Origin: an uncultured Geobacter sp.
GTDB lineage: Bacteria > Desulfobacterota > Desulfuromonadia > Geobacterales > Geobacteraceae
Assembly (NCBI GenBank): GCA_903925075.1
Contig: CAIYDQ010000302.1
Coordinates: 1 to 45,144 of the forward strand
Length of the DNA stretch: 45,144 nucleotides
Direction: 5' to 3'
Shown here one piece after another: positions 1 through 45,144 of the stretch. Made by a program: the position numbers and the translations under genes. The notes under the pieces were generated by a model. It was not told where the DNA came from. It did not search any database and saw nothing but the letters and a program-made list of their open reading frames with translations. Position 1 is the first letter of the stretch. The number at the start of each line of letters is the position of its first letter.

Positions 1-68
1 CTCTCACCTCTGCCGGGGCGCTCGTGGTTTTTGCGGTTTTACGGTTGGTGGATTCTCGCAGTGAGGTG

Positions 69-92
69 GCCGGCAATCAGACGATTGCCGGC
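69..92. repeat. Stem-loop 3' of the first gene
   Basis: The 9-bp arms GCCGGCAAT and ATTGCCGGC pair perfectly around a 6-base loop. The hairpin lies downstream of the minus-strand gene at 158-442 and could end its transcript, but no T-tract follows on either strand. It may instead be a small repetitive palindrome. No gene is supported in bases 1-157. Confidence 0.4.
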
Positions 93-157
93 ACAAAAAG
101 AAGGAGAACGTTCTTTCTGGCCAAGCGGCGGGTGTTGCCTGATCATAAAGCGGTAAA

Positions 158-442
158 TCACAGTTTGCGTCCCAGTAGAGATTGCAGTTCTTTTCCCAGA
201 TCGGTTGGCAGTTCGGAAATATCCTTCAGGAATTTTAGACGCCTGCTTTCTCTAAGCGCTTGATATCGTTCTGGCAGGTCGGTGGGCTGTACGGAGGCAT
301 CGATGATTGTGTGAAAGTCGGCGTGGTTTGGGTGGTGGCAGTGGTAACTAAACCCGCACCGGATGGCAAAGTGGCAGGCAGGGTTTTCTACCAGGCAGCC
401 GGAGAACTCCGGTAAAAAAGGTATGGTCATACACGTTTGCAT
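158..442 (-). CDS. Small Cys/His-rich hypothetical protein (94 aa)
   Basis: I do not recognise the family. The start is well supported: an AGGAGG ribosome-binding site sits about 6 bases upstream of the ATG, and a TTGACA/TACACT promoter lies at 523-550. The N-terminal 45 residues carry five Cys (4, 16, 23, 29, 35) and a His cluster (HCHHPNHADFH), a pattern that could bind a metal, heme or an Fe-S cluster. No CxxC pair, signal peptide or membrane segment is seen. The C-terminal half is charged and probably helical (DLPERYQALRESRRLKF). The protein is probably cytoplasmic. The gene is monocistronic and divergent from the DUF922 gene. Function unknown. Confidence 0.7.
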   Translation of the reverse strand: MQTCMTIPFLPEFSGCLVENPACHFAIRCGFSYHCHHPNHADFHTIIDASVQPTDLPERYQALRESRRLKFLKDISELPTDLGKELQSLLGRKL

Positions 443-522
443 GGTTAATCCTCCTTTGTGAAAAGTCGCGGCTAGTTATTTCGGCTCAACCCCTTGGTCC
501 GTCGCTAGATTCAGATTGGAGA

Positions 523-550
523 AGTGTAATGGGCACTAAAATGCTGTCAA
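523..550 (-). promoter_or_regulatory. Sigma70-type promoter for the 158-442 gene
   Basis: On the minus strand, TTGACA (complement of 545-550) and TACACT (complement of 523-528) are separated by 16 bp. The transcript would begin about 75 bp upstream of the ATG. Assigned by consensus only. Confidence 0.5.
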
Positions 551-687
551 GAAAAAAAGTTCGTATAATTAATGAGTTAAGCGACGAAGCGTTCTCATTG
601 GACTGCCGGGTTGCGGTGGGTGCGATCCGGATGCCGGTTGGGAGGCCGGCGGTTAGCCGGAGGCATTACGCGTAAATTTTTCCGGTT

Positions 688-703
688 TGTGATCTGTGTC
701 ACT
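688..703. promoter_or_regulatory. CRP/FNR-family-like operator
   Basis: TGTGATCTGTGTCACT has the TGTGA-N6-TCAC(A/T) form recognised by CRP/FNR-family regulators. It lies about 85 bp upstream of the DUF922 start, just ahead of a weak promoter-like stretch ending in CTATGCT. The rest of the 443-786 gap holds the minus-strand promoter at 523-550 and nothing else recognised. Confidence 0.45.
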
Positions 704-786
704 TACATTGTTTTTCGCTTACCCTATGCTGCCTGCAACTTGTCTCTTTTAGCTCCTGGCATGGAAAATCCAACGGAGGGCTGTTA

Positions 787-1401
787 ATGTCTGTGCTCAA
801 CCGCATCATCGCAACTGCCGCTTTGACAGTGATGTTCAGCCCGATCGCGTTGGCCAGTGATGGCCATGCAGTGCCGGAGGTCAGCTGTGAATTGAAGGTG
901 AATGAAAAGTACCAGTCGTATGATGTCGACGGGGGCAACCCCGATCAGTTGCGGAGGCAAATGCGGCAGCATGGCACCAAATGGGATGATGGAGCGACCT
1001 ATGCCGCGGAAACAAACTGGGATATTCGGTATGGCTATGAAGTGGCCTATGAAGACGGCAGGTGTTACCTCAAATCGGTGAAGACCGATGTGGATATCAT
1101 TTACCACCTGCCGCGCAGGGCGGCTTCCAGCGCGCATTCCGAACTGACGGTGCTGTGGGAGGACTTTATGCGGCATCTCAAACGGCACGAGTTCGGCCAC
1201 AAAGATATCGCTGTCAAGACCGCTGCGGAAATTAACGAGATGCTCGGTTCACTGGGGAGTTTCAGCGATGAAAACCAGCTTGCCAGGGAAGTCAGCCGCC
1301 GAACGGAAGAGAGGTTTCAACGCATGAAGGAGGCCCAGATCGCCTACGACCATGACACTCGGCACGGGGAAAGCCAAGGTGCGGTACTGCCTGACCAGTG
1401 A
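787..1401 (+). CDS. DUF922 family putative secreted Zn-dependent protease (204 aa)
   Basis: Residues 1-23 form a Sec signal peptide ending near ALAS, so the mature protein is periplasmic or secreted. The key motif is HEFGHKD at about residue 138, an HExxH zincin signature as in the DUF922 family. Upstream lies the acidic, aromatic region (WDIRYGYEVAYEDGRCYL) usual between the DUF922 beta-strand part and its HExxH helix. The third zinc ligand is not obvious to me, and proteolysis is not proven for the family. AACGGAGGG lies about 7 bases upstream of the ATG. The gene stands alone and may be controlled by the CRP/FNR-like site at 688-703. The substrate is unknown. Confidence 0.75.
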   Translation: MSVLNRIIATAALTVMFSPIALASDGHAVPEVSCELKVNEKYQSYDVDGGNPDQLRRQMRQHGTKWDDGATYAAETNWDIRYGYEVAYEDGRCYLKSVKTDVDIIYHLPRRAASSAHSELTVLWEDFMRHLKRHEFGHKDIAVKTAAEINEMLGSLGSFSDENQLAREVSRRTEERFQRMKEAQIAYDHDTRHGESQGAVLPDQ

Positions 1402-1524
1402 GAAAGACAGGGCCGCGCAAATGCCGATTTAGTTTTACCGCCATCAGGCCTGTTGCTTTTAAATACGTTATTGCCAGAAAGGCCGATCTAATATAATATG
1501 CCCGTATGGCTCATCCGGCTGCTA

Positions 1525-1571
1525 AAGCGCACAATGTGTGATGGTTAAATTTTTTTAAATGTTGTGCGCTT
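1525..1571. promoter_or_regulatory. 10-bp inverted repeat ahead of the 74-aa gene
   Basis: AAGCGCACAA (1525-1534) and TTGTGCGCTT (1562-1571) are perfect inverted arms around a 27-base AT-rich centre. They end 46 bp upstream of the start codon at 1618. This could be a repressor operator or a 5'UTR hairpin. It does not resemble a terminator, because the T-run lies inside the loop. Confidence 0.5.
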
Positions 1572-1617
1572 CTGTTGTTGCAACATAAATTCCATTCCCA
1601 CTAGGAAAGGAGCTAGG

Positions 1618-1842
1618 ATGGAATATAGTATAAAAAAGATCAGCGTTTTCGGCGATAAGATAATACTTAACAACGGTTCTCAATGGGTAGTGTCTGGAGC
1701 GTATACGGAAAAATGCGCTAACTGGTATGAAACTCAGAGGATACTAATAAAAGAGATCAACACCGATCTTTGCCAATACCAGCTTGTTAACGTCGACACT
1801 GCCGACATTGTCGAAGCTCTTTCCGTTTCCGGATACCCTTGA
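1618..1842 (+). CDS. Hypothetical protein (74 aa)
   Basis: The start at 1618 is chosen over an in-frame upstream ATG at 1564 because AGGAAAGGAG lies just before it. The product is small and soluble, with no signal peptide or membrane segment. Its beta-rich pattern (IKKISVFGDKIILNNGSQWVV) suggests a compact barrel-like or Sm-like fold, but I recognise no family. Two Cys (34 and 52 by my count) do not form a CxxC pair. The stop codon lies inside a perfect 17-bp tandem duplication (1831-1864), so the present C-terminus (SGYP) may result from a recent insertion. The gene is preceded by the inverted repeat at 1525-1571. Confidence 0.6.
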   Translation: MEYSIKKISVFGDKIILNNGSQWVVSGAYTEKCANWYETQRILIKEINTDLCQYQLVNVDTADIVEALSVSGYP

Positions 1843-1864
1843 TGCATGGATACCCTTGATGCAT
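1831..1864. repeat. Perfect 17-bp tandem duplication
   Basis: The unit GGATACCCTTGATGCAT occurs at 1831-1847 and again at 1848-1864. The TGA of the preceding gene (1840-1842) lies in the first copy. Seventeen is not a multiple of three, so gain or loss of a copy would change any downstream reading. Confidence 0.85.
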
Positions 1865-1942
1865 CTTTTTTTGTACGACCTCCCTCGCCCCGACCGTTGT
1901 CAGGGAGGGACGGGGGAGCGCTTCGGACTCGCCACTGCACCT

Positions 1943-1991
1943 GCCTTTCTTCTGACCCTTACTGCACAGCCTTTCTTCTGCCCCTTACTGC
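1943..1991. repeat. 23-bp near-perfect direct repeat
   Basis: Two copies (1943-1965 and 1969-1991) differ at a single base and are separated by 3 bp. The second copy covers the stop codon of the minus-strand DUF2959 gene. Together with the 17-bp duplication 80 bp away, it marks 1830-1991 as a slippage-prone junction between two convergent genes. Confidence 0.75.
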
Positions 1992-2719
1992 CCAAAATAC
2001 GGCTCCTCGTTTCCCATCGGCTCTTCAAGTTTTCGATCTGCCGGCAGCTCCCCGCCCGTCGCGGTTCCTCTGCCCGTGCCTCCCTGTGCCATCGCCGTTC
2101 TCGCATGGTCAATAGCGGCGAGCACCGGTTGTACTGATGCCTTCAGGTCTTCCCCGTCTCGCATCGCTCTTTTGGCGATTGGCCTGATACCGTCGATTCC
2201 ATTGGGGGTTAAATCGGTAGAGAGGTAATTCTGTATCTCCCTGATCGCCACGAGATACGAGTGCAAAGATCCCCTGACTTCCGTGCTCGCTTCAGGGATC
2301 TTGGCAAAGACGTCGCGCAGTTCAAAGCGGCGGTCATCACTGAGTTGTCGTATCTGCGGATTGCTGTAGGTGGCGCCTTGTTTCTCCCATTCCGCGAAAT
2401 AGTCTTGTCCCTGGGCCCGCATATCCGCTGAATCTTTATCCAGACGTCCGCCGATTTTTTCCATTTTAGCTACGTTGTACGTGTAGTTGTCCAAAGCTTT
2501 CTTCAAATCGAGGTGGCTTGGGGAAATTAAATCCTGCAAGGAAGCGTTGGTAGCATCGACCTGCGACGAGACTTGTTTATAGTCGCGTTCGACAGTCTCC
2601 ATGGTGTTGGTAGTTTTTGTGGCTCGCTCTACGCCTGTTGTTGCGCATCCTGTGAGACCGGAGCCAATGGTCAATAAAAAAGATGCAAAAAGCACTGGCA
2701 AAACCGATGTGAATCTCAT
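1985..2719 (-). CDS. DUF2959-type lipoprotein (244 aa)
   Basis: Residues 1-25 form a lipoprotein signal ending in LTGC, so Cys25 should be lipid-modified and the protein membrane-anchored facing the periplasm. The mature part is largely helical with heptad-like stretches (DATNASLQDLISPSHLDLKK; MEKIGGRLDKDSADM), as in the DUF2959 family, which has no established biochemical role. A low-complexity tail (MAQGGTGRGTATGGELPADR) follows from about residue 210. AAAAGGAGAGCGCC before the ATG decides the start. The gene is monocistronic and convergent with the 74-aa gene. The family call comes from memory of its pattern. Confidence 0.7.
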   Translation of the reverse strand: MRFTSVLPVLFASFLLTIGSGLTGCATTGVERATKTTNTMETVERDYKQVSSQVDATNASLQDLISPSHLDLKKALDNYTYNVAKMEKIGGRLDKDSADMRAQGQDYFAEWEKQGATYSNPQIRQLSDDRRFELRDVFAKIPEASTEVRGSLHSYLVAIREIQNYLSTDLTPNGIDGIRPIAKRAMRDGEDLKASVQPVLAAIDHARTAMAQGGTGRGTATGGELPADRKLEEPMGNEEPYFGQ

Positions 2720-2824
2720 GGCGCTCTCCTTTTGGTCCTGAATCTCGTTATGATCGTCTCTATCCGCTGCATCCGTTCACGGTGCCGGCATTTGCAAGGC
2801 ACCATTCCAATTTGAACCACCACG

Positions 2825-2853
2825 TTGACAAATAAATTGTATAATTTTAATAA
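2825..2853 (+). promoter_or_regulatory. Promoter upstream of the ferritin-like gene
   Basis: TTGACA (2825-2830) and TAATAA (2848-2853) are separated by 17 bp inside a very AT-rich stretch. A second hexamer, TATAAT (2840-2845), overlaps the spacer and could be an alternative -10 element. The promoter would read through the 8-codon ORF at 2923 into the gene at 3074. Confidence 0.5.
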
Positions 2854-2922
2854 TTAATTTGCAATAATGTTGTTGGTTGACTTGTGCGCACAACAACGGA
2901 TTTAACAGGAGGTGAACACAAG

Positions 2923-2949
2923 ATGGACTTGAGGGAGTTGCCGGCATAG
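2923..2949 (+). CDS. Possible 8-codon leader peptide (MDLRELPA)
   Basis: ACAGGAGGTGAACACAAG gives a near-ideal Shine-Dalgarno sequence in front of an ATG that is followed by only eight sense codons and TAG. The ORF lies between the promoter at 2825-2853 and the ferritin-like gene at 3074. It could be a translated leader, or the 5' stump of a lost gene. The rest of 2950-3073 shows nothing else. Whether it is translated is unknown. Confidence 0.3.
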   Translation: MDLRELPA

Positions 2950-3073
2950 GCGGTTTAAAGGGAGGTTCGGCCGCGGCCTTGCGGGTATGTTGGCCTGAGC
3001 CGATGTAAAGCGCCTGTTTTGCGGTAAAATGTACAAGGGAATAATATTAACTAGCATTAATCGGAGGTAGACA

Positions 3074-3514
3074 ATGAACAGGGACGAAATTCTCGACAAT
3101 CTCCAGAAACTGGTCCAATTAGATGTAGATGCCACTCATGCCTATGACCAGGCAATCAAGAACGTGAAGGAGCAACCGATCAAGGACAAACTGATCCAGT
3201 TCCAGGCCGACCACCGCAGGCACATCGATCTGCTTTCCGCCAAGGTGCTGGAACTCGGTGGCACTCCACCGGAACTGATCTCGGACTTCAAGGGGTTCAT
3301 AATCACCGGGTTCACCGCGCTGCGCAGCCTCACCGGGACCAAGGGCGCCTTGGAAGCGATGGAAACCAACGAACGGTTGACCACCTCCAAGTACGAGGAA
3401 GCTTGCAAAAAGGATTTCCCCGTAGACATATCCACGATTCTGCAATCAAACCTTTCCGATGAACAGCGCCATCTTTCGTTCATTCGGGAAGCGATTACCA
3501 CCGTTGTTCGTTGA
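3074..3514 (+). CDS. PA2169-family ferritin-like four-helix-bundle protein, DUF2383 (146 aa)
   Basis: The protein is almost entirely helical. Carboxylate/His positions typical of a ferritin-like bundle occur in order: LVQLDVDATHAYDQAI (helix 1, about 12-27), QFQADHRRHIDLL (helix 2, about 43-55), ETNERLTTSKYEEA (helix 3) and LSDEQRHLSFIREAI near the C-terminus. These E/D...ExxH-like sets suggest a di-metal site. The family is named after a Pseudomonas stress-island protein, and its chemistry is not established. TCGGAGGTAGACA precedes the ATG. A rho-independent terminator at 3603-3633 follows. It is presumably cytoplasmic. Confidence 0.8.
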   Translation: MNRDEILDNLQKLVQLDVDATHAYDQAIKNVKEQPIKDKLIQFQADHRRHIDLLSAKVLELGGTPPELISDFKGFIITGFTALRSLTGTKGALEAMETNERLTTSKYEEACKKDFPVDISTILQSNLSDEQRHLSFIREAITTVVR

Positions 3515-3602
3515 TTGGCAACAGACCGTGGTAAGGTCTTTTGTCCCGCGTAAAAGCTTCGCTCAGCAACACGGCAGAGCTAGCTAACCGGCGATTCAAG
3601 AG

Positions 3603-3633
3603 AAGGGCTAAGTCATCGATTTAGCCCTTTTTC
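3603..3633. terminator. Rho-independent terminator, probably bidirectional
   Basis: AAGGGCTAA (3603-3611) and TTAGCCCTT (3621-3629) form a 9-bp stem with a 9-base loop, followed by TTTT on the plus strand. It ends the gene at 3074-3514. A shorter A/T flank on the other side may also stop the minus-strand dehydrogenase transcript. Confidence 0.8.
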
Positions 3634-3733
3634 AAATGCGTTCAGCTTGGTCTGTCTCAAGCCTTGGCTTTCCGCTGGGCGTGGTGGTCTGAAATCCCAG
3701 TTGTGCGGCTCGATCCCTTGGCCGGCGAAGCTG

Positions 3734-4927
3734 TTAATGTGCGCGCCGGCTAGGCGCTCGCGGATCCATCACGATCTTGATGCAGCCGTCGTGCTTCTCC
3801 CTGAAGAGCCGGTAACCCGCGGGAGCGTCCTGCAGCGCCATCCGGTGGGTGATGAGAAAGGTCGTGTCGATTTCCTTCTTCTCCACGAGCTCCATTAACG
3901 GGCTCAGGTATTTCTGCACGTGGGTCTGCCCGGCGCGCAGGGTCAGTCCCTTGGCGAAAACGGCCCCCATCGGCATCTTGTCGACCAAGCCGCCGTAGAC
4001 TCCGGCAATGGAGACGGTGCCACCCTTGCGGCAGGCCATGATCAACTGACGCAGGGCGCCGGCCCGATCCGACTCGAGCCTCAGGGTCTGTTTCACCGCG
4101 TCGTACACGCCTGCGATGCCGGTCCCGCTGGCCTCCATGCCGACCGCGTCGATGCAGGCGTCCGGCCCGCGGCCGCCGGTCAGGTTGTGCAGCGCTTCCG
4201 ATACATCCTGCTCCTGATAGTTCACTATCTGCGCGCCGCACTCGATGTGGGCCATATCCAGGCGTTCAGGCACAGAGTCGATGCCGATCACCTTGCCTGC
4301 CCCCAACTTGGTCGCGCTCTTCATGGCCATAAGTCCGACCGGGCCGCAGCCCCATACCGCCACCGTGTCGCCGGCGCGTATGGCGCAGTTCTCCGCCGCC
4401 TGATATCCCGTCGGGAAGATGTCCGTCAGGAATATCACCTGCTCGTCCGAGAGCCCCGACGGTATCTTCGCCGGGCCGACGTCGGCATAGGGGACGCGGA
4501 CATATTCGGCTTGCCCTCCCGAGTAGCCGCCGTAAAGGCGGGAGTAGCCGAAGATGCCTGCCCCGGTGTCGCCGTAGGCCTTCTCCAGCAGCCGGGAATT
4601 GGGATTGGAATTGTCGCACAGAGCCCAGAGATCATGCTTGCAGTACCAGCACTCCCCGCAACTGATCGGAAAGGGAACCACTACCCGGTCCCCGGCTGCC
4701 AAGCGGGTGACGCCGGCGCCGACCTCCGCCACTTCTCCGACGAATTCATGCCCGAGGATATCGCCCTGTTTCATGCCGGGGATCAAGCCGTTGTACAGAT
4801 GCAGATCCGATCCGCATACGCCGGTAAGGGTAACTTTAATGATGGCGTCCCGCGCATTGCGCAGTTGCGGGTCCGGCACCGTATCCACCCGCACGTCATG
4901 CTTTCCATGCCAGCACACAGCTCTCAT
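3734..4927 (-). CDS. Zinc-dependent alcohol dehydrogenase, formaldehyde-dehydrogenase-like (397 aa)
   Basis: This is an NAD(P)-dependent medium-chain dehydrogenase with the catalytic zinc motifs GVCGSD (Cys38) and GHE (His60-Glu61). The structural zinc loop [15 protein letters not shown] supplies four Cys. The Rossmann motif GCGPVGL follows at about residue 195. The long C-terminal half ([20 protein letters not shown], then a large insert before the [12 protein letters not shown] strand) matches the glutathione-independent formaldehyde dehydrogenase-like branch. The substrate cannot be fixed from sequence. It is the last gene of the run ku / SRPBCC / adh, with 38 bp before it and a strong GAGGAGG site. 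Similar dehydrogenases accompany ku in stress islands elsewhere, which suggests aldehyde or redox detoxification. Confidence 0.88.
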
Positions 4928-4965
4928 GTATCCTCCTCGATCCTTCCGGCAGATCTCGTGCGAGG

Positions 4966-5691
4966 CTAACGACCCGCTTCGGCTGTGGCGATTTCTCCGG
5001 TCTCTAGAATTTGTTTCAGCCGTTTCAAGTCCTCCTCCAATTGTTGCGCGTTTATGGCATGGGCTATTTTAGCCGCTGCTTTTCCGGCTGCGCCGCCAGG
5101 AGGATAATAATCGACGCAGACCTTGACCTCGGTTCCGCGATCACCGGGAGCCGCCGTGAATTCGACAGTCCCCTTGTTGGGCAGCTCCGCCGCTCCGGTT
5201 GAATGCCAACTGATCTGCTGCCCCGGATAATCGTCCATCATCTCCGCGTCCCACTCGATGCTCAACCCGCCCGGACCCCGGGCCTGCCAATGCGAGGTCT
5301 TTTCGCCGGTAACCTGCACCGAATTCAGATGCTGCATGAAGCGGGGGAGGTTTTCCAGGTTCCGCCAGAACTCGTATACCTGCTGCGGCGGTCTGTTGAT
5401 GGTCAGCACCTTCTCGATCCTGAGGCCGGAGTGCCCGGAGTGAAAGGTGTCGGCGCCGATTGCCTGGTACAGGTCGCAGTGGCCCGTCTTGCCCCGGTAA
5501 ATAAGCAGGCCGCCGGCAACCACCATCGCCAGTCCCGGAAGAAAGCGTTTACTGGTGAAGCTCTTCAACCCCGTTAACGCCAGCGTTGTCCCGCCGATCA
5601 CGGAGGCTTTTCGTTCGCTGCGGCCGACGTTGATGCGCTTTTGCCGGCGATTTCTTCCGGGCACGCCGGCCCCGGAGCGGATGCTTTCCAT
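4966..5691 (-). CDS. Membrane-anchored SRPBCC (START-like) protein (241 aa)
   Basis: The start is placed at 5691 rather than an upstream ATG at 5730, because CAGGAGGAGAGACTA precedes it. After a basic N-terminus ([17 protein letters not shown]), residues 30-65 hold two short hydrophobic segments ([31 protein letters not shown]), like a DUF2892 hairpin. From about residue 85 comes an SRPBCC/polyketide-cyclase-like domain: [20 protein letters not shown], then HLNSVQVTG and [14 protein letters not shown]. Such domains bind hydrophobic ligands in a helix-grip fold; no ligand is known here. It lies 45 bp downstream of ku and 38 bp upstream of the alcohol dehydrogenase, so probably co-transcribed with both. 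Confidence 0.82.
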
Positions 5692-5736
5692 TAGTCTCTC
5701 CTCCTGAAGAAGCGTATTGGCGTATTCCATTGCGGC

Positions 5737-6516
5737 TCAGGCGGCCTCTTTTCTCTTATGTTTGAGGCTCTCCTTCAGCAAGGCCATCATGTCGGCCACC
5801 TCCGTCGGCTGGGGCGCTTTTCCCTGGGGCTTCGGTTTTTTGCCCTGGGCCTTTTCCTCGATGATCTTTTTCAGATCATCGATGTAGTCGTCTCTGTATT
5901 TAGCGGGGTCGAATTTAACGGTCAGTTGGTCGATCAAGGAAAGGGCCAGGGCCACTTCCTGTTCGCGCAGCTGCTCGCCGGTCGGCAGTTTCAGCTCGCC
6001 CGCCTCCCTCACTTCGTCCCGATAGCGGATTTGATTGAGGATGAGCGCGTCGTCAAGAGGCTTCACGATGCCGATGCTCCCTCTGTTCCTGAGCACGTAG
6101 TTGGCGACGCCCACCTTTCCCGACCTCTTCAGCGCCTCTCTGAGCAGCGCATACGCCTTCACCCCGGATTTGTCGGGCTCCAGGTAGTACGGCTTTTCGA
6201 AAAACCTGGTGTCGATATCCTTTTCCTCCACGAAGTCCAGAATGTCGATCAAATGGGTTTTTTCCAGGCTTGCGTTCTCGAAATCCTTGTCGGTAAGGAC
6301 GATGTATTCCCCGTCCGTATACTCGTAACCTTTGACAATCTCCTCATACGGCACTTCCTTGTTGTCATTCTTGCAAACGCGCAGGTACTTGATGGGGCAC
6401 AAGTCGTTTTTTCGCAGCATGTCGAGATCCAGAGAGTTGCTTTGGGAACCGCTGAAAAGTTTGACCGGAATGTTGACAAGGCCAAAGCTGATGGAACCAG
6501 ACCAGATTGCTCTCAT
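5737..6516 (-). CDS. ku: Ku protein, non-homologous end joining (259 aa)
   Basis: The bacterial Ku homodimer rings broken DNA ends and recruits LigD. The N-terminus MRAIWSGSISFGLVNIPVKL is the hallmark of bacterial Ku. It continues with the beta-barrel region (YEYTDGEYIVLTDKDF, FFEKPYYLEPD) and the conserved GVANYVLRNRGSIGIVKPL. The tail after about residue 225 is Lys/Pro-rich (EKAQGKKPKPQGKAPQP), the part that usually contacts LigD and DNA. Length is normal. No ligD is in the window, so the ligase must be elsewhere or repair must use another one. It is the first gene of a minus-strand run with the SRPBCC and alcohol dehydrogenase genes, divergent from DUF748. Confidence 0.95.
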   Translation of the reverse strand: MRAIWSGSISFGLVNIPVKLFSGSQSNSLDLDMLRKNDLCPIKYLRVCKNDNKEVPYEEIVKGYEYTDGEYIVLTDKDFENASLEKTHLIDILDFVEEKDIDTRFFEKPYYLEPDKSGVKAYALLREALKRSGKVGVANYVLRNRGSIGIVKPLDDALILNQIRYRDEVREAGELKLPTGEQLREQEVALALSLIDQLTVKFDPAKYRDDYIDDLKKIIEEKAQGKKPKPQGKAPQPTEVADMMALLKESLKHKRKEAA

Positions 6517-6575
6517 TTTTACCCCCCTTACTTACTCGTCCGCAGCGTTAGCGCGTTGCACCGTCAACCGCCCTT

Positions 6576-6599
6576 CCACCCATCCACCCATCCGCCCAT
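6576..6599. repeat. Three tandem 8-bp units upstream of ku
   Basis: CCACCCAT, CCACCCAT and CCGCCCAT follow one another directly in the ku/DUF748 divergent intergenic region, about 60 bp ahead of the ku start. They could be a slippage-prone repeat or iterated binding sites. No known operator is matched. Confidence 0.7.
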
Positions 6600-6726
6600 A
6601 GGTCGACTCGGCTTCGGCCGCCAAAACGGCCCCTTGTGCACCATTGCGCATCTTCTTCCCGAAAACAGGAGGAATTTTACCACAGTAATCATCAAGCAGG
6701 CCGTCCGGGAAAAAAGCGTAGCGCGA

Positions 6727-6754
6727 TTGACAATAAAGTGTCGTCACCTACATT
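6727..6754 (+). promoter_or_regulatory. Promoter for the DUF748 gene
   Basis: TTGACA (6727-6732) and TACATT (6749-6754) are separated by 16 bp and lie about 50 bp upstream of the start codon. The -35 element is perfect and the -10 element is weak. Confidence 0.45.
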
Positions 6755-6806
6755 TGTTTGGTTATTTTAATGTTAGTTCGGCTGGAACCGCGCTCCCGGA
6801 GATATC

Positions 6807-8426
6807 ATGGCTGAAAAATCTGAACAGAGCCCTCTGGCTCGGGTTGAAAAACCGCTCCGCTCACGACCGCTGCGCTGGGTCTTGGGGATACTGGCAGCCA
6901 TCGCCTTGGTACTCTACATTGCTTCGTTTTTCCTTGACGAACCGCTGCGCCGGGTGACGGAAAGAAAAGTCAACCGGGATTTGAAAGGGTATTCGGTCCG
7001 GCTGCCGGAACTGCACGTCCACCTGATCGGTCTGTCGCTCACCCTGAAGGGACTGACCGTCGTGCAACAGGCGCATCCGAATCCACCGGTGGCGTATTTC
7101 CCCTATCTAAATACCAGCATCCATTGGCGGGAGATCCTCTCGGGAAGGCTGGTGGCGGAATTCGTTCTCGACGACCCCAAACTTAACATCAACTTGCCGC
7201 AGTTGGAACACGAGGCCGCCAGCAAGGTCTCGCTCAAACAGCGCGGCTGGCAGCAGGCGGTGGAAGATATCTATCCTCTCAAGATCAACCTGCTGAGGAT
7301 TAACGATGCCAGCATCACCTATATCGATCAGGACCCCAAGCGACCTCTCGTTTTGAGCCATTTAAACGTCAAGGCCGACAACATCCGCAACATTCATCTC
7401 CCGGACGAGGTCTATCCGTCTGATTTCCATCTGGATACGGTCATTTTCGGCAGTGGGCGCGGCAGCATCGACGGCAAGGCGAACTTCCTGGCCGAGCCGG
7501 TGCCCGCCGTCAAGGGGGATATCAAGCTGGCCAAAGTCCCCATCGACTATTTCAAGCCGGTTTTCGCACGCTCAAATCTGACGGTCACCGGCGGCGTGCT
7601 GAGGTGCTCCGGGGACTTCGAATACGCCCCGAAAGTCGAGATCGCTCATCTGAAGGAACTCACCATCGACGGCATGAAGATCGATTATCTGCATTCGGAT
7701 CAGACTGCCGCCGCCGAAAAAAAACGCGCGGCGGTGGTCGGCAAGACGGCGAAGAATCTCAGCAACAAGCCGGAAGTGCTGATTAGCGTAGACGAGTTGA
7801 GGCTGACGAGATGCGACGTGGGGCTTTTGAATGACGCCGCCGGCGAGCGCTACCGGCTGTTCATAACCGACGCCGACTTCGGCTTGAGCAATTTTTCCAA
7901 TCAGTTCTCCCGTGGACCGGCCAAGGCCAGTCTGCGCGGCAGGTTCATGGGGAGCGGCGACACCAACGTGACTGCCAATTTCCGGCCCGAAAAAAACGGT
8001 CCCGACTTGGACCTGTTCGTCAAGATCGACAACGCGCAATTGACCTCGATGAACGATTTGTTGCGCGCCTACGGCAATTTCGATGTCGCTGCGGGGTTGT
8101 TTTCCCTGGTCGCCGAGGTGCACGTCAAGAACGAAGCCGTCACCGGTTACATTAAGCCGTTTTTCAAGGATATGAAGGTATACGACAAGCGTAAGGACAA
8201 GGATAAAACCCTCTTTCATAAGCTCTACGAAATGCTGGTGGGCGGGGTCGCGAAGCTTTTGGAAAACAGGCCGCGTCAACAAGTGGCCACCAAAGCGGAC
8301 ATTTCCGGACCGCTGGAGAAGCCGCGGACCAGCACCTTGCAGATCGTCATCCAACTGGTGAGAAACGCTTTCTTCAAGGCGATCCTGCCGACCTTTGAAA
8401 GGGAGGTGGGATCGGGGAAGCGCTAG
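6807..8426 (+). CDS. DUF748 / AsmA-like inner-membrane-anchored periplasmic protein (539 aa)
   Basis: A single N-terminal membrane anchor (about residues 26-45, LRWVLGILAAIALVLYIASF) follows a basic cytoplasmic start. The periplasmic part resembles DUF748/AsmA proteins: RVTERKVNRDLKGYSVRLPELHV, then LTLKGLTVVQ, and repeated beta-strand units such as DDPKLNINLPQL, GSIDGKANFLAEPVPAVKGD and GLFSLVAEVHVKNEAVTGYI. The AsmA superfamily forms long beta-grooves linked to lipid transport or envelope integrity; the role of DUF748 is not settled. GGAGATATC precedes the ATG. The C-terminus (NAFFKAILPTFEREVGSG) is complete. The gene is probably transcribed alone from the promoter at 6727. Confidence 0.82.
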   Translation: MAEKSEQSPLARVEKPLRSRPLRWVLGILAAIALVLYIASFFLDEPLRRVTERKVNRDLKGYSVRLPELHVHLIGLSLTLKGLTVVQQAHPNPPVAYFPYLNTSIHWREILSGRLVAEFVLDDPKLNINLPQLEHEAASKVSLKQRGWQQAVEDIYPLKINLLRINDASITYIDQDPKRPLVLSHLNVKADNIRNIHLPDEVYPSDFHLDTVIFGSGRGSIDGKANFLAEPVPAVKGDIKLAKVPIDYFKPVFARSNLTVTGGVLRCSGDFEYAPKVEIAHLKELTIDGMKIDYLHSDQTAAAEKKRAAVVGKTAKNLSNKPEVLISVDELRLTRCDVGLLNDAAGERYRLFITDADFGLSNFSNQFSRGPAKASLRGRFMGSGDTNVTANFRPEKNGPDLDLFVKIDNAQLTSMNDLLRAYGNFDVAAGLFSLVAEVHVKNEAVTGYIKPFFKDMKVYDKRKDKDKTLFHKLYEMLVGGVAKLLENRPRQQVATKADISGPLEKPRTSTLQIVIQLVRNAFFKAILPTFEREVGSGKR

Positions 8427-8621
8427 GGAAAGCCAGTTGAGGCGCGCTGCACGCGTCCGCTGGCGGGGGCGCGGCCGTCGCGGGACGGCGCACTCGACTA
8501 AACCCTCCCAGTGGGAGTATTATGTTGGTGTAGTCTAATCTATTCAAGGGACGTAGTCCGGCAGTTGCGGCGCTTGCAGCTTGCGGGACCGGTGGCCCGG
8601 AGTGGAACGAGGAGGAACCAA

Positions 8622-8804
8622 ATGCCTAAGTATGGGAAAAAGGCCCAGGAAACGGTCCGGGAAACGATGGACAAGTTTAAAAAGGGAGAGTTGACCAGCG
8701 GTAAAAGCGGCCAAAAGGTGACCGACAGGAAGCAGGCGGTGGCCATAGGCCTTTCGGAGGCCCGCGATAAGGGAGCCAAGGTGCCGGAACCTCCGAAGAA
8801 ATAG
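8622..8804 (+). CDS. DUF6496 family small basic protein (60 aa)
   Basis: The start MPKYGKKAQETV is chosen because GAGGAGGAACCAA precedes it; an upstream in-frame ATG at 8511 has no ribosome-binding site. The protein is very lysine-rich (KKAQETVRETMDKFKKGELT, then KVTDRKQAVAIGLSEAR), a pattern I associate with DUF6496, small proteins of unknown function often found near stress genes. No membrane segment is present. The next gene begins 38 bp downstream, so the two probably share a transcript. The 8427-8621 gap shows only short GC-rich hairpins. Confidence 0.75.
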   Translation: MPKYGKKAQETVRETMDKFKKGELTSGKSGQKVTDRKQAVAIGLSEARDKGAKVPEPPKK

Positions 8805-8841
8805 CAGGCACCGGAACATAAACTTGAAAGGAGACCTGATC

Positions 8842-9405
8842 ATGGCTAAAAACACAGCTGTTTTCGGCATTTTTAGCAGTCGGCAGAACGTGGAAGAGGC
8901 GGTTGACGCCCTGAAAAGAGCCGACTTCAGAAACACCGACATTTCCGTGCTGTTTTCGGAAAATGTCGGCACTAAAGACTTCGCCCACGAAAAACATACC
9001 AAAGTCCCCGAAGGTACTACTGCAGGGGCAGGAACGGGCGCTGTCATCGGCGGCGCGCTGGGATGGCTTTCCGGAATAGGCGCGCTGGCGATTCCGGGTG
9101 TCGGACCGTTCATCGCAGCGGGTCCCATAGTAGCGCTGCTTGCAGGAGTAGGCGCCGGTGGCGTAATCGGTGGCATCGCCGGCGCGCTGATCGGCATGGG
9201 TATCCCGGAGTATGAAGCAAAAAGGTACGAGGGCCGCATAAAAGAGGGGGGCATCTTGCTCTCCGTTCATTGCGATAACGCCGAGTGGAAAAAACGGGGT
9301 CTGGAGATTCTCAAACAGACCGGCGCCGGCGACATCGGCTCAGAAGGAGAAGCCAAGGCTGATTTCGCCAGTTCGGAGAAGCCGAGGCCCCGTGGGATGG
9401 AGTAA
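8842..9405 (+). CDS. General-stress-type protein with glycine-zipper membrane segment (187 aa)
   Basis: GAAAGGAGACCTGATC sets the start at 8842. Residues 1-45 (AVFGIFSSRQNVEEAVDAL, then FRNTDISVLF) form a ferredoxin-like beta-alpha-beta unit, as in general stress protein 17M or DUF3341-type proteins. Residues about 57-120 are extremely Gly/Ala-rich and hydrophobic (GTGAVIGGALGWLSGIGALA; GVGAGGVIGGIAGALIGMGI), a glycine zipper that may insert into or associate with the membrane. A second alpha/beta part (GGILLSVHCDNAEWKKRGLE) follows, then a charged tail. The exact family name is uncertain. It sits between the DUF6496 and hemerythrin genes, consistent with a stress cluster. Confidence 0.7.
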   Translation: MAKNTAVFGIFSSRQNVEEAVDALKRADFRNTDISVLFSENVGTKDFAHEKHTKVPEGTTAGAGTGAVIGGALGWLSGIGALAIPGVGPFIAAGPIVALLAGVGAGGVIGGIAGALIGMGIPEYEAKRYEGRIKEGGILLSVHCDNAEWKKRGLEILKQTGAGDIGSEGEAKADFASSEKPRPRGME

Positions 9406-9503
9406 GACCGGGTAAAAGGAACCAAAGCACGGAATCGCCGACGAAACCACCGAAGCCAGAAACCGATGCCCCCATGTATGACCCCATTTTCAGGAGGTAG
9501 ACC

Positions 9504-10019
9504 ATGACGACGCACGAAAAAGGTGCTAACGAAAAAAGCAGCTCGCAAGGTATGAACATTTTCGAGGTGCTGAAGCAGGACCACGAAAAAGTCCGGTACC
9601 TCTTCGACAAGATCGAAAAAGGCGGCAAGAAGGAGAGATCCTCTTTGCAGAAGCTCTTCACGCAGATCGAAGAAGAACTGCAAGTCCACATGGAAGGAGA
9701 GGAGCGGTTTCTGTACCCGGCACTGGAACAGCATGATGAATCGCGCGGCAAGGCCCTGGAGGGCTATGAGGAGCATCAGGTAGCCAAGACGCTGATCGGC
9801 ACCTTCTCCAGTCTGGCAGTGGATGACGAAAGGTGGGAAGCCAAATTGAAGGTACTCAACGAAGTGGTTGAGCATCACATGCAGGAGGAAGAGCGTGAGA
9901 TGTTCAAGATGGCAAGGGCGCTGTTGAAAAAAGATCAAGTCGAACAGATCACCGCGCAGTTCCAGCAGCATAAGCGTGAGGGACGCAGGCCCTCCAGGGG
10001 GGCTTCGGTCGATGGATGA
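9504..10019 (+). CDS. Hemerythrin HHE-domain protein (171 aa)
   Basis: A four-helix hemerythrin/HHE domain spans about residues 18-150, with the di-iron ligand pattern visible: LKQDHEKVRYLF (His27), HMEGEERFLYPAL (His and Glu), YEEHQVAK and EVVEHHMQEEEREMF. Such domains bind O2, NO or peroxide, or store iron; the specific role is unknown. The first 17 residues and the C-terminal tail are polar and disordered. TCAGGAGGTAGACC precedes the ATG. A strong terminator at 10045-10076 ends the transcript. It is distinct from the bacteriohemerythrin at 32612-33019. Confidence 0.9.
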   Translation: MTTHEKGANEKSSSQGMNIFEVLKQDHEKVRYLFDKIEKGGKKERSSLQKLFTQIEEELQVHMEGEERFLYPALEQHDESRGKALEGYEEHQVAKTLIGTFSSLAVDDERWEAKLKVLNEVVEHHMQEEEREMFKMARALLKKDQVEQITAQFQQHKREGRRPSRGASVDG

Positions 10020-10044
10020 TGCGGCGGTACAAGGTAACAACCAA

Positions 10045-10076
10045 AGCCTCACCGTATTTCAGGTGAGGCTTTTTTT
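10045..10076 (+). terminator. Rho-independent terminator after the hemerythrin gene
   Basis: AGCCTCACC (10045-10053) pairs with GGTGAGGCT (10062-10070) around an 8-base loop, followed by six T residues. Confidence 0.9.
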
Positions 10077-10104
10077 ATAGATCGTCGAGTTATAGATCGT
10101 CGAG
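10076..10104. repeat. 14-bp tandem direct repeat
   Basis: TATAGATCGTCGAG occurs at 10076-10089 and again at 10091-10104, starting in the terminator T-tract. The rest of the 10105-10281 gap shows no gene, hairpin or known site. Confidence 0.7.
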
Positions 10105-10281
10105 GCCGCGACGTTATCGAGACCCGATGCATTATGGAGGAGCCATAGGCATTATTGGAGGAAGTCCTGAAAAAGCGATGCGTCGTTGATGAAATGATGC
10201 GCAGTTACCTGAAATGAGCCCTTAGTTTTTAAGAAAGGAAACAACTTGGCTTGTAAAGGGCTTGCGTTCGGCAAGAGGGGT

Positions 10282-10309
10282 TTGACAGAAATGCAGAATT
10301 GTATATACT
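10282..10309 (+). promoter_or_regulatory. Promoter for the BON-domain gene
   Basis: TTGACA (10282-10287) and TATACT (10304-10309) with a 16-bp spacer lie 54 bp upstream of the ATG. Confidence 0.6.
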
Positions 10310-10363
10310 TTATTCTAATGGCCTAAATTTCAGCCAAATGATTCAGATAAAAAGGAGACCCAT

Positions 10364-10678
10364 ATGGCAAAGCTTCAGCGTATAGCGAAAGTATTGGTAT
10401 GTGCAGGACTGCTATCGGCATTCCTTGGGTGCTCTACTACCCAAAAACATGAAACCGCGGGCCAATATGTGGACGATTCAGTTATCACAACCAAGGTAAA
10501 GTCTGCGATACTCGATGAGATGTCTTTGAAAACGCTGCAGATCAATGTGAAGACCTACCAAGGAGTGGTGCAACTGAGCGGGTTTGTCGATTCTGCGGAT
10601 AACGCGCGGAAGGCAGGAGAGGTCGCTCGAACGGTTAAGGGTGTCACCGATGTGCGAAACGATCTTATCGTGAAATAG
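10364..10678 (+). CDS. BON-domain lipoprotein (104 aa)
   Basis: Residues 1-23 are a lipoprotein signal with lipobox FLGC (Cys23), so the protein should be anchored in the envelope. Residues about 36-104 form one BON domain: DDSVITTKVKSAILDE, then LQINVKTYQGVVQLSGFVDS and KGVTDVRNDLIVK. The central VxxGxVxLxGxV signature is preserved. BON domains bind phospholipid or other envelope components, as in OsmY or DolP, and are usually stress-induced. AAAAGGAGACCCAT precedes the ATG. The gene has its own promoter (10282) and terminator (10707). Confidence 0.88.
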   Translation: MAKLQRIAKVLVCAGLLSAFLGCSTTQKHETAGQYVDDSVITTKVKSAILDEMSLKTLQINVKTYQGVVQLSGFVDSADNARKAGEVARTVKGVTDVRNDLIVK

Positions 10679-10706
10679 GGAACTGCTAACAGCCACCAAG
10701 GATGCA

Positions 10707-10733
10707 AATAACCCGCTTCGGCGGGTTATTTTT
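10707..10733 (+). terminator. Rho-independent terminator after the BON gene
   Basis: AATAACCCGC and GCGGGTTATT form a 10-bp stem with a TTCG tetraloop (10717-10720), followed by TTT. This is a very stable structure. Confidence 0.92.
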
Positions 10734-10779
10734 GTACAGGCAACTGCCGAAAGCCAAGGGCCAGGGGGGAATTTAAAAT

Positions 10780-10806
10780 CCCCCTCCCGCAGGAGACGGG
10801 AGGGGG
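10780..10806 (-). terminator. Terminator for the DUF2795 gene
   Basis: CCCCCTCCCG (10780-10789) pairs with CGGGAGGGGG (10797-10806) around a 7-base loop. On the minus strand the stem is followed by ATTTTAAATT, a modest U-tract, 24 bp after the stop codon of the minus-strand gene. Confidence 0.65.
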
Positions 10807-10829
10807 GAAGAGATCCGGCTTACCACCGG

Positions 10830-11129
10830 TCAGTGATGCTTGCTTTGTGGTTTAACGCCTCGTGATTGCTGTCCTCTCTCTTGTCCCGCTTGCTGTCCTC
10901 TTTGGCTTGCCGGTCGGGATTCAGGAGTGAAACTCTTGATCACGTCGGCCATGCTGCCGTATTCCCGGTCTTCCATTTTTTGTATTACGTCGATCACAAC
11001 CTGCTCAGCTTTGAGTTGTTTGGCTTTTTTGAGAAGATCTTGTTTCTTCGCGGGGAAATCAATCCCTTTCAGGTGCTTGCTCACATTGGCAGGCGAAGCG
11101 CCGCCACCACGTTCAACTGAAGTTGCCAT
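10830..11129 (-). CDS. DUF2795 domain protein (99 aa)
   Basis: Residues about 14-72 match the DUF2795 pattern: NVSKHLKGIDFPAKKQDLLK, then AKQLKAEQVVIDVIQKMEDR and EYGSMADVIKSF, a small helical domain found in stress-linked gene clusters. The C-terminal 30 residues are low complexity, rich in Gln, Arg and Gly (SQRGQQAGQERGQQSRG). No signal peptide is present. AAAAGGAGGACAAA precedes the ATG. The gene is convergent with the BON gene and has its own terminator. Function unknown; a nucleic-acid role is only a guess from the basic tail. Confidence 0.8.
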   Translation of the reverse strand: MATSVERGGGASPANVSKHLKGIDFPAKKQDLLKKAKQLKAEQVVIDVIQKMEDREYGSMADVIKSFTPESRPASQRGQQAGQERGQQSRGVKPQSKHH

Positions 11130-11297
11130 TTTGTCCTCCTTTTAGGACTTTTACTGCCTCCACTAGTGCTAATTATAAGACATTAATACTTTTTAGCCAA
11201 TCTAAAAGCTTGGATCCAAGAGAAACCGGGCGTGGTCCGGGCAGTAGTTGGCATTTTCGTGATTGGAGTTTACCGGGCAACTGAGCGGCAACAGACT

Positions 11298-11513
11298 CTA
11301 AAGTACCAGGGACGCGAGCATCATGATGCTGAGTCCGATCATCAACCAAGTCACGTAATCTCCGATATAGCCGGCTCTATCAGCCGATGGTGGTCGGCAG
11401 CCTGAGAAAGCCCTGAGCGAAGCCGGATTGGCAAACCGGTGCAGCCGGGTCCCCCAGGCCGGGTTGCCGATCTGGTCCCTACCCCCTGCGCCTTTCCTTG
11501 AATTAGCGACGTC
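11298..11513 (-). pseudogene. Remnant of a membrane protein C-terminus, possibly NuoL/HyfB-like
   Basis: On the minus strand a frame stays open from a stop at 11514-11516 to TAG at 11298-11300 without an upstream start codon. It reads GNPAWGTRLHRFANPASLRA, then a proline/Cys-containing stretch, then GYIGDYVTWLMIGLSIMMLA and SLVL before the stop. The end looks like the last transmembrane helix of a proton-pumping NuoL, MrpA or hydrogenase-4-like subunit. There is no ribosome-binding site or start, so this is probably a deletion relic. Identity is uncertain. The remaining 11130-11297 and 11517-11640 gaps show no gene. Confidence 0.4.
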
Positions 11514-11642
11514 TTAAATTAGCACACTTTCCTTTTTTTTTAAAGCGACCGCCACTGGCCGGCAAGGCGGCAACCCCGCAGGAAACAAGCAGGTCTCCGG
11601 CCGATCAGACTTCCGGTGCAGCCGTTCCGCTCCCGGTCGGCG

Positions 11643-11656
11643 CCTCTAATTAGAGG
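11643..11656. promoter_or_regulatory. 14-bp perfect palindrome upstream of the dehydrogenase promoter
   Basis: CCTCTAATTAGAGG is fully self-complementary and ends 19 bp before the -35 hexamer at 11676. This is a common position for an activator or repressor operator. No named regulator is matched. A run of eight T (11661-11668) follows, so a weak terminator is a less likely reading. Confidence 0.5.
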
Positions 11657-11675
11657 GGATTTTTTTTGAAATCAT

Positions 11676-11703
11676 TTGACAGCTAAGGTCGCGCTGCTAA
11701 TAT
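11676..11703 (+). promoter_or_regulatory. Promoter for the three-gene dehydrogenase/glycosyltransferase cluster
   Basis: TTGACA (11676-11681) and TAATAT (11698-11703) with a 16-bp spacer lie 100 bp upstream of the first start codon. Confidence 0.6.
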
Positions 11704-11802
11704 TGCCCCTTGTTGGTTTATATATTTTAATCTTAGTCGGCTTACGGGAAAACCGGCAGTCGATCGGGCCGTCTATCAAACTTCGGCAGTGGAGGCAAGA
11801 CA

Positions 11803-12774
11803 ATGACCGAGCTCATGCAGGCCGCAGTGATCCTGGCTCCGGGGCGGGCGGGGCTGGTGGAGGTCCCCCTGCCGAGGCCGGGCGCAGGCGAGGTGCTGGT
11901 GCGCATCGAGGGGTGCGGCATCTGCGCCTCCAATCTGCCGCTCTGGCAGGGGCGGCCCTGGTTCAGCTATCCGGCCGCCCCCGGCTGCCCCGGCCATGAG
12001 GGGTGGGGCAGGGTTCAGGAAGTCGGCGCCGGCGTCTCCGGGCTCGCCGAAGGGGACCGGGTCACCTTCCTCTCCTACAGCGCCTATGCGCAGTACGACA
12101 AGGTCGCGGCGGAGGCGGTGGTCAAACTCCCCCCGGCCCTGGACGGGGTTTCCTTTCCCGGAGAGCCGGTGGGATGCGCGCTGAACGTCTACCGGCGCAG
12201 CGACATCGACGAGGGGCAGATCGTAGCGGTGATCGGCGCAGGTTTTCTGGGGGCCATCGTCACCGCCCTGGCCAGCGCCTCCGGCGCCCAGGTGATCGCC
12301 ATCTCGCGGCGCGAATCCTCCTTGGAGTTGGCCCGCAAATACGGCGCGGTGGCGACGGTCCTTCTGGACGATCACCAGCGCGTCCTGGATCAGGTCCGGG
12401 GACTGGTGGGAGAAAAGGGGTGCGACCGGGTGGTGGAGGCGACCGGCTACCAATGGCCGCTCGATCTGGCGGGGGAACTGGTCCGCGAACGCGGGAAAAT
12501 CATCATAGCCGGCTTTCACCAGGACGGGGTGCGCCAGGTGAACGTCCAGCTTTGGAACTGGAAAGGGGTCGACGTCGTCAACGCTCACGAGCGCGAGGCG
12601 AAGATGTACCTGGAAGGGATCAAGGCGGGCATCGCAGCCGCCGAGTACGGCCTTTTCGACTTGGCGGACCTGGTGACCCACGAGTTCGCACTGGAAGAGC
12701 TGACGCTTGCCTACCAGACGCTGGAGCGCCGTCCGGACGGTTTCGTCAAGGCGGCGCTCCGCATCGGATCTTAG
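11803..12774 (+). CDS. Medium-chain dehydrogenase lacking the structural zinc loop (323 aa)
   Basis: This is an MDR-superfamily alcohol/polyol dehydrogenase. The catalytic-zinc motif GCGICASN (Cys38) and the GHEGWG motif are present, and the nucleotide-binding motif is GAGFLG. The four-Cys structural zinc lobe found in its larger relative at 3734-4927 is missing, which explains the shorter length. The substrate is unknown, but the next genes (Gfo/Idh/MocA, 8 bp downstream, then a glycosyltransferase) point to a sugar or cyclitol. GTGGAGGCAAGACA precedes the ATG. First gene of the cluster, with promoter at 11676 and palindrome at 11643. Confidence 0.85.
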   Translation: MTELMQAAVILAPGRAGLVEVPLPRPGAGEVLVRIEGCGICASNLPLWQGRPWFSYPAAPGCPGHEGWGRVQEVGAGVSGLAEGDRVTFLSYSAYAQYDKVAAEAVVKLPPALDGVSFPGEPVGCALNVYRRSDIDEGQIVAVIGAGFLGAIVTALASASGAQVIAISRRESSLELARKYGAVATVLLDDHQRVLDQVRGLVGEKGCDRVVEATGYQWPLDLAGELVRERGKIIIAGFHQDGVRQVNVQLWNWKGVDVVNAHEREAKMYLEGIKAGIAAAEYGLFDLADLVTHEFALEELTLAYQTLERRPDGFVKAALRIGS

Positions 12775-12782
12775 GAGAGGAT

Positions 12783-13784
12783 ATGAAGAAAAAAGGGACC
12801 TTGCCAAGGATCGGTTTCCTGGGCACCGGTTGGATCGGCCGGCACCGGATGCAGGCCATCTGCCAGAGCAAAGAAGCGGAAATAGCGGCGATAGCGGACA
12901 TCTCCGGCGAGAACGCCCGCGAGGCGGCGAAGCTGGCGCCGGGGGCGGCCGTGGTCGATTCCCTGGACGCGCTGCTCGAAATGGAGCTCGATGCGGTGGT
13001 GATCGCCACCCCCAGCGCGAGTCACTGCAGCCAAGCGGTGCGGGCGCTGGAAGGTGGGCTGGCGGTTTTTTGCCAAAAGCCGCTGGGCAGAAGCGCCCAG
13101 GAGGCGCAAGCGGTGGTGAACGCCGCCAGGGCCGCGAACCGGCTTTTGTGCGTCGATTTTTCCTACCGCTTCACCTCCGGCATTCAGAAGGTCTATCAAC
13201 TGGTCAATTCCGGCGACCTCGGGGAGGTCTACGCCGCCGACCTGGTGTTCCACAACGCCTACGGCCCCGACAAGGCCTGGTTCTACGACGCGGAACTCTC
13301 CGGCGGCGGCTGCCTGATGGATCTGGGGAGCCATCTGGTCGATCTGGCGCTGTGGTTCTTCGATTTCCCGGAGGTGCGGAGCGTCTCAAGTTCCATCTTC
13401 TCGGCCGGCAAGCGGCTGAAGGGGTATTCGGGGAAGGTGGAGGATTACGCCGTGGTTTCCATGGTGCTGGCCAACGGCAAGTCGATCAGGCTCGCCTGCT
13501 CGTGGAACGTCTCGGCCGGCAGGGACGCGGTGATCGAATCGAGCTTTTACGGGACCGCGGGAGGCGCCAGCTTTAAGAACGTGAACGGTTCCTGCTACGA
13601 TTTCGTCGCAGAGCGTTTTCGCGGCACCGCCAGCGAGACCATCGCCGAGCCCCCCGACGATTGGGGGGGGAGAGCAGCCGTCGCCTGGGCCAGAAAACTG
13701 CGACTCGAGGGGCGCTGCTTCGACGAGTCGGCAGACCAACTGGTGCAAGTGGCGGCCGTGATAGACGCCGCTTATGGACGCTAA
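12783..13784 (+). CDS. Gfo/Idh/MocA family oxidoreductase (333 aa)
   Basis: The N-terminal Rossmann fold shows GFLGTGWIGRHRM (GxGxxG) at about residues 11-23, then DAVVIATPSASH. The family's EKP motif is replaced by QKP (FCQKPLGRS): the Glu before the catalytic-site Lys-Pro is Gln here. The C-terminal domain has the GSHLVDLALW motif (GxHxxD), which supplies the catalytic His/Asp pair. Family members oxidise or reduce sugars and inositols with NAD(P). GGAGAGGAT precedes the ATG, 8 bp after the dehydrogenase stop. The start is chosen at MKKKGTLPRI; the upstream open frame belongs to a shadow. Confidence 0.88.
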   Translation: MKKKGTLPRIGFLGTGWIGRHRMQAICQSKEAEIAAIADISGENAREAAKLAPGAAVVDSLDALLEMELDAVVIATPSASHCSQAVRALEGGLAVFCQKPLGRSAQEAQAVVNAARAANRLLCVDFSYRFTSGIQKVYQLVNSGDLGEVYAADLVFHNAYGPDKAWFYDAELSGGGCLMDLGSHLVDLALWFFDFPEVRSVSSSIFSAGKRLKGYSGKVEDYAVVSMVLANGKSIRLACSWNVSAGRDAVIESSFYGTAGGASFKNVNGSCYDFVAERFRGTASETIAEPPDDWGGRAAVAWARKLRLEGRCFDESADQLVQVAAVIDAAYGR

Positions 13785-13809
13785 TCGGACAACAAACCGG
13801 GGAATTGCC

Positions 13810-14931
13810 ATGACCGCCAAGGCAGTTGCACAGGTTCAGGAAACAACGGCTGAAAAGCCCATGCCCAAACGCATCTTGATGACGGCCGATCCCATCGGCG
13901 GCGTCTGGAGTTACGTGCTGGAACTGGCGCGCGGGCTTGCCGATTACGGCGTGGAGATCGCCCTGGCGACCATGGGGCAGCCTCTCTCCCCGGCGCAGCG
14001 GCTTGAGGTCGCGCAGGAAGCGAATGTCACGCTGCACGAGAGCGTTTTCCGCCTGGAATGGATGGAAGACCCATGGGAAGACGTGGAGCAGAGCGGCGAT
14101 CGGCTCCTCTCGCTGGAGGCCAAGCTCAGCCCGGACCTGGTGCACCTGAACGGCTATGTCCACGCCTCGCTTCCCTGGCGCACCCCCTGCCTGGTGGTGG
14201 CGCACTCCTGCATGGCCTCCTGGTGGCAGGCGGTGCGCGGCGAGGAACTGCCGGCCGGCTTCGAGCCCTACCGCCGGCTGGTGACCAAGGGACTGGCCGC
14301 AGCCGATCTGGTGGTGACGCCTACCGCGGCGATGCTGGAAAGCATACAGCAGCTCTACCTGCCGCTGCCAAACGCCCGCGTGATTCACAACGCGCGCAGC
14401 CGCACGAGCTTTAGACCCGGGAAAAAAGAGGAGTTCATCCTTTCGGTGGGGCGGCTTTGGGACGACGCCAAGAATATAGGCGCCGTGGCCAGGAGCGCCC
14501 GCGAGCTTCCCTGGCCCGTGTACGTGGCCGGCGAGCAAAAGCATCCGGAGGGAGGCAACGCCGGCATCCACGGCGTGAACCGGCTGGGCTTCCTGACCCC
14601 GGAGAAGCTGGCGCCGTGGTACGCCGCCGCCGCCGTCTATGCCCTGCCGGCCCGCTACGAGCCGTTCGGATTGACCGTGCTGGAGGCGGCCTTGTCGGGA
14701 TGCGCCCTGGTCTTGGGAGACATCCCCAGCCTGCGCGAACTCTGGGACGGGGTCGCCGTGTTCGTGGATCCCGATGAGCTAGGCGCGCTGCAGTTCGAGT
14801 TGCATGCCCTCTGTTGCGACCGGGGGCGCCTGGCCAGCCTTGGCGCCAAGGCGCTGGCGCGCAGCAACAGCTTCACCGCAGCCAACATGGCCGCAGGCTA
14901 CCTTGCCGCCTATCGACAATTGTCCGCCTAA
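13810..14931 (+). CDS. Glycosyltransferase family 4 protein (373 aa)
   Basis: This is a GT-B glycosyltransferase. The N-terminal half begins KRILMTADPIGGVWSYVLEL, the glycine-rich acceptor loop typical of GT4. The C-terminal nucleotide-sugar part starts near FILSVGRLWDDAKN and carries the retaining-GT signature EPFGLTVLEA (Glu-x7-Glu) in the context ALPARYEPFG. No membrane segment is seen. The start is placed at 13810 (GGGGAATTGCC ahead); an ATG at 13774 would overlap the previous gene by 11 bp and lacks a good ribosome-binding site. It is co-oriented with the two oxidoreductases, so it probably transfers the sugar they modify. Donor and acceptor are unknown. Confidence 0.87.
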   Translation: MTAKAVAQVQETTAEKPMPKRILMTADPIGGVWSYVLELARGLADYGVEIALATMGQPLSPAQRLEVAQEANVTLHESVFRLEWMEDPWEDVEQSGDRLLSLEAKLSPDLVHLNGYVHASLPWRTPCLVVAHSCMASWWQAVRGEELPAGFEPYRRLVTKGLAAADLVVTPTAAMLESIQQLYLPLPNARVIHNARSRTSFRPGKKEEFILSVGRLWDDAKNIGAVARSARELPWPVYVAGEQKHPEGGNAGIHGVNRLGFLTPEKLAPWYAAAAVYALPARYEPFGLTVLEAALSGCALVLGDIPSLRELWDGVAVFVDPDELGALQFELHALCCDRGRLASLGAKALARSNSFTAANMAAGYLAAYRQLSA

Positions 14932-14946
14932 GCCGACCGGCTCCGT

Positions 14947-15252
14947 TCAGTTTTGCTCTGTCGGGCTTCCCTTGACCCTGTCGTTTGCGTTCCCACCGGC
15001 GCCCGATCCGGTAGAGCTCGATCCCTTCTTCTGATGATATTTCTTCATCTTATGCTCGACTGCGCCACCGGTACCCGTCGTGCCTGCCTTATTGGTGATG
15101 GTTTCCTTGTTACCCGGTTCATCGTTGTGGAACACATAGGAACTGCCACCACCGGAGCTGCCTCTGGAGCCGGTTGCCTGTGCGCTTGCGGCCAGTCCCA
15201 TCATGCCGACTATAGCAACTGTTGTTAAGAACATACGCGTCATGGGTTTCAT
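14947..15252 (-). CDS. Small secreted Gly/Ser-rich protein, paralog A (101 aa)
   Basis: The start at 15252 follows CAGGAGGTACGATC; an in-frame ATG 39 bp upstream has no such site. Residues 1-27 are a Sec signal peptide (MFLTTVAIVGMMGLAASAQA). The mature protein is low complexity and has the conserved core SSYVFHNDEPGNKETITNKA, then GTTGTGGAVEHKMKKYHQKK, then a Ser/Gly stretch. It has no Cys. It is clearly paralogous to the product at 15640-16026, with the same signal peptide and core, and the two genes share upstream DNA. Function unknown. The His/Lys segment could bind a metal or an anionic polymer. It converges with the glycosyltransferase gene, 15 bp away. Confidence 0.75.
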   Translation of the reverse strand: MKPMTRMFLTTVAIVGMMGLAASAQATGSRGSSGGGSSYVFHNDEPGNKETITNKAGTTGTGGAVEHKMKKYHQKKGSSSTGSGAGGNANDRVKGSPTEQN

Positions 15253-15490
15253 GATCGTACCTCCTGAACGAGGTATAACCTCAACTCTCATGCTTCTTGT
15301 GTCATGATAGTTCGTATTTAATTTTTAAGCAAAAATTTATTTTAGCGACAGAACAGTGGTCTAATAGAAAGCTTAGCGGGGTTTGTCTTCTTGTACTAAT
15401 GAGTATGATGAGTAATTAACACAGCACTCAGCATCAAGGTGACTCGCATGTATCAGGGTATGTATCGAGGTGTATATAGTATTAAAATAT
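15253..15490 (-). promoter_or_regulatory. Conserved upstream region of paralog A
   Basis: This stretch aligns with 16027-16265 upstream of paralog B. Shared blocks include TGCTTCTTG, GTATTTAATTTTTAAGCAAA, a TCAGGGT block and a TATAGTTTTAAAA-like block at the far end. The length (about 200 bp) suggests a long 5'UTR or several regulator sites rather than a bare promoter. No named motif was identified. Confidence 0.6.
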
Positions 15491-15501
15491 CATTCAGGTC
15501 T

Positions 15502-15546
15502 TTGCCAGCCCCCAACCCTTTCGGGTTAAGGGGTGGAAGCTGGCAA
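15502..15546. repeat. Long stem-loop between the paralogs
   Basis: Outer arms TTGCCAGC and GCTGGCAA, with inner arms CCCCAACCC and GGGTTAAGGGG around TTTC, form a long, slightly bulged hairpin. No T-run follows, so a simple terminator is unlikely. It may be a repetitive palindrome or a structured RNA element. It lies 90 bp beyond the stop codon of paralog B. Confidence 0.6.
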
Positions 15547-15639
15547 TGGGAAAGATGTCACGTTGAAACGACCTAGCCGTAGTTTTGCGTTCAGTACATC
15601 GTCAAAGTACATCGTTAAGCAGTTGACCGTCTTTGCCTA

Positions 15640-16026
15640 TTAGGGGCCGCCGGAAGAAGGCACATTGTAGGGTTCCGAACCGGCCGGCACCGTACCGCTT
15701 TGCTCTGGTGGGCTTCCATAGACCCTGTCGTTTGTGTAGCCACCGGTGCCCGAACCGGCAGAACTCGATCCCTTCTTATGATGATGTTTTTTCATCTTAT
15801 GCTCAACTGCGCCACCGGTACCTGTCGTGCCTGCCCTATTGGTGATGGTTTCCGTGTTTCCCGGTTCTTCGTTGTGGAACACATAGGAACTGCCACCTTC
15901 CTGGGCCACTCTGACGGTTCCCGAACCGGAGCCGCCTCCGGAGCCGGATGCCTGTGCGCTTGTGGCCAGTCCCATCATGCCGACTATCGCCACTGATGTT
16001 AAGAACATACGCGTCATGCTTTTCAT
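15640..16026 (-). CDS. Small secreted Gly/Ser-rich protein, paralog B (128 aa)
   Basis: The signal peptide (MKSMTRMFLTSVAIVGMMGL) is nearly identical to that of paralog A. Compared with A, the mature part gains a segment GSGTVRVAQEGG before the shared core (SSYVFHNEEPGNTETITNRA) and a longer tail (GTVPAGSEPYNVPSSGGP). The His/Lys block is HKMKKHHHKK. CGGGAGGTACGATC precedes the ATG. Exported and probably intrinsically disordered; function unknown. The gene and its 5' region are a tandem duplicate of A; the downstream segments differ. Confidence 0.75.
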   Translation of the reverse strand: MKSMTRMFLTSVAIVGMMGLATSAQASGSGGGSGSGTVRVAQEGGSSYVFHNEEPGNTETITNRAGTTGTGGAVEHKMKKHHHKKGSSSAGSGTGGYTNDRVYGSPPEQSGTVPAGSEPYNVPSSGGP

Positions 16027-16265
16027 GATCGTACCTCCCGAACGAGTTATAAACCCAACTCACATGCTTCTTGAGTAATGATATATTGTATTTAATTTTT
16101 AAGCAAAAAAAATTATATTGTAGCCACTTAAATATGGATCTGTATCGAAAGCTCACCACGGTTTGTATTCTAGTGTTAATGAATATCTTTGAAAATTAAC
16201 ATGGCGTTCAACGTTAATGTGACGCGCAGGTAATCAGGGTGGATATAGTTTTAAAAGTATCATTA
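16027..16265 (-). promoter_or_regulatory. Conserved upstream region of paralog B
   Basis: This is the counterpart of 15253-15490, with the same order of blocks and many substitutions between them. Conservation outside coding DNA suggests retained regulation of both genes. No -10/-35 pair is clear enough to place a promoter. Confidence 0.6.
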
Positions 16266-16273
16266 ACTTCGCA

Positions 16274-16783
16274 TCAGTCAGGTCTGCCGGTCAGATATCT
16301 ATTCCCCTCGGGCCAGATGTTCATTAACTGGCGCATGATGGCGATTTCCCCGATGTGGTAGGCGTTGTGGTCGGCGGCCAACAGTATCTCGCGAAAGATG
16401 TTGTAGCTGCGCGCATGATGAAGGGGAGCCAGCAGGTCGATGCTTTCGTCTCGCACCAACTCCTGCAGCGCTTTCAGGTCCGCATTGAACCGGTCGCAGC
16501 TCCGTTGCCAGCCCGACTTGTCAGTCTGCTCGTCGGGAGCGGGGCGATACCCGGCGGGGTACTCCGGCGAGACGTGACCGGGATTTTTGACGAACTCCAG
16601 GATATCCCACTGGGCGATGCGCAGGTGCTCCACGAAGTGCCAGAACGAATACGGCGTGTGCGGCGGTTTCTTGTTGATGTACTCCAGAGGGAAATCCGCC
16701 AACGCCTCGTCAAAAGTCATGTGCGCATTCCCACCTTTAAGCAGCGCCAGCAGTTCCTTTCTCACCATCTCGTTGTTTTTCAT
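16274..16783 (-). CDS. DinB-family putative metal-dependent protein (169 aa)
   Basis: A four-helix DinB/YfiT-type bundle. The likely metal-binding His set is HFVEHLRIAQWDILEF (about residues 50-65) and LLAADHNAYHIGEIAIMRQL (about 135-155), the paired motifs of the superfamily. The KPPHTPYSFWH segment before the first motif fits. Superfamily members include thiol-dependent transferases and the N-terminal domain of the ergothioneine enzyme EgtB. Here the domain stands alone, divergent from egtD (304 bp apart), with no FGE-sulfatase domain. GGGAGGAATTCGGC precedes the ATG. A link to ergothioneine is only suggested by position. Confidence 0.8.
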   Translation of the reverse strand: MKNNEMVRKELLALLKGGNAHMTFDEALADFPLEYINKKPPHTPYSFWHFVEHLRIAQWDILEFVKNPGHVSPEYPAGYRPAPDEQTDKSGWQRSCDRFNADLKALQELVRDESIDLLAPLHHARSYNIFREILLAADHNAYHIGEIAIMRQLMNIWPEGNRYLTGRPD

Positions 16784-16869
16784 GCCGAATTCCTCCCTTT
16801 GATTGGTTCTGCGGTTTGATCCGCAAGATCTTTGTGATCATTTTGGATGTCAAAACAGAGGCGGGTGAA

Positions 16870-16921
16870 CACAAGGTTCGCCCCTACGGATGGCCGCCTT
16901 TAGGCAGTGGCGAACCTTGTG
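16870..16921. repeat. Palindromic intergenic repeat with 13-bp perfect arms
   Basis: CACAAGGTTCGCC (16870-16882) and GGCGAACCTTGTG (16909-16921) flank a 26-base loop. Sequences of the type GAACACAAGGTTCGCCC followed by CTACGGA recur in Geobacter-like genomes as far as I recall, so this is probably a dispersed REP-like element. It lies between the DinB gene and the egtD promoter. Confidence 0.65.
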
Positions 16922-17014
16922 CTCGTTTAAAGCTATTCCTCTTAGGGACGCTGCTGCCAAACTCTACTATTGTGATCTGCCATTGCAATGCTCTGGGAAT
17001 TTTGAGGTGGGGGT

Positions 17015-17042
17015 TTGACGCTAAGGGTTGGCCCTTTATAAT
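17015..17042 (+). promoter_or_regulatory. Promoter of the egtD-MES operon
   Basis: TTGACG (17015-17020) and a perfect TATAAT (17037-17042) with a 16-bp spacer lie 45 bp upstream of the egtD ATG. Confidence 0.65.
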
Positions 17043-17087
17043 TTTCGGGTTGTTTTCTGGGCACCTATCCGATTCAAGGGAGAAGCC

Positions 17088-18158
17088 ATGGACGCTTTCT
17101 TCGCCTCACCTGAACCGCATATTTTCCGAAGCTTCCGAGAAGCCTGCTGTGGTAAGGGCTCCACTGTTCTGCGCGGGCTGTCGGGGACCGACCCCGTGCT
17201 GGATTTCGCCCGATCCACCGCTGCCGGGCTGGCCTCCGCCCCGCGCAGCCTCGAATGCCGCTTCCTCTATGATGCGCAAGGGAGCGCGCTCTTCGAGCTG
17301 ATCACCCAGCAGCCGGAGTACTATCTCACCCGCACCGAAAGCTCGATCCTGGCGGCCAATGCTCCGGCCATCAGACAGATCACCGGACCGGCGACGCTGG
17401 TGGAGTTCGGATCGGGCAATTCTGAGAAAACCTCTCATCTGCTGCGCGCCTGGCTTGAGCAGACGCCCCATGTCTGCTATGTGCCGATCGACGTCAGCGA
17501 AAGCGCACTGGTCGAGGCAGGCGGCGCCATTGCCGCAAAGTACGACAACGTCAAGGTGGTAGGCGTGAACTGCCGTTTTCAGCAGGCATTCCCCCTCATA
17601 TCGCAGCTGTCGCCGTCGCTGGTGTTGTTGCTGGGAAGCACCATCGGCAATCTCGCTCCCGCCGAGATGTCCCGATTTCTTACCTCCATGGCCTCCTCCA
17701 TGCAAGCCGGCGATTTCTTCCTGTTGGGCCTCGACCTGGTGAAGCCTGCCTACATACTGGAGGCGGCCTATAACGACGCCGCGGGAGTGACGGCGAGGTT
17801 CACGCGCAATCTCTTCGCCCGCATGAACCGCGAACTCGGCAGCGGCATCGATACCGAGTCGATCGAGCATGTGGCCAATTTCAATGCCGCCAAAGAGCAG
17901 ATCGAGATCTTCGCCCGCTTCACCTCGCGGCAGACCCTGTTCCTGGAGCCGCTCGGCATGCAGTTCACCATTCCCGTCGGCGAATTGGTGCAGGTTGAAA
18001 TCAGCAGGAAATTTCGCCTGGAACGGACGGTACGCTACCTGGAGGAGTTCGGTTTCGAGACCGAGGCGATCTTTGCCGACGAACTGGAGTGGTTCGCCCT
18101 GATCCTTTTGCGCCGCATTCCCAAATATCACGCTGCCGACCGGGGGAGGAAAAGGTGA
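17088..18158 (+). CDS. egtD: L-histidine Nalpha-methyltransferase EgtD (356 aa)
   Basis: EgtD trimethylates histidine to hercynine with three S-adenosylmethionine, the first step of ergothioneine synthesis, in the cytoplasm. Family blocks in order: RFLYDAQGSALFELITQQPE then YYLTRTES (about 64-90), the SAM site LVEFGSGNSEKTSHLL, LLGSTIGN, LLGLDLVKPAYILEAAYNDA, GVTARFTRNLFARMNREL, and near the end VEISRKF. The Glu-x-Ser of that last block matches the pair that holds the histidine amino group in mycobacterial EgtD. The start MDAFFASPEP is preceded by GGGAGAAGCC; an upstream ATG at 17028 lies inside the promoter. The stop overlaps the next start by 4 bp (GTGA), so both proteins are translationally coupled. 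No EgtA, EgtB, EgtC or EgtE gene is present. Confidence 0.93.
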   Translation: MDAFFASPEPHIFRSFREACCGKGSTVLRGLSGTDPVLDFARSTAAGLASAPRSLECRFLYDAQGSALFELITQQPEYYLTRTESSILAANAPAIRQITGPATLVEFGSGNSEKTSHLLRAWLEQTPHVCYVPIDVSESALVEAGGAIAAKYDNVKVVGVNCRFQQAFPLISQLSPSLVLLLGSTIGNLAPAEMSRFLTSMASSMQAGDFFLLGLDLVKPAYILEAAYNDAAGVTARFTRNLFARMNRELGSGIDTESIEHVANFNAAKEQIEIFARFTSRQTLFLEPLGMQFTIPVGELVQVEISRKFRLERTVRYLEEFGFETEAIFADELEWFALILLRRIPKYHAADRGRKR

Positions 18159-21100
18159 ACTCAGCCTCCTTTGAGACCCGTAACGGGCTGTGCGGCATCT
18201 GTCCGGCCGGCTGCTTCGTCACCGCCACCTTGCAAGAGGGCCGCCTGGTCGGGGTCGAACCGCAGCAGGGACACCCTATGGGCATGCTCTGCCGGATAGG
18301 TCGCCACTCCCCGCAGATCGTGCACGATCCCGACCGGCTGCTGTATCCGCTGGGGCGCATCGGGCCCAAGGGGAGCTACCGGTTCGAGCGCATCTCGTGG
18401 GACGAGGCCTACCGCCGGATCGTTGAGCGCTTCCAGGAGATCAAGAGGGGCTTCGGCGCGGAGGCGGTGGCGATCTACACCGGGCGGGGCAGTTTCGACA
18501 TGGCCCTTTGCGACCTCTTTCAACCCGCCGACGCCGCGGTCTCCTCGGCCTCCAGCGTGCTCTTCCCCTTCGGCTCCCCCAATACCCTCGGAGTAGGCGC
18601 CCTCTGCTATGTCTCCTTCGCCATGATCGCCCCCCACGTCACCATGGGCGAGATGCTGATCGGCATGGAAGCCGACCTTGAGCAGGCGGAGTTGATCGTC
18701 ATCTGGGGCGCGAACCCCGCCACCGATTCGCCTCCTTTGGCTCACCGCCAGATTTTGCAGGCGCGCCAGCGCGGCGCGCAGGTGATCGCCATCGATCCGC
18801 GCCGCGGCGAAACGGCGCGGGAAGCGGAGGCGCGCTGGATACCGATCAGGCCCGGGACCGACGGCGCGCTGGCCCTGGCGCTGATCGGCGTGCTGATCGA
18901 AGAGGAACTCTTTGACGAGCGTTTCGCGCGAGACTGGACCGAGGGTTTCGCGCAACTTTGCCAGCTTGTGCAGCACTATCGGCCGGAACAGGCAGAGGAA
19001 ATCACCGGAGTGCCGGCGGCGACGGTGCGGGAACTGGCGCGGTTGATCGCCTCGGCCAGAGGCGCCTGCCCGATCATGTACACAGGGCTCGAATATTCCG
19101 ACAGCGGCGTGCAGGCGATCCGTGCGGTCCTTGCCCTCTTCGCGTTGGCCGGGCAGTTGGACGTCCCCGGAGGAGTGCTGTTTCGGATGAAGCAGAACGT
19201 CTTCCCCCAGAACCGCTCGCGCCTGGTTGCCAACCCCGATCTCAAGAAGGCGCTGGGGCGCGACCGCTTCCCCGTCTACAGCGCCTACCGCGGCGAATCG
19301 CACGCCTCGGCGCTGCCGGAGGCGGTGCTGGAGGGGAAACCCTATCCGATCCGCGCCCTCGCCGTCCTGGGCGGCTCGCTGATCACCGCCTGGCCCGATC
19401 CCGACCTGTGGCGCAGAACTTTCGCCGCGCTTGACTTCATGGTGACCGTCAATCGCTACCATACCGCCGATTCCGCCTATGCCGACATCGTACTGCCGGC
19501 GACCACCTATTACGAGAACGTCTCCTACATGAGATATGGCCCTCTCTTCAAGATCCGGGAGCGGTTGGTGGCGCCGCAAGGGGAGGCGCGCAACGACTTC
19601 TTCATTCTGGCGGAACTGGCAAAGCGTCTGGGCTACGGCCATCTCTATCCGCAAAGCGAGGATGAGATGCTGAGTTTCGCGCTGGCCGGCGCCGGCTTCA
19701 CCCTGGAACAGGTGCGCGCCTCGGGCGGCGAAGCCCGGATGCCGGCGGCCATGATGCAGTACCGTAAATGGGAGAAGGGGCTGCTGCGTCCCGACGGCAA
19801 ACCGGGTTTCAACACCCCGAGCGGCAAGTTCGAAATCGCCTCTTCCGTCCTGGCCGAAAACGGCTACCGGGCGTTGCCGGTCTACACGGAGCCCGCCGAG
19901 GGGCCGCTGGCGAACCCGGAACTGGCAAGGGTGTACCCGCTGGTGTTCAATTCCGGCGCCCGGACCGTCCACGATTTCCGAAGCCAACATCACGGGGTGG
20001 CGGGACTTGCCGAGCGGCACGCGCAGCCCCCGGTCACCTTGAACAGCGCCGATGCGGCTGAGCTGGGGATCGCGGACGGCGACCTTGTCTGGGTGGAGAC
20101 GCCGCGGGGCCGGGCGCGGTTCGCGGCGCGACTGACGGACGACCTCTTGCGCGGCTGCGTCGACGCCGCCATGGGGGGCGGCGGGCCGCTCGGGTCGCAG
20201 GCCTGGCAGGAGTGCAACGTGAACGCATTGACCGATGCCGGCCGCTACGATCCCATCTCCGGGTTTCCCATTTACAAGGCGCTTCTTTGCCGGGTGACGA
20301 AGGCGGACGGTGGGGCGGCTGTCGGCGGCGGGTCGATGTCCACCGGCAAAGCCGGGGCGATTGCGGCAAAGCCGGCTGGCGGGGTTGGAATGGACGGATC
20401 GAGCGCCGACTTCTCCGCGCTCAGCCGACAAAAGGGGGCGGCGGCGCCCGTGCGCCGCGTTTATCTGGACCATAACGCCACTACTCCGGTGCTCCCGGAG
20501 GTGCGGGAGGCGATGCTCCCTTTTCTGGGAGAGGAGTGCGGCAATCCTTCCAGCATTCACGGCATGGTGAGCCGCGCCAGAGCGGCCGTGGAGGCGGCCA
20601 GGCGCGTGGTCGCGCAGGCGCTGAACTGCACGGCGCGCCGCATCGTCTTCACCGGAGGGGGGTCCGAAGCGGACAACTTGGCGATTATGGGAGTGGCCCG
20701 GGCCGCCGACGGCTCCCGACGCCACCTGGTGGTGAGCGCTGTCGACCATCCCGCCGTGCTCGCCCCCTTTCGGTCCTTGGCCGCGGCGGGCTATCCGCTG
20801 AGCGTTTTGCCCGTGAATCGGCATGGCGTAGTCGAGCCGGAGCAACTGGAGAAAGCGATCCGCCCGGACACGCTGCTGGTGTCGGTGATGTTTGCCAATA
20901 ACGAGACCGGGGCGCTGCAACCGGTGCGCGAACTGGCGGGCATCGCCCATGCGCGCGGCGCTCTTTTTCATTGCGACGCGGTGCAGGGCTTCGGCAAATT
21001 GCCTGTCGACGTTGAAGAGCTGGGAGTGGATCTGCTGGCGGTGTCGGCCCATAAACTGCACGGTCCGAAAGGGGTGGGGGCGCTCTATCTCGCCAAGAAC

Positions 21101-21616
21101 GTCGCGCTTGAGCCGCTGATTCTGGGAGGCGGGCAAGAGTGGGGGGTGCGAGCTGGCACGGAAAACGTGCCCGGCATCGTCGGTTTCGCCAAGGCGGTGG
21201 AGCTATCGCTTGCGCGGCTTTACGCGGACGAGTCGGCGAGGGTGGCGCGGCTTCGCGACCGGCTGGAGGCGGGGATCCTGGCGATCATGCCGACGGCGAG
21301 CGTCAACGGGCCGCGCCCGAGGCGTCTGCCGAACACCCTCAACATGACCCTTCCCGAGATTCGCGGCGAATCGCTGGTGCTCCTTCTGGACAGAAAAGGG
21401 ATAGCCCTTTCTTCCGGCTCGGCCTGCAAGTCGGGAAATCCCGAGCCGTCGCCCGCGCTGCTCGCCATGGGGCTTACCCCGCAACAGGCGCACTGCTCGG
21501 TGCGCTTCTCGCTCGGCTCCGCCAACACCGAAGAGGATATCGAATACCTGCTGGAGTCCTTGCGTGAGTTGCTGGGGGACACCCGCGGCGCAATCCGTTT
21601 CGTGCCGTGCCGGTAA
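18155..21616 (+). CDS. Molybdopterin oxidoreductase-cysteine desulfurase fusion; probable metallopterin-dependent ergothioneine synthase (1153 aa)
   Basis: The start is GTG at 18155, overlapping the egtD stop and preceded by GGGGGAGG. Residues 13-46 bind one [4Fe-4S] cluster (CGICPAGC and MLC: C13, C16, C20, C46). A DMSO-reductase-family Mo/W-bis-MGD domain follows to about 715, with Cys151 (GSPN...ALCY) the likely metal ligand, VIWGANPATDSP, and the C-terminal cofactor-binding part (LNSADAAELGIADGDLVWVE). A Gly/Ala/Ser linker covers about 717-765. Residues 769-1153 are a complete NifS/IscS-type desulfurase: VYLDHNATTP, PLP-lysine SAHKLHGPKG (Lys967) and catalytic Cys1091 in SSGSACKSG. With egtD upstream, the likely job is to pass cysteine-derived sulfur to C2 of hercynine without O2. 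I recall a similar Caldithrix abyssi enzyme being reported. No Tat signal, so cytoplasmic. Confidence 0.88.
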   Translation: MNSASFETRNGLCGICPAGCFVTATLQEGRLVGVEPQQGHPMGMLCRIGRHSPQIVHDPDRLLYPLGRIGPKGSYRFERISWDEAYRRIVERFQEIKRGFGAEAVAIYTGRGSFDMALCDLFQPADAAVSSASSVLFPFGSPNTLGVGALCYVSFAMIAPHVTMGEMLIGMEADLEQAELIVIWGANPATDSPPLAHRQILQARQRGAQVIAIDPRRGETAREAEARWIPIRPGTDGALALALIGVLIEEELFDERFARDWTEGFAQLCQLVQHYRPEQAEEITGVPAATVRELARLIASARGACPIMYTGLEYSDSGVQAIRAVLALFALAGQLDVPGGVLFRMKQNVFPQNRSRLVANPDLKKALGRDRFPVYSAYRGESHASALPEAVLEGKPYPIRALAVLGGSLITAWPDPDLWRRTFAALDFMVTVNRYHTADSAYADIVLPATTYYENVSYMRYGPLFKIRERLVAPQGEARNDFFILAELAKRLGYGHLYPQSEDEMLSFALAGAGFTLEQVRASGGEARMPAAMMQYRKWEKGLLRPDGKPGFNTPSGKFEIASSVLAENGYRALPVYTEPAEGPLANPELARVYPLVFNSGARTVHDFRSQHHGVAGLAERHAQPPVTLNSADAAELGIADGDLVWVETPRGRARFAARLTDDLLRGCVDAAMGGGGPLGSQAWQECNVNALTDAGRYDPISGFPIYKALLCRVTKADGGAAVGGGSMSTGKAGAIAAKPAGGVGMDGSSADFSALSRQKGAAAPVRRVYLDHNATTPVLPEVREAMLPFLGEECGNPSSIHGMVSRARAAVEAARRVVAQALNCTARRIVFTGGGSEADNLAIMGVARAADGSRRHLVVSAVDHPAVLAPFRSLAAAGYPLSVLPVNRHGVVEPEQLEKAIRPDTLLVSVMFANNETGALQPVRELAGIAHARGALFHCDAVQGFGKLPVDVEELGVDLLAVSAHKLHGPKGVGALYLAKNVALEPLILGGGQEWGVRAGTENVPGIVGFAKAVELSLARLYADESARVARLRDRLEAGILAIMPTASVNGPRPRRLPNTLNMTLPEIRGESLVLLLDRKGIALSSGSACKSGNPEPSPALLAMGLTPQQAHCSVRFSLGSANTEEDIEYLLESLRELLGDTRGAIRFVPCR

Positions 21617-21618
21617 GG

Positions 21619-22116
21619 TTACAAAAGGGGGGCGGCGTTGCGGCAGTTCGACTGCTTACGGGATTGCAGTCGACTGTAGACGACGATCAGGAAGATCGTC
21701 CCCGATCCCGCCATATTCCCAAGGCTTATCGCCGTGAAAATCCTGTCCCTAACGTAGAGCCAGGCATAAAGAGAACTCACCAGGGAACCGAGGCTCCAGC
21801 CTCCGAAGGTGACCAGGGACAAGGAAAGGGCGTGGTTTTTGTCTTTGCAGGCAGTGAAGATTTGAGGCAGGTAGAGCAAAACCGCCGCAACGCCGTTCAG
21901 GACATAAAGAGATTTGATGGCAACTAGCAGATTCACGCAATGACTGTCGTCGGCTAAAACCGAGGCCCTTTTCTTTAGTAGCAGCTGAAGATACAGCATG
22001 GCGAATAAAAAAGAAGTGAAGTAGGTCACAGAACCGGCAAACAATCGACCACCAGCCCCTTTAAATTTGACTCCCCGCGGTCTGTTGAAGATCAATCCGG
22101 CGTTTCCTCGCTTCAA
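21619..22116 (-). CDS. PQ-loop-type small membrane protein (165 aa)
   Basis: Four to five hydrophobic segments are visible, including one PQ-loop (VLNGVAAVLLYLPQIFTACK) with a second, degenerate repeat (ISLGNMAGSGTIFLIVVYSR). PQ-loop proteins of the SWEET/KDEL-receptor/cystinosin type are membrane transporters or sorting receptors; many bacterial copies are unassigned. The frame begins with TTG at 22116 overlapping the cytochrome stop by 4 bp (TTGA) but lacks a clear ribosome-binding site, so the true start may be further in, near LFAGSVTYFT. It is probably co-transcribed with the cytochrome gene and converges with the MES gene 3 bp away. Confidence 0.6.
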   Translation of the reverse strand: MKRGNAGLIFNRPRGVKFKGAGGRLFAGSVTYFTSFLFAMLYLQLLLKKRASVLADDSHCVNLLVAIKSLYVLNGVAAVLLYLPQIFTACKDKNHALSLSLVTFGGWSLGSLVSSLYAWLYVRDRIFTAISLGNMAGSGTIFLIVVYSRLQSRKQSNCRNAAPLL

Positions 22117-22508
22117 CGAAAGGTCGTCGTCACGTAGTCATAGATCAGCCTCGCGTCGCTGTCAGGGATGGTCGCCTGGTCGAACTTCCTCATCCCCGGC
22201 CCCGGGTTGCGCATCACCCGGATCATATCCTCCGGTTTGGTTATCTTGTAGTCGGCCAGCACCGCCGCGTGCAGCGTCTTTTTCGGGTTGATGATGTTGC
22301 CGCCGTCGGGATGACAGGCGGCGCAGAACTGTTTGAACAACTCTTCGCCGGTCATTGCCGCTGTAGTTGGCGTAGTTGGTGCCGGAGCTGCGACTGCCGG
22401 GGCACTTTGCGCAGCTTTCTTTTCCTGCATGCTCTCTTTTTTGCATCCTGCCATACCGCTCGCGCTGATTGCCAGAGCTGCCAAGCTTGCCGCAATGTAT
22501 CTGAGCAT
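22113..22508 (-). CDS. Monoheme c-type cytochrome lipoprotein (131 aa)
   Basis: A lipoprotein signal ends at GMAGC (Cys22), followed by a Ser/Ala/Pro/Thr-rich spacer to about residue 50. The class I cytochrome domain has the heme site FCAACHPDGGN and probable axial Met in NPGPGMRKFD. It resembles small cytochromes c6 and the OmcF-type outer-membrane monoheme lipoproteins of Geobacter, but orthology is not shown. It would carry single electrons in the envelope. It is divergent from iorA-iorB and may accept electrons from that enzyme. CAGGAGAAGGACG precedes the ATG. Confidence 0.88.
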   Translation of the reverse strand: MLRYIAASLAALAISASGMAGCKKESMQEKKAAQSAPAVAAPAPTTPTTAAMTGEELFKQFCAACHPDGGNIINPKKTLHAAVLADYKITKPEDMIRVMRNPGPGMRKFDQATIPDSDARLIYDYVTTTFR

Positions 22509-22639
22509 CGTCCTTCTCCTGTTGGATCAATTTTTGCCGCATAGTATAGCAAAATTATCTTCGCGCCGTGGAAAATTCTCTTTGATGAAAAACGCCATCC
22601 ACTAGCACTGTTAGCCATTAACTGTTGAAAGAGAGCGGT

Positions 22640-22667
22640 TTGACAATGTATTGGCGAGTGTTAATTT
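22640..22667 (+). promoter_or_regulatory. Promoter for iorA-iorB
   Basis: TTGACA (22640-22645) and TAATTT (22662-22667) with a 16-bp spacer lie about 68 bp upstream of the iorA-like start. Confidence 0.55.
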
Positions 22668-22734
22668 TAACTGTTCGCCGGCCCCATAGCTATGAGTGAG
22701 GGCGCAATCTTACCACTATCAGCAGGAGGCATTT

Positions 22735-23205
22735 ATGTTATCGCTTACCGTCAATGGGAAAAATTATCAGATCGATGCGCCTGTCGACGCGCCGCTTCTA
22801 TGGGTAATCCGGGAAAAGATCGGCCTGACCGGGACCAAGTACGGCTGCGGCAAGGCGCTGTGCGGCGCCTGCACGGTTCATGTCGACGGCAAGGCTGTTC
22901 GCTCCTGCGTTACTCCGGTGTCGACGGTGCTCGGCAAGGAGATCGTGACCATCGAGGGGCTCTCGCCGGACCGCAGGCATCCGGTGCAGCAGGCCTGGAT
23001 CGCCGAGGACGTGCCGCAGTGCGGTTACTGCCAATCCGGCCAGATCATGTCCGCGACGGCGCTTCTTGCCGCCAACCCGATGCCGACCGACGAGGACATC
23101 GACGAGGCCATGTCCGCCAACATCTGCCGGTGCGGCACCTATCAGCGCATCAGGAAGGGGATCCATCGCGCAGCCGCCGCCATGGCGACGGGAGGCGAAA
23201 AATGA
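22735..23205 (+). CDS. iorA: 2x[2Fe-2S] small subunit of an IorA-type Mo hydroxylase (156 aa)
   Basis: Start at 22735 after CAGGAGGCATTT. A plant-type [2Fe-2S] domain comes first ([20 protein letters not shown]), then a helical [2Fe-2S] domain with [11 protein letters not shown] and [12 protein letters not shown]. This is the xanthine dehydrogenase/IorA layout: electrons pass from the Mo site in IorB through the two clusters to an acceptor, here probably a cytochrome, since no FAD subunit is encoded. The stop overlaps the iorB start (ATGA), so the two are coupled. The substrate is not known; IorAB homologs also oxidise aldehydes or other heterocycles. It is likely exported with IorB, because it has no signal of its own. 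Confidence 0.88.
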
Positions 23206-25361
23206 GCCGTATCGTACTGATCGATCGCCGCGAATTCCTGAAAGCGGGGGCGCTGGCCGGGGCAGGGTTGGCGCTGGGCTTCTATCTGCCCGTGAGAGAA
23301 TCGGCTTTTGCCGCCGAGCAGGCGCCCTTTTATCCCACCAATGCCTTCGTCCACATCGGCGAGGACAATGTGGTGACGGTGCTGGTGAACAAATCGGAGA
23401 TGGGGCAGGGGGTGTACACGTCGATCCCCATGCTGGTGGCCGAAGAGCTTGAGTGTGATTGGAGCAAGGTGCGCGTGCAGCCGGCCCCGGTAGCCGAGAT
23501 CTACAACAACCCCATGTCGGGGATGCAGATGACCGGGGGAAGCACCAGCATCAGGACCGAATGGACGCGCATGCGCGAGGTAGGCGCCGCCGCCAGGCAG
23601 ATGCTGGTCGCGGCGGCCGCCAAGCGGTGGAGCGTGGACCCGGCAAGCTGCCTGGCGGAGAACGGCACGGTCAGGGACGCGAGCGGGAGAACCCTGCGCT
23701 ACGGGCAACTGACGCTGGAGGCGGCGCGGATGCCGGTGCCGACGCAGATCGTCTTGAAAGACCCGTCTCGGTTCAAAATCCTGGGCAAGCCGACGCGCCG
23801 GCTCGATACGCCGGAAAAATTGGACGGGACGGCCCTTTTCGGCATCGACATCCTGCTTCCAGGCCTCTTGACCGCGCTGGTCGAGCGCTCGCCGGTGTAC
23901 GGAGGAAAGGCGAAGCAGCTGCGCAGCGAGAAAGCCAAGGCGATTCCGGGAGTGAAAGAGGTGGTGCGGATTGCCTCGGGAGTGGCCGTGGTGGCGACCG
24001 ATTACTGGGCGGCCAAAAGGGGGCGCGACGCCCTGGAGATAGAGTGGGACTACGGCCCGCGCGCCGGGATTTCCAGCGAGGCCATGCACAAGAAATACGC
24101 GGGTATGTCGGAGGAACCGGGCTTGGTCGCCAGGAAGGACGGCGAACCGGAGCGCGCCCTGGCGGGTGCGGCGAAAAAAGTGAGCGTCCAGTACGATCTT
24201 CCCTATCTGGCGCACGCCGACATGGAGCCGTTGAACTGCGTGGTTGATCTTAGGCCGGGGAGTTGCGAGATCTGGGTGGGGACCCAGGGACAGACCGCCG
24301 ACCGCGACCTGGCGGCGAAGATGTCGGGGCTTCGGCCCAACCAGGTAAAGCTGCACACGACCTTTCTGGGCGGTGGCTTTGGCCGCCGCGGCAATCCCCA
24401 TTCCGATTTCGTGGACCTGGCCATGCAGGTCGCCCTGGAGGTCAAAAAGCCGGTCAAGGTGATCTGGAGCCGCGAGGACGACATGAAAGGCGGCTACTAC
24501 CGCCCGCTGTGGCACGCCCGGATGAGCGGCGGCTTTGACGAGAGCGGCAATCTGGCGGCCTGGCAGCATCGGATAGTCGGGCAGTCGATCATGAAGGGGA
24601 CCTCCAACGAGAAACGGCGCATCAAGAACGGCGTGGACCTCTCCTCGGTCGAAGGGGCCAACGAGCTTCCCTACGAGATCCCGAACATCCTGGTGGACCT
24701 GCACAGCCCGGAAGAAGGGATGCCGGTCCAGTGGTGGCGATCCGTCGGGCATTCGCACACGGGATTCGAAGTGGAGAGTTTCATCGACGAACTGGCGCAC
24801 GCGGCCGGCAAAGATCCCTATCGCTTTCGACGCTCCTTGCTGGGCAAACACCCAAGGCATCGCGGCGTGCTCGATCTTGCCGCGGAGAAGGCGGGGTGGG
24901 GCGGGGAGTTGGCGCCGGGCCGGGCCCGCGGCATAGCCGTGTTCAAGTCCTACGAGAGCTACGTCTGCCAGGTGGCGGAGGTCTCGGTGGCGGCGAACGG
25001 CCGCGTGCGGGTGCACAAGGTAGTGTGCGCGGTGGACTGCGGCATGACGGTCAACCCGGCCACCATCGAGGCGCAGATGGAAGGGGGCATCGTCTTCGGC
25101 CTTTCCGCCGCGCTCTACGGCGCCATCACCGTGGAAGAGGGGAGGGTGCAGCAGGAAAACTTCGACGATTACCAGGTGTTGCGCATGGACGAGATGCCGG
25201 TGGTCGAGGTGCACATCGTCAAGAGCCTGGAAAAACAGGGGGGCATCGGCGAGACCGCGGTGCCGCCCATCGCCCCGGCAGTGACCAACGCCATCTTCGC
25301 GCTCACCGGCAAAAGGATCCGTCGCCTCCCCATCGACAGCGGGATGCTCGGCAAAGTCTGA
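23202..25361 (+). CDS. iorB: Isoquinoline 1-oxidoreductase-like Mo-binding subunit, Tat-exported (719 aa)
   Basis: The N-terminus carries a twin-arginine motif ([20 protein letters not shown]), so the folded complex should be exported to the periplasm. The body has the IorB plan: [67 protein letters not shown] and the catalytic-Glu motif [14 protein letters not shown] near the end. The Mo-dependent hydroxylation substrate is not predictable; the class oxidises N-heterocycles or aldehydes. The length (719) is normal for the family. It works with IorA (4-bp overlap) and probably with the cytochromes at 22113 and 33282. Confidence 0.9.
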
Positions 25362-25417
25362 ATCGGGCTTCCTGGAATAACGGGTTGACTAAACAGTGGC
25401 GTAAAGGGGGCCATACA

Positions 25418-26302
25418 ATGCGCATCTTATCGCACGTTACCTGTATAACTCTCATGGTTCTAGTCCTTTTTTCAGGCGTTTGCGATGGGAAGAGCGGGAA
25501 GGAAGTGTTGCAAAGCAAAGATTATAAACACTTTGATGCAGGAAGCCCATCGGCAGTTTTGACTGCTCTTGTCGAAGCAGATCTTGGTGACTACTTTAAT
25601 AGAGAAAACGAAGATAGATATGCTCTTTGGTGGAAACTGACCGAGATTGGAGGGGTGCCTGATAATGACTATTATATTAAACTGCTAATTAAATCTTACA
25701 AGATCATCCTCAAAAACAAAGATGCCAATAATAATTACTATTTGGAATTGGAACTGGATGTCAGGGCTATTAGCGCGAGTGGAGACACAAAGGATAAAGC
25801 CCCGGTTAGTTGGAGAAATATACCGGTTGTCGTTGGAAATAACGTCTATGGTTCTGGAACGAAAGAATTTGTCGAGGCAGTTTTTGGGCGGGACGAAACG
25901 AGTAGAAAAATTTTAGCAAAAGAGCACGGTCATTTCATAGTTCCAGTAGACAAACGCACATGGGTGTTTCCTGTCAGAATGATAAAGCCAAAAGACGACT
26001 GGCTTATCGCCATGGATTCTGTACCCTTTCAAGTTAATTATGTCAGTTCTGCAGTAAAATTGTATAAATCTGAAATTAATAGAGAAAAAGCCATTATAAA
26101 TGTATGCAGTGGGTTGCGTAAAGTTGACAATTACGTTTTAGAAAGAGAAACTTACGATGTGAAAAGAGCAATAAAACACGATTTAACTAAGTTTAAAGCA
26201 AAATTTTGTACTGAAAAATATTTAAAATCAGAAAGAGCAATTATTTTTTTCTATGAGTCGTTGATAGATCATCTAAATTTAGCAGCGAAGGACGAAATAT
26301 GA
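25418..26302 (+). CDS. Exported AT-rich hypothetical protein, possible T6SS immunity protein (294 aa)
   Basis: Start at 25418 after AAAGGGGGCC. Residues 1-28 form a Sec signal peptide (CITLMVLVLFSGV), so the protein is periplasmic. No domain is recognised. The mature part is mixed alpha/beta, Lys/Asn/Ile-rich (NYYLELELDVRAISASGDTK). The codon choice is far more AT-rich than the surrounding genes, a sign of recent transfer. Its stop overlaps the start of the NlpC/P60-like gene (ATGA), which in turn overlaps vgrG. A periplasmic partner next to a peptidoglycan amidase suggests an immunity protein, as in Tae-Tai pairs, but 294 residues is long for that role. Inference from context. Confidence 0.65.
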   Translation: MRILSHVTCITLMVLVLFSGVCDGKSGKEVLQSKDYKHFDAGSPSAVLTALVEADLGDYFNRENEDRYALWWKLTEIGGVPDNDYYIKLLIKSYKIILKNKDANNNYYLELELDVRAISASGDTKDKAPVSWRNIPVVVGNNVYGSGTKEFVEAVFGRDETSRKILAKEHGHFIVPVDKRTWVFPVRMIKPKDDWLIAMDSVPFQVNYVSSAVKLYKSEINREKAIINVCSGLRKVDNYVLERETYDVKRAIKHDLTKFKAKFCTEKYLKSERAIIFFYESLIDHLNLAAKDEI

Positions 26303-27033
26303 GTGATATTGCCTTAAATTCACTCCGCTATAATGACACGAACACAAGGCGCTCGGACCCGCCAAACAGACACCACGGAGAATTAGAGATAATAGCAGAT
26401 AAAGCTTTCTTGAATTTTGACTGTTCAGGCTTTGTTTGCCACGTTTTAATAGAGTCAGGTTACCGAATTGATTATCACAGTACGGGTGCATTCCTTACGT
26501 CAAAAGGGTTTTCAACTGTACCTCCTGAAGAAGTACAAGCCGGTGACATAATACTTTTTGGCGGGCATGTGGGTATTGTCATTGAATATGCAAACTCCAC
26601 CCATTTAGGCAGATTCATTCATATGCATGGTAAAGATGATGTCGGTGGGATAAAAATCAGCGAATTTGTAAGCGTCAAAAGCACAGATTCAAACAATAGA
26701 TACTATGGTACGCGAAGAGCGATAAAAGGATTTCGAAGGGTAAAGAAAGAACGCTACAGCGGCACGGTTGATTTGCATATCAACAACAGTAATCCAACCC
26801 CCACTTTGCGGCCTCTGGGAACAATGGTGTATTCAAATTATGTCCGCAAGACCTCCAAGCCGGCCAAAACTGCCCTCCTTGATAAAACCGGGCATCTGCC
26901 GGCAAAGAAACCACTTAAGTTGAAGAGTGTCCCTCCTGACAAGGGTCTTACCGGTCTCATCGCCCGCTTATACAGCCATTTGCCAAGCTTTAAAGCGACG
27001 TCGCACAGGACAAGAAGGAGGGGCATCGAATGA
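26299..27033 (+). CDS. NlpC/P60-like amidase, probable T6SS effector (244 aa)
   Basis: The N-terminal domain shows the papain-like NlpC/P60 pattern: catalytic Cys42 in FDCSGFVCHVLIESG, then QAGDIILFGGHVGIVIEY with His90, and a third polar position probably in FIHMHGK. These enzymes cut peptide bonds in peptidoglycan. The C-terminal 90 residues are Lys/Arg/Pro-rich and may bind VgrG or the wall. It has no signal peptide, as expected for a T6SS-delivered effector. The gene is AT-rich at the 5' end and becomes more GC-rich towards vgrG. ATG overlaps the previous stop, and its own stop overlaps vgrG. Effector status is inferred from position. Confidence 0.75.
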   Translation: MSDIALNSLRYNDTNTRRSDPPNRHHGELEIIADKAFLNFDCSGFVCHVLIESGYRIDYHSTGAFLTSKGFSTVPPEEVQAGDIILFGGHVGIVIEYANSTHLGRFIHMHGKDDVGGIKISEFVSVKSTDSNNRYYGTRRAIKGFRRVKKERYSGTVDLHINNSNPTPTLRPLGTMVYSNYVRKTSKPAKTALLDKTGHLPAKKPLKLKSVPPDKGLTGLIARLYSHLPSFKATSHRTRRRGIE

Positions 27034-29081
27034 TCTTCGGGCAAACGCCTAAATTCCAGTTTCAGATATCAGGGACCAACTACGAAATAGCCGTTGAACG
27101 TTTCGAGGCGGCAGAACGGATATCCGAACCTTTTGTGGTCACTGTCTACCTCGTCAGCGAGGACAAGATCGACTTCACCGATGTGATAAAGAAAGAAGCT
27201 CTGCTGACTGTAGCCGGCAGCGACGAGGATCGTTACTTTCACGGTGTGATCGGCGACTTCACCTTGACCGGCCGCGTCGGCCGCTTCTACTCGTATCAGG
27301 CAACTATCGTCCCTGCCGTATGGATGCTCGACTTCAACAAGAACTTCAGAATATTCCAGAAGATCTCCGCAATCGAGATCGTCACCAAAATCCTCGACGA
27401 AAACCACATTCCTTCCGATTGCTATGCATTCAAACTCGCGTCCGACTACCCCGAAAGGCGTTACTGCACCCAGTACGGCGAAAGCGATTTTCACTTCATC
27501 TGCCGTATTATCGAGGAAGAAGGCATATTCTATTTCTTCGAACACGAGACGGATTCTCACACCATTATTTTTTCCGACACAGAAGCCGTCTACAGGCCGA
27601 TAGCGGGAGACGACGAAATCGTCTTTCATCACGACTCGGGACTGGTCGCCGAGAAGGAGGCCATCGATAACTTCACCTACAACCGCGCAATCCGCCCCGG
27701 CAAGATCACCCACGCGAACTACAACTTCAAAAGGCCCTCTCTCGACATGGAAATAATGGAGGAGGCCGACACTCACAGGGTCCATGAAATTTACGAGTTC
27801 CCGGGCGATTACGGACTCCCTCCAGAAGGCTCGCCGAAGGTGAAAGCCCACCTGGAAGAAGTCAAATCTCTTCAGGAAAGCGCGCAGGGCACCAGCAACT
27901 GCGTGAGATTCCTGCCGGCCAGCACCTTCACCGTCAGCGACCACAGCTTCGAGCAGTTGAACCAGGCATACTGCCTCATCTCGGTGGACCATGAAGGGAC
28001 CCAGTCCAACGTTTATGGCGAACATTCCGGGATCGGCGGCGACTACACCTATACCAACCAATTCGTAGCCATTCCCGCCTCCACCGTATACCGCACCCGC
28101 AGGACGCTGCAAAAGCCCTGGGTACGCGGCCTGCAAAGCGCGGTCGTGGTCGGCCCCCCCGGATATGAAATTTATCCGGACGAGTTCGGCAGAATAAAAG
28201 TCCAATTCCACTGGGACAGGGAAGGCAAGAAAAACGATCGGAGCTCGTGCTGGCTTCGCACCAGCCAGCCCTGGAGCGGCAATGGCTGGGGGATGGTATC
28301 GCTGCCGCGCGTGGGGGACGAGGTGCTCGTCGATTTCATCAACGGCGACCCGGACTGGCCGATCGCCGTGGGCAGCGTCAACAACGCAGCCTCGCCCGCG
28401 CTCTACAACCTGCCCGCCAACAAAACCCTAAGCGGCATCAGGACCAGAAGCACCCCCGGAGGCGGGCGCGACAATTTCAACGAACTGCGCTTCGAGGACA
28501 GGAAAGGGGGCGAGGAGGTATACCTTCAGGGCGAAAAGGACTGGAACATCCTGATCAAGAACGACAAGGGGCAGACCGTCGGCAGGGACGAAACCCACGC
28601 CGTGGGCAACAACCGCAGCAAAACCGTGGGGTGCAATCAGTCGGAAGAGATCGGGGCGAATCACACCGAAACTATCGGCGCCAACAAGAGCGAGACGGTC
28701 GCCATAGACAAGACGGAAATCATCGGCGCTGCAAAGACCCTGCGGATCGGTGGCCTGTACCAAGTGACCGTCGGCGCGGACCTGAATGAAACCGTCGGCG
28801 CCGACAAAACCGAGCAGATCATGGGCGCAAAAGTAGTCATGGTCGGAGCATACATGAGCGAGAACGTGACCGGTGCGCGCAGCATCGAAACCGGCACGAC
28901 CCATTCGGTCACGGCGGAAAGGATACTGGTTGAAGCCGCGAACGAAATTGTTTTTTCCACCGGCAGCGCCTCCATCAGCATGAAAAGCGACGGCAACATA
29001 GTCATCAGCGGAAACGACATACAAGTGAAGGGCTGCGGGAACATCATCATCAAAGGACAAAAGGTGACGACAAATGGATGA
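27030..29081 (+). CDS. vgrG: Type VI secretion tip protein VgrG (683 aa)
   Basis: VgrG forms the trimeric spike that carries effectors. The gp27-like N-terminal domain includes FQFQISGTNYEIAVERF and QYGESDFHFICRIIEEEGIF. The gp5-like OB domain shows DEFGRIKVQFHWDREGK, RTSQPWSGNGWGMVSLPR and VGDEVLVDFINGDPDWPI. From about residue 540 the repeated NHTETIGANKSETVAIDKTE-type heptads form the beta-helix spike, ending FSTGSASISMKSDGNIVISG. It is complete. No other T6SS structural gene (TssB, TssC, TssM, Hcp) lies in the window, so this is an orphan cargo island. It overlaps the amidase gene by 4 bp; a terminator follows at 29236. Confidence 0.95.
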   Translation: MIFGQTPKFQFQISGTNYEIAVERFEAAERISEPFVVTVYLVSEDKIDFTDVIKKEALLTVAGSDEDRYFHGVIGDFTLTGRVGRFYSYQATIVPAVWMLDFNKNFRIFQKISAIEIVTKILDENHIPSDCYAFKLASDYPERRYCTQYGESDFHFICRIIEEEGIFYFFEHETDSHTIIFSDTEAVYRPIAGDDEIVFHHDSGLVAEKEAIDNFTYNRAIRPGKITHANYNFKRPSLDMEIMEEADTHRVHEIYEFPGDYGLPPEGSPKVKAHLEEVKSLQESAQGTSNCVRFLPASTFTVSDHSFEQLNQAYCLISVDHEGTQSNVYGEHSGIGGDYTYTNQFVAIPASTVYRTRRTLQKPWVRGLQSAVVVGPPGYEIYPDEFGRIKVQFHWDREGKKNDRSSCWLRTSQPWSGNGWGMVSLPRVGDEVLVDFINGDPDWPIAVGSVNNAASPALYNLPANKTLSGIRTRSTPGGGRDNFNELRFEDRKGGEEVYLQGEKDWNILIKNDKGQTVGRDETHAVGNNRSKTVGCNQSEEIGANHTETIGANKSETVAIDKTEIIGAAKTLRIGGLYQVTVGADLNETVGADKTEQIMGAKVVMVGAYMSENVTGARSIETGTTHSVTAERILVEAANEIVFSTGSASISMKSDGNIVISGNDIQVKGCGNIIIKGQKVTTNG

Positions 29082-29106
29082 AGCAAGCCGCGTCCTCCAT
29101 GGTTGA
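29074..29106 (+). pseudogene. 10-codon ORF stump overlapping the vgrG end
   Basis: ATG at 29074, overlapping the last vgrG codons in another frame, opens MDEASRVLHG followed by TGA. In VgrG operons the next gene often starts by such an overlap (PAAR, adaptor or effector). The short frame may be what is left after a deletion, or a chance ORF. Confidence 0.3.
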
Positions 29107-29235
29107 CCGGCATCGGAAATGCTTTTTACATCCTGACCCCGGACAACTATTTTACTGGGCCAGATCTTTTTCGACCGCTCGTGCCGGAAGTTTGGGGTAG
29201 CGGTTCAAAACAAGCGTGGCATACTGTTGCGAGGA

Positions 29236-29275
29236 AATCCCCTGATCCTGAACAATGATCAGGGGATTTTTGTTT
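29236..29275 (+). terminator. Rho-independent terminator after the T6SS module
   Basis: AATCCCCTGATC (29236-29247) pairs with GATCAGGGGATT (29257-29268) around CTGAACAAT, followed by TTTTGTTTT. The 12-bp perfect stem is strong. Confidence 0.9.
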
Positions 29276-29350
29276 TGATATGTAAAAGGTGAGGGGGCAA
29301 GGGACGCCCGGAAAGCTCTGTAAAAGCCGGCAAACAAACGGAGGAGTGAC

Positions 29351-29836
29351 ATGACGAAGCCAGCGAAGAACACGATTTGCCTCTGGTACAATGGCGACGC
29401 CGAGGACGCGGCGCGGTTTTACGCCGAAACCTTTCCCGATTCGTCCGTCGAAGCGGTGCACCTCGCGCCGGGAGACTATCCGTCGGGTAAGAAGGGGGAC
29501 GTGCTGACCGTCGAATTTACCGTGATGGGCGTTTCGTGCCTCGGGCTCAACGGCGGACCGGAGTTCAAGCACAGCGAAGCCTTCTCGTTTCAGGTTGCAA
29601 CCGTAGACCAGGCGGAAACGGATCGCTACTGGAATGCGATCGTCGGCAACGGCGGCCAGGAGAGCGCGTGCGGCTGGTGCAAGGACAAGTGGGGGTTGTC
29701 CTGGCAGATCACGCCGATCGCCCTGACCAAAGCGGTCACCGATCCCGATCCCGCCGCCGCCAAGCGCGCCTTCGATGCGATGATGCAGATGAAAAAGATC
29801 GACATCGCAGCCATCGAGGCGGCGCACCGCGGTTGA
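29351..29836 (+). CDS. VOC-superfamily protein, PhnB-like (161 aa)
   Basis: The fold is the glyoxalase/VOC beta-alpha-beta-beta-beta module: NTICLWYNGDAEDAARFYAE, then LTVEFTVMGVSCLGLNGGPE and FSFQVATVDQAETDRYWNAI, ending CGWCKDKWGLSWQITPIAL. This is the arrangement of PhnB or 3-demethylubiquinone methyltransferase-like VOC proteins, whose activity is mostly unassigned. No signal peptide is present. AACGGAGGAGTGAC precedes the ATG. The gene is single, downstream of the T6SS terminator and convergent with the aldo/keto reductase. Confidence 0.87.
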   Translation: MTKPAKNTICLWYNGDAEDAARFYAETFPDSSVEAVHLAPGDYPSGKKGDVLTVEFTVMGVSCLGLNGGPEFKHSEAFSFQVATVDQAETDRYWNAIVGNGGQESACGWCKDKWGLSWQITPIALTKAVTDPDPAAAKRAFDAMMQMKKIDIAAIEAAHRG

Positions 29837-29913
29837 AGCGGGCAGCGGGGCCAAGCGAGCGGCAGCCGATTCCCTTAGCCCCATTGCTCGCTTTCAAGAA
29901 GCAAAAGCGGACC

Positions 29914-30915
<1,002 letters not shown>

Positions 30916-30956
30916 GCTATTTTCTCCTGGTCTTTAATCCTGAATACCGCAGTTCA

Positions 30957-31095
30957 TTGCCACAAAAAGGCGCAAAAGTCACAAAAAAAAGATTTTATAA
31001 TAAGTGCATAGGGAACCATTTTGGCTAGTACGTTTTATTTTATAGACGTAAAAACCGGAATTTTTTTTGTGATTTTTGTGCATTTTTGTGGCCAA
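30957..31095. repeat. MITE-like element with 34-bp imperfect inverted ends
   Basis: The left arm (30957-30990) starts TTGCCACAAAAAGGCGC and ends in eight A. The right arm (31061-31095) is its near reverse complement, starting with eight T and ending GTGGCCAA. About 70 bp of AT-rich DNA lies between. No ORF or direct target repeat was recognised. It sits between two minus-strand genes. Repetitive CACAAAAA composition could mimic an inverted repeat, so mobility is not shown. Confidence 0.5.
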
Positions 31096-31145
31096 CAGCT
31101 TTTTTAGGTTAATTCTTCTGCGCTCTTTTCAGCCGGGGATGGGTT

Positions 31146-31790
31146 CTATTCATCCGCCAATCCGGCCCCCATCTCAAACGCTTTCCGGCAGTCTTCCGGA
31201 AAGACGGTTTGCCGCCGCACCCTTCGTTCCTCGGGATCGCAATAATTGAAAACCATCTTGCTGTAATCCTCGAACTGGAGCGTTTCGTAGGAGCAGAGCG
31301 TCTGGGACTTGCCGAATATGCGGGCAAGATAGTTTTCGTTCATGCCGAAATGCACCGGATAATGGTACTCCCTCGTCGTCTCTTCCGCCCCGTTCATGGT
31401 GTAAATGAACGCGGTGGGGATCTTGCGGGTACGAAGAGAGCTCGGCGGGCGGCTATACATCAAGTAAGGGAAAAGCAGGCGTTCCATGAAGGAGCGCATC
31501 TCTCCCGTCACCGTGCCGAAATAGATGGGTGAGCCAAGCACAAAGGCATCCGCGTGGGCGATTTTCTCAAGTACCGGCGTGATCCCGTCCCTCATGGCGC
31601 AGGCGCCGTAACTCTTGCCGTCTTTCAGCTTGCACGCGAAACAGCTCGTACAGCCCTTGAAATCCAGATCATAGAGATGGATCAGCTCAGTTTCAGCACC
31701 GCGCGATGCCGCCCCTTCGAGGGCTTTTTCCAGTAGAGTTGCTGTGTTCCACGTTTTTCTCGGGCTGCCGTTGATTGCCATGATTTTCAT
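31146..31790 (-). CDS. Flavodoxin-fold NAD(P)H-dependent oxidoreductase (214 aa)
   Basis: The start MKIMAINGSPRKTWNTATLL (31790) is preceded by CGGAGGACACAAAA; a longer frame begins 63 bp upstream without a ribosome-binding site. The FMN phosphate loop is INGSPRKTWNT, followed by the DFKGCTSCFACK segment, the cysteine-containing loop of iron-sulfur flavoprotein or WrbA-like relatives, and the flavin-binding GSPIYFGTVTGEM. It has no second Cys set needed for a cluster, so it is probably an FMN-dependent quinone, nitro or metal reductase; the substrate is unknown. The product is cytoplasmic and complete. Confidence 0.87.
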   Translation of the reverse strand: MKIMAINGSPRKTWNTATLLEKALEGAASRGAETELIHLYDLDFKGCTSCFACKLKDGKSYGACAMRDGITPVLEKIAHADAFVLGSPIYFGTVTGEMRSFMERLLFPYLMYSRPPSSLRTRKIPTAFIYTMNGAEETTREYHYPVHFGMNENYLARIFGKSQTLCSYETLQFEDYSKMVFNYCDPEERRVRRQTVFPEDCRKAFEMGAGLADE

Positions 31791-32040
31791 TTTTGTGTCC
31801 TCCGCACGTCCTTCAGGATAAGGCAGATTAAGACAGGGACGGTGCAATGTCAAAGATTATTTTAATATGCGAACGGGTCAGAAGTTTTGATGTTATTTGA
31901 GGCTGTGGAGAGAGACGCCCACAGGTCTGGGGGCCAGGTCTTGCTTTTTGACCTTTTGCCTTCATGACTCATCGGAAAACAATAAACTGTCACGGTTTTT
32001 CCCCAGATTCTACGGATGAACGAAAAAAGGAATCGATGGC

Positions 32041-32274
32041 ATGCAGGACGGCTACGACTGGGAACGCTTTTGGATTCACTTTGTCTTCGGTGCTCTTCTC
32101 GGGGTATTCATCTGGGTTGTCTTCTCGGCGCGGTATAGCATCTTCGGAATAGCTTCGTGGCACTGGCCTTGGGCTGCTGGCTTTTGCCTTGCGATGGCGC
32201 TCTTGGGTGGGATCTTCGGGGACCGCTTCTGGACTTGGTTCTTGGAAAACCTTCGCTGGTTCCGTTGGTGGTGA
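32041..32274 (+). CDS. Small two-helix membrane protein (77 aa)
   Basis: Two hydrophobic segments are clear: FWIHFVFGALLGVFIWVVFS (about 10-29) and WAAGFCLAMALLGGIFGDRF (about 44-63). The protein is very rich in Trp and Phe and ends WFLENLRWFRWW. GGAATCGATGGC precedes the ATG. I recognise no family. A minus-strand frame covers the same DNA, but its Pro/Ser-rich product looks like a shadow. Function unknown; it may modulate a membrane complex. Confidence 0.6.
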   Translation: MQDGYDWERFWIHFVFGALLGVFIWVVFSARYSIFGIASWHWPWAAGFCLAMALLGGIFGDRFWTWFLENLRWFRWW

Positions 32275-32316
32275 GAACAATCTCCCAAGTGAGGGCAGGG
32301 GGTGCCCACAAATATA

Positions 32317-32352
32317 GTGTGGCTGAGGGGGACAGTGTGGCTGAGGGGGACA
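32317..32352. repeat. Perfect 18-bp tandem duplication
   Basis: The unit GTGTGGCTGAGGGGGACA occurs at 32317-32334 and 32335-32352. The second copy provides part of the left arm of the palindrome at 32344-32407, so the repeat and hairpin overlap. Confidence 0.85.
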
Positions 32353-32407
32353 GGTATAAAAATATAAGTTTCTCCGAAGAATTTTATAATTTTATACCTG
32401 TCCCCCT
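32344..32407. repeat. Palindromic element with 18-bp perfect arms
   Basis: AGGGGGACAGGTATAAAA (32344-32361) and its exact reverse complement (32390-32407) flank a 28-base loop rich in A and T. A further C-rich run (CCTGTCCCCTAAAG) follows. The hairpin would fold in RNA or DNA. It is probably a dispersed repetitive element; no gene in 32275-32611 is supported. Confidence 0.8.
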
Positions 32408-32611
32408 GTCCCCCCCCCTGTCCCCTAAAGATCGAGCCGGGAGAAAGTAGTCGATCCCGAGACGGAAATGACCGCGCCGGAAAAAATATCGGAGGTTTCG
32501 GAATAGATCGCCGGCAAGGTGAGTGAGAAACTCAAGATCTGGCACGGTGGGCCAACTTGCGGCCCAGCGTGCCGCAATCGAGATACGTTGCGGTCGCCGC
32601 ACTACAGAGTG

Positions 32612-33019
32612 TTACTGCTGCCTGAGCCGGTAAAACTCGCTATACTCGGCGTCATTTTTCAAGATATGCTGAATCAGCCAATCTTTCAAAAACATGACGA
32701 TTCCCATGGAAAGGTAAGCTGTATCCTCCCTGAAGTGATGGTCGAATTCCGATATTTTGCCGATGAACTTCCCGTGTTCCAGGATGTGCTCATCCCGTTT
32801 CGGGTAGCCCTTCTCAAGCATCCATGCTTCCTCTTGTGAAAAATGATCGGCGGTATAGTCGCTGAGCGATTGGATGATCGCCGATAACTTGCCCTTATCG
32901 CTTTCCTTTGATTTGAACATGGCATAGGCATCGTTCAAAATGTTCAGAAGATGTTTATGCTGCCCATCAAACTGATCTATACCGACGGAATACGTATCAT
33001 CCCACTCAATGATCTTCAT
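32612..33019 (-). CDS. Bacteriohemerythrin (135 aa)
   Basis: The start follows AAAGGAGAGAGCGAA. The canonical di-iron motif order is complete: WDDTYSVGIDQFDGQHKHLL (about 6-25), DYTADHFSQEEAWMLEKGYP, EHGKFIGKISEF and IQHILKNDAEY. It is the soluble O2-binding type of about 130 residues, distinct from the HHE-domain protein at 9504. Such proteins buffer or sense oxygen in microaerobic or anaerobic bacteria and are common in Geobacter. Monocistronic. Upstream lies the double hairpin at 33046-33089. Confidence 0.95.
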   Translation of the reverse strand: MKIIEWDDTYSVGIDQFDGQHKHLLNILNDAYAMFKSKESDKGKLSAIIQSLSDYTADHFSQEEAWMLEKGYPKRDEHILEHGKFIGKISEFDHHFREDTAYLSMGIVMFLKDWLIQHILKNDAEYSEFYRLRQQ

Positions 33020-33045
33020 TTCGCTCTCTCCTTTAGGTGTCGTTC

Positions 33046-33089
33046 CCTGGCAACATTGCCAGGTCGCGTTTGGTAGCTCAACGCGACCT
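33046..33089. repeat. Two adjacent hairpins
   Basis: CCTGGCAA-CA-TTGCCAGG (33046-33063) is followed at once by AGGTCGCGTT (33061-33070) and AACGCGACCT (33080-33089) around a 9-base loop. The AACGCGACCTACGGA end resembles the CCTACGGA of the element at 16870, suggesting a dispersed palindromic repeat family. Confidence 0.7.
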
Positions 33090-33190
33090 ACGGATACTTT
33101 CCGTGTGCGAGCCTCTGATTCAAAAGCATCCTCTCCGAGCCTGGCCGTAACGCTTCGGGTCGTAAATTAAATTAAATGCCTCTCCCCCGC

Positions 33191-33204
33191 AAGTAAATTT
33201 ACTT
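33191..33204. promoter_or_regulatory. 14-bp palindrome ahead of the diheme cytochrome promoter
   Basis: AAGTAAATTTACTT is fully self-complementary and lies 23 bp before the probable -35 hexamer. This is a plausible operator position. No named regulator is matched. Confidence 0.45.
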
Positions 33205-33226
33205 CTTGTTTTCTGACCCGTGACGT

Positions 33227-33254
33227 TTGTGAGAACAAAATAACCCGATATAAT
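33227..33254 (+). promoter_or_regulatory. Promoter for the diheme cytochrome gene
   Basis: A perfect -10 TATAAT (33249-33254) lies 27 bp upstream of the ATG. The -35 element is weak (TTGTGA at 33227-33232, 16-bp spacer). Confidence 0.45.
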
Positions 33255-33281
33255 GCTGAAGGTCTGACGGGGGAGGTACTC

Positions 33282-33926
33282 ATGAAACCAGCAAATTGTC
33301 GGCAGAGATCCAGAATGGTCACGTTCACCGGCGTGGCGACCTGTTTCGCTTTTTTTGCCTGTTCCGGCTCCATGACCTGGCAGAAGGGAATCGCCCTCTC
33401 CCCGGGAGGCGGCGCAGCCCGCGCCGAGACGGGCGAAGAGCGCGCGGCTTCCGCCGCGGCTTTCCTCAAGGCTTCGCGCGTGCTCTTTCATCCGCGCTGC
33501 CTCAACTGCCATCCGGCGGGGGACCGTCCCCTGGTGGGAGACGACAGTAGGCCGCACCCGATGCACGTGGAGCGCGGCGCGCAGGGGATGGGGAAAAACG
33601 GCCTGCTTTGCAGCACCTGCCACCGGGAGAAGAACCCGCAAGGCGACAACATGCCTCCGGGCGCGCCCGAATGGCAGCTGCCGCCGGCGGACATGCCGAT
33701 GGTCTTCGAAAAAATGACGCCCCGGCAGTTGTGCGAGCAGTTGAAGGATCCGGCCAGAAACGGCTCCAGAAGTCCGGACGAAGTGCTCGACCACGTCCGC
33801 GAGGCGCCTTTGGTCTTGTGGGGCTGGCACCCGGGGGACGGCCGGACGCCGGTGAACAGCATGTCGCACGAGGAGTTCGTGAAGTTGATGGCCGAGTGGG
33901 TCGACAAAGGGGCGGCCTGCCCTTAG
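33282..33926 (+). CDS. Diheme c-type cytochrome resembling isoquinoline-oxidoreductase-associated subunits (214 aa)
   Basis: The N-terminus (TFTGVATCFAFFACSGSMT) is a signal, possibly with a lipobox-like FFAC, so it is exported. Two heme sites are present: CLNCH (about residue 73) and CSTCH (about 109). The C-terminal segment PLVLWGWHPGDGRTPVNSMS, then FVKLMAEWVDKGAACP, matches proteins I recall annotated as isoquinoline 1-oxidoreductase subunits. It could therefore be an electron acceptor for the IorAB at 22.7-25.4 kb, although it is 8 kb away. GGGGGAGGTACTC precedes the ATG. No other cytochrome lies beside it. Confidence 0.78.
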   Translation: MKPANCRQRSRMVTFTGVATCFAFFACSGSMTWQKGIALSPGGGAARAETGEERAASAAAFLKASRVLFHPRCLNCHPAGDRPLVGDDSRPHPMHVERGAQGMGKNGLLCSTCHREKNPQGDNMPPGAPEWQLPPADMPMVFEKMTPRQLCEQLKDPARNGSRSPDEVLDHVREAPLVLWGWHPGDGRTPVNSMSHEEFVKLMAEWVDKGAACP

Positions 33927-33981
33927 CAACTGATTTTAAGAGCGGCATGTCTGGCAGATCCATCCAAAGGGGGAAACTAAA

Positions 33982-34341
33982 ATGGGAACGAGGACGCTTG
34001 TGGCAGGTTTGCTGCTGCTGTTTATCTCTCCACTGGCAACGTCGCATGCCATCGATCTGGAGGATTCCGGAATGGTCCCGTCCGGGAGGCAGGAACTACG
34101 GGACCGGTCGAAGGAGGCTGCCTGCGACTGCTGCCAGAAGTGCCAGGCAGCCAAGAGTCCGATAAAACCGAAAACGGAGGAAGGGGCGACGCTCAAGGAT
34201 GGCTGCAAAGATTGTTGCGAGCGGTGCGGCAAACCTCTGCAGCCTTCCAACGACATCCCTCCTGAGGTCATCGATAAACGCATCCCGCCTGAAATCAAGG
34301 ACAAGGGGATCGTGCCCGACATCAAAGACAAGCACATTTGA
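33982..34341 (+). CDS. Secreted twin-CxxC cysteine-rich protein (119 aa)
   Basis: Residues 1-23 are a signal peptide ending SHA. Two matching Cys blocks follow: CDCCQKCQA (about 48-56) and CKDCCERCGKPLQP (about 75-88). Each holds four Cys in close order, so the protein could carry two metal or Fe-S sites, or be disulfide-bonded. The tail repeats a short unit three times (PEVIDKRI, PEIKDKGI, PDIKDKHI). I do not recognise the family. AAAGGGGGAAACTAA precedes the ATG. It lies between the cytochrome (55 bp) and the ferredoxin, so a shared redox or metal role is possible but unproven. Confidence 0.7.
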   Translation: MGTRTLVAGLLLLFISPLATSHAIDLEDSGMVPSGRQELRDRSKEAACDCCQKCQAAKSPIKPKTEEGATLKDGCKDCCERCGKPLQPSNDIPPEVIDKRIPPEIKDKGIVPDIKDKHI

Positions 34342-34430
34342 CTATCAACTGGCAGCTGCTAAAGTTTCCCCTGGTTCGGCGGCGGCACCGGCACAGCAAC
34401 GACAAAAACACAATCAAGGGGGGAATTACC

Positions 34431-34625
34431 ATGGCGAAAGAACCTTGGGTCGATCAGGATGAATGCATCAGTTGCGGGCTTTGCACGGACAGCGTGCCCG
34501 AAGTGTTCCGCTTCGACGACAACGGCAAGGCGGAGTGCTACAACCCAACCGGCGCGTCCGAAGACGAAATCCAGAACAACGCCATAGATGTCTGCCCGGT
34601 TTCGTGCATTCACTGGCGGGAATGA
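34431..34625 (+). CDS. [4Fe-4S] ferredoxin (64 aa)
   Basis: The start follows AAGGGGGGAATTACC. A single-cluster ferredoxin: C-x2-C-x2-C in DECISCGLCTD and the fourth Cys in VCPVSCIHW near the end, which offers two candidates. The acidic surface (EVFRFDDNGKAECY) is typical. It resembles the 60-65-residue ferredoxins of Desulfovibrio and Geobacter, carrying one electron in the cytoplasm. No oxidoreductase partner lies immediately beside it. The terminator at 34695 follows. Confidence 0.9.
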   Translation: MAKEPWVDQDECISCGLCTDSVPEVFRFDDNGKAECYNPTGASEDEIQNNAIDVCPVSCIHWRE

Positions 34626-34694
34626 CGCGGTTGCCAATTGATAGAGGGCGCGTCGGGTAGACGGCCCGTTTCGGCAACCGCAGCACCTTGGTAG

Positions 34695-34731
34695 GCGAAG
34701 GCCGCTCCTGTTTTTCAGGTGCGGCCTTCGC
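34695..34731. terminator. Terminator between ferredoxin and L,D-transpeptidase genes
   Basis: GCGAAGGCCGC (34695-34705) and GCGGCCTTCGC (34721-34731) form an 11-bp perfect stem with a 15-base loop. T-tracts are poor on both sides, but the position between convergent genes fits a shared terminator. Confidence 0.6.
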
Positions 34732-34734
34732 TAT

Positions 34735-35565
34735 TTACCGTGGCGGCTCGCCGATGATCAGGACCCTCGGACCATCGGCTATCTTGTGGAAGCTGCCCGG
34801 ATCGGTGCGGGGGTCGACTACCCATTGATAGAGGGTTTTCGCCGCTTCCAGAAAGGGCTTGGTCAACTCGTGGTAGTGCTTGTTCACCTTGCGGTCGTAG
34901 GCGCTGTAATAGTCGTACTGCATCTCCTCGTCGTAGAGGCCGATGCAGCCGTGCGAGGCCGGGTAGCCGGGGATATCCCGTCCATGAATCCAGTAGGACG
35001 GCCAGTTGTCGACGCTCTTGTCGACGAAGAATCTGAGCCCGTAATGCATCGGATAGGGTCGCCCGATCTCTTCGACCGGGTAGAGGTTCGATTGATGCTG
35101 CCGGTCCGCGGCGTCGATCTTGAAGGTGCCGTTTGGCGCCGGGTGCTTTTCGACCCCCACGGAGACCGGGAAGGAGAAAACCAGTTTGCCGTACTGGTAG
35201 GCCCCCAGGAACATTTCGCTTTGATCGATCAGAATGAATTTCGCTTCCTTATCGGCGTCCGGGTAGGTTGGCGGCAGCGGCGTGAAGTTCTTCACCTGTT
35301 CCAGGTTGTTCGGAACCTTGATCGAGATGCCGCCGAAGAAGTGGCGACGGTCCACGCGGTTGAAACTGAGCACGTCCTGCCAATGTCCGTCAAAAAGCCC
35401 GCTGGGCGTGTCGGTCCATTTGAGCTGCCGGCATTGCCACTCGACGCGCGCGTCGCTCGGATAATGGATCCCGCAAAGCGAATTGATCTTCATGCTCGCC
35501 GGCGCTGCGCCGGCGAAGACGAGCAGGGCAGCGAGCGCCGCGATCGTTTCCTTGGTTAATTTCAT
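34735..35565 (-). CDS. L,D-transpeptidase YkuD-family protein (276 aa)
   Basis: The start MKLTKETIAALAALLVFAGA (35565) is preferred over an upstream ATG (35613) because it opens with a clear signal peptide and GAGGTCAGCTG precedes it. The YkuD domain, about residues 120-260, has FILIDQSEMFLGAYQYGKLV, then WIHGRDIPGYPASHGCIGLY: the catalytic Cys lies in SHGCIGL and the first His in HGRD. Such enzymes form 3-3 cross-links in peptidoglycan or attach lipoproteins, in the periplasm. The N-terminal region (HYPSDARVEWQCRQLKW) is unassigned. The 35566-35955 gap upstream shows no gene. Confidence 0.9.
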   Translation of the reverse strand: MKLTKETIAALAALLVFAGAAPASMKINSLCGIHYPSDARVEWQCRQLKWTDTPSGLFDGHWQDVLSFNRVDRRHFFGGISIKVPNNLEQVKNFTPLPPTYPDADKEAKFILIDQSEMFLGAYQYGKLVFSFPVSVGVEKHPAPNGTFKIDAADRQHQSNLYPVEEIGRPYPMHYGLRFFVDKSVDNWPSYWIHGRDIPGYPASHGCIGLYDEEMQYDYYSAYDRKVNKHYHELTKPFLEAAKTLYQWVVDPRTDPGSFHKIADGPRVLIIGEPPR

Positions 35566-35955
35566 CAGCTGACCTCGAAGTTTCCAGTTTCCCTCGTTGC
35601 TGCCGTTTCCCATGAGCAGTCCACAATATTACCTTTAACCTTGGGCCTGTCAATTTGCGCCGCACATGCTTTCGGCATGATGTCGCCGAGCCTCGTCAGT
35701 TCCTAACCCCCCCCTCCGCGCCCTAGCCGATCCGTTTCGCCGAGCCTGCGACCCCTCGCGCCCGGAGGTTTCCGCCTGCCCATCGGCGCTGCACGCACCG
35801 ACTGCGCCGGCAATCCCTCCGCCTTGCCAACTCGTCAAAAAGGCACGACCCGGCTTTTTTTTGTCCGACTTGTGGCTATACTTAGCAACTTGATTATCCG
35901 CTACCAATGAAAATAGATTCTCGCAGCGCTCATTAGCGACCGAGGTGGCAAGGAA
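35566..35955. other. Intergenic region without a recognised gene
   Basis: This 390-bp gap separates the divergent L,D-transpeptidase and pilY1-like genes. It is C-rich in its middle and holds a T-run and a weak TATACT near 35880, which could be a -10 element for pilY1. No -35 of quality was found, and a possible sigma54 -24/-12 pair has the wrong spacing by one base. Frames crossing it are Pro/Arg-rich shadows. Confidence 0.6.
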
Positions 35956-38900
35956 ATGATAGGGGAGCTGTTCCACTGGGGGCGCAAGGCGTTCCTGTCG
36001 ATGCTGTGCGCTCTGAGCCTGCTTGCGCTCCTGGCCCCGTGGCCGGCGCAAGGAGCAGGGGCGGCGCAGCCTATGCAGAGCTACTGCGACCAGCCCCCTT
36101 TCGCGACTGCGGGCATGCCTGCCAACCTGTTGCTCATGATTGACAACTCGGCCAGCATGTACGACCCGGCCTACATAAACCGGAACTCTCCCTCCACCTA
36201 TTGCCTCGACGACAGTTTTGATGGCGGCAATTCCTACACCGGCTATTTCGACCCAAAGAGCTTTTACTCCTACGACCTCGCAAAATCCAGGTTCGTGCCC
36301 GGCGCCACGCTGCCGTCCCCGCCTTGCGGCTCCAGCGCTTGCGCCGCCTCCACCAATTACCTTTATGTCGAGATGGCCGGGGTGTCGCCCAACAGGACGG
36401 TGAGCGCCTTCAAGGCGAGCGGCAACTTCTTGAACTGGCTGTCGATGTCGAAAATCGACGTGGAAAAGAAGGTGCTCACCGGGGGGAAGTTCACGTTCTC
36501 CAACACCTCGACCGCCAGCGGCGTGCTGCAAGGCGAGACGCGCGGCTGCCAGGGGAAGCGTTTCGTCAAGATGCTGGGCGCCGATGCCTTCGGTTGGCCA
36601 GTTACTTCTGCCGCGAGCATCACCTTTGCCGTGCGCGGCCCCATGATGAACGATCCGGGTTACCTGCCCCAGACCACCGCGGGGGCGCGACGACCATAGA
36701 AATCTACGACAAGGCGTACAACAAGGCGGACTGCCTGGACGCGGTGCAGGCGTGGCTCAGTCAGGACAAGGACAGGCTGGCCGCGAAGGCGAACGCCTGC
36801 ATGAGCGTGGCGACCGATCCGGCGCCCAGAGGGGGGACCATGACCAGCAGCGCCGCGATCAACAACCTGATCCTGAGCGACTGCTATACCTGGCTGGTCG
36901 CGAAAGGCCCGGTGACGCCCGACAATACGCTTTGGGGAGACTGCAAGAGTAGGTACACCGGCACCTACGGCACCCAAACGCCCAACTCGAACACCATGGA
37001 CGGCATCTGCGGCAAGAACGTGCAGCACTCCCCGAACCTCGCCGGCGGGACCGCCGGATATTTCGGCAAGTGCGCCGGGCTAACGATAAGTCTCACCAAC
37101 TCCTGCCTGGTGACTCAAATGACCGACTACTGCAACGAGATCAAAAACCCGTGGGTCAGCGACCCTTCCACCAACGCCAACCTTGACCCGGTCAGCGCCA
37201 ACATTCCGGGGTTTATTCTCGATGCAGGCATCTCCAACCTGGGAACCTTAGCGGGGGCTTTCAAAGTCAGCGTCTGGAGCGCCGCTCCGCCTGCGGGCCT
37301 GATCCAGCAATTCAGCAACAGCATCAATTTCGGCGCCATGGTCTTCAACGCCAACGGCGCCGGCTCGGAATGCGCCTCGGGGAAGCTCCCCTGCGTCAAA
37401 CACTGCCGGCTCAATACCGGCCTGGAATGCTCGCAGGCCTCCGACTGCACAGGGAATTCCGGCCCGTGCGACGCAGGCGCCGACGGCGGCAAGATCATCT
37501 CCTATATAAACGATCCCGCATCGCCCGTCGGCGACCACGCCACGGGACTGGTTGCCGCCATCGACGCGGTGGCGGCGAACGCCTGGACCCCCTTGGCCGA
37601 GTCCTTCTACGACGCCATCGGCTACTTCGCCAACCGGACCGATCTGCGGCTGCAAAGCGCCGACTTCGACACGGTCAATAAGCCTGCGCCGTCCAATTCC
37701 AGCTGCCAGAGGAATAACGTGCTCATCGTCAGCGACGGCATGTCGACGGCGGACAGCAACTCCGCCATGGAAGCCCTCGCCGCCCTCTACGGCAACCGGC
37801 CCGGCGCCGCCACCGGCAAGGACGCCGCCAACTCCTGTCCGGCCTTTGAAGGGAGCAGAAGCCTGGACGACCTCGCCTGGATCGCCGCACATAAAAACAT
37901 CAAGACCTTCAGCACCAGTTCGGTCTCCAGCGACGCTCCCGTCACCAGGGGGCAGTCGATAACGACCCATGTCATTTTCACCGGCGCCTCCAACGGCGCG
38001 CCGGGGGAGTGCGATCCTGCCGTTTTACTCCCTAACGCCGCGGCGAACGGCGGCGGCGTCTATGCAAGCGTTACCGATCCCAACCAGCTTTACGACAGCT
38101 TCAAGGCGGTGCTGCGCCAGATCGCCGACGGCGCCGATTCGGGGACCGATGCCACCCTTCTCGCCACCGGCAACGGCAACGGCGCCGTTTTCCTGGGCGA
38201 GCAGTTCTATCCGACCAAGAGCTTCGACGGCGGCACGACCGCGGCGTCCTGGATCGGCGAGATGCAGAGCCTTTGGTACTACATCGATCCCTTCATCGCC
38301 AATACGAGTGGCGCCGGCAGCACCATTCGGGAGGACACGGACGGCGACCTGAAGCTGAACCTGAAAAACGACCGGGTGGTGCAATTCCAGGACAACACAG
38401 CCCAGGTCTTCTTGGATGCCGACGGCGACGGCGCCGCCGACGATGCGACCCAGACGCAGACGGTGGCGCCCAATGCCGTGAAAACGCTGTGGCGGGCCGG
38501 GACGGCCTTGTGGCAGAGATCGGCCGCCGACAGGACCATCTACACCCAGACAAACGGCACAGCCCTTACCAGCTTCGCCTCGCTTGGCACCTATCCCAAT
38601 GCCGTCCAGCTGCTACAGGCCAAGGATCAAGACGAGGCCAACAACATCATCAAGTATGTGACCGGTGAGGACACCCCCTATGTGACCGAGGTGAACAGCC
38701 CCTCGTACCGGAGCCGGACGCTCGCCATTCCGGCCGGCGCGATTGCTGGCGTCGCCGCAGGCAGCAACGTTTGGAAGCTGGGCGACATCCTCTCCTCGAC
38801 GCCGAAGGTGCAGTCCTCGGTTGCACTTGGCGGCTACCATCTTCCGACGCCCAGCGGATACGGCGATGCCTCCTATGGCAGCTTCATCGGCTCCAACCAG

Positions 38901-40541
38901 TACCAGAGCCGCGGCGCGGTGTACGTCGGAGCCAACGACGGGATGCTGCACGCCTTCAACCTGGGACAGCTGACTGCAACCGCGGCGGGCGACGTGCGGG
39001 CGACGCTTGCGCCCAAAGCGGGTGAGACCACGGCTGATCTCGGCAAGGAAAAGTGGGCCTTCATCCCCAGAAACGCCCTGCCGTACCTCACCTACCTGAA
39101 GGAGCCTTCCTACCGGCACATTTACTACGTCGACGGTGGCATCGCACTGGTCGACGCGAGCATCGGCGACACCAACAGCGGCGCCTGCAGCAAGGCCAGC
39201 TACTGGAACTGCCCGAAACTAACGACGCAAAGGGTGGTGACAAACCTCAACAGCCTCGATCCCGTCGTAAACACTTGGCGGACGGTGATGATCGGCGCAA
39301 TGGGGTTGGGAGGGGCCTCGGGGGGCTCGTGCGACCCCGGAGGCACGGGGGGCCAATGCGTGCCGACGCCGACTGCCGATCCGGCCGGATCGGGCACGAG
39401 GCTTGGCTACTCCTCCTACTTCGCCCTCGACGTCACCGATCCCGACAACCCTTCGTTGTTGTGGGAGTTCAGCAACCCCGGCCTCGGCTATTCCACGACC
39501 GGTCCGGCCATCGTCCGCATCGGCGACCCGAACCTTGACGGCAGGTGGTTTGCCGTGTTCGGCTCCGGCCCGACCGGCCCCATTGATGCCAGCTATCGGT
39601 TTCTCGCTCAATCCAACCAGGAACTGAAATTTTTCGTGGTGGATCTGCGAACCGGAGAACTGGTCGCGACCATAGCGACGGGCATCGCCAATGCCTTTGC
39701 CGGGTCCATGAGCGGTGCCGCCATAGACGCGGACCGCTGGAAAGGAAGCTATCAGGACGATGTCCTGTACATCGGCTACACCAAGGCGAACAGCGACAAC
39801 ATAACCCCTGCCACCACCTGGACCGCGGGAGGCGTGATCCGGATCTTGACCGGCGAGAACCGGGATCCGAGCCAGTGGAAAGCGAGCAAGGTGATAGACG
39901 GCATCGGTCCGGTGACAAGCGGCATTGCCAGGATTCAGGACAGGAAAAACCGCGATCTGTGGCTCTATTTCGGAACGGGAAGGTACTACTTCGGCCAGGA
40001 CGACCTGCAGGGTCAGCGGGCGCTCTATGGCATAAAGGATACTTGCTACAAATCCAAGACATCGGTGGTTGACAAGTTCGATGTGCCGACCTGCACCGAC
40101 CAGGTGACGGCAAGCCTGATCGATCAGACGACCACCCAACGCCTCCTTGCCGCCACCGACCCCGGCTGGATCATCAATCTGGATGCCGGCAGCGGCGCGG
40201 TCGGCGCCGAGAGGGTAATCACCAACCCCATCTCCAGCGCGGCCGGGACGGTGTTTTTCGCGACTTTCCAGCCTAACGCGGACCCGTGCCTTGGAGACTC
40301 CTACCTTTGGGGAGTGAAGTACGACACCGGCGGGGCCATTCCTGCCGGCTCCATCCAGGGGAAGGCCCTGGTGCAGCTGTCGACGGGGAGGGTGCAGGAA
40401 ACCGGACTCGCCAACGGCCTGACGGGGCAGGGCAATAGGCGCACTCCGGCGATGACCGGCGGCAAGCCCGGCGGGGTCAAGGTGATTTCCAACAGCGGAC
40501 TTAGACCCTTGAAGAAGATCGTCCACATTCAGGAGCGCTGA
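35956..40541 (+). pseudogene. pilY1: PilY1-like pilus-tip protein, interrupted by a frameshift in a G run
   Basis: PilY1 is the von Willebrand-A/beta-propeller protein of type IV pilus tips. Here the first frame (35956-36699) gives a signal peptide and LLLMIDNSASMYDPAY, a MIDAS motif (DxSxS). The run at 36681-36685 has five G; a sixth would restore the frame, and the second frame continues ATTIEIYDKAYNKADC to the natural stop at 40541. The second part has a Cys-rich insert (CVKHCRLNTGLECSQASDC), a calcium-type loop DADGDGAADD, and the propeller motif GAVYVGANDGMLHAFNLG. Joined, the product would be about 1528 residues. The break may be a sequencing error, true decay or phase variation. Next to it is the YDG-repeat gene, 5 bp downstream. 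Confidence 0.85.
36681..36685 (+). other. Homopolymer frameshift point in pilY1
   Basis: Five G (after ACCGC, before CGCG) put the upstream frame onto a TAG at 36697. One added G gives T-A-G-G-A-T-T-I, in frame with the conserved downstream part. Confidence 0.85.
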
Positions 40542-40546
40542 CGCCG

Positions 40547-43500
40547 ATGCAACCGCACCCTCTGGAGCGACGGATATTGTCCGGGTCGGCAACCAGCCGG
40601 GCGGCCCTGCTTTGCCTGCTCGCCGTCGTGCTGTTGGCGATCCCCGTCCGGGCTTACCCGGCCCTGGACGGCTTCCGCATTTACTCCTCCGGCAGTGTGG
40701 CGATCAGCGGCCGGGTGCTGGCGGTCGCCGTTCAGCCCGCCGACGGCAAGGTGGTGATCGGGGGACATTTCGTCCTCACCGACAACGCAGGGACGCAACT
40801 GCGCAATCTGGCAAGGCTGAAAACCGACGGCTCGTTGGACCCGGATTTCGCTCCGCAACTGACCGGAGGCGACGGCGTCGAGGTCGAGGTGAGGGCCATC
40901 TACATCGCGCCGGACGGCAGCGGCATCTACATCGGGGGGAATTTCGGCTCCGTCGACTCTATCGCCAGACACGGCCTGGCGCGGCTCGATCAGCTCCACG
41001 GAGCCCTCGATGACAGCGTCTTCAGGCCGGACACTCCGGCGGGCGCCGAAATCAACGCCATCATGCCGCTGGATGCCGGCGCCATCGCGGTGGGGGGACG
41101 CTTCGACGTCGGCAACTACCACAACCTTGCCGGCATCTCGCTTGCCACCGGCAACCGTGGGGAGGATTTTTCCGGTGGCACGGGCGGCGACGTGTACGCC
41201 CTGGCGCTGCAAAACGGCAGAGTGGTCGCCGGCGGCAGCTTCGAATTTGCCGTCAACCACAACATCGCGCGCTTCACCGCCACCGGCGACCTCGACACCA
41301 GCTTTTCCGCATCCGCCTCCGCCGCCGTGCGGTCGCTGGCCGTGCAGCCGGACGGGATGATCGTTTTGGGAGGCGACTTCACCTCGGTAACGCCCAGCGG
41401 CAGCGTGGTGCCGCAGCCGCGCAACCATCTGGCGCGGTTGCAGCGCGACGGCCTGCTGGACACTTTCGCTCCTGACGCGGACGGCCCCGTCACCGCCGTT
41501 GTCCTGCAGCCCGACGGCAAGCTGCTGGTTGCCGGCGATTTTGCCGCCATCGTCCTTGCCAGCCGCCACCACCTGGCCCGTCTCAACCTCGACGGGACCT
41601 TGGACGCCGGCATGAATCCCTATACGGACGCCCGCGTGAACGCCGTCGCCTTGCAGCCCGACGGCAAGTTCCTGGTCGGCGGAGTGTTCGCTTTTGCGGA
41701 CAGCAATCCGCCGGTTGGCGGCGGGCTCGGCAAGCCGCGAACCATGTTGGCGCGTTTTTACCCGAGCGGCGAGCTGGACGACGACGCCGTCGACCTGGAT
41801 CCGTCCCTGGGAGTGGATGTGCAGGCGATGTCGGTGCAACCGGACGGCTCGACCACCATCGGGGGATATATGCAGGCTGCCTCCGAACTGTCGGGCGGCG
41901 GAGAGGAGCCCGAGCCGGGGCTCAGGGTCGCCAATCTCAAGGCCGACTTGAGCCTCAACAGCGACTTCGGGGCGCAGTTGCACCTGGATGGTTCCGTGCT
42001 GGCGCTGGCGCTCCAACCCGACGGGAAACTGCTCGTCGGCGGATATTTCCAAGATCTCTACTCCGGCCCGCTCGGCCCGCTGATCTACCCCAGCTTCTGG
42101 GGCCCGAACACCACCTCCATTCCCTGGACCGAACGGGATTTCCTGACCCGTCTCAAGGCAACCGGCGCCAGCGATCCGGGAGCTCCGGAACTGCCTACCG
42201 ACACGCCCCCCGGTTTCGACGCGAACCTTACCTTTTCCGGCATGAGACAGCAAGACGCGAGCGACCCTAATCAGGTGATGAGCGTGGTACGCTCCTTGGC
42301 GCTGTTGCCGAAAGCCTCCAAACGGTCGAAGGGTACCGCTTTTGGGAGGATTGGGAGCCACCTCAAAGACGGCATGGTCTACGTCGGGGGATTTTTCGAT
42401 CCGACTGCAGCCGACGGACGGCCCAAGTTCAACCTGAAAAGGCTCAAAAAAAACGGCGACTTGGATGCGGAGTTCAACCCTCAGATCCCTCCCGAGGCCG
42501 TCGTTTTCTCGGTCGTCACCCAGCGCGACGACAAGGTCCTGGTTGCGGGAGGCTGGGACTCCTTCGATCCGGTTTGGCAGGGCCACGGCTTCGTGATGCG
42601 TCTGCACACCAACGGCGACGTCGACGAAAGCTTCGCAGCGGTGACGCTTGACGCCCCGGTGTACTCGATCGGGCAGCAAAGAGACGGCAAGATTGTCATA
42701 GCCGGAATGTTTTCGGCGCTGAACTGGACCAGCCCGGCTGTATCGACCGTTCGGCGCCACAACCTGGCGCGTCTCTTCAACGACGAGCTTCAAGTCGCCG
42801 ACGGCGTGCACTACGACGGATTGCTTGACCCTTCCTTGTACGTGGAACCCATCGACAATTGGTACAACATCGACGGCACCAACAGCGGCAGCTTGCTGCT
42901 AAGCTTCAGCCCGCAGGCTAACGGCGGCATGGTAATTTACGGCTTTTTCGATCAGGTCAACGACAACGGCAGCCTGCCGCCGTACCCAGCTCCCGACCAT
43001 CCCCAATATCCGCATATAACCAATGTCGCCCGCATCGATAGCACCGGAAAGCTGGACAGCAATTTCAACCTGTTCACCTTGAAACCGATCGATCAGGGCT
43101 GGTACGGCGCCATCAACGTCGTCAACCTGCAGCCGGACGGGAAAATCCTCGTCGGCGGCGGGTTCTCGGGTTTCCAGGAGGCTCCCCGCCAGAAGGCATA
43201 CGCACTGGCGAGGTTCTCCAACGGCTGGGCGACCCAGGAGCTGTCGGTCGGCGCGGACGCCATAACCTGGCGACGCGACGGCACCGGCCCGGAACTTTGG
43301 GGCGTGATCTTCGAGGAATCGCCGAGCCTTTCCAGCCCCAGTTGGGAATATCTCGGCAGAGGCGTGGCGACCGCCGACGGCTGGCAGCTCAGCAGGCCGG
43401 CTCTGCTGACGCATACCCAGCAGAACCGCTACGTGCGCGCCAGGGGGTACGCGGTCGGCAGTGGCGGGAACGTTTCCGGCTCGCTCATCGAATCGATTCG

Positions 43501-45144
43501 GCTTTACTACGTGCCGTCGAACCCGGCCGTTACCGTAACCGCCACCGGCGTCGACAAAACGTACGACGGCACCAATGCCGCCAGCGTCACCTTGACCATT
43601 CAAGGCGCCGCCCCCGGAGACGACGTCACCGCCACCTACACAAGCGCCAGCTTTGCCGGCAAGGACGTCGACAACAACGTCGACAACCACCCAAACATCT
43701 CCGTTACCGGCATCAGCATCAGCGGCGCCGCCGCGGGGAACTATACCCTGCAGAACACGACGGCGAGCGCCAGCGCCAAAATCACCGCTCGCGCGCTCGC
43801 CGTCACGGCCACCGGGGTGGACAAACAGTACGACGGCACTCCGACTGCGACAGTCACCCTGAACGACAACCGCATAGGTGGCGAGGCGTTGACGACTTCC
43901 TACGCCAGCGCGGCATTTTCCGACAAGAAGGTGGAGAACGACCCGAAACCGATCTCCGTCACCGGCATCGGCATCGGCGGCGCCGCCGCGGGGAACTATA
44001 CCCTGCAGAACGCGACGGCGAGCGCCAGCGCCAAAATCACCGCCCGTGCGCTCGCCGTCACGGCCACCGGGGTCGACAAACAGTACGACGGCACCCCGAC
44101 TGCGACCGTCACCTTGAACGACAACCGCGTCGGCGGCGATGCGTTGACCCTTTCCTACGCCAGCGCCGCCTTTTCAGACAAGAAGGTTGAGAACGACCCG
44201 AAACCGATCTCCGTCACCGGTATCAGCATCGGCGGCGACGCCGCGGGGAACTATACCCTGCAGAACGCGACGGCGAGCGCCAGTGCCAAAATCACCGTCC
44301 GTGCGCTCGCCGTCGTTGCCGCCGGGGTGGACAAACAGTACGACGGCACCCCGACTGCGACTGTCACCTTGAGCGACAACCGGATCAGCGGCGATGCGTT
44401 GACCGTTTCCTACGCCAGCGCCGTATTCGGCGACAAGAAGGTGGGAAGCGGCAAAGGCGTATCGGTTTCGGGCATCAGTATCAGCGGCGCCGATGCCGGC
44501 AACTATACCCAGAACGCGACGGCGAGCACCAGCGCCGCCATCACCGCCCGCCCGCTCACCGTCATTGCCACCGGGATCGATAAGCAATACGACGGCACCC
44601 CGACTGCGACAGTTACACTAAGCGACAACCGCATCGGCGGGGATGTGCTGACCACTTCCTACACCATCGCTACATTCGGCGACAAGAAGGTGGAGGGCGG
44701 CAAAGGCGTGTCCGTTTCCGGCATCAGCATCGCCGGCACCGACGCCGGCAACTACACGCAGAACGCGACGGCCAGCACCAGCGCCGCCATCACCGCCCGT
44801 CCGCTCACCGTCATTGCCACCGGGATCGACAAACCGTATGACGGCACTCCGACTGCGACAGTCACCTTGAGTAACAATCGCATCGGCGGGGATGTTTTGA
44901 CGGTTTCGTACGCCAGCGCTGCATTTGCCGACAAGAAGGTGGGGAGCGGCAAAGGCGTATCGGTTTCGGGAATCAGCATCAGCGGTGACGATGCCGGTAA
45001 CTACACCCCGAACGCGACGGCCAGCACCACCGCCGCCATTACTGCACGAACCATAACCATCACCGCCACCGGGGTCGACAAACAATATGACGGCACTCCA
45101 ACTGCGACAGTCACGATGAACGATAACCGCATAGGAGGCGACGC
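40547..45144 (+). CDS. Giant secreted delta-60/YDG-repeat surface protein, 3' end beyond the window (>=1532 aa)
   Basis: Start at 40547, 5 bp after the pilY1 stop, with AGGAG upstream. Residues 1-36 are a signal peptide (ALLCLLAVVLLAIPVRA). Residues about 55-880 carry many delta-60-type repeats (LAVAVQPADGKVVIGGHF; LARLKTDGSLDPDF), predicted to form a beta-propeller or barrel. A linker with TWRRDGTGPELWG and YVRARGYAVGSGG, typical of this family, follows at about 900-985. From 43541 seven YDG/MBG-type repeats of 83-89 residues (DKQYDGTPTATVTL) run to the window edge, six complete. Such proteins are large surface or secreted adhesins. The frame shows no stop in the window. Function in attachment is inferred. 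Confidence 0.88.
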   Translation, partial: MQPHPLERRILSGSATSRAALLCLLAVVLLAIPVRAYPALDGFRIYSSGSVAISGRVLAVAVQPADGKVVIGGHFVLTDNAGTQLRNLARLKTDGSLDPDFAPQLTGGDGVEVEVRAIYIAPDGSGIYIGGNFGSVDSIARHGLARLDQLHGALDDSVFRPDTPAGAEINAIMPLDAGAIAVGGRFDVGNYHNLAGISLATGNRGEDFSGGTGGDVYALALQNGRVVAGGSFEFAVNHNIARFTATGDLDTSFSASASAAVRSLAVQPDGMIVLGGDFTSVTPSGSVVPQPRNHLARLQRDGLLDTFAPDADGPVTAVVLQPDGKLLVAGDFAAIVLASRHHLARLNLDGTLDAGMNPYTDARVNAVALQPDGKFLVGGVFAFADSNPPVGGGLGKPRTMLARFYPSGELDDDAVDLDPSLGVDVQAMSVQPDGSTTIGGYMQAASELSGGGEEPEPGLRVANLKADLSLNSDFGAQLHLDGSVLALALQPDGKLLVGGYFQDLYSGPLGPLIYPSFWGPNTTSIPWTERDFLTRLKATGASDPGAPELPTDTPPGFDANLTFSGMRQQDASDPNQVMSVVRSLALLPKASKRSKGTAFGRIGSHLKDGMVYVGGFFDPTAADGRPKFNLKRLKKNGDLDAEFNPQIPPEAVVFSVVTQRDDKVLVAGGWDSFDPVWQGHGFVMRLHTNGDVDESFAAVTLDAPVYSIGQQRDGKIVIAGMFSALNWTSPAVSTVRRHNLARLFNDELQVADGVHYDGLLDPSLYVEPIDNWYNIDGTNSGSLLLSFSPQANGGMVIYGFFDQVNDNGSLPPYPAPDHPQYPHITNVARIDSTGKLDSNFNLFTLKPIDQGWYGAINVVNLQPDGKILVGGGFSGFQEAPRQKAYALARFSNGWATQELSVGADAITWRRDGTGPELWGVIFEESPSLSSPSWEYLGRGVATADGWQLSRPALLTHTQQNRYVRARGYAVGSGGNVSGSLIESIRLYYVPSNPAVTVTATGVDKTYDGTNAASVTLTIQGAAPGDDVTATYTSASFAGKDVDNNVDNHPNISVTGISISGAAAGNYTLQNTTASASAKITARALAVTATGVDKQYDGTPTATVTLNDNRIGGEALTTSYASAAFSDKKVENDPKPISVTGIGIGGAAAGNYTLQNATASASAKITARALAVTATGVDKQYDGTPTATVTLNDNRVGGDALTLSYASAAFSDKKVENDPKPISVTGISIGGDAAGNYTLQNATASASAKITVRALAVVAAGVDKQYDGTPTATVTLSDNRISGDALTVSYASAVFGDKKVGSGKGVSVSGISISGADAGNYTQNATASTSAAITARPLTVIATGIDKQYDGTPTATVTLSDNRIGGDVLTTSYTIATFGDKKVEGGKGVSVSGISIAGTDAGNYTQNATASTSAAITARPLTVIATGIDKPYDGTPTATVTLSNNRIGGDVLTVSYASAAFADKKVGSGKGVSVSGISISGDDAGNYTPNATASTTAAITARTITITATGVDKQYDGTPTATVTMNDNRIGGD
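43541..45144 (+). repeat. Seven tandem YDG-repeat units of about 249-267 bp
   Basis: Units begin at 43541, 43808, 44063, 44318, 44567, 44816 and 45065, so lengths are 267, 255, 255, 249, 249 bp and longer. All are multiples of three. Units 5 and 6 have nearly identical DNA. The first unit is the most divergent and the last is cut by the window end. Confidence 0.9.

Follow-up and report, generated by a model that had tools for sequence, protein, structure and literature searches.

Contig CAIYDQ010000302.1 of an uncultured Geobacter sp. (GCA_903925075.1), analyzed here over a window of 45,144 nucleotides, carries egtD and a gene coding for a fusion of the metallopterin-dependent ergothioneine synthase (MES) type, and both ORFs were confirmed. 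This gene content predicts a two-gene, O2-independent route to the antioxidant ergothioneine in the Geomonas-like host; the pathway is very probably complete and of the published MES type, with this fusion as its MES. The enzyme class is already known from Caldithrix abyssi (PMC9516567), and the window protein is a further member of it. Since a histidine methyltransferase was reported there to be co-encoded with the same fusion type in 55 genomes, neither the fusion nor the co-occurrence is new. The additions of the present analysis are the association of a DinB-superfamily gene with MES and the identification of Cys119 as a candidate sulfur carrier.

Organization of the locus

The initial annotation had described egtD followed by a 1153-aa fusion of a [4Fe-4S]/bis-MGD module with a cysteine desulfurase, a 4 bp overlap between the two genes and an EgtD retaining its Glu-x-Ser motif, and had pointed to a metallopterin-dependent synthase from C. 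abyssi. All of this is borne out: the GTG start at 18155 overlaps the egtD stop at 18158 (GTGA), the fusion contains Molybdopterin, Molydop_binding and Aminotran_5 domains, and the C. abyssi enzyme is that of PMC9516567. The description as a two-gene operon stands as far as the overlapping pair is concerned, but it omitted the DinB and SemiSWEET-like genes, which are frequent companions of the pair (Table 1).

Table 1. Features of the ergothioneine locus, in window coordinates
Feature	Position	Strand	Basis
MES-associated DinB-superfamily protein of 169 aa, transcribed divergently from egtD	16274..16783	-	profile match, co-occurrence; S-transferase role putative
Sigma-70-like promoter ahead of egtD	17015..17042	+	TTGACG-16-TATAAT, 11/12 matches
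egtD, histidine N-alpha-trimethyltransferase	17088..18158	+	PF10017, TIGR03438, 4uy5_A alignment, relative's start
Metallopterin-dependent ergothioneine synthase (MES) of 1153 aa; its GTG start overlaps the egtD stop	18155..21616	+	domains, residue alignment
[4Fe-4S] cysteines C13, C16, C20, C46 of MES	18191..18292	+	91/92 distinct fused MES
Cys119 of MES, candidate last persulfide carrier	18509..18511	+	92/92 fused, 1/17 unfused
Cys151 of MES, predicted Mo/W ligand (= Cys153 of CaMES)	18605..18607	+	92/92
C-terminal cysteine desulfurase module of MES; Aminotran_5 begins at residue 769	20459..21616	+	profile and PDB comparisons
Lys967, PLP lysine (= Lys952 of CaMES)	21053..21055	+	92/92
Cys1091, persulfide cysteine of the desulfurase (= Cys1074 of CaMES)	21425..21427	+	92/92
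Cys1152, relay cysteine one residue before the C-terminus (= Cys1135 of CaMES)	21608..21610	+	91/92
Membrane protein, SemiSWEET / PQ-loop-like, in convergent orientation to MES; ORF open to 22116	21619..21945	-	weak family matches, under cut-offs

EgtD is 356 aa long from the ATG at 17088 and 376 aa in an alternative TTG frame from 17028; the ATG is preferred because the ORF of a relative (L252) begins with the same residues. The protein matches PF10017 in a profile search (E=5e-93) and scores 306.4 bits against the NCBIfam equivalog TIGR03438 (cut-off 290.9). E324 and S326, numbered in the 376-aa frame, align with E282 and S284 of chain 4uy5_A, which we take to be the imidazole-binding pair. 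The promoter-like site ahead of the gene is not significant alone, as shuffled sequence gives 0.9 such sites on average per 6 kb scanned; its first base, 17015, is where the initial annotation began the locus.

Other thiohistidine routes in the genome

The reported absence of EgtB holds for about 11.8 to 29 kb of the window. Genome-wide, five FGE-sulfatase matches were found, and none of the four ORFs scanned with NCBIfam (one of them cut at the end of its locus, L025; the fifth match is L028) reaches the EgtB cut-off of 360 (TIGR03440), the best score being 168.7 bits for an OvoA and 69.5 for the next ORF. The OvoA gene makes a second thiohistidine possible by an O2-dependent route, provided that its contig belongs to this draft genome. 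Among 29 rhodanese matches, two ORFs were compared with the PDB: for one, the "Sulfurtransferase" chains 6ku1 and 6h98, presumably EanB, score below ordinary rhodaneses, and for the other these chains are absent among the matches listed.

Conserved residues of the MES fusion

The alignment with the Caldithrix enzyme (CaMES) suggested by the initial annotation was made through L204, a MAG labelled C. abyssi rather than the type-strain protein, whose Cys and Lys positions equal the published numbers when the start Met is counted. C13, C16, C20, C46, C151, K967, C1091, C1114 and C1152 of the window fusion all align with the nine residues named for CaMES, so the assignment to MES is well supported by sequence. 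The sequence features of the class are all present, namely a [4Fe-4S]/bis-MGD module with a Cys ligand, a desulfurase in the same chain with its PLP Lys and persulfide Cys, a second-last relay Cys and a co-encoded methyltransferase. In an alignment of 92 distinct fused MES (99 rows minus seven duplicates, the same genome twice), C151, K967 and C1091 are invariant, and the single rows lacking the cluster cysteines and C1152 begin later and stop early, respectively. C1114 is kept in 89 of the 92, and mutation of the corresponding cysteine cost CaMES only two-fold (PMC9516567).

A further cysteine, Cys119, is present in every one of the 92 fused proteins but in just one of 17 unfused relatives (of 18 such loci, L129 was excluded for an in-frame stop). 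From this pattern, Cys119 may be the last sulfur carrier near the metal. The possibility that the unfused MPT modules represent split MES was rejected, given this missing cysteine and the lack of any EgtD match in their flanking DNA. A 1682-aa MES frame of L235, part of which is masked, was likewise rejected as a further fusion.

Distribution of MES and EgtD

MES is present in 16 of 141 genomes of the host's order, after removal from 19 matching genomes of G003 and G004 (unfused, 47%) and G011 (35%, with stops). In the phylum (Desulfobacterota) sample, 27 of 395 genomes matched, and setting aside 13 unfused cases left 14 MES genomes. Scoring was limited to the top candidates of each genome (two in the phylum, up to seven in the order), so a genome counted as lacking MES may still carry it. 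The samples overlap, sharing the window's genome and some others. One of the 16, G049, is a poor assembly with MES and DinB each in pieces.

EgtD was found in 18 of the 141 order genomes, that is the 16 with MES, G040, where MES is lost, and G043, which is cut at a contig end. It lies next to MES in all 14 other intact loci of the order and in 13/13 fused loci elsewhere in the Desulfobacterota sample. Among the named MES loci, which are the best 80 of 297 relatives and carry widely differing organism labels, 58 have EgtD near the fusion and 22 have none in the flanking DNA, many of these at contig ends. Six of the latter (L176, L195, L221, L237, L239 and L241) are flanked by about 10 kb in each direction, indicating that MES is not always beside EgtD.

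A DinB-superfamily gene associated with MES

The window protein divergent from egtD matches DinB_2 (28.9 bits, cut-off 24.8), similarly to 12 of 13 orthologues, of which three also show a weak MST match; the orthologue of L245 has no Pfam family at E 0.01. Three histidines are conserved among the orthologues (H49 in 25/26, H139 and H143 in 26/26) and probably bind a metal. The DinB profile showed no similarity to the OvoA of the same genome, used as a single-sequence template. Searches of viral contigs and of Rfam gave no match.

The gene occurs in 14 of the 16 MES genomes of the order, and the sole trace among the 125 others is a remnant in G040, seen by tblastn and missed by the genome search. 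Corresponding counts are 9/14 MES genomes versus 0/381 others in the phylum sample and 2/7 versus 0/288 in a Nitrospira-labelled phylum. Fisher values computed from such counts assume independent genomes, which these are not, four DinB genomes of family f38 being kin. DinB was also looked for in 14 of the best 80 MES genomes, hand-picked and not random, of which L164, L166, L201 and L234 already showed it in their flanks and L164, L165, L166 and L169 are in the order sample. The SemiSWEET-like gene is found in 13 of the 16 MES genomes of the order.

We tentatively propose that the DinB protein is an ergothioneine-dependent S-transferase, in which metal-bound ergothioneine would attack electrophiles, making it a dedicated ergothioneine user in MES-bearing bacteria, and that the SemiSWEET-like protein might move ergothioneine, hercynine or conjugates. 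An excerpt of a 2024 review gives the ergothioneine transferase as "Unknown" (PMC10950700).

DinB could instead be a passenger tied to the operon by descent, which appears unlikely. Shared inheritance does explain part of the signal, as DinB lies beside egtD in 12 of the 14 DinB-bearing order genomes, and the correlation between the trees of DinB and MES (r 0.55) is what common ancestry would give and was not counted as evidence. DinB is also missing from 2/16, 5/14 and 5/7 MES genomes of the order, the phylum sample and the Nitrospira-labelled phylum, and a 43% identical protein is encoded on a plasmid of Spirosoma oryzicola, which lies outside the set surveyed for ergothioneine genes. Against mere descent, seven of eight DinB copies outside the order are on contigs other than that of MES, yet only in MES genomes; in G271 both genes lie near contig ends and may be linked. 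Moreover, the arrangement varies, with DinB convergent after MES (L201), DinB-MES-EgtD on one strand (L234) or DinB divergent about 0.2 kb before MES (G603), and in the single-contig genomes G045 and G040 DinB is broken where MES is broken.

Comparison of the neighbourhoods of unlinked DinB genes revealed no common theme. A FemAB/GNAT gene lies directly upstream in L247 and L249 (one family), and a zinc-binding dehydrogenase is near the gene in L245. On the Spirosoma plasmid, an annotated NAD(P)H-quinone oxidoreductase adjoins the DinB gene.

It is quite unlikely that DinB assists synthesis, by hercynine binding or by metal or sulfur handling for MES, rather than product use. PMC5815605 describes EgtB, which forms the C-S bond in the aerobic route, as a DinB/STL-domain protein, but CaMES yields ergothioneine in E. 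coli with no DinB gene supplied (PMC9516567), and two samples together contain 20 MES genomes from outside the order, 10 of them lacking DinB. The lone DinB gene was also rejected as half of an EgtB.

Proposed mechanism

EgtD would convert histidine to hercynine (trimethylhistidine), and the desulfurase module would move sulfur from cysteine onto Cys1091. The persulfide would then pass to Cys1152 in the C-terminal tail and from there reach the bis-MGD site at Cys151, with Cys119 as putative acceptor near the metal, and sulfurization of the hercynine imidazole ring would give ergothioneine, to be used or moved by the DinB neighbour and perhaps also by the SemiSWEET-like protein. By homology, the window MES presumably does the same as CaMES, with which recombinant E. 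coli produced ergothioneine unless Cys153, Lys952, Cys1074 or Cys1135 was mutated. In that study ergothioneine was shown for four homologues in E. coli, the assignment of the cluster cysteines came from conservation, and the work did not include purified full-length enzyme (PMC9516567). It is highly improbable that the fusion is an acetylene-hydratase-like Mo/W enzyme whose built-in sulfurase matures only its own cofactor, hercynine serving another purpose: acetylene hydratase (2e7z, E=8e-67) is a relative of the MPT module and the unfused relatives of the phylum sample have no EgtD match in their flanking DNA, but EgtD accompanies the fusion under diverse organism labels, the residues named for CaMES are conserved without exception, and sulfur reaches the product in the CaMES work (PMC9516567).

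Through its co-occurrence with MES, a DinB/STL protein becomes a concrete candidate for acting downstream of the synthase, and Cys119 offers a precise prediction for sulfur delivery to the metal. We take Geobacter sulfurreducens to be the model member of the host's order. An excerpt of PMC9874932 reports that this species does not make glutathione. What anaerobes use ergothioneine for is a question raised in PMC9516567.

Comparison with known systems

The window system shares with C. abyssi MES (PMC9516567) the MPT module with a C-terminal cysteine desulfurase, the domain order and length, the nine named residues, the second-last cysteine and a co-encoded egtD, and differs by an EgtD that comes first and overlaps MES, by the DinB and SemiSWEET-like flanks and by the Geomonas-like host. 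EgtD is also common to the aerobic EgtB/EgtD pathway, whereas no DinB+FGE sulfoxide synthase was found here and the lone DinB is not EgtB. EanB/EanA of Chlorobium similarly transfers sulfur to trimethylhistidine independently of O2, but by a rhodanese with polysulfide, in contrast to a Mo/W enzyme with cysteine. Acetylene hydratase (2e7z) belongs to the family of the N-terminal module, with a Cys-ligated metal and one [4Fe-4S] cluster in common (PMC9516567), but lacks a desulfurase and catalyzes another reaction. Finally, the DinB protein resembles the DinB/STL superfamily (BstA-H, mycothiol S-transferase) in its DinB_2/MST matches and conserved His at three positions, and is distinguished from these enzymes by a profile with 0 matches to PDB sequences up to E 1 and by its association with ergothioneine genes.

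The ergothioneine operon and its surroundings

The initial annotation had read two genes at 17015..21616 as an anaerobic ergothioneine operon. Both genes do lie within this span; position 17015 is the beginning of a promoter-like site, and egtD is best taken to start at ATG 17088, since an alternative frame opening with TTG at 17028 would have its start within that site, and the ORF of a relative opens with the same residues. EgtD, of which the draft genome (6.55 Mb, 368 contigs) carries one copy, was confirmed by a TIGR03438 equivalog match and retains the annotated Glu-x-Ser motif. The reported 4-bp overlap with the 1153-aa fusion is GTGA (18155-18158). The fusion, here called MES (metallopterin-dependent ergothioneine synthase), joins a molybdopterin oxidoreductase to a cysteine desulfurase as described, with Molybdopterin (residues 61-491), Molydop_binding (602-709) and Aminotran_5 (769-1132) domains.

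Features of the egtD-MES region and neighbouring genes
Feature	Position	Strand	Remarks
Two similar short proteins in tandem	14947-15291 and 15640-16026	-	secreted-looking, without Pfam match; between a glycosyltransferase gene and the DinB gene
DinB_2 protein	16274-16783	-	divergent from egtD
Promoter-like site	17015-17042	+	ahead of egtD
egtD	17088-18158	+	ATG, best start
MES fusion	18155-21616	+	GTG start; overlaps egtD stop
PQ-loop/SemiSWEET-like small membrane protein	21619-21945	-	weak family matches
Cytochrome c	22113-22508	-	
Two-subunit Mo hydroxylase	22696-25361	+	just past the cytochrome c gene; [2Fe-2S] subunit and MoCoBD subunit with weak Tat signal; presumably of the isoquinoline-oxidoreductase type
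NlpC/P60 protein, then VgrG-like spike protein	26299-29081	+	looks like a piece of a type VI secretion island

The SemiSWEET-like protein scores 19.7 bits against Pfam PQ-loop (cut-off 22) and 17.5 bits against NCBIfam SemiSWEET (cut-off 100). Its gene occurs in 15 of the 141 genomes sampled from the order, namely 13 of the 16 with MES, a remnant in G040 and a copy in G058, which is devoid of MES. It adjoins MES in 12 genomes and lies on a separate contig in G023. The surroundings of 13 MES loci from the rest of Desulfobacterota yielded no copy.

Other thiohistidine routes in the genome

No egtB had been seen in the window, and genome-wide none of the four ORFs scanned among five FGE-sulfatase matches attains the EgtB cut-off. 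Judging from two long ORFs compared with PDB chains among 29 rhodanese matches, EanB is not indicated: EanB-like chains rank below ordinary rhodaneses for one and are missing from the matches of the other. One of the four FGE ORFs is a full-length OvoA on contig C304 (L026:730-3036, minus strand), with 5-histidylcysteine sulfoxide synthase and methyltransferase domains (692.8 and 336.9 bits, both above cut-offs). If this contig belongs to the organism (draft contamination 2.68%), OvoA would provide a second, O2-dependent thiohistidine pathway.

Distribution and gene order of MES

MES is present in 16/141 genomes of the order (one in pieces; three weaker matches set aside), a fused frame in 14/395 Desulfobacterota genomes (13 unfused matches set aside), and MES with open frames of 1129-1147 aa in 7/295 genomes from the phylum of a Nitrospira-labelled MAG. 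The best 80 of 297 relatives, mostly MAGs, carry in their own records labels including Geomonas, Geotalea, Desulfobacterales, Gemmatimonadota, Nitrospirae, Scalindua and other anammox genera, Chromatiaceae, Anaeromyxobacter, Magnetococcales and Methanosarcinales. Within the order, EgtD precedes MES; leaving the window aside, 13 of 14 loci show an overlap or a gap of at most 18 bp (start codons picked by script), and the gap is 152 bp in locus L060. Of 13 Desulfobacterota loci from elsewhere, 12 have MES first and EgtD second. For six complete fused MES, no EgtD was found in roughly 10 kb of flanking DNA to each side (L176, L195 from Anaeromyxobacter terrae, L221 from Thiorhodococcus minor, L237, L239 and L241), and their hercynine may come from elsewhere in the genome or be imported. 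In two genomes of one genus, an unfused molybdopterin module with 47% identity to MES (L017, 1059-3215, plus strand; L018, 1498-3645, minus strand) is flanked by DUF1638 and URO-D family genes, neighbours not seen in the local DNA of the other unfused relatives tested.

A DinB gene associated with MES

DinB orthologues (E <= 1e-10) were found in 15/141 genomes of the order, comprising 14 of the 16 with MES and G045; G029 and G038 have MES and no orthologue at this threshold, and the gene is distant from MES in G119 and G121. The DinB gene is broken where MES is broken, as judged from the remnants in two single-contig genomes. G045, without MES, retains DinB in pieces and EgtD residues 2-53, adjoining an apparently intact cytochrome c gene, while G040 retains MES residues 1-105, SemiSWEET-like residues 1-57 and DinB residues 130-166. 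The EgtD frame beside this truncated MES is open (L252, 7599-8669, minus strand), and the strain may make hercynine and no ergothioneine.

In the phylum sample, DinB (E <= 1e-8) occurs in 9/395 genomes, every one of them belonging to the 14 that have a fused MES. Besides the window, seven of eight copies lie on contigs other than that of MES (in G271 both genes are near contig ends), and in G186 the distance is about 7 kb. The Nitrospira-labelled phylum has DinB in 2/295 genomes, both among the seven with MES. Fisher's test gives 2e-16 (order), 3e-15 (phylum) and 5e-4 (Nitrospira-labelled phylum), values that overstate the link because the genomes are related. DinB was also found in 7 of 14 MES genomes (divergent and carrying a stop in one, G538), a set that partly favoured genomes in which it had been seen beforehand, and in six flanks among the best 80 of 297 relatives. 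Arrangements vary: the gene is divergent from egtD in the order, follows MES in convergent orientation in L201, shares a strand with both genes as DinB-MES-EgtD in L234, and is divergent about 0.2 kb before MES in G603.

The DinB protein is probably dispensable for ergothioneine synthesis, since the Caldithrix abyssi enzyme (CaMES) functions in E. coli with no DinB gene supplied (PMC9516567). The reading that we favour, doubtful as it is, is that it may be an ergothioneine S-transferase: PMC5815605 and PMC10950700 describe metal-dependent S-transferases for bacillithiol and mycothiol among DinB/STL proteins, three His are conserved among the orthologues, and a mycothiol S-transferase profile matches 3/13 of them weakly. 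Against this, 10 of 20 MES genomes outside the order have no DinB gene; a possible further objection is a 43% identical protein, adjoining a quinone oxidoreductase, encoded on a plasmid of Spirosoma oryzicola. In literature covering few subscription papers and no bioRxiv preprints, no paper on an ergothioneine S-transferase was found, nor one linking DinB to ergothioneine as judged by titles and the opening of abstracts; the main text of PMC9516567 mentions neither DinB nor Geobacter.

Comparison with the Caldithrix enzyme

The main text of PMC9516567 describes the C. abyssi enzyme that the initial annotation had named: a molybdopterin module plus desulfurase, with cysteine as sulfur donor, co-encoded with a histidine methyltransferase in 55 genomes. 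Cys153, Lys952, Cys1074 and Cys1135 are required, Cys1097 contributes just two-fold, and four cluster cysteines were deduced from conservation. L204, from a MAG labelled C. abyssi, has these residues at the published numbers with the start Met counted. We aligned 99 fused MES (the window, 71 of the 80 labelled loci and 27 from other genomes; nine loci were cut at contig ends, broken or masked), representing 92 distinct proteins. All 92 have C151, K967 and C1091; 91 have the cluster cysteines C13, C16, C20 and C46 and likewise C1152, the remaining rows being cut at those positions, and 89 have C1114.

C119 (121 in CaMES numbering, from the alignment offset) is likewise Cys in all 92, and in just 1 of 17 unfused modules (about 33-49% identity), three of which align poorly around this position. 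C712 is also invariant in fused MES, yet is present in 16/17 unfused modules. Neither Cys121 nor Cys714 figures in the main text of PMC9516567. As a proposed acceptor beside the metal, C119 would take sulfur from C1152.

The initial observation and reading of the enzyme are correct, and the operon adds one more member to a published class; what the analysis adds are C119 and the associated DinB protein, both open to test. Among solved structures, the N-terminal part of the fusion is matched best by acetylene hydratase and the C-terminal part by cysteine desulfurases. All named CaMES residues, as aligned through L204, are kept in the window protein, and the nearly dispensable Cys1097 corresponds to C1114, the sole one with true variation.
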